DNA from: Betaproteobacteria bacterium
GTDB taxonomy: Bacteria; Bdellovibrionota_B; Oligoflexia; Silvanigrellales; Silvanigrellaceae
Assembly (NCBI GenBank): GCA_016868315.1
Contig: VGHE01000006.1
Coordinates: 124,001-188,000 of the forward strand
Length of the DNA: 64,000 nucleotides
Reading direction: 5' to 3'
Shown: positions 1 to 64,000 of the stretch, in pieces
Numbering within the stretch: the stretch's first letter is position 1
Layout: the number at the start of each line of letters is the position of its first letter
The notes under the pieces: generated by a model
What the model was told of the DNA's origin: nothing
Database searches by the model: none
Seen by the model: only the letters and a program-made list of their open reading frames with translations
Made by a program: the position numbers and the translations under genes

Positions 1-400
1 ATGCCTTCACCCCGAAAACAACGGAGACTCCTGTGGGTTGGTTTAATCCCACGACACTAAAGGGCACCTCGGGTGGCCAGACCTGCGCCTCATTGCGCAG
101 ATGTCCAAATCCACTCAACCCCTGAATCATTCCACCCACTTTTGCTGCGTGCTCGGAAGACCAGGTGGTTTTCACCACGCCATTGACGCGCGAGAGCATT
201 CCTTGCGCCAGCAGGACACACATTTGGTCCAGGGTCGCAGGCGTGAACTCGGTGGCCACCACGTTGATCCGGATGGACGCGCAAGGCTTCGCACCTTCAA
301 TTCGGGCGGCGGCCTCACCGGGCATCACGAACACATCACGCGTGGATTCGTTGATGAGGAACATCGCCAAAGGCACGAGGGCAGAAGCAGCTGCAGACAT
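1..400 (-). CDS. Unknown protein, C-terminal part beyond the window
   Basis: The minus strand is open from an ATG at 400 down to the window edge, giving 133 codons with no stop. It begins 12 bases after the stop of the next upstream gene, so the two are probably cotranscribed. The visible part starts MSAAASALVPLAMFLINES and continues as an ordinary mixed protein with no signal peptide, membrane helix or catalytic motif that I recognise. The ribosome binding site is weak (ggtg, about 5 bases before the ATG). I do not recognise the family. Confidence 0.6.
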   Translation of the reverse strand, partial: MSAAASALVPLAMFLINESTRDVFVMPGEAAARIEGAKPCASIRINVVATEFTPATLDQMCVLLAQGMLSRVNGVVKTTWSSEHAAKVGGMIQGLSGFGHLRNEAQVWPPEVPFSVVGLNQPTGVSVVFGVKA

Positions 401-412
401 CGTTTCACCAGG

Positions 413-1129
413 TCAGTTGGCTGTTGCAGGAGCGGAATTCGAGGGCGCGGCAGGAACCTCGGTTGCATCGGAGTTACTTTCCGGTGCTCCGAATAGATTT
501 GAGTTTTCGAGCAACGCAACATCTGCGGCTGAAGTCGGACGGAGTGCAGAGCCATCCAATTCAAGATTCACAACCTTAGCTCCGGATTCCGACGAACTCG
601 AGAGCGGATTAAGATTCACCGTTTTTCCTGCAACATTTACACTCAACAAACCACACTTGAAGCTTGCAAGCGTCAAACGAGGAAAGCGCAATGCAATCGG
701 ATTCCCCTCTTTGGTCCTCAGGGTTGCTGGTTTGCGGGCAATATCTTTGAAAACCTCACGCAACGGAGCAACGAGGGAAATCTTGAGAACTCCATTCGAG
801 TATATTTCACTCCCTTGTGATTTTACGCTGCCTTGCCATCCGGGATTTGAGGTCTGTGCTGATTCAGCAGATCCGCACGAGCCCTTGAGACGCGTGCTGA
901 GGTTCATTATGCCGTTGCGTCGTGCAAGGATCTCTGCGTCGAGGCCACCCTTCTTACCACCTTGGTAAGGTGCGTAGATTCCAAAAAACTGAACCTGCCG
1001 TAAGGAAAAGTCGACAGTAATTTTGCTGTCGTTCTTGGGTTCGGCAGCCACTGCGCGACCTCCAAAGGTTATTCCCACAACCAAAACACCGAGAGCATAA
1101 AAGAATGTATTTCCCCAGAAAGATCTCAT
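413..1129 (-). CDS. Exported protein of unknown function
   Basis: 238 residues. The N-terminus has a basic start, a hydrophobic stretch (about 8-27) and a likely signal peptidase I site after AVAAE-like residues, so the mature protein should be periplasmic or outer-membrane associated. The C-terminal 40 residues are rich in Ser, Ala, Asn and Pro and are probably disordered. A ggag sequence lies about 9 bases before the ATG. It sits between an unknown membrane coiled-coil gene (16 bases upstream) and another unknown gene (12 bases downstream), as one minus-strand operon. No domain recognised. Confidence 0.7.
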   Translation of the reverse strand: MRSFWGNTFFYALGVLVVGITFGGRAVAAEPKNDSKITVDFSLRQVQFFGIYAPYQGGKKGGLDAEILARRNGIMNLSTRLKGSCGSAESAQTSNPGWQGSVKSQGSEIYSNGVLKISLVAPLREVFKDIARKPATLRTKEGNPIALRFPRLTLASFKCGLLSVNVAGKTVNLNPLSSSSESGAKVVNLELDGSALRPTSAADVALLENSNLFGAPESNSDATEVPAAPSNSAPATAN

Positions 1130-1145
1130 GCTATCTACTCCGAAT

Positions 1146-2537
1146 TCAGGTTGCGACGGACTCTAGCTCGTCCTGATTGTTCTCGTGTTGCACGTGTGTC
1201 AGTTGCATTTCCAACGACATCGCCTGGAAGTTCGACTCCAAGGTCAGCATCCAGCGGTGTATCTCGCGCCAGAGACCCAGGTCGACAATCTGTCCGTAGC
1301 TTATCTGGCTCAACATCACGCGCATATCCCTGAGAAGATCAGGAAGCTTCACGATGTTTTTAGCCAAGTCGACTTTGTAATCGTAATCAATATCAATTGA
1401 GAAATTCTCATCTATAATTGCCTTCACGCGTGCGAAGCTGTCGCGCAGAATAACCTCATTGTGTCCCTTCATCAGGCGCGACAATTTGTCGTTGGACTCC
1501 TGAAGGCGCGCAACCAAAGCCGCTCTCTCAGCCTCAACATTCAGGAGCCTGTCCACTTCTTGTTTGAACCAGCTAAATGTGCTGGCCATGTCGTCTGGAA
1601 GTGATCCAAAAAGCTCCTTGAGTCTTGGTTTGTAAAGGTCTACAAACGAAACAAGCCCGGCTGTCACGGATGGGTTCTTCTCAGCACGCTGGAACTCGGA
1701 GCGTAATTCGCGCAATTCTTCGAGCGTTCTGCGCACGGTCTCAAGTGGTGCTTCGCCGAGAATATCTTTGATTTCCTCAGCTGCAATCACTCCTTCATCG
1801 GCAATCTGTAAGCGACGCTCCTCGCGTCGGCGCAACTCCGCCATGTTGGCAAGCTGGTTCTCGATTTCACGCTTTCGATTCCACAAACTAAATGCCACAG
1901 GAGCGCACAGCGGTATACTAACAATCAAGAGACAAAGGAACAGGGCAAGATTGAAGCCACGCTTGACGCTTGCCATACGCTCGAGAGCATTCTCACGACG
2001 CTGCTCGATCCGTTGAATATTCTCTTCGTAGCGATCGCGATTTTGGAAGTGAAAAATCGCATCGCAAAGATGCTCTGCGTTGTCCGCATAGGGAAGCAAC
2101 CGATTGAGCGTCTTGTATCGGGCGTATTTGTGAAGAATATGAGACTCTGCATGTGCCAAATTTTGATCGATGAACTGCTTTGAACGCTGGTGATTCAGCA
2201 AAAACTTCTGTCGCTCAACATCTTGCAACACATTCCAAAGACGCAGGGTGTTGGTCAGGTCATCCACTTCATTTTGAAGCCGCCACATATCACTTTGCAG
2301 TGCCTCAACTGCGGTCAGGCGTTTCGACAAAACCGTGTATGCATCTTTGGCCTGAAGCCATTGCCGAGCCTGACTCGGGATCGTACTCCGGCCAAACTCT
2401 TCAAGTAATAGCAACGATCGCTCGGCACGGCGGATGTGAACAGCTCTCAGCTCACGCGGATCCTGGGAAGAGGTCACCGCGAGAACACCAAGATGCATTC
2501 CAAGACGAGAAAGCTCATCTGAGGTCACAAAAGTCAT
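1146..2537 (-). CDS. Membrane-anchored coiled-coil protein, unknown
   Basis: 463 residues. Long charged helices rich in Glu, Arg, Leu and Gln flank one strong hydrophobic segment (about 203-222, reading LALFLCLLIVSIPLCAPVAF), so it is predicted to be a single-pass membrane protein with coiled coils on both sides. There is no signal peptide. Start: ATG at 2537, with ggga about 6 bases upstream. It is the first gene of a three-gene minus-strand set that includes an exported protein, which hints at a shared envelope role; that is inference. No named family recognised. Confidence 0.7.
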   Translation of the reverse strand: MTFVTSDELSRLGMHLGVLAVTSSQDPRELRAVHIRRAERSLLLLEEFGRSTIPSQARQWLQAKDAYTVLSKRLTAVEALQSDMWRLQNEVDDLTNTLRLWNVLQDVERQKFLLNHQRSKQFIDQNLAHAESHILHKYARYKTLNRLLPYADNAEHLCDAIFHFQNRDRYEENIQRIEQRRENALERMASVKRGFNLALFLCLLIVSIPLCAPVAFSLWNRKREIENQLANMAELRRREERRLQIADEGVIAAEEIKDILGEAPLETVRRTLEELRELRSEFQRAEKNPSVTAGLVSFVDLYKPRLKELFGSLPDDMASTFSWFKQEVDRLLNVEAERAALVARLQESNDKLSRLMKGHNEVILRDSFARVKAIIDENFSIDIDYDYKVDLAKNIVKLPDLLRDMRVMLSQISYGQIVDLGLWREIHRWMLTLESNFQAMSLEMQLTHVQHENNQDELESVAT

Positions 2538-2650
2538 ACTGTTCCCGATGCGTCATGGGCGTGTCTGGAAGAAACGCCCCGATGAATGAAGATGGAAGTC
2601 TGACAAGAGTATGACCTGAATCGCTTGCCCGGGAAACCAATGCGGGCGTC

Positions 2651-2682
2651 AAAACCCTGGATCATCTCCGGGGCGGTTTTTT
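2651..2682 (+). terminator. Terminator-like hairpin upstream of prfC
   Basis: AAAACC pairs with GGTTTT around an inner CTGG/CCGG stem, followed by a run of six T. It lies between divergent genes, about 90 bases before the prfC start, where no gene needs terminating on the plus strand. It could be a leader attenuator for prfC. The stem has a bulge, so the call is tentative. Confidence 0.35.
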
Positions 2683-2772
2683 CATCGGAAACCGCAAATT
2701 TTACTGAGTTTTTTTGCCTTGCCGCGGGACGGCGGATTGTGGTAGGGCTCGCGTTGCACTGAGGAGAGCACC

Positions 2773-4416
2773 ATGCCTGCAGATTTACGTGAACTTGAAG
2801 AACAAACTCGGCGGCGGCGCACATTTGCCATCATCTCGCACCCGGACGCCGGTAAAACGACTCTGACCGAAAAGCTGCTGCTCCTTGGAGGAGCCATCCG
2901 GCTTGCCGGTTCGGTGAAAGCCAAAAAATCAAAAAAGTTTGCAACATCTGACTGGATGGAGCTCGAAAAGCAGCGCGGAATCTCGGTATCGACGAGCGTT
3001 ATGAATTTTGAGTACCGAAATTACGTCTGCAATCTGCTCGACACACCGGGTCACCAAGACTTCTCCGAAGATACCTACCGAACACTCGCTGCTGCCGATG
3101 CCGCCATCATGCTCATCGACGGCGCGAAAGGCGTTGAGCCTCAGACCATCAAACTCTTCGAGGTCTGCAAAATCCGCCAAATCCCCATCTTCACGTTTGT
3201 GAACAAGATGGATCGCGACGCCCGAGATCCGTTCGACCTGATGGATGAAATCGAGCAGGTGCTGGGCATTCAAACCTACCCCATGACCTGGCCCATCAGT
3301 AGTGGTGAGCGTTTCAAGGGGGTCATCGAACGCAAAAGCCGCCTCGTTCACTTCTTCCAGGGGCGTAATACAACCCTCGAAACGCCAGCTCAGCTGATTC
3401 CTCTGTCCGACACCGAGCAGCTTAATTCACTTATCCCTCAATCAGATCTTGAATCGACACTCGAGGGGCTTGAGATGGTCGACACAGCTGGCAACGAGTT
3501 CAGCGAGGAAGCATTCCTGCGCGGTCAAATCTCGCCGGTTTTCTTCGGCAGTGCGATGACCAACTTCGGAGTCCGCGCATTTCTCGAGTCCTTTCTCGAA
3601 ATGTGTCCTGGTCCAAGTGCGAAAGGTAGCAGTGTTGGTCCCGTCGACCCGCTGTCTTCGAACTTCAGCGGCTTCGTGTTCAAAATTCAGGCCAATATGG
3701 ATCCCAAGCACCGCGACCGCATTGCGTTTCTGCGCATCGTGAGTGGTGTGTATGAAGCTGGGTTAATGGTAAACCATTCGCGCCTTGGACGCGAAATTAA
3801 ACTGACCCAGCCACAACAATTCTTCGCGCAGGAGCGCACAGCGAGTGAGCGCGCCTATGCAGGTGACATCGTGGGCATCTACGATCCTGGAATTTTTGCC
3901 ATCGGCGATTCGCTGACCGAGCAACAAAAATTCGAGTTCGAGGGCATCCCACAATTTGCTCCGGAAAATTTCGGCGTGGTGCGCACAAACAGTGCTCTCA
4001 AACGGAAGCAGCTCCTCAAAGGTCTGCTGCAGCTGTGCCAAGAGGGAACAGTTCAGATGTTTGTGGATGAGTCCCGTGCGGCGAGTGATCCTATCCTGGC
4101 AGCGGTTGGTGTTCTGCAATTCGACGTGCTTCTGTTCCGTTTGCGAAATGAATACAACGTTGACTGCTCGCTGGACATTCTCCCCTACAAACATGCCCGC
4201 TGGACAAACATCTCTGACACCGAAATTGCAGAGGCGAAGGCAAAAACCGATGCCACTGTCGTGCGTGACATGCAGGGTAACGCGTTGTTCCTGTTCCGTA
4301 ACGATTTCAACATTACTTACTTCCAAGAGACCTGTCCTAAAGTTCCCTTGTTCCGTAGCAACGCCAAGCTCCAGGGCAACATGATGCGCTCTGCGTCATC
4401 ATTCTTTGACGAGTGA
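2773..4416 (+). CDS. prfC: Peptide chain release factor 3 (RF3)
   Basis: Translational GTPase that removes RF1/RF2 from the ribosome after peptide release. 547 residues, close to the usual 520-550. The G1 motif SHPDAGKTTL lies near residue 22, G3 DTPGHQDF near 92 and G4 NKMDR near 146; the N-terminal SGAIRxAGSVK-like segment and the KQRGISV switch region are typical of RF3 rather than EF-G. A gaggag ribosome binding site lies about 6 bases before the ATG. It is divergent from the coiled-coil gene and followed 12 bases later by a small membrane protein. Confidence 0.95.
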   Translation: MPADLRELEEQTRRRRTFAIISHPDAGKTTLTEKLLLLGGAIRLAGSVKAKKSKKFATSDWMELEKQRGISVSTSVMNFEYRNYVCNLLDTPGHQDFSEDTYRTLAAADAAIMLIDGAKGVEPQTIKLFEVCKIRQIPIFTFVNKMDRDARDPFDLMDEIEQVLGIQTYPMTWPISSGERFKGVIERKSRLVHFFQGRNTTLETPAQLIPLSDTEQLNSLIPQSDLESTLEGLEMVDTAGNEFSEEAFLRGQISPVFFGSAMTNFGVRAFLESFLEMCPGPSAKGSSVGPVDPLSSNFSGFVFKIQANMDPKHRDRIAFLRIVSGVYEAGLMVNHSRLGREIKLTQPQQFFAQERTASERAYAGDIVGIYDPGIFAIGDSLTEQQKFEFEGIPQFAPENFGVVRTNSALKRKQLLKGLLQLCQEGTVQMFVDESRAASDPILAAVGVLQFDVLLFRLRNEYNVDCSLDILPYKHARWTNISDTEIAEAKAKTDATVVRDMQGNALFLFRNDFNITYFQETCPKVPLFRSNAKLQGNMMRSASSFFDE

Positions 4417-4428
4417 GAGAACAACGTC

Positions 4429-4695
4429 ATGAAAGACAACGACAACTCCAAATCAAATGACTCTCAACAGCAGCAGGAGGGGAGCGACGCCAAGGTACTC
4501 CCCTTCCGCCGCCCAACACCACAACCGACTCTTCCCCGACGCAACCCTGCAGTTCCAGGAGCTACAGCGCGTGGCAAAGGAAAACGCCCAGAATCTCGGG
4601 GCGAGGCTTGGAAGGGAAAGGTTTTCCAGGTTCTCCAGCTTGCCATCCTCGCCGCAGCAGTCGTCCTAGCGTTGAAGAACTGCGGAAAAATATAA
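4429..4695 (+). CDS. Small tail-anchored membrane protein, unknown
   Basis: 88 residues. The N-terminal 60 are hydrophilic and disordered-looking (Asn, Ser, Gln, then Pro/Arg rich); the last 25 form one hydrophobic helix (VFQVLQLAILAAAVVLAL) ending in NCGKI. This is the layout of a C-terminally anchored inner-membrane protein. It begins 12 bases after prfC, so it is probably cotranscribed with it. No family recognised. Confidence 0.6.
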   Translation: MKDNDNSKSNDSQQQQEGSDAKVLPFRRPTPQPTLPRRNPAVPGATARGKGKRPESRGEAWKGKVFQVLQLAILAAAVVLALKNCGKI

Positions 4696-4728
4696 AAATC
4701 ATTGGGGATTTTTTTTATACACGGACAC

Positions 4729-4757
4729 TTGCGCTCCGTGTTCGGCTTTGTTACACA
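4729..4757 (+). promoter_or_regulatory. Possible promoter of tRNA-Asp
   Basis: TTGCGC (4729-4734) and TTACAC/TACACA (4751-4757) are spaced 16-17 bases apart and end 13 bases before the tRNA. Matches to the sigma-70 consensus are only moderate. A 7-bp inverted repeat (ACACGGA 4719-4725, TCCGTGT 4735-4741) overlaps it. Confidence 0.3.
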
Positions 4758-4770
4758 CCGTCTCTGCCGC

Positions 4771-4847
4771 GGGGGCGTAGTAGAGTTGGTTACAACGCTG
4801 GCCTGTCACGCCGGAGGTCGCGGGTTCAAGTCCCGTCGCTCCCGCCA
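4771..4847 (+). tRNA. tRNA-Asp (anticodon GTC)
   Basis: 77 bases with CCA encoded (4845-4847). The acceptor stem GGGGGCG/CGCTCCC pairs with one G-U, the anticodon stem is CTGGC/GCCGG with loop CTGTCAC (anticodon GTC), and the T arm is GCGGG-TTCAAGT-CCCGT. The discriminator base is G, as expected for tRNA-Asp. A rho-independent terminator follows within 10 bases. Confidence 0.97.
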
Positions 4848-4854
4848 TCCCCCT

Positions 4855-4886
4855 AAAACCCTGATTCGCGAGAATCGGGGTTTTTT
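4855..4886 (+). terminator. Rho-independent terminator of tRNA-Asp
   Basis: AAAACCC-GATTC / GAATC-GGGTTTT hairpin with loop GCGA and a run of six T, right after the tRNA-Asp CCA end. Confidence 0.9.
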
Positions 4887-4951
4887 ATTCCAAAAAACTC
4901 AAAAATGGACCCGATTCTTCCGATAAACTTTCAATTTCGTGGAGGGGTGCA

Positions 4952-6559
4952 ATGCTCACACCACATTACATGTTTTTGCTCATGATTGTTGTTGCCCTCG
5001 GTTGTAGCGGTAAGCTCAAAAGCAACGGGGTTGTTGACCCTCAACGCGCCGGTGCTGGCGCTAAAAGTGCATGTGACACGGGAAAAGCTGTTGCCTCGAA
5101 TTTGAACTCAACAGCTCCGGATTCCACAACTCAGCTGAAATTGAAAAACCCAAATGATCCTTCGCTTGGCATTGGATACTGGGATGCCATCTCGACCTCA
5201 AAAGATGGCTCTTTGGTTTCGAGGCGGTGCACCATTAACCTTCAGCCACACCCCAGCAAATCCGACGTTATAAATGTCTACATCGCCAAACACTGTGGCT
5301 ATGCACCACAGAGCCATGAATTTGCGAACGCCCGCAACACGTTCAATGTCTGGGTCGACGGCGGCTATTTCAGCGTCGAAGCTCTTTTCGAAAACAAGTC
5401 AGATTATGGAAGATTCGCGGCAGGAATTGAGCAATTTGCGGATTTGTTCGGAAAGGGAGCTGGAGTCACTGAGCAGTGGAACAGCAAAACTGTGAGCAGC
5501 GGCACAAACGGATGTATTTCGGAAACAACCAACGCAAAGAGCAAAGTCATGCCTGGACACCGGCTGGCATGCGTTTCTGCCGCAGATCTCGTCATTCTCG
5601 AAGCTCGAGTGAATGTGCCAGAAAAGTACAAACTTATTTTCGCAGAAATTTTAAACGCCGTGTCATCGCGAAGTAGCAATCTCTCAGGCATCAACGCCCG
5701 CGATCGGGAATTACTTGTGGCTCTGCAGTCTGCAAAGAATGCTCAGCTCTTATTAGGTCATGCACTTCGAGAGTTAGCTTTTGGCTTCAATGCAAACTTT
5801 TGTGCTGCGCCTGCAGGACACAAGGTGACTTTGCGAAAAGAAAACGACCCTCTCTGGCAAGGACCGTGGTGCAAGAATCCAACCGCGCGAGAATTTCTCA
5901 TTGCCGATATTCGCCTCAGGCTTTCAGAAGAACTCTACACCGAGCACATGAAAAGCATCATCGAGATGCCAGCCTCAACGGACTACTCGGACAGCAGTGC
6001 AATTGTAGCCTTGCACGATCAAATCTGGGGATGTCACATCGAAAATTTGAACCAGATTCAGCCAAACAAAGCGGCAAGCCTGAACGCGTGCGACCGCGCA
6101 AGATTTAAACGACTGATGTGGCAAACCTGGATAGCAGAATACAAGACCCGGCTAGAAGATTTCCCCCAAGAAAAAAAGAACCTCTTCGGGCTAAACACGG
6201 CAACCTACTTCACACTGGGAGTAAACGCTCTTCCCAATCAGGCTGCCGTGGATGCTAACGATCATTCAAAAAGCCTGGCGAAAATCTTCACTCTGCCAAC
6301 TGAGACTCGCTTTATTCAATCTGGATCCGGCGCACCTGAACAAACGCTTTTGCTTTCTTTTTCACCGGCATCCGAACAGATGTTTTTCACCAAGAAGGAC
6401 AGCGGTTCGCTTCTCTCGGTTTTAGGCTCCGTGCCATTTGCCGCACTTTCTACGATTGATGGTGAAGCAACATCAGGTGGCGCATCAATTACACCGCTTC
6501 CAAAAGTCGAAGGCGATGAGGAGGAGGAGCTGCCGGCACGCCGCGCAGGCGGCTGCTAA
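4952..6559 (+). CDS. Large lipoprotein, unknown function
   Basis: 535 residues. It opens with a hydrophobic signal sequence ending in ALGC, a good lipobox, so the mature protein is lipid-anchored at Cys18 or so. A ggagggg ribosome binding site lies before the ATG. The rest is soluble, with several Cys residues (possible disulfides) and an acidic run (EGDEEEELP) near the C-terminus. It stands alone between tRNA-Asp with its terminator and the convergent tRNA-Trp. I recognise no domain. Confidence 0.7.
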   Translation: MLTPHYMFLLMIVVALGCSGKLKSNGVVDPQRAGAGAKSACDTGKAVASNLNSTAPDSTTQLKLKNPNDPSLGIGYWDAISTSKDGSLVSRRCTINLQPHPSKSDVINVYIAKHCGYAPQSHEFANARNTFNVWVDGGYFSVEALFENKSDYGRFAAGIEQFADLFGKGAGVTEQWNSKTVSSGTNGCISETTNAKSKVMPGHRLACVSAADLVILEARVNVPEKYKLIFAEILNAVSSRSSNLSGINARDRELLVALQSAKNAQLLLGHALRELAFGFNANFCAAPAGHKVTLRKENDPLWQGPWCKNPTAREFLIADIRLRLSEELYTEHMKSIIEMPASTDYSDSSAIVALHDQIWGCHIENLNQIQPNKAASLNACDRARFKRLMWQTWIAEYKTRLEDFPQEKKNLFGLNTATYFTLGVNALPNQAAVDANDHSKSLAKIFTLPTETRFIQSGSGAPEQTLLLSFSPASEQMFFTKKDSGSLLSVLGSVPFAALSTIDGEATSGGASITPLPKVEGDEEEELPARRAGGC

Positions 6560-6568
6560 GAAAGCGAG

Positions 6569-6644
6569 TGGCAGGCCAGGAGGGATTCGAACCCACAACC
6601 CGTTGATTTGGAATCAACTGCTCTACCGTTGGAGCTACTGACCT
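6569..6644 (-). tRNA. tRNA-Trp (anticodon CCA)
   Basis: Read on the minus strand: acceptor AGGTCAG/CTGGCCT with discriminator G and encoded CCA. The anticodon stem GTTGA/TCAAC encloses loop TTCCAAA (anticodon CCA), and the T arm is GTGGG-TTCGAAT-CCCTC. It is 76 bases, starts 5' at 6644, and is convergent with the lipoprotein gene that ends at 6559. Confidence 0.96.
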
Positions 6645-6658
6645 TCGCGTGACCATGG

Positions 6659-6687
6659 ATGTAAGCTGGAAGGTCGCCTGTGGTCAA
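6659..6687 (-). promoter_or_regulatory. Predicted promoter of tRNA-Trp
   Basis: On the minus strand, TTGACC (6687-6682; five of six consensus bases) and TTACAT (6664-6659) are 17 bases apart, and the tRNA begins 14 bases after the -10. Confidence 0.45.
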
Positions 6688-6739
6688 GCTTTGACGGCTT
6701 TAGCGAAACATGTTTTCGTTGCGGCGGAGGTCTCGCCGC

Positions 6740-7339
6740 ATGATTAAAAAGAAACTGATTTCCGCAACTGTTGCCGGCTTGGGAAGCCGCTTGATTCCGG
6801 GTGCCACGGCCAAGTTGAACCGTGCGCTGAAGAATCTACCTCTCGAGTTCAGCGGCGCACTGCCCATTCTTGGACTCGAGAATTCTCGTCCCGACTACGA
6901 CGCCCTTTGTGACATCAGTTATGCAACGGCGCTCTCCGCAGGCTTTGACCTCCGAGCCGCAGACGACGTGGTTATTCCGCCGGGTGAATGGCGTCTGGTG
7001 GATTCAGGGCTTCGGCTGGCTCCACAGACAAACAGGCCGTCTTTCCGCATCCGCCTCGGACGCACCGGATTCGACGTTGTCGCCGAATTGCAGATCCGCC
7101 CCCGCAGCGGATTGGCAGTCAAACGAGGAATCACCGTCCTGAATGCCCCGGGCACAGTGGATGCTGATTATGAGGGCAAAATCATGACCTGCCTGATGAA
7201 CCACGGCAGAGAAGACTTCCGTATTCGGCGCGGGGACAAAATCTCGCAAGGCGTCTTTGCCCTCGCAATTCGCCCTCACAGCCTTGAAGTTGCAGATAAA
7301 ACCCGCGGAGATGGCGGGTTTGGCTCAACTGGGCGCTAA
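6740..7339 (+). CDS. dut: dUTP diphosphatase (dUTPase), N-terminally extended
   Basis: Hydrolyses dUTP to dUMP and pyrophosphate, keeping uracil out of DNA and supplying dUMP for dTMP synthesis. 199 residues. The five trimeric-dUTPase motifs occur in order: AGFDLRAADD, RSGLA, NAPGTVDADYEGKI with the catalytic Asp, RGDKISQG, and the C-terminal RGDGGFGSTGR that closes over the substrate. About 60-70 residues precede motif 1, against about 20 in typical enzymes of 150 residues. I chose the ATG at 6740 because ggagg lies 9 bases upstream; an earlier in-frame ATG at 6710 has no good site. Confidence 0.92.
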   Translation: MIKKKLISATVAGLGSRLIPGATAKLNRALKNLPLEFSGALPILGLENSRPDYDALCDISYATALSAGFDLRAADDVVIPPGEWRLVDSGLRLAPQTNRPSFRIRLGRTGFDVVAELQIRPRSGLAVKRGITVLNAPGTVDADYEGKIMTCLMNHGREDFRIRRGDKISQGVFALAIRPHSLEVADKTRGDGGFGSTGR

Positions 7340-7445
7340 TTGACTTAACGGCCAATCTTAGGCAGACTCCGAGACGAGCGCCATACACTGCAGCACATTT
7401 CTCCGTACCGTGCAGCAGACCTGGTGCCTATTTAGGAGCTGCCCA

Positions 7446-7799
7446 ATGGGCGATGCCAGTCAGGCAAAACGTTTTGGCCATGCGACGACTTCCGTTGCAC
7501 ACCCTGCTTTCGAAGACCACCTCGAGGTTGACTCCGAGGACACCCCAGCTCAGGAACGCATAGCGGTCATCTACTCGCACGATCCTGCTGTGAATACACC
7601 CAAGGGCTTCTCGCCGGACACCGTTGTCTGCTTCTCGTTTGAACAGCTCTTGTTGCTGCTTGAAGGTGACCGAGTCGATGCCATCTTGTTCGATGCCACC
7701 GTGAGCCATCACGAGAAGGCCTACATCACTGGCTGGGCAAGAATATTCCGACCTACGCTCACTGCGCATAAATTGCCCACCGAAAACGTGGCAAATTGA
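7446..7799 (+). CDS. Small protein of unknown function
   Basis: 117 residues from an ATG at 7446 with aggag 8 bases upstream; an upstream start at 7410 is possible. The middle (AVIYSHDP through AILFDATVSHHE) alternates hydrophobic strands and helices in a way that loosely recalls a receiver-type or Rossmann-like fold, but there is no clear phosphoacceptor set. It lies between dut and pilM, about 120 bases from the latter. A long overlapping reading frame on the other strand (7428-7886) is less convincing. Confidence 0.5.
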   Translation: MGDASQAKRFGHATTSVAHPAFEDHLEVDSEDTPAQERIAVIYSHDPAVNTPKGFSPDTVVCFSFEQLLLLLEGDRVDAILFDATVSHHEKAYITGWARIFRPTLTAHKLPTENVAN

Positions 7800-7920
7800 G
7801 CCTATCCTGCAGCCTCTGTCAGTGCTCTGACCGAGGCTGAAATCTTTTACATCAGTTCCTCGCGGCATTTCTTTCATCATGGGCATGGGCGCACGCTCGT
7901 GAAGAAAGGCTGCTCAAACA

Positions 7921-9015
7921 ATGTCTACGCCACTTTTTGGTTTCCTCCAGGGAACTAAAAACATTCAGCTCGGAATTGATGTCGGTGCATCTGCCGTGAA
8001 GGTTGTTGCGCTTGAAAACACATCGAAAGGAGCACGCCTGCTCGGACTCGGATGGGAAGAAACACCCCCTGGTGCTGTCGTAGACGGAAGCTTGAATGAC
8101 ACCCGATCGATAACCCAGGTGGTCAAAGCAGCTCTTGAACAAACTAAAATTCGTTACAAAGGCTGCAACGCAACCGTTGGCCTGCGGGGAATTAACGTCG
8201 TCTTCAAACGTATATCGGTGCCATTTCAGGGCAACATGGAACTACCCAGGCAAATTATTCTTGAAGCACAACAACACGTCGATTCAGATCTAGAACAATG
8301 GCAGATCGATTACGAACCGATTGGTGCACCGAACTCCGAAGGGCAAATCTCAGTCCTTCTTGTCGCAGCTAAGAGAGCCGTGGTCGAACAATACGTTGAG
8401 CTTCTCAAACAAGTGGGGGTCAAGCCCTCTGTTCTCGACTGCGATGCTTTTGCAATTTCAAACTCATTCGAATTTGCGAGCCAGCAAGACAACCGAACAA
8501 ATCTTTGTATTGATGTTGGGCGCGACAGCACAAAAATTCATCTCACAATTAACGGTAATTCAAGCATCATCCGCAGTCTTCCTATCGGCGGATCGCATTT
8601 CACAGATTTGATTTCACGCCAACTGAATATCAGCCACACAGAGGCGGAGACAATCAAATGGAGCGTTGCAAGCCCAGAGTTTGCAGCAGAGCATCCCGAT
8701 GTCATAGCGGTATGCCAACAACACACCGAAGAGTTGTGTGATGAAATCAAGAAAACAATGGAATTCTACTCGGGCTACGAAGAGGGAACCGCAGTAAAAG
8801 CAATAGACTCGGTTGTGCTGTCTGGCGGGGGCTCCGTGGTACCAGGATTGAGTGCGGGGATAAGCACCCTGCTCAATGCAGATACTATCTACGCATCTCC
8901 CTTCAAAGCCATGACAATCAACCCAAAAATAAACGAAAATGTAACCACCAGATATTCGCATCAATTTGCAGTGGCTGCTGGTCTGGCGCTGCGTAAATCG
9001 GGGGATAAGGCATGA
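7921..9015 (+). CDS. pilM: Type IV pilus assembly protein PilM
   Basis: Cytoplasmic actin-like ATPase that binds the N-terminal tail of PilN and couples the pilus motor to the envelope alignment complex. 364 residues, the normal length. The ATP-binding phosphate motif GIDVGASAVKVV lies near residue 19, a second phosphate loop CIDVGRDSTKIH near 195, and the adenosine loop VVLSGGGSVVPG near 300. It begins the pilMNOPQ operon; its stop overlaps the pilN start (ATGA). Confidence 0.95.
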   Translation: MSTPLFGFLQGTKNIQLGIDVGASAVKVVALENTSKGARLLGLGWEETPPGAVVDGSLNDTRSITQVVKAALEQTKIRYKGCNATVGLRGINVVFKRISVPFQGNMELPRQIILEAQQHVDSDLEQWQIDYEPIGAPNSEGQISVLLVAAKRAVVEQYVELLKQVGVKPSVLDCDAFAISNSFEFASQQDNRTNLCIDVGRDSTKIHLTINGNSSIIRSLPIGGSHFTDLISRQLNISHTEAETIKWSVASPEFAAEHPDVIAVCQQHTEELCDEIKKTMEFYSGYEEGTAVKAIDSVVLSGGGSVVPGLSAGISTLLNADTIYASPFKAMTINPKINENVTTRYSHQFAVAAGLALRKSGDKA

Positions 9016-9677
9016 TCCGAATAAACCTTGCTCCCGACGTCGCTGAACAAACACACCGCAGTGTTCTTGGGCGAGATGCACTGATTACTGCCGTACTTTG
9101 CTTTGCCGTATTTCTAGCGGTTGAACATTATGCACTGAAGTTCGACGACAAAGTTATTGCAGTCGACATGAAACTCGAAGAGCAAAAAAGCATGCGCGCT
9201 CGCATGCAAAAAAACTTCGAAAAAGCCAAGCAGACACAGGATAGAGTCGAGGGAATCCGAAGCAAAGGCCGTAAGGTCTTGGCCTTGGGTGAAGGCAGAA
9301 AGATTCCTATTGTGCTCCTCGATAATCTGCAGATGCGACATCCAGAGCGCATGTGGTTCAACAAACTCACTTACTCAACCGTAACAGGTGTTGTAACCCT
9401 GACCGGATATGCGCTCGACCACTCCGTGATTGCCGACTATCTCCGCCGTCTGAAGGAAATGGAAAAAATAGACTCATCGGCAATCGGTGAACTCAGGGAG
9501 TTCGTGCCTCAGCAACTTTTAAATTCAAGCCTCGCAGTCACTGCAAGTTCTCCTGAGGCATCAAAGAATGAAATCAAAGCACTCGAAAGCGTAACTCTCA
9601 CCTCGCTTAAGAGCGAAGAAGTACAGGGTGTAACACTGCAGAAATTCGAAATCACAATCAAGATTCAGGTTGGTTAA
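9012..9677 (+). CDS. pilN: Type IV pilus assembly protein PilN
   Basis: Inner-membrane component of the PilMNOP alignment complex. 221 residues. The N-terminus IRINLAPDV matches the short cytoplasmic INLLP-type tail that docks into PilM. One transmembrane helix follows (about 19-40), then a periplasmic coiled coil and a ferredoxin-like domain. It overlaps pilM by 4 bases and is 3 bases ahead of pilO. Confidence 0.93.
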   Translation: MIRINLAPDVAEQTHRSVLGRDALITAVLCFAVFLAVEHYALKFDDKVIAVDMKLEEQKSMRARMQKNFEKAKQTQDRVEGIRSKGRKVLALGEGRKIPIVLLDNLQMRHPERMWFNKLTYSTVTGVVTLTGYALDHSVIADYLRRLKEMEKIDSSAIGELREFVPQQLLNSSLAVTASSPEASKNEIKALESVTLTSLKSEEVQGVTLQKFEITIKIQVG

Positions 9678-9680
9678 CAG

Positions 9681-10472
9681 ATGGCAACACTCTCAAGCCA
9701 ATATGAACAACTCCCACCGATAGCAAGGCTCGGCCTATCTCTGCTACTGATGGCCGTTGTGGCCTGGTACGTCTGGGATGACATGGTCATGCCAAAGCAG
9801 GAAATTCTCACAGCCAAGAATGACGAGCTCACCAAGATTGTGAACGAGCTCAGGGATTCCAACACGCTGGTTAGCCCGGTCAGCATGGAGGAGGAGCTCA
9901 ACAAGGCTAACCGTGAATATAAAAAGATGATCGAGCTGCTCCCCGACGAGCCTGCAATAGAAAAGATACTCAACGACTTTGCGAGTCTATCGCGCCTGAG
10001 TGGTGTGGAGATTCGGGAGTTTATGCCAGTAACACCTCCATCTGCAGCCGCAGCTCAGGGTGCTCCAATCACAGGTGTGTCTGCACCAACAACAGACCCT
10101 GCGCTCCTCCAGACTGTCAGCGTGGACGAAGACACCAGCTCAATCACCATTTCCGTTAAGCTGCAGGGAACATTCAGTTCAATGGTATCGTTCATGGATA
10201 TGGCGATGAGTATACCACGCGTGATCCGCATTCAGGATTTTGAAATCCTCCATGAGGATCGTGAACTCAAGCTTGTTCAGCGTCCGAAATTATCTTTCAC
10301 AGGAAAATTCACCGCGTACTTTCAACGTGGAACAAATACAAAGAGAAGCGTTGTTGCGGAAGTCAGCGACGGAAAAAAGAATTCGAACAAAGATTCAGTA
10401 CCTGCAACTTTAATTGACATTAATTCTGCAATCGACAAATCATTTTCTGCCAAGGGGAGCACAGAACCCTGA
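9681..10472 (+). CDS. pilO: Type IV pilus assembly protein PilO
   Basis: Bitopic inner-membrane partner of PilN. 263 residues, with a transmembrane helix (about 12-30), a coiled coil (about 40-95), an Ala/Pro-rich break near 115-125 and a C-terminal domain that ends with a Ser/Lys-rich tail longer than usual. Third gene of pilMNOPQ. Confidence 0.92.
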   Translation: MATLSSQYEQLPPIARLGLSLLLMAVVAWYVWDDMVMPKQEILTAKNDELTKIVNELRDSNTLVSPVSMEEELNKANREYKKMIELLPDEPAIEKILNDFASLSRLSGVEIREFMPVTPPSAAAAQGAPITGVSAPTTDPALLQTVSVDEDTSSITISVKLQGTFSSMVSFMDMAMSIPRVIRIQDFEILHEDRELKLVQRPKLSFTGKFTAYFQRGTNTKRSVVAEVSDGKKNSNKDSVPATLIDINSAIDKSFSAKGSTEP

Positions 10473-10474
10473 TT

Positions 10475-10912
10475 ATGAACAGCTCAAAAACCTGTCAGAA
10501 AATCTGTTTCCTACTTATCGCGGCAAGCGCTTTCTTGCTCAGCTCTTATACGTATCGCCCTGAGGGAAAGACTGACCCATTTGCACCACTTTCTCTTATT
10601 CGCCCAACTCTATCTGGTGCAACACGACTCCAGCAACATGACATTTCTGAATTTGAATTGGTTGGAACGCTGTTCGGAAAAGAACCAACGGCGTTGCTCA
10701 TGACGCCCGACCCGAAGCAGGGAGTGATTGCACGCGTCGGCGACAGAATTGGGAGGCATGGAGGCCGTGTTGTGTCGATCACACGTGATCGTGTCCTGAC
10801 ACGAGAACCCTCTGCCAACTCTGTGCCCGGCCAAGCTGTGCAGTTCAATGACATTGTCATACTTCTCTCAAAATACCGTCAACCAGAGGCACTCAAGGAG
10901 CTCAAGAAATGA
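10475..10912 (+). CDS. pilP: Type IV pilus assembly protein PilP
   Basis: Periplasmic linker between PilN/PilO and the secretin PilQ. 145 residues. The KTDPFAPLS segment near residue 32 and the following beta domain (ELVGTLFG, GVIARVGDRIG, VVSITRDRVLTRE) are typical. The N-terminal hydrophobic stretch lacks the usual lipobox Cys, so it may be held by an uncleaved anchor or be soluble instead of a lipoprotein. Stop and pilQ start overlap (ATGA). Confidence 0.88.
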   Translation: MNSSKTCQKICFLLIAASAFLLSSYTYRPEGKTDPFAPLSLIRPTLSGATRLQQHDISEFELVGTLFGKEPTALLMTPDPKQGVIARVGDRIGRHGGRVVSITRDRVLTREPSANSVPGQAVQFNDIVILLSKYRQPEALKELKK

Positions 10913-13026
10913 GAACGAATGTTATGAAACATCGTAAAGTTCACTCCTTGCTCCTCGGAGTCACCCCACTGCTTTCGTTACAGTTTGCCAATGCACAGTT
11001 TAACGGATTCAATGCAGCTCCTCCGGTCAACGGAGCGGCGCCACTCAATTCGACAGGTCAATCGGTCATCCCGCCTCCCCCTTCAAACACTCAGAATTTC
11101 GGGACGCAAAACACAAACAGTGCAACCGGAGCATCTGCTGTCGTTGGCGGCGCGAACAACACTGCAGCACCGGCAGCAACAGTCTCAAACACCGATACTA
11201 CAGCAACCACCTCAACAAATGCAGCTCTTTCTGAGGCCGTGAATGCAGGATTATCCAACAACCAAACAGCGGAACAGAATGATCTGATTTCGCTTGAATA
11301 CCGCAATGCACCACTGCTGGAAGTCATCCGCACACTCGCAGATGCAGCAAACCTCAACATCACACTTTCCTCTGATGTGGAGCGGGGAAGTCCAGTATCA
11401 ATTCGGTTGACAAAAGTTACCTATGAGCAAGCGCTGCGCGCAATTCTCGATACCTACAAATTCGGTGCGGTCCTCGAAAACGGCATTCTAAAAATTGATA
11501 CAATTGCCAACTTGACCGCAGCACGCGAGGAAAAACTGAAGGAGAAGGAAGCTTTTTGGAAGAGCCAACCCTCCAAGCGCCTCGTTTGGCAAGTAAATTA
11601 CGCCAAGGCTACAGATCTTTCTGAGCTTTTGAAACCGATGCTCAAGGCCTACACAGTTGACCCACGCTTTTCAATTATTGCAGACAAGCGAACCAACAAG
11701 TTGATTGTGGAAGGCATTGCAGATGCGCTGGTTGAGGCAAAGAGCATTCTAGAAAATCTAGACCGCCGTAAGCAGCAAGTTCTCATCGAGGCGCGAATTG
11801 TTGAAGCGAGTAGTGAACTTTCTAAAACGCTGAGTGTCACCTGGGGAACCCGTTTCGGCTTTGAAGGCAACCGTGGGATGGCCAATGGATTGCTTTTTCC
11901 AAATTCGATTGTAGGCAGCGTGGGCGGAGCCGGCGCATTGGGCTCCTCAGCGCCAAACCCAATGGTTGGCCGGCAGGCGTCGCAGCTGGGAACCATGCAA
12001 TTTACAGTGGGCTCAATTAACAACCTGATAAACATTGACGCTATCTTGCGCGCCTACGAAACAGAGGCACTCGCAAACGTCATTGCTTCTCCACGCGTGG
12101 TTGTTCAGGATCAGGAACGTGCCACAATCAAGGAAGACATCACGCTTTCACGGCCTGTTTTGGGCGCAGAAGGAAAACCTGAAGGGCGGAACACGATTGC
12201 AAACCTTGAACTTGTCGTTGCTCCGCAAATTACATCTGACAACACACTTGAACTCGACATTCAGGTTCAACGCCAAACACCAACCAACGCTCCGTCTGAT
12301 CCGGTTCAAGGCTCAATCAAGCGCCAAGCCAATACCAAACTTATCGTTGCCAATGGCGAAACTGCGGTTATTGGTGGACTCTATCAAACACAGAAATTTA
12401 AAGGTCAGGGGCGCATCCCTTTTCTCGGTCGCCTCCCCATCATTGGTGTTCTGTTCAGAACCAACGAAGAGCAGAGTTTCCGCTCGGAGCTCATGGTTCT
12501 TATCACCCCGCGGATCCTTCCGGGCGGCGGAGGCGGCGTGAGAACATCATCGAGAGCGGACTTGCCTATTGGAACTCCTGTGAATGGCAACGGGGGCAAT
12601 AACTACAACAACAACAATTCCAGCAACAGCCTGCTCAACAACTCGGGCGGTGGTGGCGGAGGTGCACTGAATGCCCCAGCTCCTGTCGCGCCACCTGTTA
12701 ACTCAACAAAATCAGCCAAGGGCACAAATGAATTCGGGAGTCCAACAAATTTTGGTGCCAACGGACTCGGTAATGCCGGCGGAAACAACGGCAATGGAAA
12801 TGCCCTCGGCACATCAAATGAATTTGGCAACGCCGGCGGAGCCAACAACGGAAATGGTAACGCGAACTCCGAGGGAGATGATCTTAATAACATTGACTCT
12901 GGCAACGCTCCCCAAAATGGCGGCAGCGGAGGAAATGGCAATTTCAATAATCTCGGAGCAAATAACGGCGGTGGAAACGGTGGCGGCAACGGGAATCTGA
13001 ACGACCTCAATGGAGGTGATCTGTGA
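10909..13026 (+). CDS. pilQ: Type IV pilus secretin PilQ with Asn/Gly-rich tail
   Basis: Outer-membrane pore for the type IV pilus. 705 residues. A signal peptide ends after ANA (about 29). Residues 30-125 are low complexity (Asn, Ala, Thr, Pro). An N0/STN-like domain (about 127-202) and an N1 domain (about 223-300) follow, then the secretin core, which ends with GRIPFLGRLPIIGVLF (about 500-516) and ITPRIL (about 532-537). No AMIN domain is visible where most PilQ proteins have one or more. The last 165 residues are almost entirely Gly, Asn, Ala and Ser. The next gene overlaps by 4 bases. Confidence 0.93.
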   Translation: MRTNVMKHRKVHSLLLGVTPLLSLQFANAQFNGFNAAPPVNGAAPLNSTGQSVIPPPPSNTQNFGTQNTNSATGASAVVGGANNTAAPAATVSNTDTTATTSTNAALSEAVNAGLSNNQTAEQNDLISLEYRNAPLLEVIRTLADAANLNITLSSDVERGSPVSIRLTKVTYEQALRAILDTYKFGAVLENGILKIDTIANLTAAREEKLKEKEAFWKSQPSKRLVWQVNYAKATDLSELLKPMLKAYTVDPRFSIIADKRTNKLIVEGIADALVEAKSILENLDRRKQQVLIEARIVEASSELSKTLSVTWGTRFGFEGNRGMANGLLFPNSIVGSVGGAGALGSSAPNPMVGRQASQLGTMQFTVGSINNLINIDAILRAYETEALANVIASPRVVVQDQERATIKEDITLSRPVLGAEGKPEGRNTIANLELVVAPQITSDNTLELDIQVQRQTPTNAPSDPVQGSIKRQANTKLIVANGETAVIGGLYQTQKFKGQGRIPFLGRLPIIGVLFRTNEEQSFRSELMVLITPRILPGGGGGVRTSSRADLPIGTPVNGNGGNNYNNNNSSNSLLNNSGGGGGGALNAPAPVAPPVNSTKSAKGTNEFGSPTNFGANGLGNAGGNNGNGNALGTSNEFGNAGGANNGNGNANSEGDDLNNIDSGNAPQNGGSGGNGNFNNLGANNGGGNGGGNGNLNDLNGGDL

Positions 13027-13700
13027 AGAAGCGCGTGCGCAATTGGATTCGACCCCAGGTTCAGCTCTGTTTGGCACTGGCCACAATTATACTCCCAGCG
13101 TTGAGCTGCTCGCCTGTGGAAGGGGATGCGGGGCGGTGCAAGAAATTAACCGACCCTAAATACGTTGCTTCGATTTCAGACAGTGACGGCAAGCCCTGGA
13201 AGATTGAACTCATTCCAGAGGCAGCCGATCTCACATGTGACTATTCTCCAAGCCCAACGGAACCCACCAAAACCCGGCCTTCTGGAGAAATTGTGTTTTC
13301 AGCTCGCATCCTCGATAGCCAGGGTCAAACCAAACCCGGGCTGCGCGTGAGTGGGGACTTCTCCGGCGCAAGCACCAGCGATATCGACACACAGGCCGGT
13401 TTTTATCCGAACCCAAATAAGATTAAGGATGGCGACACGGATGACCTCAAGACGGATAAAGAAAGAAGAAAAGACAGGGTCGACGACGTGGCAACAGACG
13501 GCTGCGGGGTGGCGGTGTTTTATGTTAAATGGGTTTGCCCAGATCCCAAAAAGAGCATTGGTGGTTCCTTCTATGTGAAGAGCGGCCCACTGTTCAGCAA
13601 GCCTGTGAAGGTCACACTGGAAAACAGTGTCCAGCCGGATGTTGTCGCGGCAACTCCTGCTGCTGGGGCAGGTGGGGCAGGTGGGGCAGGTGGACCCTAA
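13023..13700 (+). CDS. Lipoprotein encoded with the pilus secretin
   Basis: 225 residues from a GTG at 13023 with ggagg 7 bases upstream. The N-terminal signal ends in ALSC, a lipobox. The soluble part has paired Cys residues (near 39, 65, 160 and 171) and reads like a beta-sandwich (SGEIVFSARILDSQGQ, GSFYVKSGPLFSKPVKVTLE), similar in style to Big/invasin-type domains, though I cannot name one. It ends in a GAGGAGGAGGP tail. Its 4-base overlap with pilQ suggests a role beside the secretin (pilotin-like or pilus accessory); that is inference from position only. Confidence 0.7.
   Translation: MKKRVRNWIRPQVQLCLALATIILPALSCSPVEGDAGRCKKLTDPKYVASISDSDGKPWKIELIPEAADLTCDYSPSPTEPTKTRPSGEIVFSARILDSQGQTKPGLRVSGDFSGASTSDIDTQAGFYPNPNKIKDGDTDDLKTDKERRKDRVDDVATDGCGVAVFYVKWVCPDPKKSIGGSFYVKSGPLFSKPVKVTLENSVQPDVVAATPAAGAGGAGGAGGP
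13665..13691 (+). repeat. Three perfect 9-bp tandem units
   Basis: ggggcaggt occurs three times head to tail at the 3' end of the lipoprotein gene and encodes the Gly-Ala-Gly tail. A 9-bp unit changes length by three residues without shifting frame. Confidence 0.9.
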
Positions 13701-13890
13701 CTCAAGTCGTGAAGCCTAAGATTGAAACAGGCAGACCGCGAGTTCCGAGCCGCACGAATCTCAAACACTCAGGCGCATTGGCCAAAAATCCAACCCCAGC
13801 CGCCAGACCAGCTTCTTGAATGCAAAGTGGTCTGCTAAACTGCACCGTATCCTGGCGTCACAACAGGCGAAGGTTTGGAAAGCGGGCAAC

Positions 13891-15195
13891 ATGGCACTGA
13901 ATTTCAAAAATCTTTGGGCACAGCTCAGCGGCCTGACTCCTCAGGAAAAAGAGCTCATTGCGCAATTCGAGAAGGAACCCAAAGCAACGAATTGCGTTGC
14001 TTCATCCGATATTCTCCGTAAGCGCGGCTATCTCGACGAATCAATAGTTCTACTCGAAGACACCGTTAGACGCTTCCCAAGCTACATGGCAGCGCGTGTG
14101 GCACTCGGACGTGACTATTACACACGAGGTCTTTTTAACGAGTCGCAACGCGAAATTGAATTGGCTCTCTCCCAAACAGTCGAAAATCTGATGGCACAGA
14201 GACTTCAACTCAAACTCTCACTGCTCAATAATGAGATCCCAAAAATCAAGCAGGCCGTAGAGGTTTTGCGCGCACTCACACCCATGGATGATTTCACCCG
14301 TGCGGCAAAAGAATATGTGGATTTGGGTGACTTTGGCTCGGCACGCAACATGGTGCTCGCAGAGTTGCGCAGGCTTGGAGTCGCACCTCCCGAAGGCTTG
14401 AACAATTCTCTAAGCGAGTCAACGCTCATTGTTCCCGACCCCTCACAAGCTTCTGCAAAGCTCGGTCAAGCAAACTCTTCAACAGCGCAAACGCACGCCA
14501 CCCCGGGCTCCTCTGCTCCGGAATGGCAAATCCCCGGAGCACCACAAGCAGCCGCAGAATCTTCAACAGGCCAGCAACAAAAGAAAAGCACTGACCCAGA
14601 CGCACACTGGAATTTTGCAAGCAGAGGAATCAGCATTCAACCTCCTTTGCTCGACAACTCAGGTATTTTCTCTGACCTACCACCCTGGGTGAACGAACAA
14701 CTTCTGCCGGCGGCATTCACACCAGGAACGAGTCTGGGGCACGTCCGCGGTGATCTGGATCGTTACCTTCATCTGCGCGCCTTTAAGCTTATCACTTCGC
14801 CAGAGGCTTTCTCGCGCAAACGTGCTTTGCAACAAGCCTACAGCCTCGAGAGCACAACACTTGCAGACATCTACGCAAGTCAGGGGCACTATGAACGGGC
14901 GATTGCAATCTACGAACGCCTCCTCAAAGACAACCCAGCTCAGATTTCTGTTCAGCAAAAACTCGTCGCCCTGCAGGATGAAGCGCGCAAGGCTTCGGCC
15001 GAACGCTTTGGTTCTAGCACGGCTGCCAGCAAGCCCGTTAATGCTGCACAGGCCGCAGCTCAAACAGAACGCGAAAGAAAACTCAAATTCCTTGAAGCTC
15101 TGCTGAAAAAAATGGAAGACAGGGTCACGAGCCACGCACCACAAACTTCAAGTCCCGAGTGGCCTGAATCGAACCCTGGAGAGTTTCACAAATGA
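13891..15195 (+). CDS. TPR-repeat protein, unknown role
   Basis: 434 residues from the ATG at 13891; an in-frame ATG at 13816 lacks a ribosome binding site. The N-terminal 130 residues form TPR-like helices (LRKRGYLDESIVLLEDTV, YTRGLFNESQREIELAL). A Ser/Pro/Gln-rich linker fills roughly 185-255, and another TPR (ADIYASQGHYERAIAIYERL) lies near 360. No signal peptide, so it is probably cytoplasmic. Its stop overlaps the aroQ start. Nearby pil genes suggest a pilus or motility scaffold, but aroQ and manA downstream give no support for one pathway. Confidence 0.75.
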   Translation: MALNFKNLWAQLSGLTPQEKELIAQFEKEPKATNCVASSDILRKRGYLDESIVLLEDTVRRFPSYMAARVALGRDYYTRGLFNESQREIELALSQTVENLMAQRLQLKLSLLNNEIPKIKQAVEVLRALTPMDDFTRAAKEYVDLGDFGSARNMVLAELRRLGVAPPEGLNNSLSESTLIVPDPSQASAKLGQANSSTAQTHATPGSSAPEWQIPGAPQAAAESSTGQQQKKSTDPDAHWNFASRGISIQPPLLDNSGIFSDLPPWVNEQLLPAAFTPGTSLGHVRGDLDRYLHLRAFKLITSPEAFSRKRALQQAYSLESTTLADIYASQGHYERAIAIYERLLKDNPAQISVQQKLVALQDEARKASAERFGSSTAASKPVNAAQAAAQTERERKLKFLEALLKKMEDRVTSHAPQTSSPEWPESNPGEFHK

Positions 15196-15674
15196 TCAAA
15201 ATCCTGCTCATTCATGGACCAAATTTGGGTTTACTCGGTCGCCGCGAACCTCAAATCTACGGCACAGAAACCCAGGAAGACCTGCTCGAACGAGTCAAAC
15301 GTGAGTGTCCTTCCAACTACGAGGTCGAATTGGTTCAATCGAACCACGAGGGAAACATCCTCGATGTCCTGAACGTCATCGTCCGTGACCACAATGCCGG
15401 CAGTACGGTGGTGGGTGGAATTCTTATCAACCCAGGAGCCTGGACACACACAAGCTTGGCTCTGCGTGATGCACTCGCAATGGTGCGAGATACGGGAATT
15501 CCGGTCATCGAAGTGCATCTCAGCAACACTGCCGCACGCGAAGAATTTCGGCACGTCTCGATGGTTGCACCCGTGGTCACAGGCGGTGTTGTCGGTCTGG
15601 GAGCTGCAGGATATACAGCAGCAGCGCGGGCGCTTGTTGAGCTTGTTCAAAAAAAATCAAAAACCAGAGCTTAA
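15192..15674 (+). CDS. aroQ: 3-dehydroquinate dehydratase, type II
   Basis: Third step of the shikimate pathway: 3-dehydroquinate to 3-dehydroshikimate. 160 residues, normal for the dodecameric type II enzyme. The family motifs are all present: HGPNLGLLGRREPQIYG with the catalytic Tyr, the QSNHEG segment, NPGAWTHTSLALRDAL, EVHLSN with the catalytic His, and the EEFRHVS segment with the lid/active-site Arg. It overlaps the TPR gene by 4 bases and is 2 bases before manA. Confidence 0.96.
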   Translation: MIKILLIHGPNLGLLGRREPQIYGTETQEDLLERVKRECPSNYEVELVQSNHEGNILDVLNVIVRDHNAGSTVVGGILINPGAWTHTSLALRDALAMVRDTGIPVIEVHLSNTAAREEFRHVSMVAPVVTGGVVGLGAAGYTAAARALVELVQKKSKTRA

Positions 15675-15676
15675 GT

Positions 15677-16774
15677 ATGCCATCAGAGTTCCTGAAATTT
15701 GATCCTTATAACTTTGTACCGCTCAGCCGCACTCCGTGGGGTGGCGAGCTGATTGTCAAAACCAAAAAACAAATCCTGCGTGGCCCCGAGAGCGGTTGGC
15801 CTGAGCGCATTGGTGAAAGCTGGGAGATCTCAACCGATGCAGCTTTTCCATCGCGTGTGCGCAACCTAAAAGATGTTCAAGGCAAAGCCCCCCTGTTCAC
15901 TGAGGTTCTGAATGAATCTGCTGAACACTTTCTCGGCCGCACTCTCTCGAGAAAATACGGTGCGCATTGCCCACTTCTATTAAAGTGGTTGAGCGCGAGC
16001 GATCCGCTCTCTGTTCAGGTTCATCCGCAACACACACACCCCGCTCTCAAACCCGATGAATGTGGAAAACCTGAAAGCTGGCTTGTGCTCTCAACACAGC
16101 CTGGCGGACACGTCTTTTTAGGATTCAAAGAAAAAATCAGCGAAAGCGATATTATTGAGGCACTCAAAAGCGACAGAGCCGCTGAAGTGATGCACGTTTT
16201 TGAACCCCGCGCGGGCGATTATATCGCCATTCCACCAGGCTGCGTGCACGCCACGGGGCCTGGCGTTCTTATTGCTGAACCGCAATATGTGCTGCCCGGA
16301 CGCTCGGGAAAAACCTGGCGCCTCTCAGATTGGGGACGCCGCTACAACGAAAAAGGCGAGCGCGATCCAAACGGTAAACCGCGCGAGCTGCATGTTGATG
16401 CTGCGCTGAGTGCAATCAATTGGAATCTTCCGCGCGGCAAATCCGTGGAAACACTCCTTGTGCGTTCACTCAAACACAAAGAGCACCTTCCCGCCGACGA
16501 CTACAACCCCTTTCCGGTTCAGTATTTTGCGCAAGCTGGTTTGTATTCGTACAAACCTCTTGTTGCGGGACAATTCTCTCTGGTGACCTGCTGGCAGGGT
16601 CAACTACAGCTCATTTCTCGGAGCAAAGAGAGTTTGGTTTTGAATGCCGGAGAAAGCGGTTTGATTTCTGCGGCAGCAGGAGAAATCGAAATAGCACTCG
16701 CACGAACCGAAGCTGGACTTGAGCCAGGTGCTGCATTTTTTGGATTTGTTGCTTCTGATCTTCAAGGAGTTTGA
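15677..16774 (+). CDS. manA: Mannose-6-phosphate isomerase, class I
   Basis: Zinc enzyme that interconverts mannose 6-phosphate and fructose 6-phosphate, supplying GDP-mannose for glycans. 365 residues. Typical features: TPWGGELI near the N-terminus, LSVQVHPQHTHP with metal-binding residues, GKPESWLVL with the metal Glu, and the GCVHATGPGVL segment with the metal His near 190. The C-terminal cupin ends at the start of the next gene, so the two are translationally linked. Confidence 0.93.
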   Translation: MPSEFLKFDPYNFVPLSRTPWGGELIVKTKKQILRGPESGWPERIGESWEISTDAAFPSRVRNLKDVQGKAPLFTEVLNESAEHFLGRTLSRKYGAHCPLLLKWLSASDPLSVQVHPQHTHPALKPDECGKPESWLVLSTQPGGHVFLGFKEKISESDIIEALKSDRAAEVMHVFEPRAGDYIAIPPGCVHATGPGVLIAEPQYVLPGRSGKTWRLSDWGRRYNEKGERDPNGKPRELHVDAALSAINWNLPRGKSVETLLVRSLKHKEHLPADDYNPFPVQYFAQAGLYSYKPLVAGQFSLVTCWQGQLQLISRSKESLVLNAGESGLISAAAGEIEIALARTEAGLEPGAAFFGFVASDLQGV

Positions 16775-16776
16775 AG

Positions 16777-17382
16777 GTGGCTATTATCAATGAAGAGACC
16801 AATGAAATCCACTTGAAGATTCTTCTGGTAGGGGCGCAAGGATGTGGGAAGACCACCAATCTGCAGAGCCTTTACAAGCAAACAGCGGGCGACCTTGCAA
16901 CGCGGCTTTTCGACCTGCACGGCATGTCGGCGCGCAATGCCTTTTTTGATTTTTTGCCACTAACACTTGGAAAACATCAGAATCACGATGTCCGCGCGCA
17001 CCTCTACACACTTCCCCATCACACTATGCTCCCCTCTATGAACCAAGCTCTACTCGCTGGTGCAGATGGCGCAATTTTGGTCGTCGATAGCCGCCTCGCC
17101 AAACTTCCTCAGAGTGAAGAGCAATTTGTCCGGATGAAAGATTTGGTGCGCCTGGCGCATAAAAATATTCACGACTTTCCAGTCGTGATCCAATTCAATC
17201 ACCGCGACGACCCGCAGGCCGTGCCGATGGAAGCACTTCGTCTTGCATTCCACCTCGAAAATTCACCCACAGTTGAATCTGTCGCGGTGCAAGACATCGG
17301 AACAGTGGAATGTCTAGACGCGTTGGCAGACATGATACTTAACCAGATGGAAGTGCCTGCTCCACTCGATGCGCCTGTCTGA
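16777..17382 (+). CDS. MglA-like small GTPase with degenerate switch residues
   Basis: 201 residues, aligning without gaps to the polarity GTPase MglA over its core, so residue numbers coincide with those I know for Myxococcus MglA. The P-loop GAQGCGKT (19-26) and the FFDFLPLTLG segment (56-65) are clear. Arg53 is kept, but Thr54 is Asn, the PGQ of switch II (80-82) is Pro-His-His, and the G4 motif NKRD (141-144) is Asn-His-Arg-Asp. It should bind nucleotide weakly or not hydrolyse GTP normally. The GTG at 16777 is preferred because aggag lies 7 bases upstream; TTG at 16771 is too close. No mglB or roadblock gene is adjacent. Confidence 0.85.
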   Translation: MAIINEETNEIHLKILLVGAQGCGKTTNLQSLYKQTAGDLATRLFDLHGMSARNAFFDFLPLTLGKHQNHDVRAHLYTLPHHTMLPSMNQALLAGADGAILVVDSRLAKLPQSEEQFVRMKDLVRLAHKNIHDFPVVIQFNHRDDPQAVPMEALRLAFHLENSPTVESVAVQDIGTVECLDALADMILNQMEVPAPLDAPV

Positions 17383-17397
17383 AAGAATTCATTTCTG

Positions 17398-18651
17398 TTA
17401 CGGGTGAAGCAACGAAGAAACATGCACCGCCCAGGAGTCGCCGCGAAGTTTCTCGGCTGGAGAAAGGCGCAGATGGGTGACGGTACGCTCGAGAAATCCC
17501 GATGCAAGCGCGCGACAAATGCGGGCATCCTGCCACAGACTCTCGAGAACCTGATTCGGATACACAGCGTTGAGCCAAGCCAAGGGAAGACCTGACTGCG
17601 TGCGCAGCAATGTGAGAATCATTTCCTGAAGAGCATCTGAACGCGTGCGTTGCTCTTGAGCCCAAACAATTTCAAAGAGCCTTTCAGAATCTTCACGAAA
17701 CGACAACGCATCGTCGCCGGCCTGGCTCCGTGGCTGCAATTGCCCCACTTGATAACGTCGGCCCAAGGGATGTTCGGGAGTGGGAGGCAAAAGACCATGA
17801 GCGCCCGTTCCGAGTCCGAGGTAAGGGAGTCCATACCAGTACAAACGATTGTGCCTCGAGGCGGTTCTCGAGAAATTGCTCGTTTCGTGCTGCGCAAGTC
17901 CTAAACGCGCACAGGTCTGTGAAATGTACTCGTACTCTGCCACCACGGCCTCATCACTTGCATTTTCTTCGGCGCGGAAGGCCGTGCTCTCCTCGATGGT
18001 CAATAAATAGCAGGACACCCCACTGGCACCGCTCTGAACCAGTTTTTCGATTTCGGAAACGATGTTTCTTTGCTGCTGCAGTGGCCTGATTCCAAAAATC
18101 AAATCCACCTGAATATTCTCAATGCCTGCGGCTCGTGCCGAGAGAATATTTTGCACAACCTGCTCGGGTGAGTGCTTGCGCCCCAGGTAATTCAACACAA
18201 GCGGATTCAACCCCTGTGCTCCCAGAGTGATGCGATCTACGCCAAGCTCGAACATCTCTTTGAAATGCTTTTCGACATTCGAGAATGGATTACTCTCGAC
18301 AGTAAACTCTTCAATTTCGAAGCGTGCACGAATTTTTTCGACCAGAGGCTTGTACCGCGCCGCAGGAAAAAGACTGGGCGTTCCACCTCCGAAATACAAA
18401 GTCGCAACCCGTATGTGCTCTGGTACAGAGGCAAGCAACAGATCGAGCTGTGCCGGCAAAGCAGCAAAGAACGCGTCGACATCGGCCTTTGTGAAGCGTG
18501 CTGTTTTAACGAAATCACAATACGGACAGATGTGCGGACAAAAAGGAACATGAACATAAATTCCAAGCCTCGCTCGGGCTGCAAAATCGGCAGCCAGACC
18601 CGAGGCCTGAAAAAAATGCTCCTTCATCAGCTCCTGGCTTGGGATAATCAC
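17398..18651 (-). CDS. hemW: Radical SAM protein HemW (CPO-like heme chaperone)
   Basis: HemW-type radical SAM protein, related to oxygen-independent coproporphyrinogen oxidase; known members bind heme and act in heme delivery. 417 residues. YVHVPFCPHICPYCDF carries the CxxxCxxC iron-sulfur motif near residue 40; YFGGGTPSLF and the ESNPFSN and QVDLIFGI strands of the barrel follow, and the C-terminal HemN_C-like region is present. GTG at 18651 gives this length; ATG at 18627 has aggag only 3 bases away, so the start is uncertain by 8 codons. tldE ends 9 bases upstream. Confidence 0.9.
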   Translation of the reverse strand: MIIPSQELMKEHFFQASGLAADFAARARLGIYVHVPFCPHICPYCDFVKTARFTKADVDAFFAALPAQLDLLLASVPEHIRVATLYFGGGTPSLFPAARYKPLVEKIRARFEIEEFTVESNPFSNVEKHFKEMFELGVDRITLGAQGLNPLVLNYLGRKHSPEQVVQNILSARAAGIENIQVDLIFGIRPLQQQRNIVSEIEKLVQSGASGVSCYLLTIEESTAFRAEENASDEAVVAEYEYISQTCARLGLAQHETSNFSRTASRHNRLYWYGLPYLGLGTGAHGLLPPTPEHPLGRRYQVGQLQPRSQAGDDALSFREDSERLFEIVWAQEQRTRSDALQEMILTLLRTQSGLPLAWLNAVYPNQVLESLWQDARICRALASGFLERTVTHLRLSPAEKLRGDSWAVHVSSLLHP

Positions 18652-18660
18652 ACCAAAGGC

Positions 18661-20004
18661 TCAGCCTTCACATGTAATGGAAAGCGACGACACAGCCACA
18701 GGAGGACAAACACCTGCCGATGTGCGTTCTTGCTTTTTATCAATAGCAACAATCGATTTGAGCAGAGTCAGGATGTCGCCTGCAACCGTCACGCCTTCAA
18801 GGCTGGATTTCTTTCCATTTTCGATGCGGAAGCCTTTGAATGGCAGCGAGAAGGAGCCCTGCAGCGCATTGACACCGGCATGCAGAGCCTCAACGTCATC
18901 AACCCAAATACAATTCTCTGCAATGCTTCCAAGGCCATTGCCTGCAGCGACGTTGTAGAACCAAGAACCAACAGTCATTTTCGCACCCACGCGCGCATGA
19001 CCGGTGGATTGTGTGCCAAAGCTTCTGGCAGTGACCGAATGATGCCATAGCCCTTTGAGAACTCCTTTTTCGACCAGCGCTGTTTTGCGCACGGCGGTTC
19101 CTTCACCATCAAATAGCGCGGGAGCAACGCTCCATTCGTGAAACGGATCATCTGAGAGACTCAGGAGTTCGCTTGCCATCGTCTGCCCGAGCGATTCACG
19201 TGTGTGCAGTGATTGCTTATCGAGAATATTCTGCGCACTGAACAGATTTCCAAATGCACCAAGCAAATCTAAGAACGCTTGGCCAGAGAAAATCACAGGA
19301 TACTGCCCCGAGGGGATCTTGATGGGATGCAGATGTGCCACCAGAGTTTCGCCGGCCACCTGAACAACATCGTCCATCTTCAGTTTCTCAAAAGCATCTT
19401 CTTCGCCCCAGTGACCAGCTGCACGTGAACTCTTCCCTTGTGCTTGCCCAACGGCATAAAGGTAAGTGGACACAACACTGCTGGCCTGTGTGCGCATCAA
19501 CCCACGCGTGTTGGCATAGAAGCGCTCCACCGCGCGTTGAGTGAGTGCATTGTAGGGCACCCCCTGAATATCTGGATGAAACTTTTTGAGCTGCTCAACA
19601 GCTGTTTTTAATTTCTCAGCCATCTTTTCAATAGACGCAGGCTGTGCCGTTGCACCCGAGCGAGCTGATGCGGAGGAATTTACGTCGCCTGCATCTGCAG
19701 CCAGTGGCAAGCGCGGAAGATCTTCAGACGGACCAAGTGGTGCTGCCTCGAGTGCAACATCTACTGCTGCGAGCAGCTCATTAAAATCAAGCGACGTGAG
19801 CTGAACAACTCCTATGCGTTTGTCAGAGTTCCAGACCCTCAAAGTCACGCCCGTGCGCTGTGATGCACTTTGATCGAGAGTGTTTGACTCCTTCACCTTA
19901 ACCGTTTGATCGGCAACGCTGCTTCCCGAGAGATCAAGCTCAATGCCGGGGCGCGCGCTTTGAATTTTTGACAGAAGAGTTTTGATTTCATCCGTATGCA
20001 ACAT
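18661..20004 (-). CDS. tldE: TldE/PmbA metalloprotease subunit
   Basis: Non-metal-binding partner of the TldD/TldE heterodimeric protease, which trims leader or unfolded peptides (for example in microcin and CcdA processing). 447 residues. The C-terminal segments VIFSGQAFLDLLGAF, GEGTAVRKTALVEKGVLKG and the N-rich ending are typical; the HExxxH motif of TldD is absent, as expected for TldE. It follows tldD with no gap (the TldD stop is at 20005). Confidence 0.9.
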   Translation of the reverse strand: MLHTDEIKTLLSKIQSARPGIELDLSGSSVADQTVKVKESNTLDQSASQRTGVTLRVWNSDKRIGVVQLTSLDFNELLAAVDVALEAAPLGPSEDLPRLPLAADAGDVNSSASARSGATAQPASIEKMAEKLKTAVEQLKKFHPDIQGVPYNALTQRAVERFYANTRGLMRTQASSVVSTYLYAVGQAQGKSSRAAGHWGEEDAFEKLKMDDVVQVAGETLVAHLHPIKIPSGQYPVIFSGQAFLDLLGAFGNLFSAQNILDKQSLHTRESLGQTMASELLSLSDDPFHEWSVAPALFDGEGTAVRKTALVEKGVLKGLWHHSVTARSFGTQSTGHARVGAKMTVGSWFYNVAAGNGLGSIAENCIWVDDVEALHAGVNALQGSFSLPFKGFRIENGKKSSLEGVTVAGDILTLLKSIVAIDKKQERTSAGVCPPVAVSSLSITCEG

Positions 20005-21480
20005 TTAAGCACGTCCTCCGACAGTGATGTTGTCGACCTTAAGATGTGGCTGCCCAACGGTCGTGTAGATTGTGCCACTGACGGAACCACAAAAACCCGG
20101 AGCCAACTCGATATCATTGGCGCAGGCGGAAATCTTTTTCATAATATCCACAGCAGTTCCAATTAAGGTTGCGCCCTTGACGGGCTTTGTGAGTTTACCT
20201 TTTTCAATTAAGTAGGCTTCCCCAACAGCGAAGTTGAATTCGCCCGTGGCTCCCACACTTCCTCCACCCATTTTTTTGCAGTAGAGACCCGTTTCGCAGC
20301 TTGCAATGAGTTCTTCCGGAGTGAATTTTCCGGGTGCAATGAATGTATTGCGCATCCGGCTCGCTGGAGCAAACGCGAAGTTTTGCCTTCTGCCGCTTCC
20401 GGAACGGGGATGACCGAAGCGCATCGATCCTGCGCGATCAACAATAAAGTTACGCAAGATTCCATTTTCAATAAGAAGCGTGGATTGTGCGGGCATGCCT
20501 TCGTCGTCCATATCAGTGGAACCAAAGGCACCTTCAGTCACGCCCTCATCCCAGGCCGTGAGACTTTCATGGGCAATTTGCTTTCCAAGCGAGTCAGCAA
20601 AGGGAGTCGTCTTGCGCTCGATTTGTGTTGTCTCGAGCAAATGGCCGCACGCCTCGTGAAAAATCACGCCACCAAAGCGATTGGCCATGACCAGCGGATA
20701 CTGCCCTGCACTCACGTAATCGGCACGGAGCATGACTTTGGCCGACGCAGCGATTTCATCCACAATCGGGTTCAAATCGACCTCTTCGAGGAAGCGTGGC
20801 TGTCCTGTGGAGGCGCGTTGCTCGTGCAACGATGTGCGGTGTGTTCCGTCAACACAATTCACTCCCGCACGAGCTAGCTGATGCAGGCGAATATCGCGCG
20901 CAAACACACCATCCGATGCCGCTACGAGAACCTCTTGCCAGTCGCGGAAAGCCGAAGTTTGGTCGCTCTGCAAATGGGCAACGTTTTTGTTCAGCGAGGA
21001 AGACATTGCCAAGAGCCGCTCCGACAACGCGCCCACCCCCGCACAAGCAGCCAACCACTCATCCTTGCGTTTCAATACAGCAAAATCTCGCAACGGCTCA
21101 AGCTGTACGTCGCGTCCAATCGAGGAGAGCATACGGCTGCTACAACCCAGCATGCCGAGCGCCTGGTCAACCGCCCAGCGCAACCCTTCACGTGAGAGAT
21201 CATTGGTGCTGACGTAGACATCTTGCGAGCCCTTGAAACAGCGCACGCCAGCTCCCAGGGAGAACGACGGAGCAACAGAGGTCACTTTGCCGTTTTCAGT
21301 GGAAACCCGCAGGGTATTTCGCTTCTCGAGGAAAATTTCTGAGAAATCGGCGCCGGAGCGACGTGCATGTCCCAGGAGCAGCGACAACAGGGGGCGCCAG
21401 GACTCCCCAAATGAGCCGTCTTGAGCGGCTCGAACGCTGGCAAAGCTGCTATCGAAATCTCGTTCCAACAATGGTCTCAT
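20005..21480 (-). CDS. tldD: TldD metalloprotease subunit
   Basis: Catalytic zinc subunit of the TldD/TldE protease. 491 residues from the ATG at 21480, which has aaagg about 8 bases upstream and gives the usual family length; an in-frame start at 21648 would add 56 residues and overlap the aspS promoter region. The HEACGHLLE metal motif (HExxxH) lies near residue 270, followed by the RNFIVDR-type segment and a GSGRRQNF stretch. Transcribed divergently from aspS, 130 bases away. Confidence 0.93.
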   Translation of the reverse strand: MRPLLERDFDSSFASVRAAQDGSFGESWRPLLSLLLGHARRSGADFSEIFLEKRNTLRVSTENGKVTSVAPSFSLGAGVRCFKGSQDVYVSTNDLSREGLRWAVDQALGMLGCSSRMLSSIGRDVQLEPLRDFAVLKRKDEWLAACAGVGALSERLLAMSSSLNKNVAHLQSDQTSAFRDWQEVLVAASDGVFARDIRLHQLARAGVNCVDGTHRTSLHEQRASTGQPRFLEEVDLNPIVDEIAASAKVMLRADYVSAGQYPLVMANRFGGVIFHEACGHLLETTQIERKTTPFADSLGKQIAHESLTAWDEGVTEGAFGSTDMDDEGMPAQSTLLIENGILRNFIVDRAGSMRFGHPRSGSGRRQNFAFAPASRMRNTFIAPGKFTPEELIASCETGLYCKKMGGGSVGATGEFNFAVGEAYLIEKGKLTKPVKGATLIGTAVDIMKKISACANDIELAPGFCGSVSGTIYTTVGQPHLKVDNITVGGRA

Positions 21481-21610
21481 GGCAATGCCTTTCCCCTTGA
21501 CGCGGTCTTCTTGTCTCGCAGGTTTGCTGTGATAGACAAAGAAGGCCATTGAGCGTGCTTGAAGCAGGAAAGATGGCGCAAACTCCGACTCAAGACAAGG
21601 ACTGCACACC

Positions 21611-23386
21611 ATGAAAGCTCTGCGTAGCCACACCTGCGGTGAACTCAATGCTCAGGCCATTGGCCAAGACGTCCGCCTGATGGGCTTTGCGCATGCCGTG
21701 CGCAACCTCGGCGGCCTACTGTTCATCGATCTACGCGATCACCATGGAATCACTCAGGTTATTATCCATCCTGAGCAGTCATTCTTTGCTGCAGCCAGTG
21801 ACCTGCGCTCGGAATCGGTCATTGCCATTGAAGGCAAAGTACGGCGCCGCGAGTCGGTGAACAACAAAATCCCAACCGGTGAGATTGAGGTCATTTGCTC
21901 GCATTTTGAGCTCGAATCACCCTCAGATATTCTGCCTTTTCCGGTGGCTCATAACCCCAAAGAAGAGAGCGAAGACACGCGGCTCAAATACCGTTTCCTC
22001 GACCTCCGCACCGAAAAAATGCACCGCAACATCATCTTCCGCTCACAGTTTATCCATTACCTGCGCAACAAAATGGTCGACCTCGGATTTTTGGAATTCC
22101 AAACCCCCATACTCACCAGCAGCTCTCCCGAAGGCGCACGTGACTTCCTTGTGCCGAGCCGCCTTCACCCCGGCCATTTCTACGCCCTTCCGCAAGCGCC
22201 ACAGCAGTTTAAGCAACTTTTGATGTGCTCTGGTTTCGATCGCTATTTCCAAATTGCACCCTGCTTTCGCGACGAAGATGCACGCGCCGACCGCAGCCCA
22301 GGTGAGTTCTACCAGCTCGATGTTGAGATGGCCTTTGCAACACAAGAGGAAATTTTCACCGTTATTGAAAAGCTGATGGTGGATTTGTTCACACGCTTCT
22401 CCGATCGCCCTATTCTTGAAAATCCCTTCCCGCGCATCCCGTATCGAACCGCACTTGAAAAGTATGGCTCCGACAAGCCTGACTTGCGCTTCGGGCTCGA
22501 GATGGTGGACGTCAGCACGATTTTCGCAAGCTCAAACTTCGAGGTTTTCCAAAAAACACTGCAGGCAAAACGCGGCGTGCTGCGCGCCATCCACTTGCCA
22601 CAGGGAGCCGCACAGAGCCGCAAGTTTTTCGACGATGCCCAAGCCCAGGCACGCGCCTTCGGCCTCGGTGGCTTGCCGTATCTGTCACTCAAAGATGGTG
22701 AATGGAAAGGAAGCCTGCAAAAGCAAACAACCGACACTGAGCGCGCTGCACTTTCTCAAGCAATGAATCTAGAAAATGGCGATGCCGTGGCGTTCATCGT
22801 AGGCGAAGACTCACGCACAGTGCTTGGCTTGGGCGGAAAAATGCGCTCTTGGCTTGCAGAAACACTCAAGGTCGAAAAAAAGCACGGCTGGGCCTTCTGC
22901 TGGATTGTCGATTTCCCCTTCTACGAGTGGAACGAAGACGAGCAGAAAATCGACTTCTGCCACAATCCTTTTTCCATGCCCCAAGGTGGCCTAGACGCTC
23001 TCAATGGCCAAGATCCTCTCGACATCCTTGCCTACCAATACGACATTGTCTGCAATGGCGTGGAGCTTTCTTCGGGAGCCATCCGCAACCATCGCCGCGA
23101 CATCATGAAGCGTGCATTTGAACTCGCCGGCTACACCGAAGACGACATCCAAACGCGCTTTCCTGCACTGTGGAACGCCTTCAGTTACGGTCCACCGCCA
23201 CATGGCGGCATTGCGCCCGGCGTTGACCGCATGATCATGCTTCTCTTGGATGAGCCCAACATTCGTCAGGTGATTGCGTTCCCGCTCAATCAAAAAGGCC
23301 AGGACTTGTTGATGAATGCCCCTTCCTCGGTCAAAGAGAAGCAGCTCCAGGACGTCCATATTTCTCTGCGAGGCACGTCAAAATAG
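21611..23386 (+). CDS. aspS: Aspartyl-tRNA synthetase
   Basis: Class II synthetase that charges tRNA-Asp. 591 residues, the bacterial length with the inserted GAD domain. The OB-fold anticodon domain is at the N-terminus (VRLMGFAHAVRNLGGLLFIDLRD). Motif 2 is FRDEDARADRSPGEFYQLDVEM, seen as FRDEDARADRS then a Glu-Phe-Tyr segment, and motif 3 GIAPGVDRMIMLLLDE lies near the C-terminus. It is a single gene divergent from tldD. Confidence 0.96.
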   Translation: MKALRSHTCGELNAQAIGQDVRLMGFAHAVRNLGGLLFIDLRDHHGITQVIIHPEQSFFAAASDLRSESVIAIEGKVRRRESVNNKIPTGEIEVICSHFELESPSDILPFPVAHNPKEESEDTRLKYRFLDLRTEKMHRNIIFRSQFIHYLRNKMVDLGFLEFQTPILTSSSPEGARDFLVPSRLHPGHFYALPQAPQQFKQLLMCSGFDRYFQIAPCFRDEDARADRSPGEFYQLDVEMAFATQEEIFTVIEKLMVDLFTRFSDRPILENPFPRIPYRTALEKYGSDKPDLRFGLEMVDVSTIFASSNFEVFQKTLQAKRGVLRAIHLPQGAAQSRKFFDDAQAQARAFGLGGLPYLSLKDGEWKGSLQKQTTDTERAALSQAMNLENGDAVAFIVGEDSRTVLGLGGKMRSWLAETLKVEKKHGWAFCWIVDFPFYEWNEDEQKIDFCHNPFSMPQGGLDALNGQDPLDILAYQYDIVCNGVELSSGAIRNHRRDIMKRAFELAGYTEDDIQTRFPALWNAFSYGPPPHGGIAPGVDRMIMLLLDEPNIRQVIAFPLNQKGQDLLMNAPSSVKEKQLQDVHISLRGTSK

Positions 23387-23459
23387 TTTCGCCTACGTCG
23401 GCAGCACGCTGGCCCACGGCGTAGAATATAAGCGTGAACTGCTGCTCTGGAGTGGCGCA

Positions 23460-24386
23460 ATGAATTTGCACAAATCCGCACCCTTTAAAGCCGCGATGCT
23501 GGCGCTCCTGCTCCTGTGCAGAGGACGTGCCGATGCTGCTGCATTTTGGTATGACCAAGCCGAGCGGCTACAGCTTGTCAGTGCGACTTTGCTCGATGGT
23601 GTGCCCATTTCAGAGCCGGTTCCGACCACCGGTCACTTGGGCTTCCGCCTGCTGACGAGTCTGCTGCCCAAACCCAATCCCAAGGTTGGCGACAAAGCTG
23701 AGAAGGTTCCGGCAGCACCTCTGCACACCATACCGACCATTTCGGGTGGTTATCCTTTTGCACGTTCAGGCAGGTACACCTTGGTTGGAACCGCTTGGAC
23801 TGGTTATCTGCCACTAGCCAAATCCATGGCCAAAAAGATTCGCGTGGATGCCTCCATCAACCAATATATTTTTGGTGCAAGTCTCGAGAATATTTTTCGT
23901 CACCCGCGCATGTTTCTGATTACAAGCATCGGGGTGCAATACGGCAAAGCACAGGTGCTTGGTGCCATCACGGAAGATAAGGTGAACGATAAATTTGATA
24001 CAGCACTGACCAGTGCCTACATCGCCCAAACCGTCCAGGGGCGACGCGTGCCGATGTGGATCAATGGCATGTTGGTTTTTAGGCGAGGCAAATCGACGTT
24101 TCTCATTGAGAAAGAAAAGACCGAATTTGAGCGCTCAGAAACCATGTCTGACGCGCCGGTGCCGTTTGCCTTTCAGTTTGGTATTGGATTGACCATAAAG
24201 AAGTCGATTCATTTGGCAATTTCGGAGTACATTGTTCCTAACCGACTGATTATGCCTCGCATCAGCCTTGCGTATCAGTATGCCTTCGGCAAACAATCCA
24301 ACGAAAAAGAGCTCACTCCAGCTGAAAAATCACGAACCAGCAAAAAGTCGCGCAAGCGCAAACCCAAAAAACAAAAAATCGAGTGA
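23460..24386 (+). CDS. Exported, probable outer-membrane protein, unknown
   Basis: 308 residues from the ATG at 23460 with tggag 7-8 bases upstream. A signal peptide ends after ADAAA (about 27). The mature part alternates short amphipathic strands (GYPFARSGRYTLVGTAW, MFLITSIGVQYGKAQ, HLAISEYIVPNRLIMP, PRISLAYQYAFG) as in a beta-barrel, but the last 30 residues are extremely Lys/Arg rich, which is unusual for a barrel end. It is followed 24 bases later by the tri-heme lipoprotein. Family not recognised. Confidence 0.65.
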   Translation: MNLHKSAPFKAAMLALLLLCRGRADAAAFWYDQAERLQLVSATLLDGVPISEPVPTTGHLGFRLLTSLLPKPNPKVGDKAEKVPAAPLHTIPTISGGYPFARSGRYTLVGTAWTGYLPLAKSMAKKIRVDASINQYIFGASLENIFRHPRMFLITSIGVQYGKAQVLGAITEDKVNDKFDTALTSAYIAQTVQGRRVPMWINGMLVFRRGKSTFLIEKEKTEFERSETMSDAPVPFAFQFGIGLTIKKSIHLAISEYIVPNRLIMPRISLAYQYAFGKQSNEKELTPAEKSRTSKKSRKRKPKKQKIE

Positions 24387-24410
24387 ATGAATAAAAGGGG
24401 ATGACGCAAC

Positions 24411-25313
24411 ATGGTGAAAAAGAGCATGCTCCGAATCCTTGAAATCACGTTTATATCTTCTCTGTGCCTCCTCATGTCTGCGTGTGCTGCTTACGACTTG
24501 GGAAATGAAGGGAAGAAAGTTTTTCCTCCAGAGAACGTTGAGAATCCAATTTGGGAAGACAACATTAAAAATATTGTTGAGTTCAAATGTGCCAGCTGCC
24601 ATACCCCAAAGGAGCCCTGGTACAAGCCCAAAAACACCCCCCCAGAACGCAACGCTGAAAATCCAAACTTCAGCCTCGAAAATATCGCTCTACAAGCCTT
24701 TTTTGACCAGAGAAATCAGGAGATGATGAGAAAGGTAAAGCAGTGCATTGAAAGTATCTGCGGCAAAGACGGTATTCCGATGCCACCGAAATACGCCACT
24801 CCTTTGGATGAAAAGGAAAAACAGGGACTTTTGAATTTTGTTTCACAATTCATTGTTCGAGCGCCTTCAACACTCAGTCAATTTTTCCAATCAAAGTGCG
24901 CCACATGCCACGGCGACGATGGCAAATCAAAGTCTCCTTCAACCTCAAACAAAGCTATCGGTGAAAGCCAATCAGATACGTTTGCCAAATATCAAAATGC
25001 CTACAAGACTCTGCAGGCCATGGAACCCTACCGCACCGGTTACACCGATGAAGACGCTCTGGCAGACTGGAACAAAATCACCGGTAAAAGCCTAAGTTCC
25101 TTCTTCACCAGCAAATGTGCACTCTGTCATGGTGACAACGGCAGTGCCAAGAGCAATTCCACAAGCAACAAGAAGATTGGTGAAAGCCAGTCGGACACCT
25201 TCGACAAATACAAGAATGCCTATAGCACGCTGCCTGCGATGGCAGCCTACCGCACCGGTTACACCGATGAGGACGCTCGCAAAGACTGGCAATTTATTAC
25301 CGGAAAACAATGA
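24411..25313 (+). CDS. Tri-heme c-type cytochrome lipoprotein
   Basis: 300 residues. The signal sequence ends in LMSAC, a lipobox, so it is a membrane-anchored periplasmic or outer-membrane electron carrier. Three heme c attachment motifs are visible: CASCH near residue 60, CATCH near 163 and CALCH near 236. The last two lie in a tandem duplication of 73 residues each (155-227 and 228-300). Each repeat has a conserved Met about 50 residues after the heme motif (AMEPYRTGY, AMAAYRTGY) that could be the distal ligand. No oxidase or photosynthetic partner is next to it, so its electron partners are unknown. Confidence 0.85.
   Translation: MVKKSMLRILEITFISSLCLLMSACAAYDLGNEGKKVFPPENVENPIWEDNIKNIVEFKCASCHTPKEPWYKPKNTPPERNAENPNFSLENIALQAFFDQRNQEMMRKVKQCIESICGKDGIPMPPKYATPLDEKEKQGLLNFVSQFIVRAPSTLSQFFQSKCATCHGDDGKSKSPSTSNKAIGESQSDTFAKYQNAYKTLQAMEPYRTGYTDEDALADWNKITGKSLSSFFTSKCALCHGDNGSAKSNSTSNKKIGESQSDTFDKYKNAYSTLPAMAAYRTGYTDEDARKDWQFITGKQ
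24873..25310 (+). repeat. Tandem 219-bp duplication inside the tri-heme gene
   Basis: Units 24873-25091 and 25092-25310 encode 73 residues each and are about three quarters identical in protein, sharing the blocks STSNK, IGESQSDTF and YRTGYTDEDA. The duplication adds one heme domain. Confidence 0.9.
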
Positions 25314-25341
25314 GACCGCAGGGCGGCTGCGGCAATCTCGC

Positions 25342-26640
25342 TCAGGCGTTCACGAGATCCGCAGCCTGAACCACGCTCCGCACCTCGCCGAAGCCAACAC
25401 GCACGCCATCTTTCTCAGCCCAGCCTTTCATGATGACTGTGTCGCCATCCTCAATGAACTTACGTTGCGTGCCATCGGGCAGCTCGAGAGGCTTGGTACC
25501 CTTCCAACACAGCTCGAGCATTGAACCATAGCTGTCAGGGGTTGGGCCGCTGATTGTGCCCGAGCCATAGACATCGCCAATCTCGATGTTGGTGCCATTG
25601 GAAGTCATGTGCGCCAACTGCTGCGCCATACTCCAATACATATGCCGGAAGTTGGTGCGGCAAATCTTCAGGGGCGCGTCCATTTTTGCGGACTGCAACC
25701 ACACTTCCAAATGAATATCGTAAGTCTGTGCACCCTGAGTTTGCAGATACGGCAGAACGGGCACGGTTTGCTCGGGTCCGCTCACACGAAAGGGCTGCAA
25801 CGCATCAAGTGTTACAACCCAAGGAGACATGCTGGTTGCAAAAGTCTTGGCCAAGAATGGACCCAGCGGCACATACTCCCAACGCTGGATGTCTCGTGCA
25901 GACCAATCGTTGAGAAGAGTCATTCCAAAAATGTAGTCATCGGTAGATGAAGTAGAAATGCGTTCGCCAAGTTGAGTATTTCGACCGGTGATAAATGCCA
26001 TTTCAAGTTCAAAGTCCAACTGCTTGGACGGGCCGAAAGTCGGCGCGGGATCCGCATCGTTCTTCAATTGCCCAAGCGGGCGCTTGACCGCTATCCCAGA
26101 GGGAATAATCGAACTACTGCGTCCGTTGTAGCCGATGGGAATATGCAACCAGTTCGGCAAGAGGGGATTTTGTGGGTCGCGGAACATTGCTCCCACATTC
26201 GATGCATGTTCCCGGCTCGAATAAAAATCAACGTAGTTTCCAACTTTGGTAGGAAGGCGCAGCTGAGCCAGATTCTGCTTCACCAGAGCACGTGCGTGCA
26301 GATCTGGATTTTGCAAGAGTGTCTGATTTCCCGCAGTGAACAGCTCTGCAATGCGCAAACGTAGCCCGCGCCACGTCTCAGGCTCTTGAGCCAACAGAGC
26401 ATTGAGAGATGATGCGCGCAAATGCTCGCGCGAGAGAGAATTTACTCCCTGAAGAAGACCTGCGTCGAAGAGAGCAAGAGTGTCGACAACGGAATCACCC
26501 AACGCCAAACCAATCCGCGCTTCGGGAAATTTGTCGCTTGTGAACACCCCAAAAGGCAGATTCTGAAGTGAGAAGTCGGAATCAGATGCAATGTTCAGCC
26601 AACTGCGCTGAGTTGCTGGAATGGTCGAAAATTGCTGCAT
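25342..26640 (-). CDS. fahA: Fumarylacetoacetase
   Basis: Last step of tyrosine/homogentisate catabolism: fumarylacetoacetate to fumarate and acetoacetate. 432 residues, the family length. The N-terminal domain has LPFGVF and RIGLALGDSVVDL-like strands, and the catalytic domain carries DFYSSREHASNVGAMFR, LDFELEMAFITG with metal-binding Glu residues, NDWSARDIQRWEYVPLGPF and GSGTISGP. The ATG at 26640 is preferred because gagga lies 8 bases upstream; ATG 26646 is too close. It follows an unknown gene by 11 bases. Other homogentisate genes are not in the window. Confidence 0.95.
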   Translation of the reverse strand: MQQFSTIPATQRSWLNIASDSDFSLQNLPFGVFTSDKFPEARIGLALGDSVVDTLALFDAGLLQGVNSLSREHLRASSLNALLAQEPETWRGLRLRIAELFTAGNQTLLQNPDLHARALVKQNLAQLRLPTKVGNYVDFYSSREHASNVGAMFRDPQNPLLPNWLHIPIGYNGRSSSIIPSGIAVKRPLGQLKNDADPAPTFGPSKQLDFELEMAFITGRNTQLGERISTSSTDDYIFGMTLLNDWSARDIQRWEYVPLGPFLAKTFATSMSPWVVTLDALQPFRVSGPEQTVPVLPYLQTQGAQTYDIHLEVWLQSAKMDAPLKICRTNFRHMYWSMAQQLAHMTSNGTNIEIGDVYGSGTISGPTPDSYGSMLELCWKGTKPLELPDGTQRKFIEDGDTVIMKGWAEKDGVRVGFGEVRSVVQAADLVNA

Positions 26641-26651
26641 GGTCATGTTCC

Positions 26652-27617
26652 TCAATTGAGAAGTTGGAGCTGAATAAGATCTTCGACCGGCTCACGAAAA
26701 CTGCAGGAACCAAAGCTCCTCAAACCAGCCGTGCGCACTTGTCGAATGTCTGCGATGCTCGCACGGTGATTCTTCCAAGCCAATCCGGCGTGCGTGAACT
26801 GAAAATCCTGCAACGACTTTTGCTCGAGCATCAGCTGAATTTCGGTTGCCGACAACTGAGCCGTCCAAGCCAACACCGCGGCGCTGAAAACGTTGATAAA
26901 CCCAAAAACATCCGTACCCACTGCCGGATCGTAATGACGCAAGGCCAAATGAAGCCCTGCCGTCAGTTTGAAGGGAAGTCGGTGCTGCGCAGTCAAGTGA
27001 AGAGCATGCGCCAGCTTCTCGGGAGAGGGAATGGCCGCAGGAACGAGTCCGCCTGTGCGAAACTTGAGGCACGCTCGCCCCGGGTCGTGCAGGTTGAGGT
27101 GGTAGGCCGCTCGGGCAATGTGCTCGAAGGACTTGTTCAAGTTCACTTCCCAAAAGATGGGTAGCTTCAAATGAAATTCATCGAATATTTTGTATGCTTG
27201 CTGGAAGAAACTGCGCACCAGTTCTTGATCGTGGCTGCTCAGAATTTCATCGGGCAGTGGCATCTCGAAAGAATCCAGAACCACCGCCTCGGGATGCGAA
27301 TCCAACACACCTCTCAGAAGCTGGCAGTCGCTTCGAACGAACTCAAGAGCCTCGCCTATAGACTGCCCCGAACGCACAAGAGCGGTCAGGTGCCAGGGAC
27401 GATGCGCCTCAGCAGCAGCAGCAAGCTGCAACCGCGCCTCTTGAGCGAACTCTCCGGAACGAGCTGCAGGAAGCACAAACCGCACGAGAAACCACTCGTG
27501 CGGATCGGTGCGGAGTGCATCGAACTCCGCTATTGCACTATTGAGTGGCAATTTAGCCGGAGGGAAGAGGCCTGCATAATCCAATGACCGCGACATCAAA
27601 GCCCTGAGAGCATCCAC
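26652..27617 (-). CDS. Conserved unknown protein paired with fumarylacetoacetase
   Basis: 321 residues, first gene of the two-gene operon with fahA. The N-terminus has the striking DYAGLFPPAKLPL and RFVLPAARSGEF blocks; from memory, proteins with such YAGLFPPA and FVVPAARL blocks occur uncharacterised in several phyla. Later strands FEMPLPDE, IFWEVNL, CLKFRTGG and FKLTAGLHLALRHYD alternate with helices and look like a TIM barrel with possible active-site Lys, Arg and His residues at strand ends. No signal peptide, so cytoplasmic. Its link to tyrosine catabolism is inference from the operon. Confidence 0.75.
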   Translation of the reverse strand: MDALRALMSRSLDYAGLFPPAKLPLNSAIAEFDALRTDPHEWFLVRFVLPAARSGEFAQEARLQLAAAAEAHRPWHLTALVRSGQSIGEALEFVRSDCQLLRGVLDSHPEAVVLDSFEMPLPDEILSSHDQELVRSFFQQAYKIFDEFHLKLPIFWEVNLNKSFEHIARAAYHLNLHDPGRACLKFRTGGLVPAAIPSPEKLAHALHLTAQHRLPFKLTAGLHLALRHYDPAVGTDVFGFINVFSAAVLAWTAQLSATEIQLMLEQKSLQDFQFTHAGLAWKNHRASIADIRQVRTAGLRSFGSCSFREPVEDLIQLQLLN

Positions 27618-27644
27618 TTCAAGTCCCCTCTACAAATATAGGCT

Positions 27645-27673
27645 CTTCTAACCCGTCCTGCCCCCAGGTTCAA
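27645..27673 (-). promoter_or_regulatory. Possible promoter of the fahA operon
   Basis: Minus strand TTGAAC (27673-27668) and TAGAAG (27650-27645) are separated by 17 bases, upstream of the unknown gene that leads the fahA operon. Each box matches four of six sigma-70 consensus bases. Confidence 0.3.
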
Positions 27674-27795
27674 ATGCTGGGACTCTTGGTTTCGAGGCAA
27701 CAGGACACAAAATCTTCGAGACAATTGCATCTGTGAGCGTCGATGGTAGTCTCGGGCGTTCGTCGCCCCAAGGCGCGAGATCCGGGAGGTTTTGC

Positions 27796-29451
27796 ATGAA
27801 AATTTCAGCCCAATCCATACTCACTCTGAGTCTCCTGAGCTTAACTGGTGTCTCAGCATCGGTTGCAACTCTCACTCCAACAGCCGCTTATGCCAACGCT
27901 GAGCGCACGGGAACTTTCGTTGAAAGCGTCTCGGCAAATCCAACCAGCCTCTTTCCGCTGACCGACAACGATGGCGAGGCATCAGCCGTTCAAAATATGT
28001 TCTTCGAATCCCTTGCTGACCGCCACTGGGACACCTTCGACTGGCTCCCAAGCCTCGCGTCAAAGTGGGAAATATCTAAAGATGGCAAGCAATTTACATT
28101 TACACTCAACAAGAGTGCGAAATTCTCGGACGGAACACCGGTCACAGCAGAAGACGTGAAATTCAGCTATGACGTGATTTTCATGAAAGGCGTAATGACC
28201 GCGCACCTGCGCCCGTACTACTCCGCAATCAAAAAAGTTGAAATTTTGAGCCCCGACAAAGTCCGCTTCACAACAGGCGATGTCTACTACAAAAACTTCG
28301 ACGTTGTGGCTGGTCTCACAGTGTTTCCCAAGAAGCACTATATGAAGCTCTACGCGAAGGATAACAGCATGACCAAAGCGGAAGCGACACGCGACCCGCT
28401 CGGCTCAGGCATGTGGTTGCTTGAAAAATGGGATGGCAACCAACAAATTATTTTTAAACGCAATCCCAATTATTGGAACAAAGAAGAGCTCGTAAAAACC
28501 GGTCGCTGGAACTACGACCGCTATATTTACAAGGTCATTCCTGAAGAAAACGTTGAGTTTGAGATGTTCCGCAAAGGTGATTTGAGCTTCAAGGGTCTCA
28601 TCCCCAAGCAGTGGGCACGCCAAACCGACGGCCCTGAATTCAAGTCGAAACTGGTGAAGGTCAAAACTGTCAACAAAGCGCCTGTGGGCTATAGTTACAT
28701 TGGCTGGAACCAGAAGAATCCGCTCCTCGCAAGCAAAGATGTCCGCTGGGCACTTTCGCACGTTGCGGATTTGAATACCTGGATCAACAAAATCGAATAC
28801 GGAATGCATGAACCTACCGTGGGTCCTTACAGCGTTAAGAGCGAGCAACATAATCCTTCACTCAAAGCCGTAGAATTCGATCTTGATAAAGCACGCGCGC
28901 GCCTCAAGGCAGCAGGCTGGACGAAAGCAGGTAAAGGCGGAGTGCTCGAAAAAGACGGCCAGCGTCTCGAGCTCACTATTATTTATCCTCAGCAATCAAA
29001 GGAAACCACCGAGCCCAAACTCGTGGACTTCAAGCAAAAGGCTGCGAAAGTCGGAATCGCCATCAATCTCAAAGCAATCGACTGGACCACGTTCACCAAG
29101 CTTCTCGATGATCGCAAGTTCGATGGAGCTGCACTGGGGTGGAGCCGCGCAGCTGACGGCGACTTGAAGCAAATCTGGCACTCAGACTCCATCAACAACA
29201 AAGGTAGCAACTTCATCAGCTACTCGAACAAGGAAGTTGATCAACTGATTGACCAGCACCGCATGACTCTCGACAAAAACAAGCGCAATGAGCTCGCCCG
29301 GAATCTGCAAAAGATTATTTACGAAGATCAGCCCTACACATTTCTGACCGAGCGTCTCTACACCTTGTATGCGCACCAAAAGAACATCAAAAAAGAAAAA
29401 GACACATACGCGTACACAATCGGTCAGTCGTTCTGGCAAATCCAGAACTAA
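27796..29451 (+). CDS. yejA: Periplasmic peptide-binding protein, YejA-like
   Basis: ABC-transporter substrate-binding protein (SBP family 5). 551 residues from the ATG at 27796 with ggagg 6 bases upstream. The signal peptide ends after AYANA (about 35). The family segments LASKWEISKDGKQFTFTLN, FSDGTPVTAEDVKFSYD and GSGMWLLEKWDGNQQI are clear. The two permease genes downstream are most like YejB and YejE, so it is best read as YejA, whose known homologues bind peptides including microcin C. Confidence 0.9.
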   Translation: MKISAQSILTLSLLSLTGVSASVATLTPTAAYANAERTGTFVESVSANPTSLFPLTDNDGEASAVQNMFFESLADRHWDTFDWLPSLASKWEISKDGKQFTFTLNKSAKFSDGTPVTAEDVKFSYDVIFMKGVMTAHLRPYYSAIKKVEILSPDKVRFTTGDVYYKNFDVVAGLTVFPKKHYMKLYAKDNSMTKAEATRDPLGSGMWLLEKWDGNQQIIFKRNPNYWNKEELVKTGRWNYDRYIYKVIPEENVEFEMFRKGDLSFKGLIPKQWARQTDGPEFKSKLVKVKTVNKAPVGYSYIGWNQKNPLLASKDVRWALSHVADLNTWINKIEYGMHEPTVGPYSVKSEQHNPSLKAVEFDLDKARARLKAAGWTKAGKGGVLEKDGQRLELTIIYPQQSKETTEPKLVDFKQKAAKVGIAINLKAIDWTTFTKLLDDRKFDGAALGWSRAADGDLKQIWHSDSINNKGSNFISYSNKEVDQLIDQHRMTLDKNKRNELARNLQKIIYEDQPYTFLTERLYTLYAHQKNIKKEKDTYAYTIGQSFWQIQN

Positions 29452-29480
29452 CGGCTGAGGCATTTTGAAGAACCGGAGCC

Positions 29481-30548
29481 ATGACTCTTTCAGCTTATAT
29501 ACTGCGTCGACTTCTTCTGATGATTCCGACTTTCTTCGGAATCACCATTGTTTGCTTTGGTATATTTCAGATCGCCCCGGGCGGTCCCGTGGAAACCTAC
29601 CTCGCCAAGGTGAGGTTCGCTGGGGGTGCCGGTGATTCTCGAGCAAGCTCGAGTCAGTCTGCAGGAGGAAGCAGCTCTGCCACGAATAAGTCGGTGACCG
29701 ATGAAGTGGTTGAAGAACTCAAGAAGCGTTACAATTTCGATAAGCCCATTCACATCCGTTATTGGCTGTGGTTGAAAGATGTTGTGCGCCTTGAGTTCGG
29801 CTATTCACACACCAAAGGTGAACCCGTCCTGGATGTGATTGCCTCGAAATTGCCCGTGTCTGTAACGTTTGGCGTCACGAGTTTTATTCTGACTTACTTG
29901 ATCTGCATCCCTCTCGGCATTCTCAAGGCCGTCCGCGATGGCAGCCGATTTGATGTCGCGAGCAGCGCGGGTCTTTTCGTTGCGTACAGTATCCCCGAGT
30001 TCATGCTTGGAATTCTGCTCATCCACTTCTTCGCGGGCGGGCAATTCTTTGAATGGTTTCCGATTCAGGGTCTGACCTCGCTCGATTCTGAGAATTGGCC
30101 GCTTTGGCAACGTTTCCTCGATGCTGCATGGCACATGGTACTGCCGCTGACGTGCTACATGATTGGTGCCTTCACCATGATGACCATGCTGATGAAGAAC
30201 TCAATCATTGAACAAATCAAGCAAGACTACGTGCGTTCAGCGCTTGCCCGAGGCGTCTCGCGGCGCGTTGCTATCTTAAAGCACGCCTTGAGAAACGCAC
30301 TTCTCCCTCTCGCAACAGGCTTCGGGGGAATTCTCACCCTGGCATTCGCGGGCAGCATTATCATTGAGCGCATCTTCAATCTCGATGGAATTGGCCGCCT
30401 CTCATATGAGGCAACACTCCAACGCGATTATCCGATTCTCATGGCATCTATCACCATCGCTTCTATTCTGGGCTTGTTGGGTCAGCTCGTCTCTGACCTT
30501 CTCCTGCGCGTCATCGATCCTCGGATCGATTTCTCGGAGCGAGACTGA
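29481..30548 (+). CDS. yejB: Peptide ABC transporter permease YejB
   Basis: 355 residues with six predicted membrane helices. It starts YILRRLLLMIPTFFGITIV, followed by FQIAPGGPVETYLA, and carries a Ser/Gly-rich insertion (about 50-72) before a RYNFDKPIHIRYWLW segment, all as in YejB rather than OppB. The EAA loop (near SALARGVSRR) contacts the ATPase. It ends VIDPRIDFSERD, matching the YejB ending. 29 bases after yejA and 8 before yejE. Confidence 0.9.
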   Translation: MTLSAYILRRLLLMIPTFFGITIVCFGIFQIAPGGPVETYLAKVRFAGGAGDSRASSSQSAGGSSSATNKSVTDEVVEELKKRYNFDKPIHIRYWLWLKDVVRLEFGYSHTKGEPVLDVIASKLPVSVTFGVTSFILTYLICIPLGILKAVRDGSRFDVASSAGLFVAYSIPEFMLGILLIHFFAGGQFFEWFPIQGLTSLDSENWPLWQRFLDAAWHMVLPLTCYMIGAFTMMTMLMKNSIIEQIKQDYVRSALARGVSRRVAILKHALRNALLPLATGFGGILTLAFAGSIIIERIFNLDGIGRLSYEATLQRDYPILMASITIASILGLLGQLVSDLLLRVIDPRIDFSERD

Positions 30549-30556
30549 GGTTCTTT

Positions 30557-31552
30557 ATGTCACCAGATTTTCATCGCCGCCTTGCAATCTTCAAAAAGTC
30601 ACGACGCGCCGTGGTTGCGTTGTTCATCATGGCACTGATGCTCCTTGCCGGGCTCGGGGCAGAGCTTATCAGCAACTCATCCCCATTGGTTGCACGCATC
30701 AACGGCAAGACCCTCTTTCCAGCCTATGTGGAATACGACAGGGAGTCTCTCGGGCTCGAAGATGCTGGAATCATCGACTACCGCGAACTCAGCTCACAGT
30801 TTGAATGGGCGATTTGGCCACCCCTCAAGTGGGATCCCTTTGAAATTGACAGCGAACAAATGGAATATCTCTCATCACCGAGCACAAACCACCTGATGGG
30901 CACGGATGTGGCGGGACGCGATGTGTTTGCACGCTTGTTGTACGGCACACGCATTTCACTGCTCTTTGGAGTCGGTTTCTGGATCATCACTTACATCGTG
31001 GGCACAGTGACCGGGCTCTTTATGGGCTTTGTTGGGGGTCGAGTAGACCTCTACGGCCAGCGTTTTATGGAAATCTTCGGCTCCATCCCGAGCCTCATGC
31101 TTCTGCTCTTTATTGCCTCGGTCATTACCCCCGGTCCTATTCTTTTGTGCCTTTTCGTTTGCGTCTTCGGCTGGATGGGTATCGCCCAGTTCATGCGCGC
31201 GGAGGCACTCCGGAATCGTAACCTGACGTTCACAGAAGCCGCCTTTTCCTTGGGCGCGAAGCGCTCGCGGCTGCTCTTCACCCACGTTTTGCCCAACAGC
31301 CTGGTTCCCATCATCACCTTTTCGCCTGCGGCCGTCATTGGTGGCATCTCCATACTAACAGCTCTCGACTTTCTGGGCTTTGGGGTTCCTCCCCCCACCC
31401 CGAGCTGGGGGGAATTGCTCGACCAAGCACGCGCCAATTACCAAGTGGCTTGGTGGCTGGCTGTCTTCCCGAGCCTTTTTCTCTTCATCACAATCCTGTG
31501 CCTCAATTTCATCGGCGAAGCCGTTCGAAAGGCATTCGATCCTCGCGCGTAA
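30557..31552 (+). CDS. yejE: Peptide ABC transporter permease YejE
   Basis: 331 residues. The N-terminal helix, then a long periplasmic loop with a SPLVARINGKTLFP segment, then MGTDVAGRDVFARLLYGTRISLLFG, the EAA loop FSLGAKRSRLLFTHVLPN and LDFLGFGVPPPTPSWGELL identify the YejE/OppC type. The ATPase gene (yejF) expected next is missing: the following gene is a protease lipoprotein, so the ATPase must be encoded elsewhere. Confidence 0.9.
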   Translation: MSPDFHRRLAIFKKSRRAVVALFIMALMLLAGLGAELISNSSPLVARINGKTLFPAYVEYDRESLGLEDAGIIDYRELSSQFEWAIWPPLKWDPFEIDSEQMEYLSSPSTNHLMGTDVAGRDVFARLLYGTRISLLFGVGFWIITYIVGTVTGLFMGFVGGRVDLYGQRFMEIFGSIPSLMLLLFIASVITPGPILLCLFVCVFGWMGIAQFMRAEALRNRNLTFTEAAFSLGAKRSRLLFTHVLPNSLVPIITFSPAAVIGGISILTALDFLGFGVPPPTPSWGELLDQARANYQVAWWLAVFPSLFLFITILCLNFIGEAVRKAFDPRA

Positions 31553-31723
31553 TCGCCCGTAAATCCAGCCCTTCTTTCTAGAAGAAAAAAAACTGGCCAG
31601 TCGGCTTGCGTACCCCGGTCCCATTTTGTAGGGTGCGCATCAGTTAGAACGACATGGCTCAACATGCAGGTCATTCGCCCAGGGTGGGCTTGGTTTACCC
31701 TCTTCATGAAGAAAGGGAGCAAT

Positions 31724-32902
31724 ATGACTCGAGGCCAACAAAATAGATTTGGACTTGGCACCTCGCTCATTGCTGCTGCGTTCGCATTCAATGCCTGTGG
31801 CACGGATTCCACAGATCGCAGTATCCGCCGTATCGACGGCCCGAACGGTGCCATCACGTACGTTTCTTCTTTCGTGAATCCCGATCAGGTCGAGAAAATC
31901 ATCGGCGAGAACGACCTCACCCCCGTCATCAATGACGGCGCAAACATACCTGAAAAATACCGGCCGCTGATTGACGCCTTCGGAAAAATTTCCATGGGCT
32001 GTACAGCAACTCACATCGGCAATGGTCTTGTGATTTCTGCAGGCCACTGCTTTGATGCACCTGAAAAGCGCATCAATAACAAACCCTGCGATCGCATCAC
32101 GGTCGACTGGGGCTACAGAAAAGACAAAGCACCCTACTTGAAGTCAAAGTGCGTCACCGTGCTCGCAGCCGAACTCAATGACGATCGCGACTACGCAATT
32201 TTCAAAGTCGACGTAGCTCCAACAGCTCAGGTCGAACTCGACCTGAGCGCACGTCCTAAGCTTGGTGCTGCTGTAACTATCTTTGGCCACCCGCAATTGC
32301 GTCCATTGGAGTGGTCAAAAACATGCGTTATTGAAGAAGGCACAAAGGGCGGCTGGGGAGTTGATCAATTCAGCCACCAGTGCGACACCGAGCCCGGAAA
32401 CAGCGGCAGCACAATCATCGATGACACCACTCTGAAAATCATTGGCATCCATGATGGCGGCCGTGTTCCTTGGAACTACGGAACGTTCATCACCAACACA
32501 CCTGTGGCTGAATTCCTGGGCGGTGCAACACCAACGAATCCCGTTCCACCTGCGCCCCCTGGTCAACAGCCCGGAAGCCCCGATCAATCGATCGTGAAAC
32601 TGCCCAACCAGCTGTTTGGTCCATTTCGGAACAACCAAAAGTCAGTTCTTACGACCTTTGGACGTGACTTGGGTGAGTACATTGATTTCGACGTGCTCAT
32701 CGACCTCGAGGAAGGCCGTGACTTCGTCGTGATCGAACACGGCGACCGTCAGCGTGTTGAGCTTTCGGGAGTCAACCGCCGCCGCTTCTCGCGCCTACAG
32801 TTGCCCGTCACTGTTTCGTTCCGTTCGAATAGCTTCATCCGGTCGAACAACGTTATTTTGCAGGACATCAAAGTTTACAAATCGGTTATACCGAACCCGT
32901 AA
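31724..32902 (+). CDS. Secreted trypsin-like serine protease (lipoprotein)
   Basis: 392 residues from the ATG at 31724 (aaggga about 6 bases upstream). The signal ends FNAC, a probable lipobox with Cys25. The catalytic triad of an S1/V8-type protease is visible: SAGHC (His), DDRDYAIFKV (Asp) and EPGNSGST (Ser). Cys pairs around it suggest disulfides. A Pro-rich linker (about 275-295) leads to a C-terminal beta domain (FGRDLGEYIDFDVLIDLEEGRDFVVIEHGD) that resembles CUB or PPC-type domains. It follows yejE but has its own upstream region and strong downstream hairpins. Confidence 0.85.
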   Translation: MTRGQQNRFGLGTSLIAAAFAFNACGTDSTDRSIRRIDGPNGAITYVSSFVNPDQVEKIIGENDLTPVINDGANIPEKYRPLIDAFGKISMGCTATHIGNGLVISAGHCFDAPEKRINNKPCDRITVDWGYRKDKAPYLKSKCVTVLAAELNDDRDYAIFKVDVAPTAQVELDLSARPKLGAAVTIFGHPQLRPLEWSKTCVIEEGTKGGWGVDQFSHQCDTEPGNSGSTIIDDTTLKIIGIHDGGRVPWNYGTFITNTPVAEFLGGATPTNPVPPAPPGQQPGSPDQSIVKLPNQLFGPFRNNQKSVLTTFGRDLGEYIDFDVLIDLEEGRDFVVIEHGDRQRVELSGVNRRRFSRLQLPVTVSFRSNSFIRSNNVILQDIKVYKSVIPNP

Positions 32903-32926
32903 GCTTTTCCTTTGGAAGAGCTTACG
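32898..32926 (+). other. Strong hairpin overlapping the protease stop codon
   Basis: CGTAAGCT and AGCTTACG pair perfectly, and an inner TTTCC/GGAAG extends the stem to 13 bp (one T-G) around a TTT loop. It includes the TAA stop at 32900-32902 and is followed by a second, terminator hairpin. It probably protects the 3' end or forms part of a double terminator. Confidence 0.75.
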
Positions 32927-32936
32927 AGCCCTCCTC

Positions 32937-32968
32937 ACCGCATTGCGTTTCCCGCTTTGCGGTTTTTT
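32937..32968 (+). terminator. Rho-independent terminator after the protease gene
   Basis: ACCGCA (32937-32942) pairs with TGCGGT (32958-32963), with a small inner GCG/CGC, followed by a T run. It separates the protease gene from the nfeD operon. Confidence 0.75.
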
Positions 32969-33016
32969 CTTGTCCCTGCCATTATGCTCCAGTCTCAACG
33001 CACGTGAGGTTCGCGA

Positions 33017-33457
33017 ATGGCAAATTATCAGTTGTATCTGGTTCTAAGCATCCTCCTGATTTTGGGTGAGCTGTTTGTGCCGGGTTTCATTCTTCTTCCA
33101 CTCGGACTCGCTGGATTGCTGACCTCTTTGGTGGCTTATTTTCGGCCAGAGATGTGGCTGCACGCAGTGTTCTTCATTTGTGGCAGTGGCTTTGCTCTGC
33201 TCGCACTTTCACGCTTCAAAGACAGCCAGAGAAAGGAAAGCACCCCTGGTGCAGGCGGTGAAGGTCTGATCGGACAAGTGGGTACGGTCGTTTCCCATCC
33301 GGAAGCAGGGGGGCCTCCGCGTGTAAAAATTTATGGCGACGTGTGGGACGTGGTTGAGGGTTCGGTCAGTGCGAGCGAAATGGCAGCCATAACGGCCGGC
33401 AGTAAAGTCAAAGTCACCGGAGTTTCAGGCAATAAAATTACGATAGAACGCTTTTAA
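33017..33457 (+). CDS. NfeD-like membrane protein
   Basis: 146 residues. Membrane helices near 5-45 and 48-67, then a soluble OB-fold domain (GLIGQVGTVVSHP, VKIYGDVWDVVEG, GSKVKVTGVSGNKITIE) typical of NfeD. NfeD proteins pair with SPFH proteins in membrane microdomain function, and the SPFH gene follows after 16 bases. Start ATG with gagg upstream. Confidence 0.92.
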   Translation: MANYQLYLVLSILLILGELFVPGFILLPLGLAGLLTSLVAYFRPEMWLHAVFFICGSGFALLALSRFKDSQRKESTPGAGGEGLIGQVGTVVSHPEAGGPPRVKIYGDVWDVVEGSVSASEMAAITAGSKVKVTGVSGNKITIERF

Positions 33458-33473
33458 ACAGGGAGCTGAGAAC

Positions 33474-34478
33474 ATGGAATTTCTGAGCATTTTAGCCATT
33501 GGTTTGGCCATCATCGTTATCTTTGCCGTCATCCGCGGTATCTACGTCATCCGCCAACAGGAGTGCATTATTGTTGAACGTCTCGGTCGCTTTCATGCCA
33601 TTTTGAACTCAGGACCACAGTTGATCGTTCCTTTCATCGACCAACCTCGGCAAATGCTCTGGATACGTAACGGAGTTATTCTGCCCGTTGAACGCATTGA
33701 CCTGCGTGAAGTTGTTCTCGACATTCCAGAACAACGCGTGATCACCAAAGACAACGTCGGCATCACAGTCGACGCGCTCATTTATACTCAAATCACGGAC
33801 GTCAGACGTGCGGCCTACGAGATTCAGTCGTTGCCCTTGGCTATTGGTCAGCTCACACAAACAACACTGCGTAATTTGATTGGTGAGCTCGAGCTCGACC
33901 ATACGCTTTCGAGCCGTGATGCTATCAACAATCGCCTCAAAGCCATTCTCGATGATGCTGCCGACAAATGGGGACTCAAGGTCAACCGTGTGGAGCTCCG
34001 CAACATCACACCACCCATGGAAGTTCAGCAAGCCATGGAAAAACAGATGCAAGCTGAACGTGAACGCCGCGCACAGGTTCTTTCGGCAGAGGGCTCAAAG
34101 CAGAGTCGCATCCTTGATGCAGAAGGTGAGAAACAAAGCCGTATCGAGCGTTCACAAGGTGAACAGCAGGAAAAAATCAACCAAGCTCTCGGTGATCGCG
34201 ATGCCATCATTGCCCGTGCAGAAGGCGAGGCACGCGGAATTGAGGCTGTGGCACGCGCGCAGGCAACTGCTATCAGTAACGTTCGTGATGCCTTTGGAAA
34301 TGCTCACGTGGCTGCGCAGTATTTGGTGGCGATGGAATATCTCAAACGCTTTGGCGACATGACGACCAAACAGACCGACAAAGTCTTCATTCCATACGAG
34401 GCTTCCGGCGTGCTCAGCTCACTGGGTGGAATTAGCGACCTGCTCAAAAAAGCAGGCAGCGCCAGCACTCATTCCTGA
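33474..34478 (+). CDS. SPFH/stomatin-like protein (QmcA/paraslipin type)
   Basis: 334 residues. One N-terminal membrane helix (about 4-22), then the SPFH domain: IRQQECIIVERLGRFH, GPQLIVPFIDQ, LDIPEQRVITKDNVGITVDALIYTQI, then a long Ala/Glu/Gln-rich coiled coil. These proteins oligomerise at the inner membrane and interact with FtsH or NfeD. Cotranscribed with the NfeD gene. Its 3' end overlaps the convergent yebC by 10 bases. Confidence 0.93.
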   Translation: MEFLSILAIGLAIIVIFAVIRGIYVIRQQECIIVERLGRFHAILNSGPQLIVPFIDQPRQMLWIRNGVILPVERIDLREVVLDIPEQRVITKDNVGITVDALIYTQITDVRRAAYEIQSLPLAIGQLTQTTLRNLIGELELDHTLSSRDAINNRLKAILDDAADKWGLKVNRVELRNITPPMEVQQAMEKQMQAERERRAQVLSAEGSKQSRILDAEGEKQSRIERSQGEQQEKINQALGDRDAIIARAEGEARGIEAVARAQATAISNVRDAFGNAHVAAQYLVAMEYLKRFGDMTTKQTDKVFIPYEASGVLSSLGGISDLLKKAGSASTHS

Positions 34479-35182
34479 ACATCAAAGTTGTGATAAACGG
34501 CCTGAACGTCGTCTTGCTCCTCAAGCTTCTCAATCAACTCCAGAGCATTTTGGGCGTTCTCACCATTCAACGAAATGCGGGTATCGGGCACCAGTTCGAG
34601 ACCCGCTTTTTCAAACTTGATCCCGGCCGTAACCAAGGCATCCCGCACTGCCGCAAAATCTGCGGCAACCGTATAAATTGTTGCGAAACCCTCTTCCACG
34701 ACCACATCTTCTGCGCCTGAATCGAGTGCCAATTCCATGATGCGATCTTCGCTCACTGCACCCAGTTCAACATCCAGTACACCCTTCTTCTTGAACATCC
34801 ACGCAACCGATCCCATTTCCCCCATGTTGCCGCTGTTCTTTGTGAAGATCTTGCGCAGTTCTGGATTTGTGCGATTGCGGTTGTCGGTGAGCACTTCAAC
34901 GAGAATTGCAGAACCGCCAGGTCCATAGCCTTCGTAGGTGATCTCCTCGAAGGTCATACCCTCGAGCTCGCCTGCACCTTTTTTGATGGCACGCTCAATC
35001 ACATCTTTTGGCATGTTGTTGTCGCGAGCACGGTCGACAGCCAGGCGCAATTTGGAGTTGAAGTTGGGATCGCTTCCGGTGCGGGCAGCGACCATGATTT
35101 CGCGCGCCAGCTTCGTAAAAACCCTTCCACGCGCGGCAGCACTTGCTGCCATTCGACCTGCGACAGTTGCGTGACGACCCAT
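34469..35182 (-). CDS. yebC: YebC/PmpR-family regulator
   Basis: 237 residues. Conserved YebC features: a start related to AGHSKWA (here MGRHATVAGRMAASAAARG), FTKLAREIMVAARTG, RLAVDRARDNNMPKDVIERAIKKG, YEGYGPGGSAILVEVLTDNRNRT and GNMGEMGSVAWMF. The family includes DNA-binding regulators and, in recent work, ribosome-associated translation factors. The first ten residues depart from the usual consensus. Convergent overlap of 10 bases with the SPFH gene. Confidence 0.95.
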   Translation of the reverse strand: MGRHATVAGRMAASAAARGRVFTKLAREIMVAARTGSDPNFNSKLRLAVDRARDNNMPKDVIERAIKKGAGELEGMTFEEITYEGYGPGGSAILVEVLTDNRNRTNPELRKIFTKNSGNMGEMGSVAWMFKKKGVLDVELGAVSEDRIMELALDSGAEDVVVEEGFATIYTVAADFAAVRDALVTAGIKFEKAGLELVPDTRISLNGENAQNALELIEKLEEQDDVQAVYHNFDVQE

Positions 35183-35323
35183 AGGACAACCTTCCTTTGA
35201 TACTTTTTAAAGCACTTACACTCACAACGGTTGCACTTTTTGCGACCGTCTCAAATTTGGCTCATATTTGTTACAGCGATGAGCGCGATCTGCCAAGAGA
35301 GCGACTTTGCCCCTTGCATAAGT

Positions 35324-35351
35324 TCCGATAATCTTTATCGGACTGTTTTTT
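35324..35351 (+). promoter_or_regulatory. Perfect palindrome with T-run ahead of fadI
   Basis: TCCGATAA (35324-35331), loop TCT, and TTATCGGA (35335-35342) form a perfect 8-bp inverted repeat, followed by CTG and six T (35346-35351), 33 bases before the fadI start. It contains GATAAT, a five-of-six -10 match. It is either an operator over the fad promoter or a small terminator/attenuator hairpin; the sequence alone does not decide. Confidence 0.6.
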
Positions 35352-35384
35352 CAAGACAGCACCGTATCAAATTTGGGGGGCAAC

Positions 35385-36728
35385 ATGGCGCAGAAGAAAA
35401 GCCGTTCACACTCGGAAAATGCAGAGCACAGTCAGGGAACTCCAGGGCGTGTTGCCTTGATTGGTGCAGTACGTACCCCGTTTGTTCGATCCTTTGGGGT
35501 TTTTGAACGCGAGACTCCGCTGAGCCTAAGCATACGCCCTGCCACAGAGGTGATTGCACGCACGGGAGCCAACGCCTCCGACATTGATGAGGTGATTTGG
35601 GGGGCAGTTGTTCCACAAACCAAGAACCCCAACATCGCGCGCGACATTGCGCTGTTTGCGGGTCTGCCCAAATCCATTCCCGGCTACACCCTCAACCGCG
35701 CTTGCGCGAGCTCGCTTCAAACCGTGCAGCTTGCTGCCGATGCTATTGCTGCTGGCCGCAACAGAATGGTTCTTGCTGGTGGTGTTGAAGTTCTCTCCGA
35801 TGTTCCGATCACCTTTTCAGACGAAGCGCGCCGTTTCCTGACACGTCTTTCGCGCACCAAGACGCTGAAAGAGAAATTAATGATGCTTTCGGACTTCAAT
35901 CCAAAAGCATTTCTACCCAAGCCACCTGCACTCGCCGAACCTTTCACTGGATTCACAATGGGAGAGCATGGCGAACAGATGGCCGTCAAGAACGACATTT
36001 CCCGCGACCGCCAAGATGAACTCGCCATGCGCAGCCATCACCGTGCTACTACAGCCATTGAAAAAGGCTATCTGAAAGAGGAGATTGTTCCGGTATGGTC
36101 GGGTGTCGCAAAAGAGAATTTTGTGGATGCCGACAACCTCGTACGCGGTGACACTTCTATTGAAGCTCTCTCCAAATTGAAGCCCGCGTTCGACAAGCGC
36201 AATGGAACTCTCACTGCGGGTAACTCAAGTGCGCTGACCGACGGAGCCTCAGCTGTTCTGCTCGCAAGCTCCTCCTACGCAGAGGAACATGGACTTCCCA
36301 TCATGGGCTATGTTGTCGACTCTGTGACCGTTGCAGTGGACCCACGCGATCAGCTCCTCATTGGTCCTGCTTATGCGATTCCAAGGCTTCTTCAGAAACA
36401 CAATCTGAAGCTCTCGGATGTTGGTGTCTATGAAATTCACGAAGCCTTTGCTGCCCAGGTGCTCAGCTGCCTTGATGCCATGTCCAACACACGCTTCTGT
36501 CAGGAGAAACTCGGACTCGACGGTGCGTTCGGAGTGGTGGATCCTGCCCGCATGAATATCGACGGCGGTTCAATCGCCTATGGACACCCCTTCGGTGCAA
36601 CCGGCGGACGCCTCGTTGGCCGTGCACTGCGCATCGCACAACGCACAGGCTCGCGTTACGCGGTCGTAGCCATCTGTGCGGCAGGTGGAATGGGTCAGGC
36701 CATGCTTCTTGAAGCTCCTCAACACTGA
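35385..36728 (+). CDS. fadI: Acetyl-CoA acyltransferase (thiolase) FadI
   Basis: Thiolytic last step of fatty-acid beta-oxidation: 3-ketoacyl-CoA plus CoA to acetyl-CoA and a shortened acyl-CoA. 447 residues from the ATG at 35385 with a gggggg site upstream. It has NRACASSLQT with the active-site Cys, the EIHEAFAAQVL segment, GGSIAYGHPFGATGGR with the catalytic His, and CAAGGMGQAMLLE with the second Cys. Its length and the AVRTPFVRSFG start fit FadI rather than short thiolases. fadJ follows 13 bases later. Confidence 0.94.
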   Translation: MAQKKSRSHSENAEHSQGTPGRVALIGAVRTPFVRSFGVFERETPLSLSIRPATEVIARTGANASDIDEVIWGAVVPQTKNPNIARDIALFAGLPKSIPGYTLNRACASSLQTVQLAADAIAAGRNRMVLAGGVEVLSDVPITFSDEARRFLTRLSRTKTLKEKLMMLSDFNPKAFLPKPPALAEPFTGFTMGEHGEQMAVKNDISRDRQDELAMRSHHRATTAIEKGYLKEEIVPVWSGVAKENFVDADNLVRGDTSIEALSKLKPAFDKRNGTLTAGNSSALTDGASAVLLASSSYAEEHGLPIMGYVVDSVTVAVDPRDQLLIGPAYAIPRLLQKHNLKLSDVGVYEIHEAFAAQVLSCLDAMSNTRFCQEKLGLDGAFGVVDPARMNIDGGSIAYGHPFGATGGRLVGRALRIAQRTGSRYAVVAICAAGGMGQAMLLEAPQH

Positions 36729-36741
36729 AGGAAAGACAACC

Positions 36742-38943
36742 ATGAATACTTCAATCACATCTGTGACAAAAACACTGCGCGTCTCTTGGCAAGATTCCGT
36801 CTGCATCATCGACTTCCACGACGAATCAAAATCGATGAACGCATTTTCGCGTGATATTCTTACAGATCTCGACAAGGTCGTTTCTCAGGCACTCGCTGTG
36901 CCAGGTCTTGCGGGTATCGTCATGACCTCATCGAAACCAGGGTGCTTTGCTGCGGGTGTCGACATCAGCATCTTCGACTCTCTCACAACCCAGGCAGCTG
37001 GCGAGGAAGCTTCCGCAACCTTGCATGCCCTTTTTCAGAAGTTTGCTGACGCTGAGGTTCCCACAGTCGCTGCCATCAATGGTGTTTGTTTGGGCGGTGG
37101 TCTTGAGCTCTCGTTGGCCTGCCACTACCGCATCTGCAGTTCGCACGCGAGCACTCAACTTGGGCTCCCAGAAATCCAACTCGGCCTGCTCCCTGGAGGC
37201 GGTGGCACACAGCGCTTACCACGCGTGATTGGCGTTGCACCAGCGCTCGATTTGATTCTGACGGGCAAGAAAGTTGATGCAAAGAAGGCATTAAAGCTCG
37301 GACTTGTCAGCGAGGTGGTACCAGAGAATCAACTCCTGCAACGTGCTGTCCAGCTGTGTAAAACAAACCCACCAGTCGCGCTCGAGAAAAGGAAGACGGG
37401 ATTTGGAATGCTCGGACAGGTGCGCGCGAAGGAACTCGCGGGTATCGACGTGCAAAAACTTGCGCTCGAAACCAACCCCATCGGGCGCAGTATCATTGAG
37501 CGAAAAACTCTCGAGCAAATTGAAAAGAACACGAAAGGCTTTTATCCCGCCCCCAAGAAAGCTCTTGAAGCATTGATGAAGGGACTTTCCCGCCCCTTGG
37601 CAGAGGGGCTCAAGATTGAAGCCAAGCTATTCGGTGACCTGGTCGTTACGCCCGAAAGCCGCTCACTTGTCCATATTTTTCGGATTGTCACGGCTGCAAA
37701 GAAGAACCCGTTTGACGCTGACGCTCAGAAAGCTGCGCGTGAGCAGGTTATCAATCCGCTCCTCTCTGGTGATACGTTTGTCGGAATGCTGGGTGCAGGA
37801 TTGATGGGAAGCGGCATCGCGACTGTTCTCTCCGACAAAAACATCCGCTGCGCTTTGCTCGACAGAGACGGAACAGGCGTGCAACGCGGCCTGAAAAATG
37901 TTCAGTCTTACTTTGATGAACGTCTCAAGAAACGCCGCATCAAGAAATTCGATCGCGATGCAGCAATGGGACGCATCGTACCCTCGGTGGATCTCTCAAC
38001 CTTTGCCGCCACACCGATTGTGGTCGAGGCGGTCTTCGAAGATCTCGCCGTGAAACATGACATGCTCAAACGCTGTGAGGCTGCCATCCACAACGAAGAT
38101 TTCATCTTCGCTTCCAACACATCGAGTCTGCCCATCGGTAGAATTGCAGCAGCAGCCAAAAAGCCAGAGAACGTTGTGGGCATGCACTTCTTCTCACCTG
38201 TTCCGAAAATGCCTCTTGTAGAGATCATTACAACCGAAAAAACCTCATCCAAAGCCGGATCTGCTGCATTCGACCTGGCTGCAAAAATGGGTAAGAACAT
38301 CATTGTCGTAAAGGACGGGCCAGGCTTTTATACCACCCGCATCCTCGCTTTCCTCATTGCCGAAGCACTGAATATCCTGTCCGAAGGAGCGAGCATTGAG
38401 GCGATTGATAAGGCTCTCGAAAAATTCGGAATGCCTGTGGGTCCTATCACGCTGCTCGACGAAGTTGGCATCGATGTCGGCGCGCATATCATCACAGTGC
38501 TGAAAGATGCCTTTGCAGAGAGAATTGTCATACCTGCTGAACTCGAATCCATTATCGCTGAAGATCGCAAGGGCAGGAAAAATGGGCGCGGCTTCTACAC
38601 CTACGTCGAAGGCAAGAAAGACAAACCCGATACAGGCATCTACAAACATCTCAAGCATGGCGATGACAGAAAACACTTCGACATGAAGGATATTGCCGAC
38701 CGCTGCATGTACGTGTTCATGAATGAGGCGGCGCGCTGTCTGGATGAGGGCATTATCGACTCAACTGCCACAGGTGACCTTGGTGCTATCTTTGGTTTGG
38801 GCTTCCCTCCCTTCCTCGGCGGTCCGTTCCATCACGCACAGCAGCTTGGGTATGCAAGGGTTGTTCAGACCTTAGACGAGTTGGCCGGACGCTATGGCGC
38901 GCGTTTTGCCCCGGCAGCACACTGGAAAAATTCTGCACGTTGA
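36742..38943 (+). CDS. fadJ: Multifunctional beta-oxidation enzyme FadJ (hydratase/dehydrogenase)
   Basis: 733 residues. The N-terminal enoyl-CoA hydratase domain has GGGLELSLACHYRICS and LPEIQLGLLPGGGGTQRLPR with both catalytic Glu positions. The 3-hydroxyacyl-CoA dehydrogenase domain has GAGLMGSGIATVL for NAD near 353, SNTSSLPI and GMHFFSPVPKMPLVE with the catalytic His. The C-terminal domain has PVGPITLLDEVGIDVG and FGLGFPPFLGGPF. The HFFSPV form matches FadJ rather than FadB. Forms a complex with FadI, encoded just upstream. Confidence 0.95.
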   Translation: MNTSITSVTKTLRVSWQDSVCIIDFHDESKSMNAFSRDILTDLDKVVSQALAVPGLAGIVMTSSKPGCFAAGVDISIFDSLTTQAAGEEASATLHALFQKFADAEVPTVAAINGVCLGGGLELSLACHYRICSSHASTQLGLPEIQLGLLPGGGGTQRLPRVIGVAPALDLILTGKKVDAKKALKLGLVSEVVPENQLLQRAVQLCKTNPPVALEKRKTGFGMLGQVRAKELAGIDVQKLALETNPIGRSIIERKTLEQIEKNTKGFYPAPKKALEALMKGLSRPLAEGLKIEAKLFGDLVVTPESRSLVHIFRIVTAAKKNPFDADAQKAAREQVINPLLSGDTFVGMLGAGLMGSGIATVLSDKNIRCALLDRDGTGVQRGLKNVQSYFDERLKKRRIKKFDRDAAMGRIVPSVDLSTFAATPIVVEAVFEDLAVKHDMLKRCEAAIHNEDFIFASNTSSLPIGRIAAAAKKPENVVGMHFFSPVPKMPLVEIITTEKTSSKAGSAAFDLAAKMGKNIIVVKDGPGFYTTRILAFLIAEALNILSEGASIEAIDKALEKFGMPVGPITLLDEVGIDVGAHIITVLKDAFAERIVIPAELESIIAEDRKGRKNGRGFYTYVEGKKDKPDTGIYKHLKHGDDRKHFDMKDIADRCMYVFMNEAARCLDEGIIDSTATGDLGAIFGLGFPPFLGGPFHHAQQLGYARVVQTLDELAGRYGARFAPAAHWKNSAR

Positions 38944-38971
38944 TCTGCAAGTCTGACGGAATCCGGAAAAT

Positions 38972-38997
38972 GAGCTCAGTTCCAGGTGTCTGGGCTC
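38972..38997 (+). other. Hairpin after fadJ, no T-run
   Basis: GAGCTCAG (38972-38979) pairs with CTGGGCTC (38990-38997) with one T-G pair. No T-run follows, so it is a weak terminator candidate for fadIJ. Confidence 0.35.
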
Positions 38998-39044
38998 CGA
39001 TCCCCAGCAAGGCCACTTGATGGTTTAAAGAGGAAGTGGAACAG

Positions 39045-40061
39045 ATGGTCAGGTTATTTGGCCTGAAAACTGAAGCAGATTATCTCGCTCGTGTGATGCC
39101 AGTTTGCGCATCGTTGGCTTTCATTGCCTGCGAAACTTCGCCCCCTCAAGTGCGCACGGCTGTGCCCATCACCTGGGGAGAATCCAACACACTGCAGCTC
39201 TCCTCTCAAACGGACGCCATGACTCAGCCCTGGCGCAAGATCGTCGTCTTGACCAGGGGTGTGCTAACCATAGGACTACAGTCCAACAGCGACGCCAGCC
39301 GGATGCGCCTCAATGTGAAAAACGAGACTGGCAAGCGCAGCATCTTTCAAAAAGATATCGAACTTGCTCCGCGCTCGCCTTTGAACATCACATTGAATGT
39401 GGATGCCGGCACCTACTACATGGTGCTCGAACCTCTCGAGGGACAAGCAGTCAACGCAGCTTTGGCAGCACGCTTTCAGCCCGAAGACCCTGATGCACTC
39501 TCCGGTGCCGACAAAGGCAGAGAGGGCGCGCAGCAACTCGTAACCGCTCAGGCCAAAGAGGGAGCGGTCAGCTTCCGCGACGGTAACCGCACCGACTGGT
39601 TCCGCTACGATGCGAGCACTGCAGAGACGCTGCAAATCCGCTTTCAAACCATCGATCAAGCCAAAGGGGTGAAGGCTGAATGCATCACCCCAACAGGCCT
39701 GAGTTTCGAATTGACGGGTCAGGACAAGCTCGTTTTGCGGGAAGCAGGGACAGTGTGGTTCCGTGTGTTCGCAGATCAAGCCGATTCCGGTGGTGGCTAT
39801 AAACTCACGACCTTTAGCTCACCTTTTCTTGGGACAGAGCGAAAAGGATTGATTCTGAAATTCAACGGGCAGAATGCGACCATTAATATGGGAACCGAGG
39901 ACGGCGTGCGCGAGGGACTTAAGGGTTACATCCAACGCCCGGATGGCACACTGGTGGACTTTGTTATCGACAAAGCCCTCCAGCGGAGTTCCTCTGCAAA
40001 GTCGGCAACCACGTTCAAACAAATGGATTTGAACCTGACTGTGCACTTCGAGCGCAAGTGA
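39045..40061 (+). CDS. Probable lipoprotein of unknown function
   Basis: 338 residues from the ATG at 39045 with agaggaag 8 bases upstream. The hydrophobic region ends AFIAC, a possible lipobox, although the signal stretch is short and starts late. The middle has beta-rich segments (TYYMVLEPLEG, TDWFRYDAS, VWFRVFADQADSGGGYKLTTFS) that resemble PPC-type domains, and the C-terminal ATINMGTEDGVREGLKGYI resembles the small C-terminal beta domain of FlgT-type proteins. Convergent with the cyclophilin gene. Confidence 0.6.
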   Translation: MVRLFGLKTEADYLARVMPVCASLAFIACETSPPQVRTAVPITWGESNTLQLSSQTDAMTQPWRKIVVLTRGVLTIGLQSNSDASRMRLNVKNETGKRSIFQKDIELAPRSPLNITLNVDAGTYYMVLEPLEGQAVNAALAARFQPEDPDALSGADKGREGAQQLVTAQAKEGAVSFRDGNRTDWFRYDASTAETLQIRFQTIDQAKGVKAECITPTGLSFELTGQDKLVLREAGTVWFRVFADQADSGGGYKLTTFSSPFLGTERKGLILKFNGQNATINMGTEDGVREGLKGYIQRPDGTLVDFVIDKALQRSSSAKSATTFKQMDLNLTVHFERK

Positions 40062-40066
40062 AGATT

Positions 40067-40732
40067 TCACTCTGCCTTGGCTGATTCAATCACGATAGAC
40101 TTCATTGGAACATCTTTGTGCATTCCAAACGAACCCGTCTTGGTCGTTGCGATGTCGTCGACAATATTCATACCTTCAACAATCTTGCCAAAAACCGTGT
40201 AGCCACCGCCGTTGGGGTAATCGAGGAAAGAGTTGTCTGTGTGGTTGATGAAGAACTGTGCCGTGGCAGAGTTCACATCTGAGGTGCGTGCCATCGCAAC
40301 TGTGCCGCGCAGATTCTTAAGTCCATTGCTGGCTTCAGATTTGATGGGTGCTTTGGTTGGCTTTTGAGTCATCTTTTCATCAAAACCGCCACCTTGGATC
40401 ATGAACTTGTCGATCACGCGGTGGAAAATTGTTCCATTGTAATGACCCGACTTCACATAGCTGAGAAAGTTCTCGACCGAGATGGGAGCTTTCTCTTTGT
40501 CGAGCTCGATTTTGATTGTGCCCTTGTTGGTCACCATGGTCACAACGACTGCATTGGCATTCATCTTCTTTACCTCTTTGGTGGCTGTTTTTTCTTTCTT
40601 GGTTTCTTTCTTTTCAGTTTTCTTGGCTGCTGCTGCATCTGTCTTTTGCTCGGCTGCCGCATAACCCGTGCTGGCCAGCAAAATTCCGCCAACGACAGCC
40701 AAAGAACGAACAAAAATCTTCTGAAATTTCAT
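40067..40732 (-). CDS. Exported cyclophilin-type peptidyl-prolyl isomerase
   Basis: 221 residues from the ATG at 40732 (ggagga 5 bases upstream). A signal peptide ends near GYAAA (about 27), then comes a 30-residue Lys/Glu/Thr-rich linker, then a compact PpiA/PpiB-type domain: [35 protein letters not shown] with the catalytic Arg, [16 protein letters not shown] and [12 protein letters not shown]. It should catalyse proline isomerisation in periplasmic proteins. The charged linker may tether it to the envelope. Confidence 0.92.
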
Positions 40733-40813
40733 GAAATCCTCCGTGGTTTTCACTCAAATGGTTCATACCTTTTCGGGCCGGTTCGAGAATCCTCACGAAT
40801 CCGACCAAAACAA

Positions 40814-42760
40814 TCAATGCTGGTTAACATCGAGACCCCAAAAAACTCCACACTCCTCTTTCACAAGTGCTGCAAATTGAGCTGGAGTCATGGGTTCACG
40901 GTTCTTGCCGTCGCGGTAGCGCGGAGTCAGTGTGCGGTTCTCAACTTCCTTATCACCGATAACAAGCATGTAAGGAATTTTGCTGACCTGAGCGTCACGC
41001 ACTTTTGCCGAGAGCGTATCGTTGCTAAAATCAGTGTCCACGCGCAGACCTGCTGCGAACAGTTCGGCACGCACCTTTTCGCCCCATTCAACACACGTTT
41101 CTTTCACGGTGACGATGCGCGCCTGCACAGGGCAAAGCCCGAGCGGGAAATGTCCTGCCGTGTGCTCAATGAACACGCCCATGAAACGCTCAACAGAGCC
41201 AAGCACAGCGCGGTGAATCATCACCGGAACCTCAGGCTTATTGGCAGCCGAGACGTACGATGCACCCAAGCGAGCTGCTGTCTGGAAGTCGAGCTGGATC
41301 GTTGCACACTGGTGGAAACGACCGATAGCATCTTTGACCTTGATATCGATTTTAGGACCGTAGAAAGCGCCGTCGCCTGGGTTCAAAATAAAGTCGATAC
41401 CCTCCGACTTCAAAGCCTCAAACAACGCAGTTTCTGCCGTGTCCCACAATTCCTCTGCACCCACTCGCTTTTCCGGGCGAGTGGAAAGATAAAAGCGCAC
41501 CTCTTCGAACGTGAGATCGCGATACGCCTCGCGCACAAAACGCAGTGCCAGTTTCATTTCGGTTTGGATTTGGTCGGGTGTGCAGAAAATATGGCCGTCA
41601 TCTTGAGTGATACGACGCACGCGCGTCAGGCCATGAACCGTCCCGCTCAGCTCGTTACGGTGAACCACCCCAAATTCGGCATAGCGCATGGGCAGCTCGC
41701 GATAACTGCGCAAGCCGGTTTGGAAGACCTTCACGTGCGCCGGGCAGCTCATCGGCTTAATGGCGTATTGTTGTTCGTCGACCTCGGTGAAGAACATGTT
41801 TTCACGATAGTTGTCGTAATGGCCACTCATCTTCCACAAATCAACGTTCATAACCTGGGGAGTGTGGATCTCACGAAAACCGAATTCAGCCTGCTTGCGT
41901 CGAATATAGTTTTGCAACAACACAAACAGCTTTGCGCCGTTGGGAAGAAAGAATGGTGCACCTACGGCAGACTCAGGAATCAGCGTGAACAATTCGAGCT
42001 GCTTTCCAAGCAGCACATGGTCGCGCTTTTTAGCTTCCTCGAGCATATGCAAATACGCGTCGAGATCTTTTTTGTTCGCCCAGGCTGTTCCGTAGATGCG
42101 TGTTAGCTGATCGTTATCTTTGTTGGCGCGCCAGTACGCTCCTGCGATGCTCATCAACTTAAAGGCACCGAGCTTGCCGGTGCTCGGAACGTGCGGACCG
42201 CGGCACAAGTCGCCCCAGCCACCCATCTCGTAGATTTTGATGTCTTCGCCTTCAGGAATATCGGTCACGATCTCGGCTTTGAATTTTTCGCCGATGCCTC
42301 TGAAATGCGAGATTGCCTCCGAACGCGACACCACACGCGGTGTCACCTTGAAGTCTTTGCTCACAATCTCGGTCATCTTTTTCTCGATGGATTCAAAATC
42401 ATTCGAGCTGATTTTTATTCCCTCGGGAGGTTTAACATCGTAGTAGAACTGATTCTCCACAACGGGTCCAAAAGTGATTTGGGTTCCGGGGAAAACATCT
42501 TGAATTGCCATGGCCATCAGGTGAGCCGTCGAGTGGCGAATGACCTCGAGCCCTGCAGCTGAATTTGCAACGATGATTTCGATCTTCTCACCGCCCTTCA
42601 ATTCCGCGCTGAGGTCGCTCAACTTGCCATCGATTTTTCCGGCCACTGCGCTTTTAGCAAGTCCTGGGCCGATGTTGAGTGCCAAGTCTGCCAATGTGCA
42701 AGGAGGGGTCAAAGTGCGGGTGGAACCATCGGGCAAAGAGACGCTAACTTGTGAACTCAA
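40814..42760 (-). CDS. thrS: Threonyl-tRNA synthetase
   Basis: Class II synthetase that charges tRNA-Thr. 648 residues, full bacterial length. An N-terminal TGS domain, the editing domain with HSTAHLMAMA and DLCRGPHVPSTG, the catalytic core with PMSCPAHVKVFQ and zinc-ligand residues, motif 2 RNELSGTVHGLTRVRRITQDD, and the C-terminal anticodon domain are visible. The start is a TTG at 42760 with ggagg 8 bases upstream; the nearby ATG is one base from the site and stops after seven codons. 54 bases downstream of the Nudix gene. Confidence 0.95.
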   Translation of the reverse strand: MSSQVSVSLPDGSTRTLTPPCTLADLALNIGPGLAKSAVAGKIDGKLSDLSAELKGGEKIEIIVANSAAGLEVIRHSTAHLMAMAIQDVFPGTQITFGPVVENQFYYDVKPPEGIKISSNDFESIEKKMTEIVSKDFKVTPRVVSRSEAISHFRGIGEKFKAEIVTDIPEGEDIKIYEMGGWGDLCRGPHVPSTGKLGAFKLMSIAGAYWRANKDNDQLTRIYGTAWANKKDLDAYLHMLEEAKKRDHVLLGKQLELFTLIPESAVGAPFFLPNGAKLFVLLQNYIRRKQAEFGFREIHTPQVMNVDLWKMSGHYDNYRENMFFTEVDEQQYAIKPMSCPAHVKVFQTGLRSYRELPMRYAEFGVVHRNELSGTVHGLTRVRRITQDDGHIFCTPDQIQTEMKLALRFVREAYRDLTFEEVRFYLSTRPEKRVGAEELWDTAETALFEALKSEGIDFILNPGDGAFYGPKIDIKVKDAIGRFHQCATIQLDFQTAARLGASYVSAANKPEVPVMIHRAVLGSVERFMGVFIEHTAGHFPLGLCPVQARIVTVKETCVEWGEKVRAELFAAGLRVDTDFSNDTLSAKVRDAQVSKIPYMLVIGDKEVENRTLTPRYRDGKNREPMTPAQFAALVKEECGVFWGLDVNQH

Positions 42761-42814
42761 AACTCATTCCTCCACATAAAGGCAAAACGTGCGCCCGCTG
42801 TATTTATTCCAGCG

Positions 42815-43324
42815 TCAGGGGTGACGCAACACATCGGTGAGCAAGATGCGGTGACGCTCGAGAATACCCTCCAGCCCCGCCAACTCTTCAAAACTGAACC
42901 AAGCAATCTCTTCGATTTCGGACTCTTGCATCTTCCAGTGAGCTATTTCTGAGCTATTCGCAACACCCTGGAGCTCGAAGACCAGCTCGAGGAGGGCAAA
43001 CCGCTCGCTTTGAAGGGTGTGCCTTAGAGTAAAAGACCGCTGCGAGACAATGACCCAGTCCAGTTCCTCGCAGAGCTCCCGCAAAAGAGCACATTCAGGT
43101 GACTCGGGCCAGGCAGCCAAGCCACCCGGCAGTCCCCATGGTTTGACCCTGCCCTTATGCCTGAGAAGACAGACTCTTCCCTGGGCATCGCGGATGACTG
43201 CGAGCACCCCAACGTTCCAGCGAGGCGCAAAAAAACGGAGCCAGAAACGAACAATGAGCATCCTCACGCGCACTGCCCAAACGTGGGCACGCTTGCCCTC
43301 CTGCCTTTGTTCCGTGTAAGTCAT
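42815..43324 (-). CDS. Nudix hydrolase
   Basis: 169 residues. The Nudix box is complete: GGLAAWPESPECALLRELCEEL, seen as Gly, five residues, Glu, seven residues, then REL-x-EE-L, near residues 66-88. It should hydrolyse a nucleoside diphosphate linked to another group; the substrate cannot be told from sequence. It lies upstream of thrS on the same strand and is divergent from fabD with only 39 bases between starts. Confidence 0.9.
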   Translation of the reverse strand: MTYTEQRQEGKRAHVWAVRVRMLIVRFWLRFFAPRWNVGVLAVIRDAQGRVCLLRHKGRVKPWGLPGGLAAWPESPECALLRELCEELDWVIVSQRSFTLRHTLQSERFALLELVFELQGVANSSEIAHWKMQESEIEEIAWFSFEELAGLEGILERHRILLTDVLRHP

Positions 43325-43363
43325 CGGTCTTGCCCATTGTTGAGCGAGAAAGGTGAGTTACAT

Positions 43364-44317
43364 ATGGACGTTTCGAACATCGTCATGCTTTTTCCCGGAC
43401 AAGGAAGTCAAAGTGTCGGTATGGGCCGTGAGCTCGCCGAGAATTTCTCCGAATATCGCCAGGCGCTCGCGGAAGCCTCCGATGCGTTGGGCTTCAATAT
43501 GGAGAGGCTCTGCTTAGAAGATCCACAACAGCAACTCAATCTGACAGAATACACACAACCTGCCCTGCTTGCGAGCAGCGTAGCAACACACCGTGTGCTC
43601 AGTTCGCGTGCGAACCTCAAAGGTGTGAGCACGGTTGCTGGGCATAGCTTGGGCGAATATTCGGCTCTGGTGTGCTCGGGATCACTGAATTTCGCCGACG
43701 CCCTCAAGGCTGTGCGGTTCCGCGGACAGGCGATGCAGCGAGCCGTGCCTGTGGGCGTCGGAGCTATGGCTGCCTACGTCGGAACCCAGGTCGAAAAGGT
43801 GGTGGCGTTGTGCAAGGAGCTCAGTAGCCCCCATGCAAGCGTTGAACCTGTGAATTTTAACTCGCGCACTCAAGTTGTTCTCAGTGGACACAAGGCAGCC
43901 GTAGACGCTGCGGTCAGCCGGATTGCAGCTGAGAAACTCGGACGCGGCATTCCGCTTTCCGTAAGCGCCCCCTTCCATTCCAGCCTGATGCAACCTGCAG
44001 CTCAGGAAATGGCAAACTACCTTGAAAGTGTTGCCATGAAACCTTTGAACCTGCCCATCTACGCCAACGTCGATGCTCAGAAATACGCAGCTGTCGCCTA
44101 CACCAAGACTCAACTTGTGCGGCAAATCGCAAGTGCCGTGCTGTGGACACAAACACTCGATGCCATTCAGTCCAGCGAGAAGCCAACCCTTTGGCTGGAA
44201 GTTGGAACAGGAAGTGTGCTGCAAGGACTCGTAAAGAAAACACTCGACAACAGCGCCTGCGCAGGTACACAGGATGTTGAGTCGATGAAAAATATCCTCA
44301 ACGCACTGGGAGCATGA
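43364..44317 (+). CDS. fabD: Malonyl-CoA:ACP transacylase
   Basis: Loads malonyl groups from CoA onto acyl carrier protein for fatty-acid synthesis. 317 residues. FPGQGSQSVGMGRELA at the start, GHSLGEYSALVCSG with the catalytic Ser near residue 90, the Arg-containing RFRGQAMQRAV segment, and SAPFHSSLMQPA with the catalytic His near 200. Start ATG at 43364 with aaggtgag upstream. The map gene begins 4 bases after its stop; the other fab genes are not nearby. Confidence 0.95.
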   Translation: MDVSNIVMLFPGQGSQSVGMGRELAENFSEYRQALAEASDALGFNMERLCLEDPQQQLNLTEYTQPALLASSVATHRVLSSRANLKGVSTVAGHSLGEYSALVCSGSLNFADALKAVRFRGQAMQRAVPVGVGAMAAYVGTQVEKVVALCKELSSPHASVEPVNFNSRTQVVLSGHKAAVDAAVSRIAAEKLGRGIPLSVSAPFHSSLMQPAAQEMANYLESVAMKPLNLPIYANVDAQKYAAVAYTKTQLVRQIASAVLWTQTLDAIQSSEKPTLWLEVGTGSVLQGLVKKTLDNSACAGTQDVESMKNILNALGA

Positions 44318-44321
44318 GCGG

Positions 44322-45140
44322 GTGGCGAAACTCAAATCTTCAGATGACATTCAAATGATGCGCGCAGCCGGCCGATTGGCTGCCGAGACCCTGCGTCATG
44401 TGGGGCAATTCGTTCGCCCCGGAATCTCCACTGAAGAAATCAACACTATCGTGCATACCTATATTGTTGAGCGCGGCGCCTATCCAAGCCCACTCAATTA
44501 CAAGGGCTTTCCAAAGTCTGTGTGCACCAGCATCAACGAGGTTATCTGCCACGGAATTCCACACCCGGACGTCAAATTGCGTGATGGTGACATCATCAAT
44601 ATCGACGTGACCGTAACCCTCAACGGCTATTTCGGTGATACCTCGCGCACCTTTTATGTCGGCACCGACATTCCCTCCGAACGACGTCTCGTGACAGAAA
44701 CAGCCGAGGAGTCGCTGGCACGGGCTCTGGCGGTGTGTGAACACGGCATGCGTATTGGCGACATTGGTCATGCCATTCAAAGCTATGCAGAAGCTCGCGG
44801 TTGCAACGTAGTGCGTGATTTTGTGGGGCATGGCATCGGCAAAGTTTTTCACGAAGAGCCCGCCATCACGCACTACGGTCGCCCGGGAACGGGCAACAAG
44901 CTCGTGCGCGGCATGTGTTTCACCATTGAGCCCATGATCAACGGCGGCGATTGGCGAAGCAAACTCCTGAAAGACGGTTGGACGGCAATCACTCCAGACG
45001 GCAAGCCTAGCGCGCAATTCGAGCACACAATTGCACTGGTTGGTGATGGAATCGAAATTCTCACCGCACTCCCAGACGACCCCATCGCTCTGCGTGCCCG
45101 GGAACTTGGGGCAAAAATCCTCTGGCCTGAGCTCGCCTGA
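44322..45140 (+). CDS. map: Methionine aminopeptidase, type I
   Basis: Removes the N-terminal Met from new proteins. 272 residues from a GTG at 44322 with gggag 9 bases upstream. Family segments: YPSPLNYKGFPKSVCTSINEVICHGIP, the dinuclear metal ligands in NIDVTVTLNGYFGDTSRTF, FVGHGIGKVFHEEPAITHYG and FTIEPMI, then EHTIALVGDGIEILT at the end. Lacks an N-terminal zinc-finger extension, as in E. coli Map. Cotranscribed with fabD. Confidence 0.95.
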   Translation: MAKLKSSDDIQMMRAAGRLAAETLRHVGQFVRPGISTEEINTIVHTYIVERGAYPSPLNYKGFPKSVCTSINEVICHGIPHPDVKLRDGDIINIDVTVTLNGYFGDTSRTFYVGTDIPSERRLVTETAEESLARALAVCEHGMRIGDIGHAIQSYAEARGCNVVRDFVGHGIGKVFHEEPAITHYGRPGTGNKLVRGMCFTIEPMINGGDWRSKLLKDGWTAITPDGKPSAQFEHTIALVGDGIEILTALPDDPIALRARELGAKILWPELA

Positions 45141-45215
45141 TTCAGTCCGCTCCAAAATAAATCTCCTGCCAGAGAGATCACTGCAGCCTTACTTTTTAAT
45201 CAAACAAATGCTCTC

Positions 45216-45236
45216 GTGCGTTCATCCTGAGCGCAC
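45216..45236 (+). promoter_or_regulatory. Inverted repeat upstream of hsp20
   Basis: GTGCGTTCA and TGAGCGCAC flank a TCC centre (nine pairs, one T-G), 39 bases before the hsp20 start. It is not a CIRCE element. It could be an operator or a thermosensitive leader hairpin. Confidence 0.4.
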
Positions 45237-45274
45237 TACTCTCCTCTGCAGTCTGCAATTCAAAGGAGGCCAAC

Positions 45275-45820
45275 ATGAGCAGCAACATCGATCTCTGGCG
45301 CAATCGTGGTGTCGTCCCCTCAAAATTCTGGAATGCACCCCTCTCTTCGAATTTTTTTAGACGCATGGATCGCCTGTTCGAAGACGTGATGAACGAATTT
45401 TCTGACTTCGGAACACGCGAGAGCGCGCTCCAAGGCTATGAGCCTGCATGTGATTTGATTGAGCGTGACAATGAATTCATGTTGTACATCGACCTTCCCG
45501 GGATGCACTCAAAAGACGTCAATTTGGAAATCGTGGGCAACACGCTTGTTATTTCGGGTGAGCGTAAATTTGAACGCAAGGAGGAAAAAGCAGGCACGCA
45601 TTACCACGAGCGTCGGATTGGAGCCTTCGAACGTAGAATTAATTTGCCCGAAAACATCAGTCCGGAGAAAATCCAGGCCAATTTTGATTCTGGCGTATTG
45701 ACCCTCACATTACCCAAGACGGGTCAATCGCAGCGACACAAGATCAACATTCACGAGAATCAGAGCGCATCAGGTGAAGTGAAAATCGAAGGCAAAACAG
45801 AGCACAAAAGGTCAGCTTAA
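45275..45820 (+). CDS. Small heat shock protein, Hsp20 family
   Basis: ATP-independent holdase chaperone. 181 residues. The alpha-crystallin domain (about 58-150) includes PACDLIERDNEFMLYIDLPG, DVNLEIVGNTLVISGERKFE, FERRINLPENISPEKIQA and the signature ANFDSGVLTLTLPK. The N-terminal arm is aromatic, and the C-terminal tail is charged and lacks a clear IxI motif. A strong aaaggagg site precedes the ATG. It is cotranscribed with the lipoprotein 18 bases downstream. Confidence 0.94.
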   Translation: MSSNIDLWRNRGVVPSKFWNAPLSSNFFRRMDRLFEDVMNEFSDFGTRESALQGYEPACDLIERDNEFMLYIDLPGMHSKDVNLEIVGNTLVISGERKFERKEEKAGTHYHERRIGAFERRINLPENISPEKIQANFDSGVLTLTLPKTGQSQRHKINIHENQSASGEVKIEGKTEHKRSA

Positions 45821-45838
45821 AGATAGGAGAGTGCACCC

Positions 45839-46468
45839 ATGACAGCTGCCCCAAAGCGCCTGACCACGGCAACACTTTTTGTCGCTACCGCTCTGGGCGG
45901 CTGTCAATCGACAGCTCAGGCAGAGAAAAACGCACAACAACCCGAGGCTGCAAAACCGATTGCAGTTACCCCTACTCCAATGCCTGAGCCCGCTCAGGGA
46001 ATGCGTCCCATGATGGGCGGATGGCATCACCGTTCGCCCTACGGACAACTCTATCTTGCGGGAAAGGCTGTCGTCGTCGAAGGAGAAATTCTCAAAACAA
46101 CAACGACAGTTCCCATGCCACAAATGGCTCAGGGCATTCAGGTGATCCTAAAAACCTGCGACGGTGAAAAAACCATCCACCTGGGTCCTTCCTGGTTCAT
46201 TGACCCGCAGGAGTTCACGCTGACTCCCGGAGACAAACTCAAAGTCGAGGGTCGTGCAGTGACTCTCGGGCAAGAGACGATCATAATGGCTCAAAGAATC
46301 CAGAAGGGGAGCCAGAGCCTCGTGTTGCGCGACGAGAGCGGTTTTCCATTCTGGGCTGGAGGGCGAATGATGATGGAGCAGCACAAAAGCAAAGCCCGCC
46401 CCCCCTTCCCGGCCTTAACGCTCAATCTCAAACCCCTGGAATCGCGTTGTTTTAAAAATCTGCTATAA
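45839..46468 (+). CDS. Lipoprotein linked to hsp20, OB-like domain
   Basis: 209 residues. The signal ends ALGGC, a clear lipobox. After a Pro/Met-rich linker, residues 75-165 look like one small beta-barrel domain (VVVEGEILKTTTTVPMPQM, IQVILKTCDGEKTIHLGPSWFI, PGDKLKVEGRAVTLGQETIIMA, RDESGFPFWAG). From memory, a similar exported domain occurs uncharacterised in other deltaproteobacteria. It starts 18 bases after hsp20, so it may respond to the same stress. Function unknown. Confidence 0.7.
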   Translation: MTAAPKRLTTATLFVATALGGCQSTAQAEKNAQQPEAAKPIAVTPTPMPEPAQGMRPMMGGWHHRSPYGQLYLAGKAVVVEGEILKTTTTVPMPQMAQGIQVILKTCDGEKTIHLGPSWFIDPQEFTLTPGDKLKVEGRAVTLGQETIIMAQRIQKGSQSLVLRDESGFPFWAGGRMMMEQHKSKARPPFPALTLNLKPLESRCFKNLL

Positions 46469-46480
46469 ATTATTCAAAAG

Positions 46481-46510
46481 AAGCCCATTGACTCCACTTA
46501 TGGGCTTTGT
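46481..46510 (+). terminator. Hairpin after the hsp20 operon
   Basis: AAGCCCAT (46481-46488) and ATGGGCTT (46500-46507) pair perfectly over 8 bp with an 11-base loop. The following stretch (tgtta) is T-poor, so termination may be weak. Confidence 0.5.
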
Positions 46511-46581
46511 TAGCCCAACAGTCGGTCGGTGTGTGTCATTTCGACAATCCAATCGGCTTCTCAGCAGTCCGGAGGTTTCGC

Positions 46582-47886
46582 ATGTTTTCATGGCGTCCTA
46601 GCAACCTGTTTAGAAACCCGATAGCCGCCACCGCACTGATCCTCACCACCGCATCCTTGGCAAACGTGGCTCCTGCCTTTGCGCAGCGGAACTCTCGCAA
46701 CCGCCCAGGGCGCCCGACTCCCGTAGCCCAACCCAAGCCGCCGCAGCAGGGAAATCCCTCGAACAACGCACTTGGCAAAGCCACTCCCGACAACGCCCTC
46801 GTGAGCAAATCAACTCGCGGATGTGCCGCGGGGAGTCTTGTGACTGTGGCGACCTACAATGTTGAAAACTTCTGGGACGACGTTGAAGAGAACTCAGGCA
46901 GCAACAACTACGACGAATACAAAAAAGGTGGTTCGAACTGGTACGCCGAGCAAATGTATATCAAGAAGGCCATTAACTTTGCGGACGCGATCCGCATGGC
47001 AGGCGCCCCTGATATCGTCGCAATGCAAGAAATTGAGAGTGCGAACAACACAAGCCGCACACTTGAAATCATGAAACCTTACGTTGAGAGCATGGGCTAC
47101 AAATACTTTGCTCTCGGTCAACAGAACTCAAAAAATCCGGTCTCCGTAACGACTGCTGTCATGAGCAAGTACCCTATCAAATCGAACATGAATCTCGACT
47201 TCAACATGTCAGAAGGCGGCAGCGCCTCGACTGGCTCTCAAGAAGACGGCGTGATGCAATCGAGCTCGTCAGCTCGCGATCCACAGGTGGTTACCATCGA
47301 CGTCAATGGCAACCCACTGCGTCTTTACACCGCACACTTCAAGAGCCGCCGCGGTGTTTTTGCTGTCGGTGAAAGAATGCGCGTTGCTGCAGCAGAACTC
47401 ATCAAAAAAGACATCGAAAAACAGGTTCAATCGACTCCCTCTCTCGATGTACTGGTGATGGGTGATTTCAACGCCAACGAAAACGAGAGACCACTGACCG
47501 AAGCACTGATGGCCATCGATGACAAAAATGTCTTCAAGCGCAATATCAGTGACGACCGCATGTACAATTTCTGGTTCGAGCTTCCCGCCGCCGAGCGCTG
47601 CTCCTACATGCATGGTGGCGCACTGCAGTGCCTCGACCATATTCTTTCCACAGCGTCTTTGTTCGACGGCAAGGGCTTGGATTTCGTGGAAGGCTCCTTC
47701 CAAGTTGTTGGCCACAATGGCGGCGAGGCTGCAAGCAAACTTGTGAAGTCTGACGGACTCACACCCTACCGTTGGGGAATGCAGAAGTCTGACCGTGGTT
47801 CACGCTTTACCGGCACCGGCTATTCCGACCATCTCCCGCTCGTTGCTACCCTCAAGATTGCAAGCCGCTGCAAGACGGTGCGCTAA
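46582..47886 (+). CDS. Secreted endonuclease/exonuclease/phosphatase-family enzyme
   Basis: 434 residues from the ATG at 46582 with ggagg upstream. The signal peptide ends after AFA (about 33), followed by an Arg/Pro-rich stretch. The EEP fold motifs are in order: VATYNVENFWDD (Asn), DIVAMQEIES (metal Glu), VLVMGDFNANEN (Asp, Asn) and YSDHLPLVATLKI (Asp-His). It could be a secreted DNase or a sugar-phosphate phosphatase; substrate unknown. Stands alone between two hairpins. Confidence 0.88.
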   Translation: MFSWRPSNLFRNPIAATALILTTASLANVAPAFAQRNSRNRPGRPTPVAQPKPPQQGNPSNNALGKATPDNALVSKSTRGCAAGSLVTVATYNVENFWDDVEENSGSNNYDEYKKGGSNWYAEQMYIKKAINFADAIRMAGAPDIVAMQEIESANNTSRTLEIMKPYVESMGYKYFALGQQNSKNPVSVTTAVMSKYPIKSNMNLDFNMSEGGSASTGSQEDGVMQSSSSARDPQVVTIDVNGNPLRLYTAHFKSRRGVFAVGERMRVAAAELIKKDIEKQVQSTPSLDVLVMGDFNANENERPLTEALMAIDDKNVFKRNISDDRMYNFWFELPAAERCSYMHGGALQCLDHILSTASLFDGKGLDFVEGSFQVVGHNGGEAASKLVKSDGLTPYRWGMQKSDRGSRFTGTGYSDHLPLVATLKIASRCKTVR

Positions 47887-47914
47887 CGCTAAAAACAAAG
47901 TTCATTTTACAAAG

Positions 47915-47967
47915 CTGCGCAGTCCGATTATGCATTGTCGTAAGAGGGCTGCGCAGACGCTTTTTTT
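47915..47967 (+). terminator. Terminator of the EEP nuclease gene
   Basis: CTGCGCAGTCC (47915-47925) pairs with GGGCTGCGCAG (47946-47956) around a 21-base loop, followed by ACGC and seven T. The CTGCGCAG half-sites are palindromic themselves. Confidence 0.65.
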
Positions 47968-48051
47968 GTGTCACGAATGAATCCTTGCTCCGACGGCTCC
48001 TTCTCTTTGTTTGCAACCAGCAGCAGAAGAAACCAGCGGGAGGATTCAGCC

Positions 48052-48237
48052 ATGCGCAAAAAACCACGCAAAATTGCCAGCCGCAAACGTAAAAAGAAAC
48101 GCGAAAATTACACCGACGACGAAACACCCACGCCAGACTCACTGGAGCGACTGCCTCCCATCAATCGCAGGGATGTTCCGTCGAATATCGATCCTGGAGT
48201 TGCACATTGTCCGAAAGCCACGAAGAAGAGCTCCTGA
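48052..48237 (+). CDS. Very basic 61-residue protein, unknown
   Basis: 61 residues from the ATG at 48052 with ggagg 8 bases upstream. The first 18 residues are almost all Arg, Lys and small residues (MRKKPRKIASRKRKKKRE), then the chain becomes acidic and Pro-rich. This suggests nucleic-acid or ribosome binding by the N-terminus. Its end overlaps the next gene by 31 bases. Family not recognised. Confidence 0.5.
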   Translation: MRKKPRKIASRKRKKKRENYTDDETPTPDSLERLPPINRRDVPSNIDPGVAHCPKATKKSS

Positions 48238-48452
48238 AAATCGTTGAAGTGTCTGAGGCGAAGACTTGCCCGTGCGGAAACAACCACCGCAGCCATTATG
48301 TTAGCCAAATCGGGGAATATACCGGTTGGGGATGGTTCTGGGTGCTCTTTGGAGTGACCACCGAACCCGTGCGAGTCAAGTTTGTGTGCCGCAAATGCCA
48401 GACCATTGTGGGAGTAAGCGAAGATAAACGCATTCTTCGGCGGGACGTTTAA
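48207..48452 (+). CDS. Small zinc-ribbon-like protein
   Basis: 81 residues from a TTG at 48207 with tggag 7 bases upstream. CPCG and CRKC pairs about 38 residues apart flank a WGWFWVLFGV stretch, which would form a zinc ribbon around an aromatic core. Its 3' end overlaps the convergent photolyase gene by 4 bases. Function unknown; an ATG start is not available in frame upstream of the first Cys pair. Confidence 0.55.
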   Translation: MSESHEEELLKIVEVSEAKTCPCGNNHRSHYVSQIGEYTGWGWFWVLFGVTTEPVRVKFVCRKCQTIVGVSEDKRILRRDV

Positions 48453-49999
48453 AGCTCACCTGCGCTCGCACGCGTTCTCAACTCGGCTGCCTTCTTGCGG
48501 ATGGCTAGTTTCTCATCCTCGCTTTTTTTCTCCCAGACACTCCACATCATTCCCATACGGCGGGCAAATGAGGGTCGATGCGCCTGATTTTGTTTGGTGG
48601 TCGCGATAAAATCCCAGTACAGGGCATTGAACGGACAGCCATCACTTTCGAGTGTTTTCTTCGGATCAAACGCACAGGACTTACAGAAAAGACTCATTTT
48701 GTTGATGTAGTTCGCACCAGAAACATAGGGTTTAGTAGCGAAAACTCCGCCGTCTGCAAACTGACTCATTCCCAACACATTGGGTGTCACAACCCATTCG
48801 TACGCGTCGAGATAAACAGCCCAAAACCAATGATTCACCTCGTGCGGGTTAACATGAGCCAAAAGTGCAAAGTTACCTAACACCATCAGGCGTGTAATGT
48901 GATGCGAGTAAGCATGCTGCTCAACATGCTTGACGACCGACGAAAGACAATTCATGCGAGTCGGATGACCCCAGTAAAGTGGCGGTAATTTTTCACCGAA
49001 ACCAAAGAAATTTGCTGTCTGATAGTCGGCACGGTGACGCCGATAAATAAGTCTCAAAAACTCTCGCCATCCAAGAATCTGGCGAATGAACCCCTCTCTT
49101 GAAGCCAGCGGAACTTCAGCCGGCGCTGCCTCGGCAGCCTGCAGAATTTCCTGTGGAGACAAAACCTGGAGGTTCATCAGCGGCGACAAGCCCGAGTGAA
49201 AAAGCCCCACCGAACCAGCCACCATGGCATCTTCATATGGACCAAATTGATCGAGTCTTTTAGTAATAAACTCTCTCAGAAAAACCCGCGCTGACTTGAG
49301 ATGCGTTGGGAGATTCGGCCTTTGAAAAGCTCCAAATCGATCAGAAGGCAAGTGCTCTCGCAAACGCGTCTCTACCTGCGCATAGATATCGAGATCAACT
49401 TTATCGCACCAATCTTTTTCCAGGAAGTCCGCAGGAGGCTGCTTATCCCATGCAGAAAGAGGAGGCCGACGATTGTCCTCGTCGAAATTCCACTGCCCAC
49501 CCAACGGCTTACCCTTCTCCATGAGAATTCCATGTTTCGTGCGCATCGCACGATAGAAAGTCTCCATGAGATAAGGTGGCTTCGCCGGCAGCATGCTGTC
49601 GTCAGCCAGAAAAAAAACATTCGGGTGAACCACACATTTACTCTTCAAATCAGCCTTCAGCCAATCGAGTGCACGTGGCTCGCTTGGCTCAACCACATGC
49701 ACTTCAGCGGCGCCGAAAGAATTGACCACTTCAGTGAAGGTGTGCGGTGAGAACTCTACGTATTCGAATAACGTGGGTAGTTTCTTTTTTTTCATCTCAA
49801 TCGCAAAGCGGCGCATACAGGCAAAAACATACATGAGCTTCTGTGGGTGATACGGAAGCCAATCCGCGCGAGGCAGAGATTCAATCATCAAAAGGAGGTC
49901 GCTCTCTGAACTCAGTTTCATCTCTAAAAATGGATGAGACTCGCTCAATTGATCGCCCAAAATGAGAAAAATGCGTTTAACACTGTTTTTCTTTTGCAT
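48449..49999 (-). CDS. phrB: Iron-sulfur photolyase/cryptochrome (PhrB type)
   Basis: 516 residues from the ATG at 49999 with gagg 6 bases upstream; the frame extends to 50095, but that start has no support. The N-terminus (RIFLILGDQLSESHPFL) and the C-terminal helical FAD domain fit the Fe-S bacterial cryptochrome/(6-4) photolyase family. The four Cys ligands expected for 4Fe-4S are present: one in MNCLSS, two in CKSC and one in DGCPFN. Uses blue light and FAD to repair UV photoproducts. No partner pigment gene is adjacent; it is divergent from the KGG protein gene. Confidence 0.92.
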   Translation of the reverse strand: MQKKNSVKRIFLILGDQLSESHPFLEMKLSSESDLLLMIESLPRADWLPYHPQKLMYVFACMRRFAIEMKKKKLPTLFEYVEFSPHTFTEVVNSFGAAEVHVVEPSEPRALDWLKADLKSKCVVHPNVFFLADDSMLPAKPPYLMETFYRAMRTKHGILMEKGKPLGGQWNFDEDNRRPPLSAWDKQPPADFLEKDWCDKVDLDIYAQVETRLREHLPSDRFGAFQRPNLPTHLKSARVFLREFITKRLDQFGPYEDAMVAGSVGLFHSGLSPLMNLQVLSPQEILQAAEAAPAEVPLASREGFIRQILGWREFLRLIYRRHRADYQTANFFGFGEKLPPLYWGHPTRMNCLSSVVKHVEQHAYSHHITRLMVLGNFALLAHVNPHEVNHWFWAVYLDAYEWVVTPNVLGMSQFADGGVFATKPYVSGANYINKMSLFCKSCAFDPKKTLESDGCPFNALYWDFIATTKQNQAHRPSFARRMGMMWSVWEKKSEDEKLAIRKKAAELRTRASAGEL

Positions 50000-50207
50000 C
50001 TGGGTCCTCGTCTTTTCTTGGGTCGAATCTGTGTTCGATGAGTTTGATGCGGGAATCTTTTTTTTCCAAATCCTGTTCAAGAAAAAAGCATTCATTCATT
50101 TCAACAAGAGATGAACGCTTAAATGGAAGTGTCTCCATCCTGGTCGTAACATGCCGAGGAGATGCGGGTTTTTAGCTCGACATCTTACGAGGAAGGGAGG
50201 AAAACTC

Positions 50208-50630
50208 ATGAGCACTCAGGAGCACGAAGGCAAAGAGCACACTCGCACAGATGTGAGCAAACGTCCCTCAGGAAAAATGACAGTCGAGGAAGCGGGACGC
50301 AGAGGTGGTGAACGCACGGCACAAACGCGCGGCCACGAGTTCTATCAGTCTATTGGCCGTAAAGGCGGCGAGGTTGTCAGCAAAGACAAACAGCACATGG
50401 CAGCCATCGGTCGAAAAGGGGGAGAAGCCGTGAGCCGGGATCGGGCTCATATGGCTCTCATTGGTCAAAAAGGAGGCGAGGCACGCAGCCGACACTTCAA
50501 GCAACGGCAGGTCGAAAAAAAGAAAATGCAAGAAGCTCCTGAGAAAACACAATCGGTCAAACCCGGCGAAGCTGCATCTGCTTCTGATTTTAGCAAGCTG
50601 GCTGCAAGTGAACAGGAAAAAGCCGGCTGA
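50208..50630 (+). CDS. KGG-repeat stress protein
   Basis: 140 residues from the ATG at 50208 with ggagg upstream. It carries four KGG/RGG units: AGRRGGE, GRKGGEVVS, GRKGGEAVS and GQKGGEARS, spaced about 20 residues, as in the GsiB/Con-10 hydrophilic stress proteins (LEA-like). The C-terminus is Lys/Gln/Ala rich. Such proteins accumulate in desiccation or stationary phase. It is divergent from the photolyase, so both could answer environmental stress. Confidence 0.88.
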   Translation: MSTQEHEGKEHTRTDVSKRPSGKMTVEEAGRRGGERTAQTRGHEFYQSIGRKGGEVVSKDKQHMAAIGRKGGEAVSRDRAHMALIGQKGGEARSRHFKQRQVEKKKMQEAPEKTQSVKPGEAASASDFSKLAASEQEKAG

Positions 50631-50837
50631 CACCGACTTGACGCCATTAGCGCGGCTCGTGCAAAAAAATGGCCTATTGACCAATATTAAAGAGCTCTTC
50701 GGTTGCTGAAATCGCCCTCGGGCTGCTTTGCAGTTTGGGGCTAATTGCGTTACCGTTCCGCGCAGTTCGCACACCACAATCCGTGGTGGCAAACGCAAGA
50801 ACAGACAGATTTCCAGCAATGGTGGAGACCCTATCCC

Positions 50838-53800
50838 ATGGCAAGTTCTGCTACTCTCTCGAAAGCTTGGCTGAGCGAAGTCGAGCTTCTAGACCTCGCA
50901 CTTGAGAAACCTGAACAAAGCACTTCAAGCTTGGCCTCACCAGGCACCGAGTCCTCGCCGCCCACATCCGCCTTGGGCAGCGGCAATGTCGAACAGCAGA
51001 TTCAACAGGGTCTGATGTCTACTTTGCGCGGCGGTCTGGATGCAGCCGTGCCATGGTTCCTGGGTCAAATGCCACCCTTGTATCAATTCATCACACCACG
51101 CGATGAGCGTCTCGAACACCTGACTGAAATCGTGTCGGGAAAAGTTCTGACACACGGCCAGCAAATGGAACGTTGGAATAGCCAGAATAGTACATCAACA
51201 ATCATCGCCTCCGGTGAAGACGGACACGCGGCCGTGCGCCTTGCTCCACGGCTCGGACGCGAGCAAGCCAAGTACGTGTCCTATTTCCTCTCCAACGACA
51301 AACGCGTCGCCATCTGCTCTACTGTGCAGTCGGCCTACAAATCAGGAGCCCAGTGGGGAACTCCCGAACGGCAGCAAAAGAAAACAGCTGTCTTGCATGC
51401 ACTTTCGATGAAGCCAGATGGTGAGGTCGAAAATTATCTGAACTGCATCGACTCCGACACCCTCGAGCGTACGACAGCCAAAATGCTCGCAATTGGGTTT
51501 TCGGCGCTCAAGTATTGTCAGGAAAATGAAAATGCCTACGTCAACTTGACCACTCTGAATGACGCTAAGGAAACATGCTTCCGTGTTGACATCGGCCTCA
51601 AAGGCTTCCCCCTGACAGCTGGCCTCGAGAATGTCATCGGTATTTTCAACCGCTACAGTTTCAACGTGCGCCGATCGCTCGGATTCGAGGTTCGCCTCCA
51701 GGACAACCAACAATTCGCAGTCTTGCAAATCGTTGCTGCAGCTCAATCAGGCGAGAAGGTCGATCCCAACTCCACCCCCTGGGGTCGGGTCATGAAAGCC
51801 CTCAAGGCTTTGAATTATGTCGACCACGGTGATGAATTCTCCGCCCTCATGCAAGGCAGCAACCCGCGCAGCCTGAACGAAACAAACCTTATCCGCGCCA
51901 TCGCAAACTGGGCTCACATCTTTCTCACAAAGGTCAACCCCTACTACTATGCGCTTGATCGAGTCTCGAAGGTTATCGTGCGCAACGAAACATACATGGA
52001 ACAGTGCATCCGCTTTTTCCGAGCTCGTTTCGACCCGCGCTTCGATGGCGATCGCAAGGGCCGTTCAGCAGAAGTCTCGCGCATTATTGAGGGTATGCTG
52101 GTTGACATCCAGGATGACGTCGAACGCAATATTCTGCGCGAAGGTTTCAACTTCATGCAGAACGTCCTCAAAACCAACTACTTCCTTATTTCGAAGGGTG
52201 GTCTCTCGTTCCGCGTTGATCCCAAATGCCTCAACAAGGATTTTTATCCAGAATCCCCCTACGGAATCTTCTTCATCATTGGTCGTGACTTCCGTGGATT
52301 CCAGGTGCGTTATCGCGACATCGCTCGCGGTGGCGTGCGCGTGGTCATGCCGCGCACACCTGCCGACTACGACAACGCTCTCGCCGGCGTGTTCGATGAA
52401 GTAAATGGCCTTGCGTATGCGCAGCAAATGAAAAACAAGGACATCCCCGAGGGCGGCTCGAAGGCCGTGTTTGTGGTTCGGCCGGGTGGAAATCGCCACC
52501 TCGCTGTGAAGGCAGCGGTCTCTGGTCTCCTCGACCTCATCACACTGGATGCAAAAACTGGAAAGTTAGCTGCTGGAATCATCGATTATCTTGGTCAGGA
52601 AGAAATCATTTATCTTGGTCCCGATGAAAACATGACCGACGACCTCATCGTGTGGGTCATCGAGCACGCGCTTTATCGCGGCTATAAATATGCCTACGCT
52701 TTTATGTCGAGTAAGCCTGATTTCGGTATCAACCACAAAACCTACGGCGTGACTTCTGAAGGGTTGAACGTCTACCTCGACAACGTTTTGCAATACCTTA
52801 AGCTCAACTCTCCACAATCGACCTTCCGCGTTAAAATGACCGGTGGTCCCGACGGTGACGTGGCAGGAAACGAATTGAAAATCCTACATCGTGAATACGG
52901 AGAGCGCGCGCGCGTGGTGGCTGTAGGTGATGGCTTCGGTGCAGCATTTGACCCAAGCGGCCTGAACTGGGAGGAACTGCTTCGCCTTGTGCGTGAGAGC
53001 AAGTCGATTGTCGAATTCAGCAAATCGAAGCTCAGCGGCGATGCTAAGGCGTTTGTGATTTCTGCAGACACCAAGGAAAATATCAAAGTCCGTGACAACC
53101 TCTACGCCAACGTTGAGGCAGAGATTTTCATTCCAGCAGGGGGCCGCCCATACACAGTAAAAGAGTCCAACTGGCAGCGCTTCCTCAAGGCCGATGGCTC
53201 ACCAAGCTCGCTTGCCATTGTTGAAGGTGCCAACATCTTCTTCACCGCTGATGCGCGCAAGAAACTTGTTCAGAGTGGCGTTGTGGTTATCAAAGACAGC
53301 TCTGCTAACAAAGCAGGCGTGATCTGTTCTTCGTATGAAATAATTGCTTGCCTTACGCTTTCACCCGAAGAATTCGCAGCCCTGAAAACCACCTACGTGA
53401 ATCAGGTTGTGCAAATTCTGCGCGACAAAGCCGACAAAGAGGCGAAGTTGTTGTTCCGTGAATGGCAGAAGCGCGGTCAGGAAACCAACCTGGTTGACCT
53501 GAGCTATGAAGTATCCGCTGAAATCAACAAGGCGAAAGACATTACCCGTGAACGTCTGAACCGCCTGTCAGATTCCGAGCTCTCTGCAGAGAAATTCAAC
53601 TTCATTCTCTACCAACACTGCCCACAGATTTTGGTCGAAAAATACCGCGACCGAATCGTTTCGCGTCTGCCGCGCGCGCACAAAATTGCAATCATGAGTG
53701 CGTACATGGCCAGCCATCTTATTTATAAAGAAGGTCTTAAGTGGCTCGATACTCTCGACTCCGAGCAAGTCTTTAAAATGGCACTCGAGTATATCGATGC

Positions 53801-53921
53801 AGAGCAAGCAGTTGATCGAATGATCATTGATGTCAGCAACAGCACACTGCCTGAAAAGGATAAGCTGCTTGCGATTCTCAAGGGTGCAGGTGCAAAACAA
53901 CTTGCAGCCAGCCGGATCTGA
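50838..53921 (+). CDS. NAD-specific glutamate dehydrogenase, about 115-kDa class
   Basis: Oxidative deamination of glutamate to 2-oxoglutarate with NAD. 1027 residues from the ATG at 50838 (ggtggag 10 bases upstream); a TTG at 50745 is the alternative. The catalytic region has RYRDIARGGVRVVMPR near 490-505, PEGGSKAVFVV and a NAD-binding GGPDGDVAGNEL near 680. The length is closest to the fungal 115-kDa type rather than the 1600-residue bacterial L-180 enzyme. The N-terminal half carries regulatory-type sequence. It has no amino-acid transport gene beside it. Confidence 0.9.
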   Translation: MASSATLSKAWLSEVELLDLALEKPEQSTSSLASPGTESSPPTSALGSGNVEQQIQQGLMSTLRGGLDAAVPWFLGQMPPLYQFITPRDERLEHLTEIVSGKVLTHGQQMERWNSQNSTSTIIASGEDGHAAVRLAPRLGREQAKYVSYFLSNDKRVAICSTVQSAYKSGAQWGTPERQQKKTAVLHALSMKPDGEVENYLNCIDSDTLERTTAKMLAIGFSALKYCQENENAYVNLTTLNDAKETCFRVDIGLKGFPLTAGLENVIGIFNRYSFNVRRSLGFEVRLQDNQQFAVLQIVAAAQSGEKVDPNSTPWGRVMKALKALNYVDHGDEFSALMQGSNPRSLNETNLIRAIANWAHIFLTKVNPYYYALDRVSKVIVRNETYMEQCIRFFRARFDPRFDGDRKGRSAEVSRIIEGMLVDIQDDVERNILREGFNFMQNVLKTNYFLISKGGLSFRVDPKCLNKDFYPESPYGIFFIIGRDFRGFQVRYRDIARGGVRVVMPRTPADYDNALAGVFDEVNGLAYAQQMKNKDIPEGGSKAVFVVRPGGNRHLAVKAAVSGLLDLITLDAKTGKLAAGIIDYLGQEEIIYLGPDENMTDDLIVWVIEHALYRGYKYAYAFMSSKPDFGINHKTYGVTSEGLNVYLDNVLQYLKLNSPQSTFRVKMTGGPDGDVAGNELKILHREYGERARVVAVGDGFGAAFDPSGLNWEELLRLVRESKSIVEFSKSKLSGDAKAFVISADTKENIKVRDNLYANVEAEIFIPAGGRPYTVKESNWQRFLKADGSPSSLAIVEGANIFFTADARKKLVQSGVVVIKDSSANKAGVICSSYEIIACLTLSPEEFAALKTTYVNQVVQILRDKADKEAKLLFREWQKRGQETNLVDLSYEVSAEINKAKDITRERLNRLSDSELSAEKFNFILYQHCPQILVEKYRDRIVSRLPRAHKIAIMSAYMASHLIYKEGLKWLDTLDSEQVFKMALEYIDAEQAVDRMIIDVSNSTLPEKDKLLAILKGAGAKQLAASRI

Positions 53922-53945
53922 GCTTTTCATATTGAGGCGATTAGA

Positions 53946-55085
53946 ATGCGTTCGAACGAGGAAGTTACTACTGTTTCCGAGAATTTCACAGTTCTGAAAT
54001 CGACACTGCGTCCTCGTTTATTCTTTCTCTTCTGCAGTTTCGCGACAGCCTGGGTGCTCTTCCCCATGCTTCCGCCCCTGCTCACGGGTGCTGTGCTCGC
54101 GTTCTTAAGTGAGCCAAGCACGCGCTGGTTGCACCGCCGTTTCAATGCACGCCGCGGTTCCCTGAGAGCCACAAGTCTCTCGCTTCTCACCATTCTTTTG
54201 ATAGCGGGCTTGTTTCTCCTTCCTTTCATCGTCGTGGTTATCGGAACTCTCGAGCGCATCTCCGAGAGTGTTCGTGCTCTTGCGGGTGAGGGCTCGATCA
54301 ACGGCCTCATCCAGAGCTGGATTCAACATCTTCGCGTTCTTCCGGAGCGGTTTGCTTTGCCTGTTGAACCCGAGCAATTGAGCAACCTTCTCACTCAGGC
54401 TGCACAGACAGCTCTTGGCTGGCTCGGGAACACAACCGGTGGACTTGTGGCTCAGGCACCCTCTGCAGTGTTTTTTGCGACCCTTGCGCTCGTCAGCTGG
54501 GGCTATTGCCTGTGGAAGGGGCGTTCGCTGCGCATTCAGGTGCTCCGCTTTCTCTTGCCTTTTGCCGAAGAGCGGAAGACTTTGCGGCTCACCTTTGCAG
54601 CTATGCTGAAATCACTCGTGGCAGCCAACATTCTCGTTTCACTTATCCAGGCTGCAATCATCGGCCTTTTTCTGGCCTTTACTGGGGTTCCCCATGCGTT
54701 CCTGTGGACCTCTTTGGCCTTCTTCGCATCCTTCATTCCGGTTGTCGGCACTTTGCCTGTAACTCTGGGAGGAGCGTTGTGGTGCTGGACCGTGGCGGAC
54801 AGCCTTCCCAAAACGATTGCGCTGGTGGTGTGCACCTTTGTAGCCGGCACAGCGGACAATCTGCTGCGGCCGCTGCTCGCGCGCGGCGCTGGGGCTCTCG
54901 ATTCATTCTGGCTCTTTTTGGCGATATTGGGTGGCCTTGCGCAATTTGGAGTTGCAGGATTCATCCTAGGGCCGTTGGCGCTCGCACTGTGCCTAGCGTC
55001 AGCCGTAACCCTCCGGCAAAAACTGAAACCAAATTTGAGTGAAACACCCTCATGCGCAACCTCAGAGAATTCATCGCAGCCTTAA
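53946..55085 (+). CDS. AI-2E transporter/PerM-family permease
   Basis: 379 residues with about eight predicted membrane helices. The PLLTGAVLAFLSEPSTRWLHRR segment near the start and the paired C-terminal helices ending in GLAQFGVAGFILGPLALAL are typical of the AI-2E exporter/PerM family. The known members export small molecules or move sodium; the substrate here is unknown. It starts 24 bases after GDH. Its 3' end overlaps ubiD by 34 bases in another frame. Confidence 0.88.
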   Translation: MRSNEEVTTVSENFTVLKSTLRPRLFFLFCSFATAWVLFPMLPPLLTGAVLAFLSEPSTRWLHRRFNARRGSLRATSLSLLTILLIAGLFLLPFIVVVIGTLERISESVRALAGEGSINGLIQSWIQHLRVLPERFALPVEPEQLSNLLTQAAQTALGWLGNTTGGLVAQAPSAVFFATLALVSWGYCLWKGRSLRIQVLRFLLPFAEERKTLRLTFAAMLKSLVAANILVSLIQAAIIGLFLAFTGVPHAFLWTSLAFFASFIPVVGTLPVTLGGALWCWTVADSLPKTIALVVCTFVAGTADNLLRPLLARGAGALDSFWLFLAILGGLAQFGVAGFILGPLALALCLASAVTLRQKLKPNLSETPSCATSENSSQP

Positions 55086-56809
55086 GGAAACGTGGTGAAG
55101 TTCAGGATATCGACGTTGAAGTCGACCCTCATCTCGAACTCGCCGAAATTCATCGCCGCGTCATAGAGAACAACGGCAAGGTTCTTTTTTTCAAAAAAGT
55201 AAAAGGGAGCCCATTTCCGGTTGTCACCAACCTTTTTGGTAATGTATCGCGCATTGAACTAGCCTTTGGCGATCGCCCTGAAAAATTTGTTCAGCGCGCT
55301 GCTGACCTGGTGCATCATGCGCTGCCGCCGCGGCTGAGCACCTTCTGGGGCGCGCGCGATTTGGCTTTCGATGCCCTCAAAATCGGACTCAAGAAAAAAA
55401 GAAATGCGCCCGTTTTCGAAGTTGAAAGTCCGCTCATTCCGGGACGTGGACTCGATGAACTCCCTGCGCTTGTCCAGTGGCCTGAAGACGGCGGACGTTT
55501 TGTGACCTTGCCGCTGGTTTATACGCAGCACCCCGACTCCGGCAAACACAACCTCGGCATGTACCGCATTCATATCTACGATGAAAAAACCACCGGAATG
55601 CACTGGCAAATCCACAAGGGTGGTGGCTTTCATTACGCAGCAGCGCAAGCTCAAAACAGAAGTCTGCCCGTCAACCTTCTGATTGGCGGCCCCCCTGCAC
55701 TCATGCTCTCGGCAATCGCGCCACTGCCCGAGGACATTCCGGAGCTGATGCTCTGCAGTCTTCTGCTCGGCGAAAAACTCCCACTGACATCGCGCGATGA
55801 CCTCCCCTACCCCGTGGTGAGTGAAGCAGAGTTCGCCATTGTGGGTGAAGTGCCACCGCATGTGCGCCGATCGGAAGGCCCATTCGGCGATCACTACGGC
55901 TATTATTCACTTGCGCACGACTACCCCGTCTTTAATGTGAAGCGGATGTTCCATCGCAAAGACGCCATCTATCCGGCAACTGTGGTGGGTAAACCACGTC
56001 AAGAAGATTTTTATATCGGCGATTATCTCCAAAAGCTTTTGTCACCGCTCTTTCCAATCGTCATGCCGAGCGTCATTGAGCTCAAAACCTACGGGGAAAC
56101 GGGCTTCCATGCACTCGCTGCTGCACGTGTCAAAGACCGCTACGAGCGTGAGGCCATCTCGAGTGCACTTCGCATTCTCGGAGAAGGACAACTCTCACTG
56201 CAAAAGTTTTTGATGCTCACTGACGGAACGGTGGATCTCAACAACTTCAAAGAGACCTTGGTTTACTTTTTGGAGCGCTCCAACTGGGAGAAAGATCTGT
56301 TTGTCATCAGCAACGTCAGCCAAGACTCACTCGATTACAGTGGCCCAAAAGTGAACGAAGGGAGCAAGGGAATTTGGTTGGCTCTGGGACCTGCAAAACG
56401 AAAACTTTATGCTGAGCCGCCGACACAGCTCCCCTCGGGCATCCGCAATGCCAAAGTCTTTGTTCCGGGCTGTCTTGTGGTGAGTGGTCCGGCATACAAA
56501 GATGCCAAGAACTTTGTCAGCGAAATTGCAAACCATCCGTCACTCGCACCGTATGAATTGGTTTTGGTTGTCGACGATGTTGAAGAGGCAACACAAAATG
56601 AAGAAAAATTCCTGTGGAGCTGGTTCACACGTTTTGAACCTGCGGCTGATATTCATGCCGCAGAGATGACCCATAAACGCTTCCACACGGCACTTAAGGC
56701 GCCTGTGTTTTTCGATAGCCGGATGAAACCTTGGTATCCCGGCACTGTAGAACCACACCCGGATACAGTGAAGCTAGTGGACAACCGCTGGAGCCAGTAT
56801 TTTAGCTGA
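55052..56809 (+). CDS. UbiD-family decarboxylase
   Basis: 585 residues. Family blocks: MRNLREFIAALRKRGEV at the start, FPVVTNLFGN, MYRIHIYDEKTTGMHWQIHKGG (prenyl-FMN binding), SEAEFAIVGEV and the EGPFGDHYGYYS catalytic Glu-Arg-Glu region. It should use prenylated FMN made by UbiX, which is not nearby, to decarboxylate an aromatic or menaquinone precursor; the exact substrate is not given by sequence. Start ATG lies inside the 3' end of the permease gene, so the pair is translationally coupled. Confidence 0.9.
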   Translation: MRNLREFIAALRKRGEVQDIDVEVDPHLELAEIHRRVIENNGKVLFFKKVKGSPFPVVTNLFGNVSRIELAFGDRPEKFVQRAADLVHHALPPRLSTFWGARDLAFDALKIGLKKKRNAPVFEVESPLIPGRGLDELPALVQWPEDGGRFVTLPLVYTQHPDSGKHNLGMYRIHIYDEKTTGMHWQIHKGGGFHYAAAQAQNRSLPVNLLIGGPPALMLSAIAPLPEDIPELMLCSLLLGEKLPLTSRDDLPYPVVSEAEFAIVGEVPPHVRRSEGPFGDHYGYYSLAHDYPVFNVKRMFHRKDAIYPATVVGKPRQEDFYIGDYLQKLLSPLFPIVMPSVIELKTYGETGFHALAAARVKDRYEREAISSALRILGEGQLSLQKFLMLTDGTVDLNNFKETLVYFLERSNWEKDLFVISNVSQDSLDYSGPKVNEGSKGIWLALGPAKRKLYAEPPTQLPSGIRNAKVFVPGCLVVSGPAYKDAKNFVSEIANHPSLAPYELVLVVDDVEEATQNEEKFLWSWFTRFEPAADIHAAEMTHKRFHTALKAPVFFDSRMKPWYPGTVEPHPDTVKLVDNRWSQYFS

Positions 56810-56854
56810 GTCGCACTCAAGCGGCTCAGTGTGCAAACTCAACCTGAGTGCACT

Positions 56855-58114
56855 TCAAGCGCGCCCAAGCTCAACGATGGTGTAATCTTTCTTGCCTTTC
56901 CGAATGAGTAGACCACCGCACTCGTGGTCAAAATCTTTGAGTTGCACCTTGTAGGCGACGTCGGTGCACTTCTCGCCATTGAGGAGAAGCCCGTTACCCT
57001 GCACAATGCGGCGCGCATCACTCTTGCTCGGACACACACCGACCTTTGCCAAAAGCGAAATCACGTCGATACCAGCTTCGATTTCTGCGGCAGCGATAGC
57101 CACGCGCGGTGCAGCAGAAAGGTCGCCGCCACCCTCGAAAAGAGCGCGTGCAGCAGCAAGCGCCTTGTCAGCTTCTTCCTGACCATGCACCAGCTGAGTG
57201 ACCTCCCAAGCCAGACGCTCTTTGGCCTTGTTGGGATTGCTCTCTGGTGAACACAACTCGCGAATTTCAGAAAGTGGCAAAAACGTTAGCTGTCGCAGAG
57301 TCTGCTCAACATTTTCGTCGGGAATATTCCTCAAATACTGAAAGAAGTCGTAGGGCGAGGTCATCGATGGGTCGAGCCAAATGGCGTTCCCGGAGGTTTT
57401 TCCAAGCTTGCGACCCTGCGAATCAACAATCAGCGGCTGCGTAAAACAAAACGCCTGCTTATGCTCAACCCGACGAATCAGATCCACGCCCCCCAAAAGA
57501 TTAGACCATTGGTCATTACCACCCGTTTGAAGGAGGCAATTGTGGGTTCGGAAGAGCTCCAAGAAGTCATACGACTGCAACAGCTGGTAGCCCATCTCCA
57601 TGAAGGTCAAACCATGCTCGAGTCGTGATTTGTTCACATCCGCTGAGAGAAGTTTGGCAACCGTGAAGTGAACCCCGACATTGCGCGCGAAATCAAGCCA
57701 GCTCATAGGCCCAATCCAATCAATGTTGTTCACAAACAGCGGTGCATTCGGAACGTCGAATCGGAAATAGCGCTCCACGAGCTTCGTGAAGTTGGCAATG
57801 TATCCCTTAATGTCATCTTTGGTGTTCATGGGACGCATGTCGGTGCGCCCGGTGGGGTCACCAATCAGACCGGTCGCACCGCCAAAAAGCACAATAGGGC
57901 GCAGGCCGTGATCTTGGGCACGACGCAAACCCAGCAATGGCACCAAATGTCCGAGGGTAAGGCTTTTAGCCGTTGGATCGAAACCACAATACACACCCGG
58001 ATAAACACGAGGACTGCTTGCGGCCGCCGTTTGCAGCGACTGCACGAGCGCAGCGCCATCATTGGTCTGCTCAATCAGGCCGCGTTCTTGCATGTGTGTA
58101 AAAAAGTCCAACAT
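56855..58114 (-). CDS. tyrS: Tyrosyl-tRNA synthetase
   Basis: Class I synthetase that charges tRNA-Tyr. 419 residues from the ATG at 58114, next to ggggagagg; the reading frame extends 60 codons further, but that extension is not conserved-looking. CGFDPTAKSLTLGHLVPLL (about 43-61) holds the HIGH region, with Thr53 in place of the first His; QTGGNDQWSNLLGG follows, and the KMSKS equivalent is KLGKTSGNAIWLD. The C-terminal S4 domain is present. Convergent with ubiD. Confidence 0.94.
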   Translation of the reverse strand: MLDFFTHMQERGLIEQTNDGAALVQSLQTAAASSPRVYPGVYCGFDPTAKSLTLGHLVPLLGLRRAQDHGLRPIVLFGGATGLIGDPTGRTDMRPMNTKDDIKGYIANFTKLVERYFRFDVPNAPLFVNNIDWIGPMSWLDFARNVGVHFTVAKLLSADVNKSRLEHGLTFMEMGYQLLQSYDFLELFRTHNCLLQTGGNDQWSNLLGGVDLIRRVEHKQAFCFTQPLIVDSQGRKLGKTSGNAIWLDPSMTSPYDFFQYLRNIPDENVEQTLRQLTFLPLSEIRELCSPESNPNKAKERLAWEVTQLVHGQEEADKALAAARALFEGGGDLSAAPRVAIAAAEIEAGIDVISLLAKVGVCPSKSDARRIVQGNGLLLNGEKCTDVAYKVQLKDFDHECGGLLIRKGKKDYTIVELGRA

Positions 58115-58341
58115 CTTCCTCTCCCCAACACCACCTAGTTCCAACGACGTATCATTAATATCGAAGTCCATTCTTGGCAAAGCCGGCATTTTTTTCCGCA
58201 ACCTGAAGCCCAAAAAATTGAACCTGAGCCCGATACGACAAGCTTTCTTTCTGCGCCTGTCGCACTTCTGACCCCCTGCAGAAATTGAGCTCATGTGAGT
58301 CGCCTGGATAGGTCATCCTCACACCGGAGGGTTCTGAACTC

Positions 58342-58779
58342 ATGAATCCGCAGGCGCTCGAGTCAGACTACATGACCCTGTGTCAGACGCTGGAAGCGAA
58401 GGTCACCGGGCTCGTAGCTCTTTGCCCTGCGATTCAAGGATTTTGGACTCTCTGGTGCAAGGAGCATCGGAACGTCGCGCAGGGCATGGGCTCGCGTGAG
58501 CTCAGCCAGAGCCGGAGTCAGGAAGCTGATCCACGCTGGGCGGAGTTCATGAAACGGCGACAACGGATGGTTTCGGCGCTTGGACAGGGTCTGAAGTCTT
58601 CAGGCACCTCCGAGGAACTGAGGCAATCTGTGCAACAGCTTCTTGCCGAACATGATCGGTGTTTTGTGGACTTGCTTCAGAAGGAATTGGAGCGAGTCAA
58701 AGTACAAATGACAGCCGCATTTGCAGTGAAACGAACAGTCTCTGCGTATGCACAAACGGCTCAATTCCGGGGAGAGTAG
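58342..58779 (+). CDS. Small helical protein ahead of the glycosyltransferase
   Basis: 145 residues, predicted almost all helical with a Leu/Gln/Glu-rich second half. Size, helicity and the C-terminal AVKRTVSAYAQTAQF recall small flagellar chaperones such as FliT or FlgN, but I cannot assign it. It has a ggaggg site upstream and ends 2 bases before the glycosyltransferase start, so the two are translated together. Confidence 0.55.
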   Translation: MNPQALESDYMTLCQTLEAKVTGLVALCPAIQGFWTLWCKEHRNVAQGMGSRELSQSRSQEADPRWAEFMKRRQRMVSALGQGLKSSGTSEELRQSVQQLLAEHDRCFVDLLQKELERVKVQMTAAFAVKRTVSAYAQTAQFRGE

Positions 58780-58781
58780 GG

Positions 58782-60956
58782 ATGCTGAAGGTGGATAAGA
58801 AAAACCAGACGGCTCAGAAGGCAAACAGCGCTGCTGCCACTGCGGAGAAAAAGGATAACGGCCAGAAAAAAGCTGCTCCTGCACCTCGTCCCTCTAAGCT
58901 GGACACACTGAAGGTGAATCCAAATATCGACAAGCTTATCGACATCATCGAGCGCATGAAACAACATCCTGATCAGAGCCAACCAGCCAAGCAGAATGCG
59001 AGCCGAGTGTCGCAGATGGGTAAGAAGGTAGCATTCGTTGCGCCGCTCCTGCCACACCACTGCGAGCTTGAGATCTGGAACGCGGTTGTGCGTGAAACTG
59101 GCGTTTCGGGCGTCATTATTACTGCAAATCAGGAAGAGCGCTCGTTTCAAACTTTCGTTGAAACATGCAACCTGGCGAATATTCCAGTGGCGCTGACCTG
59201 CAAAGCACTCGAAACAACCCTGGAAAACAAATCCTTCCTCGGTGGTCTCGAGAACGAAATCCGCGATGCGGAGGTCGTTGTTGCCGTGGGTGAAGCATCT
59301 CTCTCAACTTATCAGGCACTCAAGGCGCGACGCTCGCTACAAAACAGACTGCTCGTCTGGCAAAACGCGCCCCGTCCTCCCGCAACTCTCGGTCTGTGGC
59401 GTGCGACCCCATTCGCTGCTCTCCCTCCGCAGATGACTCGCGAAAAAACCATCCGTCGTGAGGTTCTGAGAACCTGCGATGCAATCATTTCTCTCGACAA
59501 GGAAGGTGCATCGTGGGCTTACCTTGAGGAGGTTAATCCTCAGCGTATCCGCCGCATCAACCGCGGAGTGAACACACAAATTTTCAATCTGGAAAAGTGG
59601 GATGCGAACAAACGAGACATCCGCAAGGCTCTCGGAATCGCAGCCAACGACTTCATCTTCCTCCAGACAGGACCATTGGAAGTCGACTCCGGAGCTCTTG
59701 ATACAGTTTATGCATTCAAGAGTCTGCTGCAGAGCCACAATAAACTCGTCGGCAAGGTCAAGCTATTGTTCTGCAGCACGGGTTCCGCAAGTGCAGATGT
59801 GCGCCAAGCGATTGTTGACCTGCAGATTGAAGACCATGTCTTCTTCCTAAACCCGAGCGATTCGGGCAACAAGCTGTTGGTCGGAAACCAGCTCTCACCC
59901 TTGATTGCTGCGTGCGATGTTTTGATTCACAGCCCCGTTGCACCGAGCAACGGTAGTCCACATCGATTCCTCGACACCACCTACGACATCCTCTGTGGCA
60001 TGGCTTGTGGCGTAACGATTGTGTCAAATGGCTTTGGTTGGGTTGGCGAATTTGCAGGCCGCTTCTACAAAACATTCGCAGGCGGCAACATCCACAGCCT
60101 TTCACGAACAATGTTTGAGTCGATCGAAAAACGTGAAAAGCTTACCAACGTCAGACGTGCAGCATTCAAGGCCGTTGAGAACGAACTCAACTTCCAACAA
60201 GCTGCCGATGAATTTGGTAAAATTATTGTCAATGCACTTTCAGGACCGCAGCTGCAGGACAACAATTCAGCCGACGCAGTTTTCGACCAAATCGAAAAAA
60301 CCATTCAGGGCAAGCAGTATCTTGATGCCATCGTTCTCATAAACAAAGCCTTTAGCATCAATGAAATTACCACCACACAGCGTGCGAACCTGTTCCGCCA
60401 CATCGGCGACTGCTTCACCAAGCTCGGTGATCTGGAAAACGGCACAGCAAACTACACGCGCGCATTGGAACTTGATCCCTACTGTGCAAAATCACTGATT
60501 GGCCTTGGAACCATTGCTCTTCAGCAGCACAACTACAACGTTGCGGTTCCTCAATTCCAGAAGGCTGTAGGTCTCTCGCCCCGCGATGATATGGCTAGCC
60601 TTGGTCTGGGCCTCGCATTCGAAGGACTCGGTGAACTCGAGGAAGCACGCCGCTGGACAAGCCGCGCTTGCAATCTGAACATCGAGAACACAGTTGCGAT
60701 CTTCAACTTGGTCAAGCTCGCTTACGACACAGAAGTTTTCGCTGAGGCAGAAGAGGTCGTTTCCCGCCACGTCGGCCAGCATCCGCACGATATCAACATG
60801 ATATTCACGCTCGGAGGACTCGCCTTCCGTGGAGGAAAATTCGATGAGGCAACTAAGCTCATGGAAAACATTCTGCTGCTTGACCCAATGAACAGCCGAG
60901 CACACGGATTGATCGCTCAGATTCAAAGAAAAAACGAGACTCGTCGCCAGGCCTGA
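58782..60956 (+). CDS. GT-B glycosyltransferase fused to TPR repeats
   Basis: 724 residues from the ATG at 58782 (ggag 7 bases upstream). An Ala/Lys-rich leader (1-80), then a GT-B fold (about 81-500; KVAFVAPLLPHH, RRINRGVNTQIFNLEKW, DFIFLQTGPLEVDSGALD, CDVLIHSPVAP, CGMACGVTIVSNGFGWVGEF) like GT4 enzymes but without a clear first Glu of the EX7E motif, then TPRs (534-715; GDCFTKLGDLENGTANYTRALELDP, then LGLGLAFEGLGELEEA). No membrane helix. Such fusions act on proteins or flagellin in some bacteria; here the acceptor is unknown. Confidence 0.8.
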   Translation: MLKVDKKNQTAQKANSAAATAEKKDNGQKKAAPAPRPSKLDTLKVNPNIDKLIDIIERMKQHPDQSQPAKQNASRVSQMGKKVAFVAPLLPHHCELEIWNAVVRETGVSGVIITANQEERSFQTFVETCNLANIPVALTCKALETTLENKSFLGGLENEIRDAEVVVAVGEASLSTYQALKARRSLQNRLLVWQNAPRPPATLGLWRATPFAALPPQMTREKTIRREVLRTCDAIISLDKEGASWAYLEEVNPQRIRRINRGVNTQIFNLEKWDANKRDIRKALGIAANDFIFLQTGPLEVDSGALDTVYAFKSLLQSHNKLVGKVKLLFCSTGSASADVRQAIVDLQIEDHVFFLNPSDSGNKLLVGNQLSPLIAACDVLIHSPVAPSNGSPHRFLDTTYDILCGMACGVTIVSNGFGWVGEFAGRFYKTFAGGNIHSLSRTMFESIEKREKLTNVRRAAFKAVENELNFQQAADEFGKIIVNALSGPQLQDNNSADAVFDQIEKTIQGKQYLDAIVLINKAFSINEITTTQRANLFRHIGDCFTKLGDLENGTANYTRALELDPYCAKSLIGLGTIALQQHNYNVAVPQFQKAVGLSPRDDMASLGLGLAFEGLGELEEARRWTSRACNLNIENTVAIFNLVKLAYDTEVFAEAEEVVSRHVGQHPHDINMIFTLGGLAFRGGKFDEATKLMENILLLDPMNSRAHGLIAQIQRKNETRRQA

Positions 60957-60995
60957 GTGCTGGCGTTCAGGCGGAAAAAAGGGAGGGGAGCAAAT

Positions 60996-61697
60996 ATGGC
61001 TGATGTGCGCATCAATGGACGACGTCTGGTTCTCCTGCAGCAGGAAAGAAACATCCAGTCGTTGGTCGACAAGCTCGACAACATGGCAACTAGAAGTAAC
61101 AGCTGCCTCACGGCGCTTCACGTGAACGGCAACGAAATCGACCTCGACGACACCGCAACTATTGCTGGCTCTGAGCTCGGCGAAGCTGATGTTGTCGATG
61201 CTCGCATTGAAAACACGGCTCAACTGGCATTTGAAAGCCTCCAAGTCGCACAGGAGATGGCTGAGCTTTTGGTGTTCGATATTAAAGTCACCACATTGAA
61301 GCTTTGGGACTCAAATACCTTTGCTGAAAAAGAGATGGACGCGCTGCTCAAGGACTGCCACACATTCCTCACACTTGGTGCTCATCCTCTCGACCTGCTG
61401 CAACGTTCACCTCTTGAGCTCAGCGCAACAGCACAAGAATGTTTGCGTGAGCTCGACAAAATTGCGCAGAACATTGAGGACGCAACCTTGCTGGCAGTTC
61501 ACATGCAACTCAAAGACACCTGCCATGTGCTGGTCGGGCGCGTTATGCCGTGCATCGAGCGCTGGCTGGGTCTCACAGCTGCATTTGCCAAAGAGCTGGA
61601 AATCGACCGGCTTGAACGCCCGAACCTCGGAGAAGCTTCCGAAGTCGTGCCCTTTAGGCCTATTCCAGGCCAAGTACCCGTTATCGTAACGCGCTGA
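60996..61697 (+). CDS. Unknown protein, possible beta-grasp plus helical bundle
   Basis: 233 residues from the ATG at 60996 with ggagggg upstream. Residues 3-70 (RINGRRLVLLQQERNIQSLV, TALHVNGNEID, ADVVDARIEN) alternate in a way that recalls ThiS-like beta-grasp domains; the rest is predicted helical. No catalytic motif. It follows the glycosyltransferase by 39 bases and is closed by a terminator, so it ends the cassette. No family recognised. Confidence 0.6.
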   Translation: MADVRINGRRLVLLQQERNIQSLVDKLDNMATRSNSCLTALHVNGNEIDLDDTATIAGSELGEADVVDARIENTAQLAFESLQVAQEMAELLVFDIKVTTLKLWDSNTFAEKEMDALLKDCHTFLTLGAHPLDLLQRSPLELSATAQECLRELDKIAQNIEDATLLAVHMQLKDTCHVLVGRVMPCIERWLGLTAAFAKELEIDRLERPNLGEASEVVPFRPIPGQVPVIVTR

Positions 61698-61734
61698 TTT
61701 AGCAATAGTAAATTGAGCGCACAGGATGCAAGCG

Positions 61735-61764
61735 GGCTTCCTTGACGGGGAGCCTCTTTTTTTT
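61735..61764 (+). terminator. Rho-independent terminator of the glycosyltransferase cassette
   Basis: GGCTTCC (61735-61741) pairs with GGGAGCC (61748-61754) with one T-G pair and a 6-base loop, then a run of eight T (61757-61764). Confidence 0.85.
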
Positions 61765-61814
61765 GCTCGAACCGCCGATCTACTGTCCGAGGAGTCGCGT
61801 TCTGCGGAGGACTC

Positions 61815-62936
61815 ATGCGTGTTGCTCTAAATTATATAAGGTTGCGCAGCCTGGCCAGCGCAGCAGCTGTTTGGACAGTTGCAGGCTCGAGCCATGGAGT
61901 CGCGGCAGAACTGCAGCGTGAATACGTGTCCGCTCCTCTGCTCGGATCCGGCAACGCGGGAACGACCGATGTCTACGGACTGGATTCATTGTTCTATAAC
62001 CCTGCCAACTTGGCGCGCACTCCGAAAGTTGTCGGTGATGTGGTTCTTGTCAGTCCTCACATCGAGGCGAGCCAGAATGGCTTGAGCCTTTATAAAGACA
62101 TCCAGTCCAATAAAAACATGCTCGACGTTGTGGGTGGTGCGGTTGGACGCCCCGTTTCACTGGCGTTGCAAAACGCAACAGGTGCCAGCTTCCGACGCAC
62201 GGCGTTTGCGCTCTTCCAACGTGCTGATCTCGACATTGCGGTGAAGAATAATCCTATTTCGGGAATACCTGTTGCGACAGCGGCATCGGCAGTACGCGCA
62301 GGTGTCGCCTTCGGCCTCGGTCGCAGCTTTTCAGGGAATGCACTCCATTTCGGGGTTACGGGACTCATCGTTCAAAAGGCAGAGGCACAGCTCGAGGTGT
62401 CAGCACTCGATGCACAAACGAAACTCGGAAAATCGGGTGGCAAAAGTGTTTTGGATGATGCGGTAAAACGCGGCGTTGGTGTTGGTGCACATGCGAGTTT
62501 AATGCTCACCCCTGGTGGTGCATCTTCGCCTGAGTTTGTGCTCGTCGCGCGAAACCTGGGGTTAAGTTATGGCGTCGGCGGCAAACCCTCGAGTGAGCAA
62601 CCCAGTGCTGAAATCCAGACCATAGATTTCGGATTTTCACTCCAACCAGGTACAAAAAAAAGCCGCTCGAGAATCTCACTCGACCTCGACGACGTACTCA
62701 ACAAATCAAAGCAGAATATCTACAAAAGACTACACATGGGCGCGGAAGTTACATTCTCCGAGATTCTTGGTGTCCTTGGTGGATTGAATCAAGGTTATTC
62801 GACCTACGGCATCTTCATCAACAGCAAAATTATTCGTATCGACGCAGGTCTCTTTGCTGAGGAGATGGGAAAATATCCAGGTGATAGCAAAAACCGAAGT
62901 TACTACGGACGCGTCAGCGTGGGGTGGGCGAAATGA
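61815..62936 (+). CDS. Probable outer-membrane beta-barrel protein
   Basis: 373 residues. A signal peptide ends near GVAAE (about 31). GSGNAGTTDVYGLDSLFYNPANLAR near the mature start has the GxGxAG and YNPANLA pattern of PorV/TraF/FadL-like barrels, and strands alternate to the end (YYGRVSVGWAK). The stop overlaps the next gene (ATGA). Function unknown; it may pair with the TPR lipoprotein. Confidence 0.7.
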   Translation: MRVALNYIRLRSLASAAAVWTVAGSSHGVAAELQREYVSAPLLGSGNAGTTDVYGLDSLFYNPANLARTPKVVGDVVLVSPHIEASQNGLSLYKDIQSNKNMLDVVGGAVGRPVSLALQNATGASFRRTAFALFQRADLDIAVKNNPISGIPVATAASAVRAGVAFGLGRSFSGNALHFGVTGLIVQKAEAQLEVSALDAQTKLGKSGGKSVLDDAVKRGVGVGAHASLMLTPGGASSPEFVLVARNLGLSYGVGGKPSSEQPSAEIQTIDFGFSLQPGTKKSRSRISLDLDDVLNKSKQNIYKRLHMGAEVTFSEILGVLGGLNQGYSTYGIFINSKIIRIDAGLFAEEMGKYPGDSKNRSYYGRVSVGWAK

Positions 62937-63637
62937 GAATGCTAACGATCAGCATTGCGGCCTGCATGTTTCTGAGTTCAGCACAATTTATTGTTGCATG
63001 CGGGAGCGGAAACGTCTTCGAAAAGGCTGTTCAGCGCAGCGAGGCCGAAAAAGCACAAGCAGCGCTTGAATCCGGTGACGTCGATTCGGCAATTTCCACT
63101 CTGGAAGAATATCTCAAGAACAACCCAAACGATTCCGCTGCGCGTTCAATGCTGGCCAATGCATATCTTAAGAAGTCTGGTGTTGACCTGCTTAAGATTG
63201 GCAGCTCGGTATCAAGTGGCACAGAGGGCAAATCGGATTGGTCGACTGTCAGTGGCGTGCTCCCCAGCGGCACAGCTGCCAATGTGGACAATATGAAGGC
63301 CGCAGTTGATGCTCTGAAAAGCATTCCTCCAGCGCAACGAACCGACGAACAAAATTACCAACTTGCAATTGCGCAAACAACACTTGCAATAACGGTTGCA
63401 AAGAAGGCCTCTGGCGACGAAAGTGGCCAGCTCACCGATGAGAAAGTCGATCAGATGAGTGACAGCGACGCAATGACGATCTACAACGCTCTTCAGGGAA
63501 GCAAAGAGGCTTCAGGAGCGATGCAGACTCCGAATGATGGGCTGAGCAAAGTCGGTTCTTTTGCCGACAAGGTCGAACAGCAACCGGGCAGCACACCTGA
63601 AGAACGCTTGCGAAACTTTTTGAAGTCACAAAACTGA
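62933..63637 (+). CDS. TPR lipoprotein of unknown function
   Basis: 234 residues from the ATG at 62933, overlapping the barrel gene by 4 bases with ggggtggg upstream. The signal ends FIVAC, a lipobox-like site. A TPR-like pair (AQAALESGDVDSAISTLEEYL, NDSAARSMLANAYLKKSG) is followed by a longer, less regular helical region. It is probably an outer-membrane lipoprotein that works with the barrel; that is inference from the overlap. Confidence 0.7.
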   Translation: MRMLTISIAACMFLSSAQFIVACGSGNVFEKAVQRSEAEKAQAALESGDVDSAISTLEEYLKNNPNDSAARSMLANAYLKKSGVDLLKIGSSVSSGTEGKSDWSTVSGVLPSGTAANVDNMKAAVDALKSIPPAQRTDEQNYQLAIAQTTLAITVAKKASGDESGQLTDEKVDQMSDSDAMTIYNALQGSKEASGAMQTPNDGLSKVGSFADKVEQQPGSTPEERLRNFLKSQN

Positions 63638-63649
63638 ATCGAGCGTTTC

Positions 63650-64000
63650 ATGAAAATCAATTGTCTTCAGACCAATCCTGGTCTCAGTCTTGAAAAAAAC
63701 ATGTCTGAACTCGAAAGTATGCTTGCCTCACTCATGCTTGAGCCTGGGCAGGCGAATGTTGCGGTGCTGCCCGAGGTCTTCGCTGTCATGGGCAGCGATG
63801 AACTCCGACGCTCCTCGGCGAACAATCTGGGTGATGGTGTTTTTCGCACCCTCTCGGGGTGGGCAAAGCGAACTGGTCAATATCTCGTTGCCGGAACGCA
63901 CGGAGAGATTTCTCAACAACCAGGTAAGGTCTACAACACCGCTACTGTTTTTTCGGCACAGGGTGCGCTGATGGATGTCTACCGCAAGATTCATCTCTTC
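63650..64000 (+). CDS. Carbon-nitrogen hydrolase (nitrilase family), partial
   Basis: The first 117 residues of a gene that continues past the window. The nitrilase-fold start is clear: MKINCLQTNPG, VAVLPEVFAVM with the catalytic Glu and YRKIHLF with the catalytic Lys. The catalytic Cys lies beyond the window. The family cleaves amide or nitrile C-N bonds; NIT2/omega-amidase-like activity is most common for this form. It starts 12 bases after the TPR lipoprotein gene. Confidence 0.88.
   Translation, partial: MKINCLQTNPGLSLEKNMSELESMLASLMLEPGQANVAVLPEVFAVMGSDELRRSSANNLGDGVFRTLSGWAKRTGQYLVAGTHGEISQQPGKVYNTATVFSAQGALMDVYRKIHLF

Follow-up and report, generated by a model that had tools for sequence, protein, structure and literature searches.

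A three-gene cassette around a TPR-bearing, glycosyltransferase-like protein that occurs together with flagellin

What is the function of three adjacent genes in a member of the Silvanigrellaceae, the middle one of which encodes a glycosyltransferase-like domain fused to TPRs? The locus lies in a 64,000-nucleotide stretch of DNA (the window) on contig C6 of a 3.2 Mb genome that is 94.8% complete. A first-pass annotation had suggested a protein-glycosylation system, possibly for flagella, with a new pair of helper proteins. Its three open reading frames were confirmed by ORF calling, all on the + strand of the window. Gene A (58342..58779, 145 aa) encodes a small all-helical, FliT-like putative chaperone. 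Gene B (58782..60956, 724 aa) encodes a GT-B domain, GT4-like but divergent, that is followed by C-terminal TPRs; the product is a putative flagellin glycosyltransferase. Gene C (60996..61697, 233 aa) encodes a beta-grasp-like N-terminal part and a four-helix bundle. The intergenic gaps are 2 and 39 bases, and a purine-rich stretch is present ahead of each start codon.

The terminator described behind C was found again by a scan. It is an intrinsic terminator on the + strand (61734..61764), with a stem-loop at 61734-61755 (9-bp stem, 4-base loop) that is followed by a T run. The scan returned 9 terminator-like sites, whereas 6.0 would be expected from shuffles, and the weight of this terminator therefore lies in its position and its T run. 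A MAFFT alignment of the approximately 250 bases before A in the three genus members compared (G000, G001, and G002) shows a stretch on the + strand (58258..58283) that is kept in all three. It is possibly a promoter or leader element. A sigma-28-like match at 58211, ahead of A, is not conserved in G001 and G002 and was dropped. The opposite-strand ORF upstream of A (56855-58294) reads as a tyrosyl-tRNA synthetase.

The order of the three genes is conserved. We took 40 stretches for comparison, 37 of which have a full-length B. In all 37 loci C immediately follows B on the same strand, with a gap of -35 to 97 bases. All of them also have a small ORF whose end lies immediately ahead of B (36 by script and the window's own by hand; there the script's longest B frame had swallowed A, which is present). 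Most of these small ORFs fall in two clusters, c13 in the window's family and c8 in other families of the class. The first-pass annotation had named separate travel of the genes as a finding that would count against it. They travel together, and this conservation backs the proposal of one operon. Locus L102 in G003 does have a match to A, although the longest small ORF ahead of B there is probably a different one.

The genome contigs were also scanned with the B alignment, using search patterns drawn from the TPR part that GT-only relatives elsewhere could escape, and 57 loci were obtained. Both the GT and the TPR regions are covered in 33 of these (L143-L175); the other 24 (L176-L199) are weak and match only or mainly the TPR part. 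The window's genome is close to uncultured Silvanigrella: an assembly from there holds the closest named relative of B (L143), with 89% identity over residues 1-724. A 397-aa TPR protein beside FliD-FliS in the window's own genome (L111) was considered as kin of the TPR protein encoded after C in several relatives. It was rejected (best E 8e-10, 21% over 276 aa), and TPRs alone may explain this weak match.

Across most of the class, the cassette is located behind gsp genes and not beside flagellar genes. The genes before the trio in most distant relatives read as gspH-I-J-K-L-M-N. Pfam identifies GspL and GspM; the reading of GspN comes from its position and a weak match to AsmA/DUF748, and that of H to K from sequence and gene order alone. 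In nearly all of the distant loci, gspN directly precedes the small gene, with B and C behind it. The gspL/M/N genes of the window's own genome are about 3 kb away and convergent (L113). This proximity raises the possibility that the cassette serves the T2SS, for example by glycosylating a T2SS part or substrate. The genus g5 argues against it. In place of gsp, the region upstream of the trio has a flagellin gene and thyX in divergent orientation, and the gspL matches are elsewhere in the genome, away from the cassette (in G007, contig C2 versus contig C6). The divergent flagellin gene (Pfam E 4e-40) is approximately 1.1 kb upstream of A in seven of the eight g5 genomes (G006-G012); in the eighth, G013, the contig is under 5 kb. 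Flagellin genes near the cassette in relatives, which the first-pass annotation had proposed to look for, are thus found in this genus.

The distribution of the cassette separates the flagellum from the T2SS. Flagellin was scored by PF00669 in 56 genomes and is present in 48; the window's own genome has 8 matches. It is absent from G015, G019, G026, G027, G032, G036, G038, and G044. B, counted as present at 180 bits or above, occurs in 43 of the 48 flagellin-bearing genomes and in none of the eight flagellin-less ones (43/56 overall, own included). For C, scored by profile, the counts are 45/48 and 0/8 (45/56 overall, again with the window's own). Fisher's test on these genomes, which are related to each other, gives 9e-7 for B and 1e-7 for C. 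The profile search for C covered 58 genomes of the window's phylum and found it in 46; G056, with C, and G057, without it, are not among the 56 searched for flagellin.

GspL, in contrast, is kept in all eight flagellin-less genomes, at full length in seven and split over two contigs in G038. (PF03934 was abandoned as a T2SS marker in favor of a GspL alignment; its matches were short, about 49 of 63 positions, and in other frames.) The gsp loci of these genomes have neither B nor C after gspN. In G019, G036, and G038 the contig breaks off inside gspN or shortly behind it, and the absence of B and C there comes from genome-wide searches. Flagellin-less G015 keeps a 94-aa ORF with similarity (26%, E 1e-6) to the small protein of group c8. 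Because gsp survives in all eight genomes, the cassette follows the flagellum and not the T2SS. As it does not occur with the T2SS irrespective of flagella, we consider a T2SS role very improbable.

A GspL tree of 36 genomes requires four changes of flagellin state, of which at least three are forced by well supported branches. The losses of B and C thus amount to few events, three to four. C follows flagellin in all three independent pairs on starred branches, a number at which a sign test cannot reach 0.05. The earlier suggestion that the system is possibly for flagella is well supported by the co-occurrence, by the co-loss with flagellin while the T2SS stays, and by the adjoining flagellin gene in g5. 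We hold a flagellar function of the cassette to be highly probable.

The flagellin-bearing genomes in which B fell below the threshold are G014, G017, G024, G046, and G055. The last is not a true miss, because B is split over two contig pieces there, one of them adjoining C. The B of G017 is 404 aa long and ends after the GT domain, without TPRs. On one side it has a small ORF, similar to c8 by eye, and on the other a C with 45% identity to known C. This leaves G014, G024, and G046 as flagellated genomes without a clear B. G014 (an assembly 74% complete) has C. In G024, gspN is followed in a row by an A-like ORF (26%, E 5e-9), by C (41%), and by a lytic transglycosylase gene. C itself is missing from G046, G005 (83% complete, 1060 contigs), and G013 (72%, 300 contigs). 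G024, G014, and G017 thus show that A and C can be kept where B is missing, and that B can be kept without TPRs.

The B protein has its GT-B domain at residues ~80-490 and the TPRs at ~500-720. The fusion was described correctly from the start: a weak GT-B match in Pfam (PF00534, Glycos_transf_1, 15.0 bits, under the gathering cut-off of 26.4) is joined to strong TPRs (PF07719, E 7e-15). A profile of the GT part alone matched BshA (2jjm and 3mbo) and Alr3699 (4xso) in the PDB at about 1e-7, and no other chain at E 1e-3. We take these to be GT4 enzymes of the GT-B fold, to which B appears remotely akin. The closest NCBIfam profiles are of the exopolysaccharide GT4 type (TIGR03088 in 12/12 members, best E 4e-13), as could be expected if B were an ordinary surface-polysaccharide (lipid-glycan) transferase with incidental TPRs. 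However, all listed scores of the window's B are far under the curated cut-offs (28.6 bits versus 409), no polysaccharide gene is found among the ten neighbors put through Pfam, and the cassette co-occurs with flagellin. The window's B is therefore placed outside these exopolysaccharide-type families; placement in a well-known lipid-glycan family had been named as contrary evidence. We regard this explanation as quite improbable.

The donor site of B is altered at positions that we take to be the usual GT4 motifs, namely the 'GR' Arg, the 'KG' Lys, and EX7E. The 'GR' position is Pro, Gln, Ser, or Asn, and never Arg, in all 29 aligned B proteins (Pro 298 in the window), and the 'KG' position is Lys in one of the 29 (Ser 303 in the window). 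The first EX7E position is Glu or Asp in 19/29; the window has Leu 397, in line with the early remark that a first EX7E Glu is not evident. At the second EX7E position Glu occurs in 0/29, and the window has Cys 405. A paralogous set, B2, has this second Glu in 9 of 16 rows, one of which (L208_13074) is not a B2 and is counted nonetheless. Nine residues are invariant in 29/29 B proteins: P91, Q178, K181, R225, E227, D233, E249, G297, and G334.

It is conceivable that B is a pseudo-glycosyltransferase and that A, B, and C together are a chaperone and export scaffold for flagellin (or for FliD or a hook-associated protein), with no sugar transfer. The donor-site residues are lost in all or nearly all of the 29 members, A is FliT-like, and G024 has an A-like gene and C but no B, yet has flagellins. 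Against this, the invariant K181, R225, E227, D233, and E249 look like a preserved, altered active site, and G017 retains the GT domain while the TPRs are gone. A changed site and a dead enzyme both fit these residues; we favor the changed site because the charged residues are kept. The scaffold explanation thus appears unlikely to us. Of the glycosylation proposed in the first-pass annotation, the GT domain is real; the classical donor residues are replaced, so that catalysis by B is still something we infer from its sequence.

Gene A looks like a distant FliT. The window's A scores 14.7 bits against Pfam FliT (PF05400), under the gathering cut-off of 29.5. FliT is nevertheless the commonest family among the weak matches of A homologues (5/9, best E 0.0012) and again among those of its positional counterpart, group c8 (9/22, also weak, best E 1.1e-4); no other family is matched as often by either. 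The predicted model of A has four helices, the last one long, with a mean pLDDT of 86.0, and bears out the description of a small helical protein. It finds no clear match among PDB folds (Foldseek best E 2.4, VIA best Z 6.4). A PDB sequence search with the alignment of A's counterpart gave nothing under E 0.017. The similarity of A to the Oligoflexales counterpart is weak by hhalign (probability 3.9%, E 0.011), and the two are therefore equated by position and by the shared FliT matches.

Gene C belongs to a family without a name. No family recurs convincingly in Pfam or NCBIfam, and a PDB sequence search with the C alignment gave nothing under E 0.86. In the predicted model (mean pLDDT 85.3, pTM 0.74), residues 1-73 have a mixed alpha/beta arrangement that is beta-grasp-like in its strand/helix order, and four long helices follow at 74-205. 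This agrees with the beta-grasp/helical protein noted earlier, where 'beta-grasp' refers to that order. Fold searches matched the helical part alone, to generic four-helix bundles: Foldseek gave a best E of 0.016, and VIA a best Z of 14.7 (rmsd 2.9, 128 aligned, residues 71-204), with many unrelated rows within about 1. The idea of a new pair of helpers is thus half upheld; C is without named relatives in Pfam and NCBIfam, and A resembles a known family.

The cassette most likely modifies or escorts flagellar proteins. A cytoplasmic flagellar module, in which B transfers a sugar to flagellin with A and C as helpers, is to us the moderately likely form of this function. The C-terminal TPRs of B would bind newly made flagellin (or another filament-type protein), and the GT-B domain would then attach a sugar, probably not a nonulosonic acid, to the bound acceptor. 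The FliT-like four-helix protein A and C, with its beta-grasp-like part and four-helix bundle, would be helpers that bind the acceptor, either to keep it in place for B or to hand it to the export apparatus. We are led to this module by the co-occurrence and co-loss with flagellin, the flagellin neighbor in g5, the FliT matches, the 8 flagellin matches in the window's own genome, and the precedent of FlmG. The replaced donor residues, the flagellated genomes without B, the small number of co-losses, and the position of the cassette behind gsp count against it.

A wider proposal is more tentative. The cassette may be a flagellin-modification system of the whole lineage in which the donor site of the GT-B domain has been rebuilt. 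C, as an adaptor family not described before, and the FliT-like A may be able to replace the TPR acceptor-binding domain and couple sugar addition to export. If this is true, C, which is nearly universal in the flagellated members, would be an unrecognized core flagellar protein of the lineage. C is in any case a flagellum-linked protein family that is defined by its co-loss with flagellin and has no Pfam or NCBIfam name. Cytoplasmic flagellin glycosyltransferases differ in how they choose the acceptor, by their own TPRs or by a helper. This one lineage holds natural variants with a GT, TPRs, and two helpers, with a TPR-less GT and helpers (G017), and with helpers and no GT (G024). The division of labor is therefore directly testable.

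NeuB (PF03102) has no match in the window's own genome and is found in 17 of the 56 genomes (absent from 39), and a nonulosonic acid was therefore rejected as the general donor. The donor sugar of B is probably of another kind. Maf is not among the 20 Pfam families listed for B. Our literature searches found no paper that deals with this cassette or with the glycosylation of flagellin in Silvanigrellales or Oligoflexales. Among relatives, the genus Fluviispira is reported to be motile; for F. vulneris the statements are mixed (PMC10645651). Spirobacillus is reported to have all the flagellar structural genes (PMC12321486).

Systems of this kind are already known; as far as our searches tell, the build of this one and family C are new. 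According to the study of FlmG in Caulobacter crescentus (PMC7591256), this protein unites a TPR domain that binds flagellin with a GT-B-like domain, and all six flagellins receive pseudaminic acid. B is predicted to have the same two parts in one cytoplasmic protein, and the flagellins are several in both organisms (six in Caulobacter, eight matches here). Flagellin binding by the TPR part is a feature of FlmG that we propose for B by analogy. The two are set apart by layout and donor: FlmG has an N-terminal TPR and a C-terminal GT, whereas the order in B is reversed, and FlmG uses pseudaminic acid made with NeuB, which finds no match in the window's genome. A 2026 paper describes Maf-1, which picks its acceptor via C-terminal TPRs, and Maf-2, which needs the co-encoded factor GlfM; it predicts that other TPR-bearing transferases are flagellin glycosyltransferases (PMC13317340). 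The C-terminal TPRs that select flagellin in Maf-1 have their likeness in B, as read from its sequence, and the pairing of Maf-2 with GlfM, a co-encoded helper instead of TPRs, compares with the TPR-less B of G017 between a small ORF and C. Unlike B, which lacks a Maf match in a genome without a NeuB match, the Maf enzymes as presented there transfer nonulosonic acids. As far as anatomy tells, the cassette appears to share its plan with FlmG and the Maf-TPR enzymes and to differ from them in domain order, donor pathway, and helpers.

Upstream of A, the FliT-like gene, the stretch at window positions 58258-58283 is well conserved among three genus members. The gene preceding it is not constant; in the window it is tyrS, on the opposite strand. 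Two ORFs (window 61815-63637; clusters c23 and c24) lie 3' of the cassette terminator, the second encoding a TPR protein, and this pair is kept beside the cassette in four fetched loci. In several relatives, C (beta-grasp-like with a four-helix bundle) is followed by a TPR protein of 414-452 aa (L074, 10598-11929; also in L075, L093, L094, L096, and L110). A weak relative of this protein is observed in the window's own genome, where it adjoins FliD-FliS (L111, 4128-5321).

The cassette is incomplete at some loci. Genome G024, which has flagellins, carries an A-like gene and C (L232, 5558-6668) flanked by the type II secretion gene gspN and a lytic transglycosylase; B, the putative GT-B enzyme, is absent. 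The B of G017 is 404 aa long, lacks TPRs, and is flanked by a small ORF and C (L217, 617-3019 for the whole set). In the flagellin-less G015, a 94-aa relic similar to the small protein adjoins gspN (L224, 8002-8286).

Class relatives also contain B2, a second GT-TPR paralogue of about 590 aa (17 loci: L200-L203, L205-L216, and L219). Its identity to B is 20-26% (30% in one fragment). The second Glu of EX7E, the GT4 donor-site motif, is retained in 9 of 16 aligned rows (one row, L208_13074, is not a B2). Across the 17 loci, the gene upstream of B2 is mostly that of an S41 peptidase, and in seven of them pnp, rpsO, and a flagellin gene lie a few kilobases beyond.

Elsewhere in the window, the ORFs at 7921-13026 form a candidate type IV pilus cluster: judged from the sequences alone, their order and size resemble pilM-N-O-P-Q. 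The GspL profile also matches the first ORF of this cluster (contig positions 132188-132937 in G000:C6, the contig holding the window).
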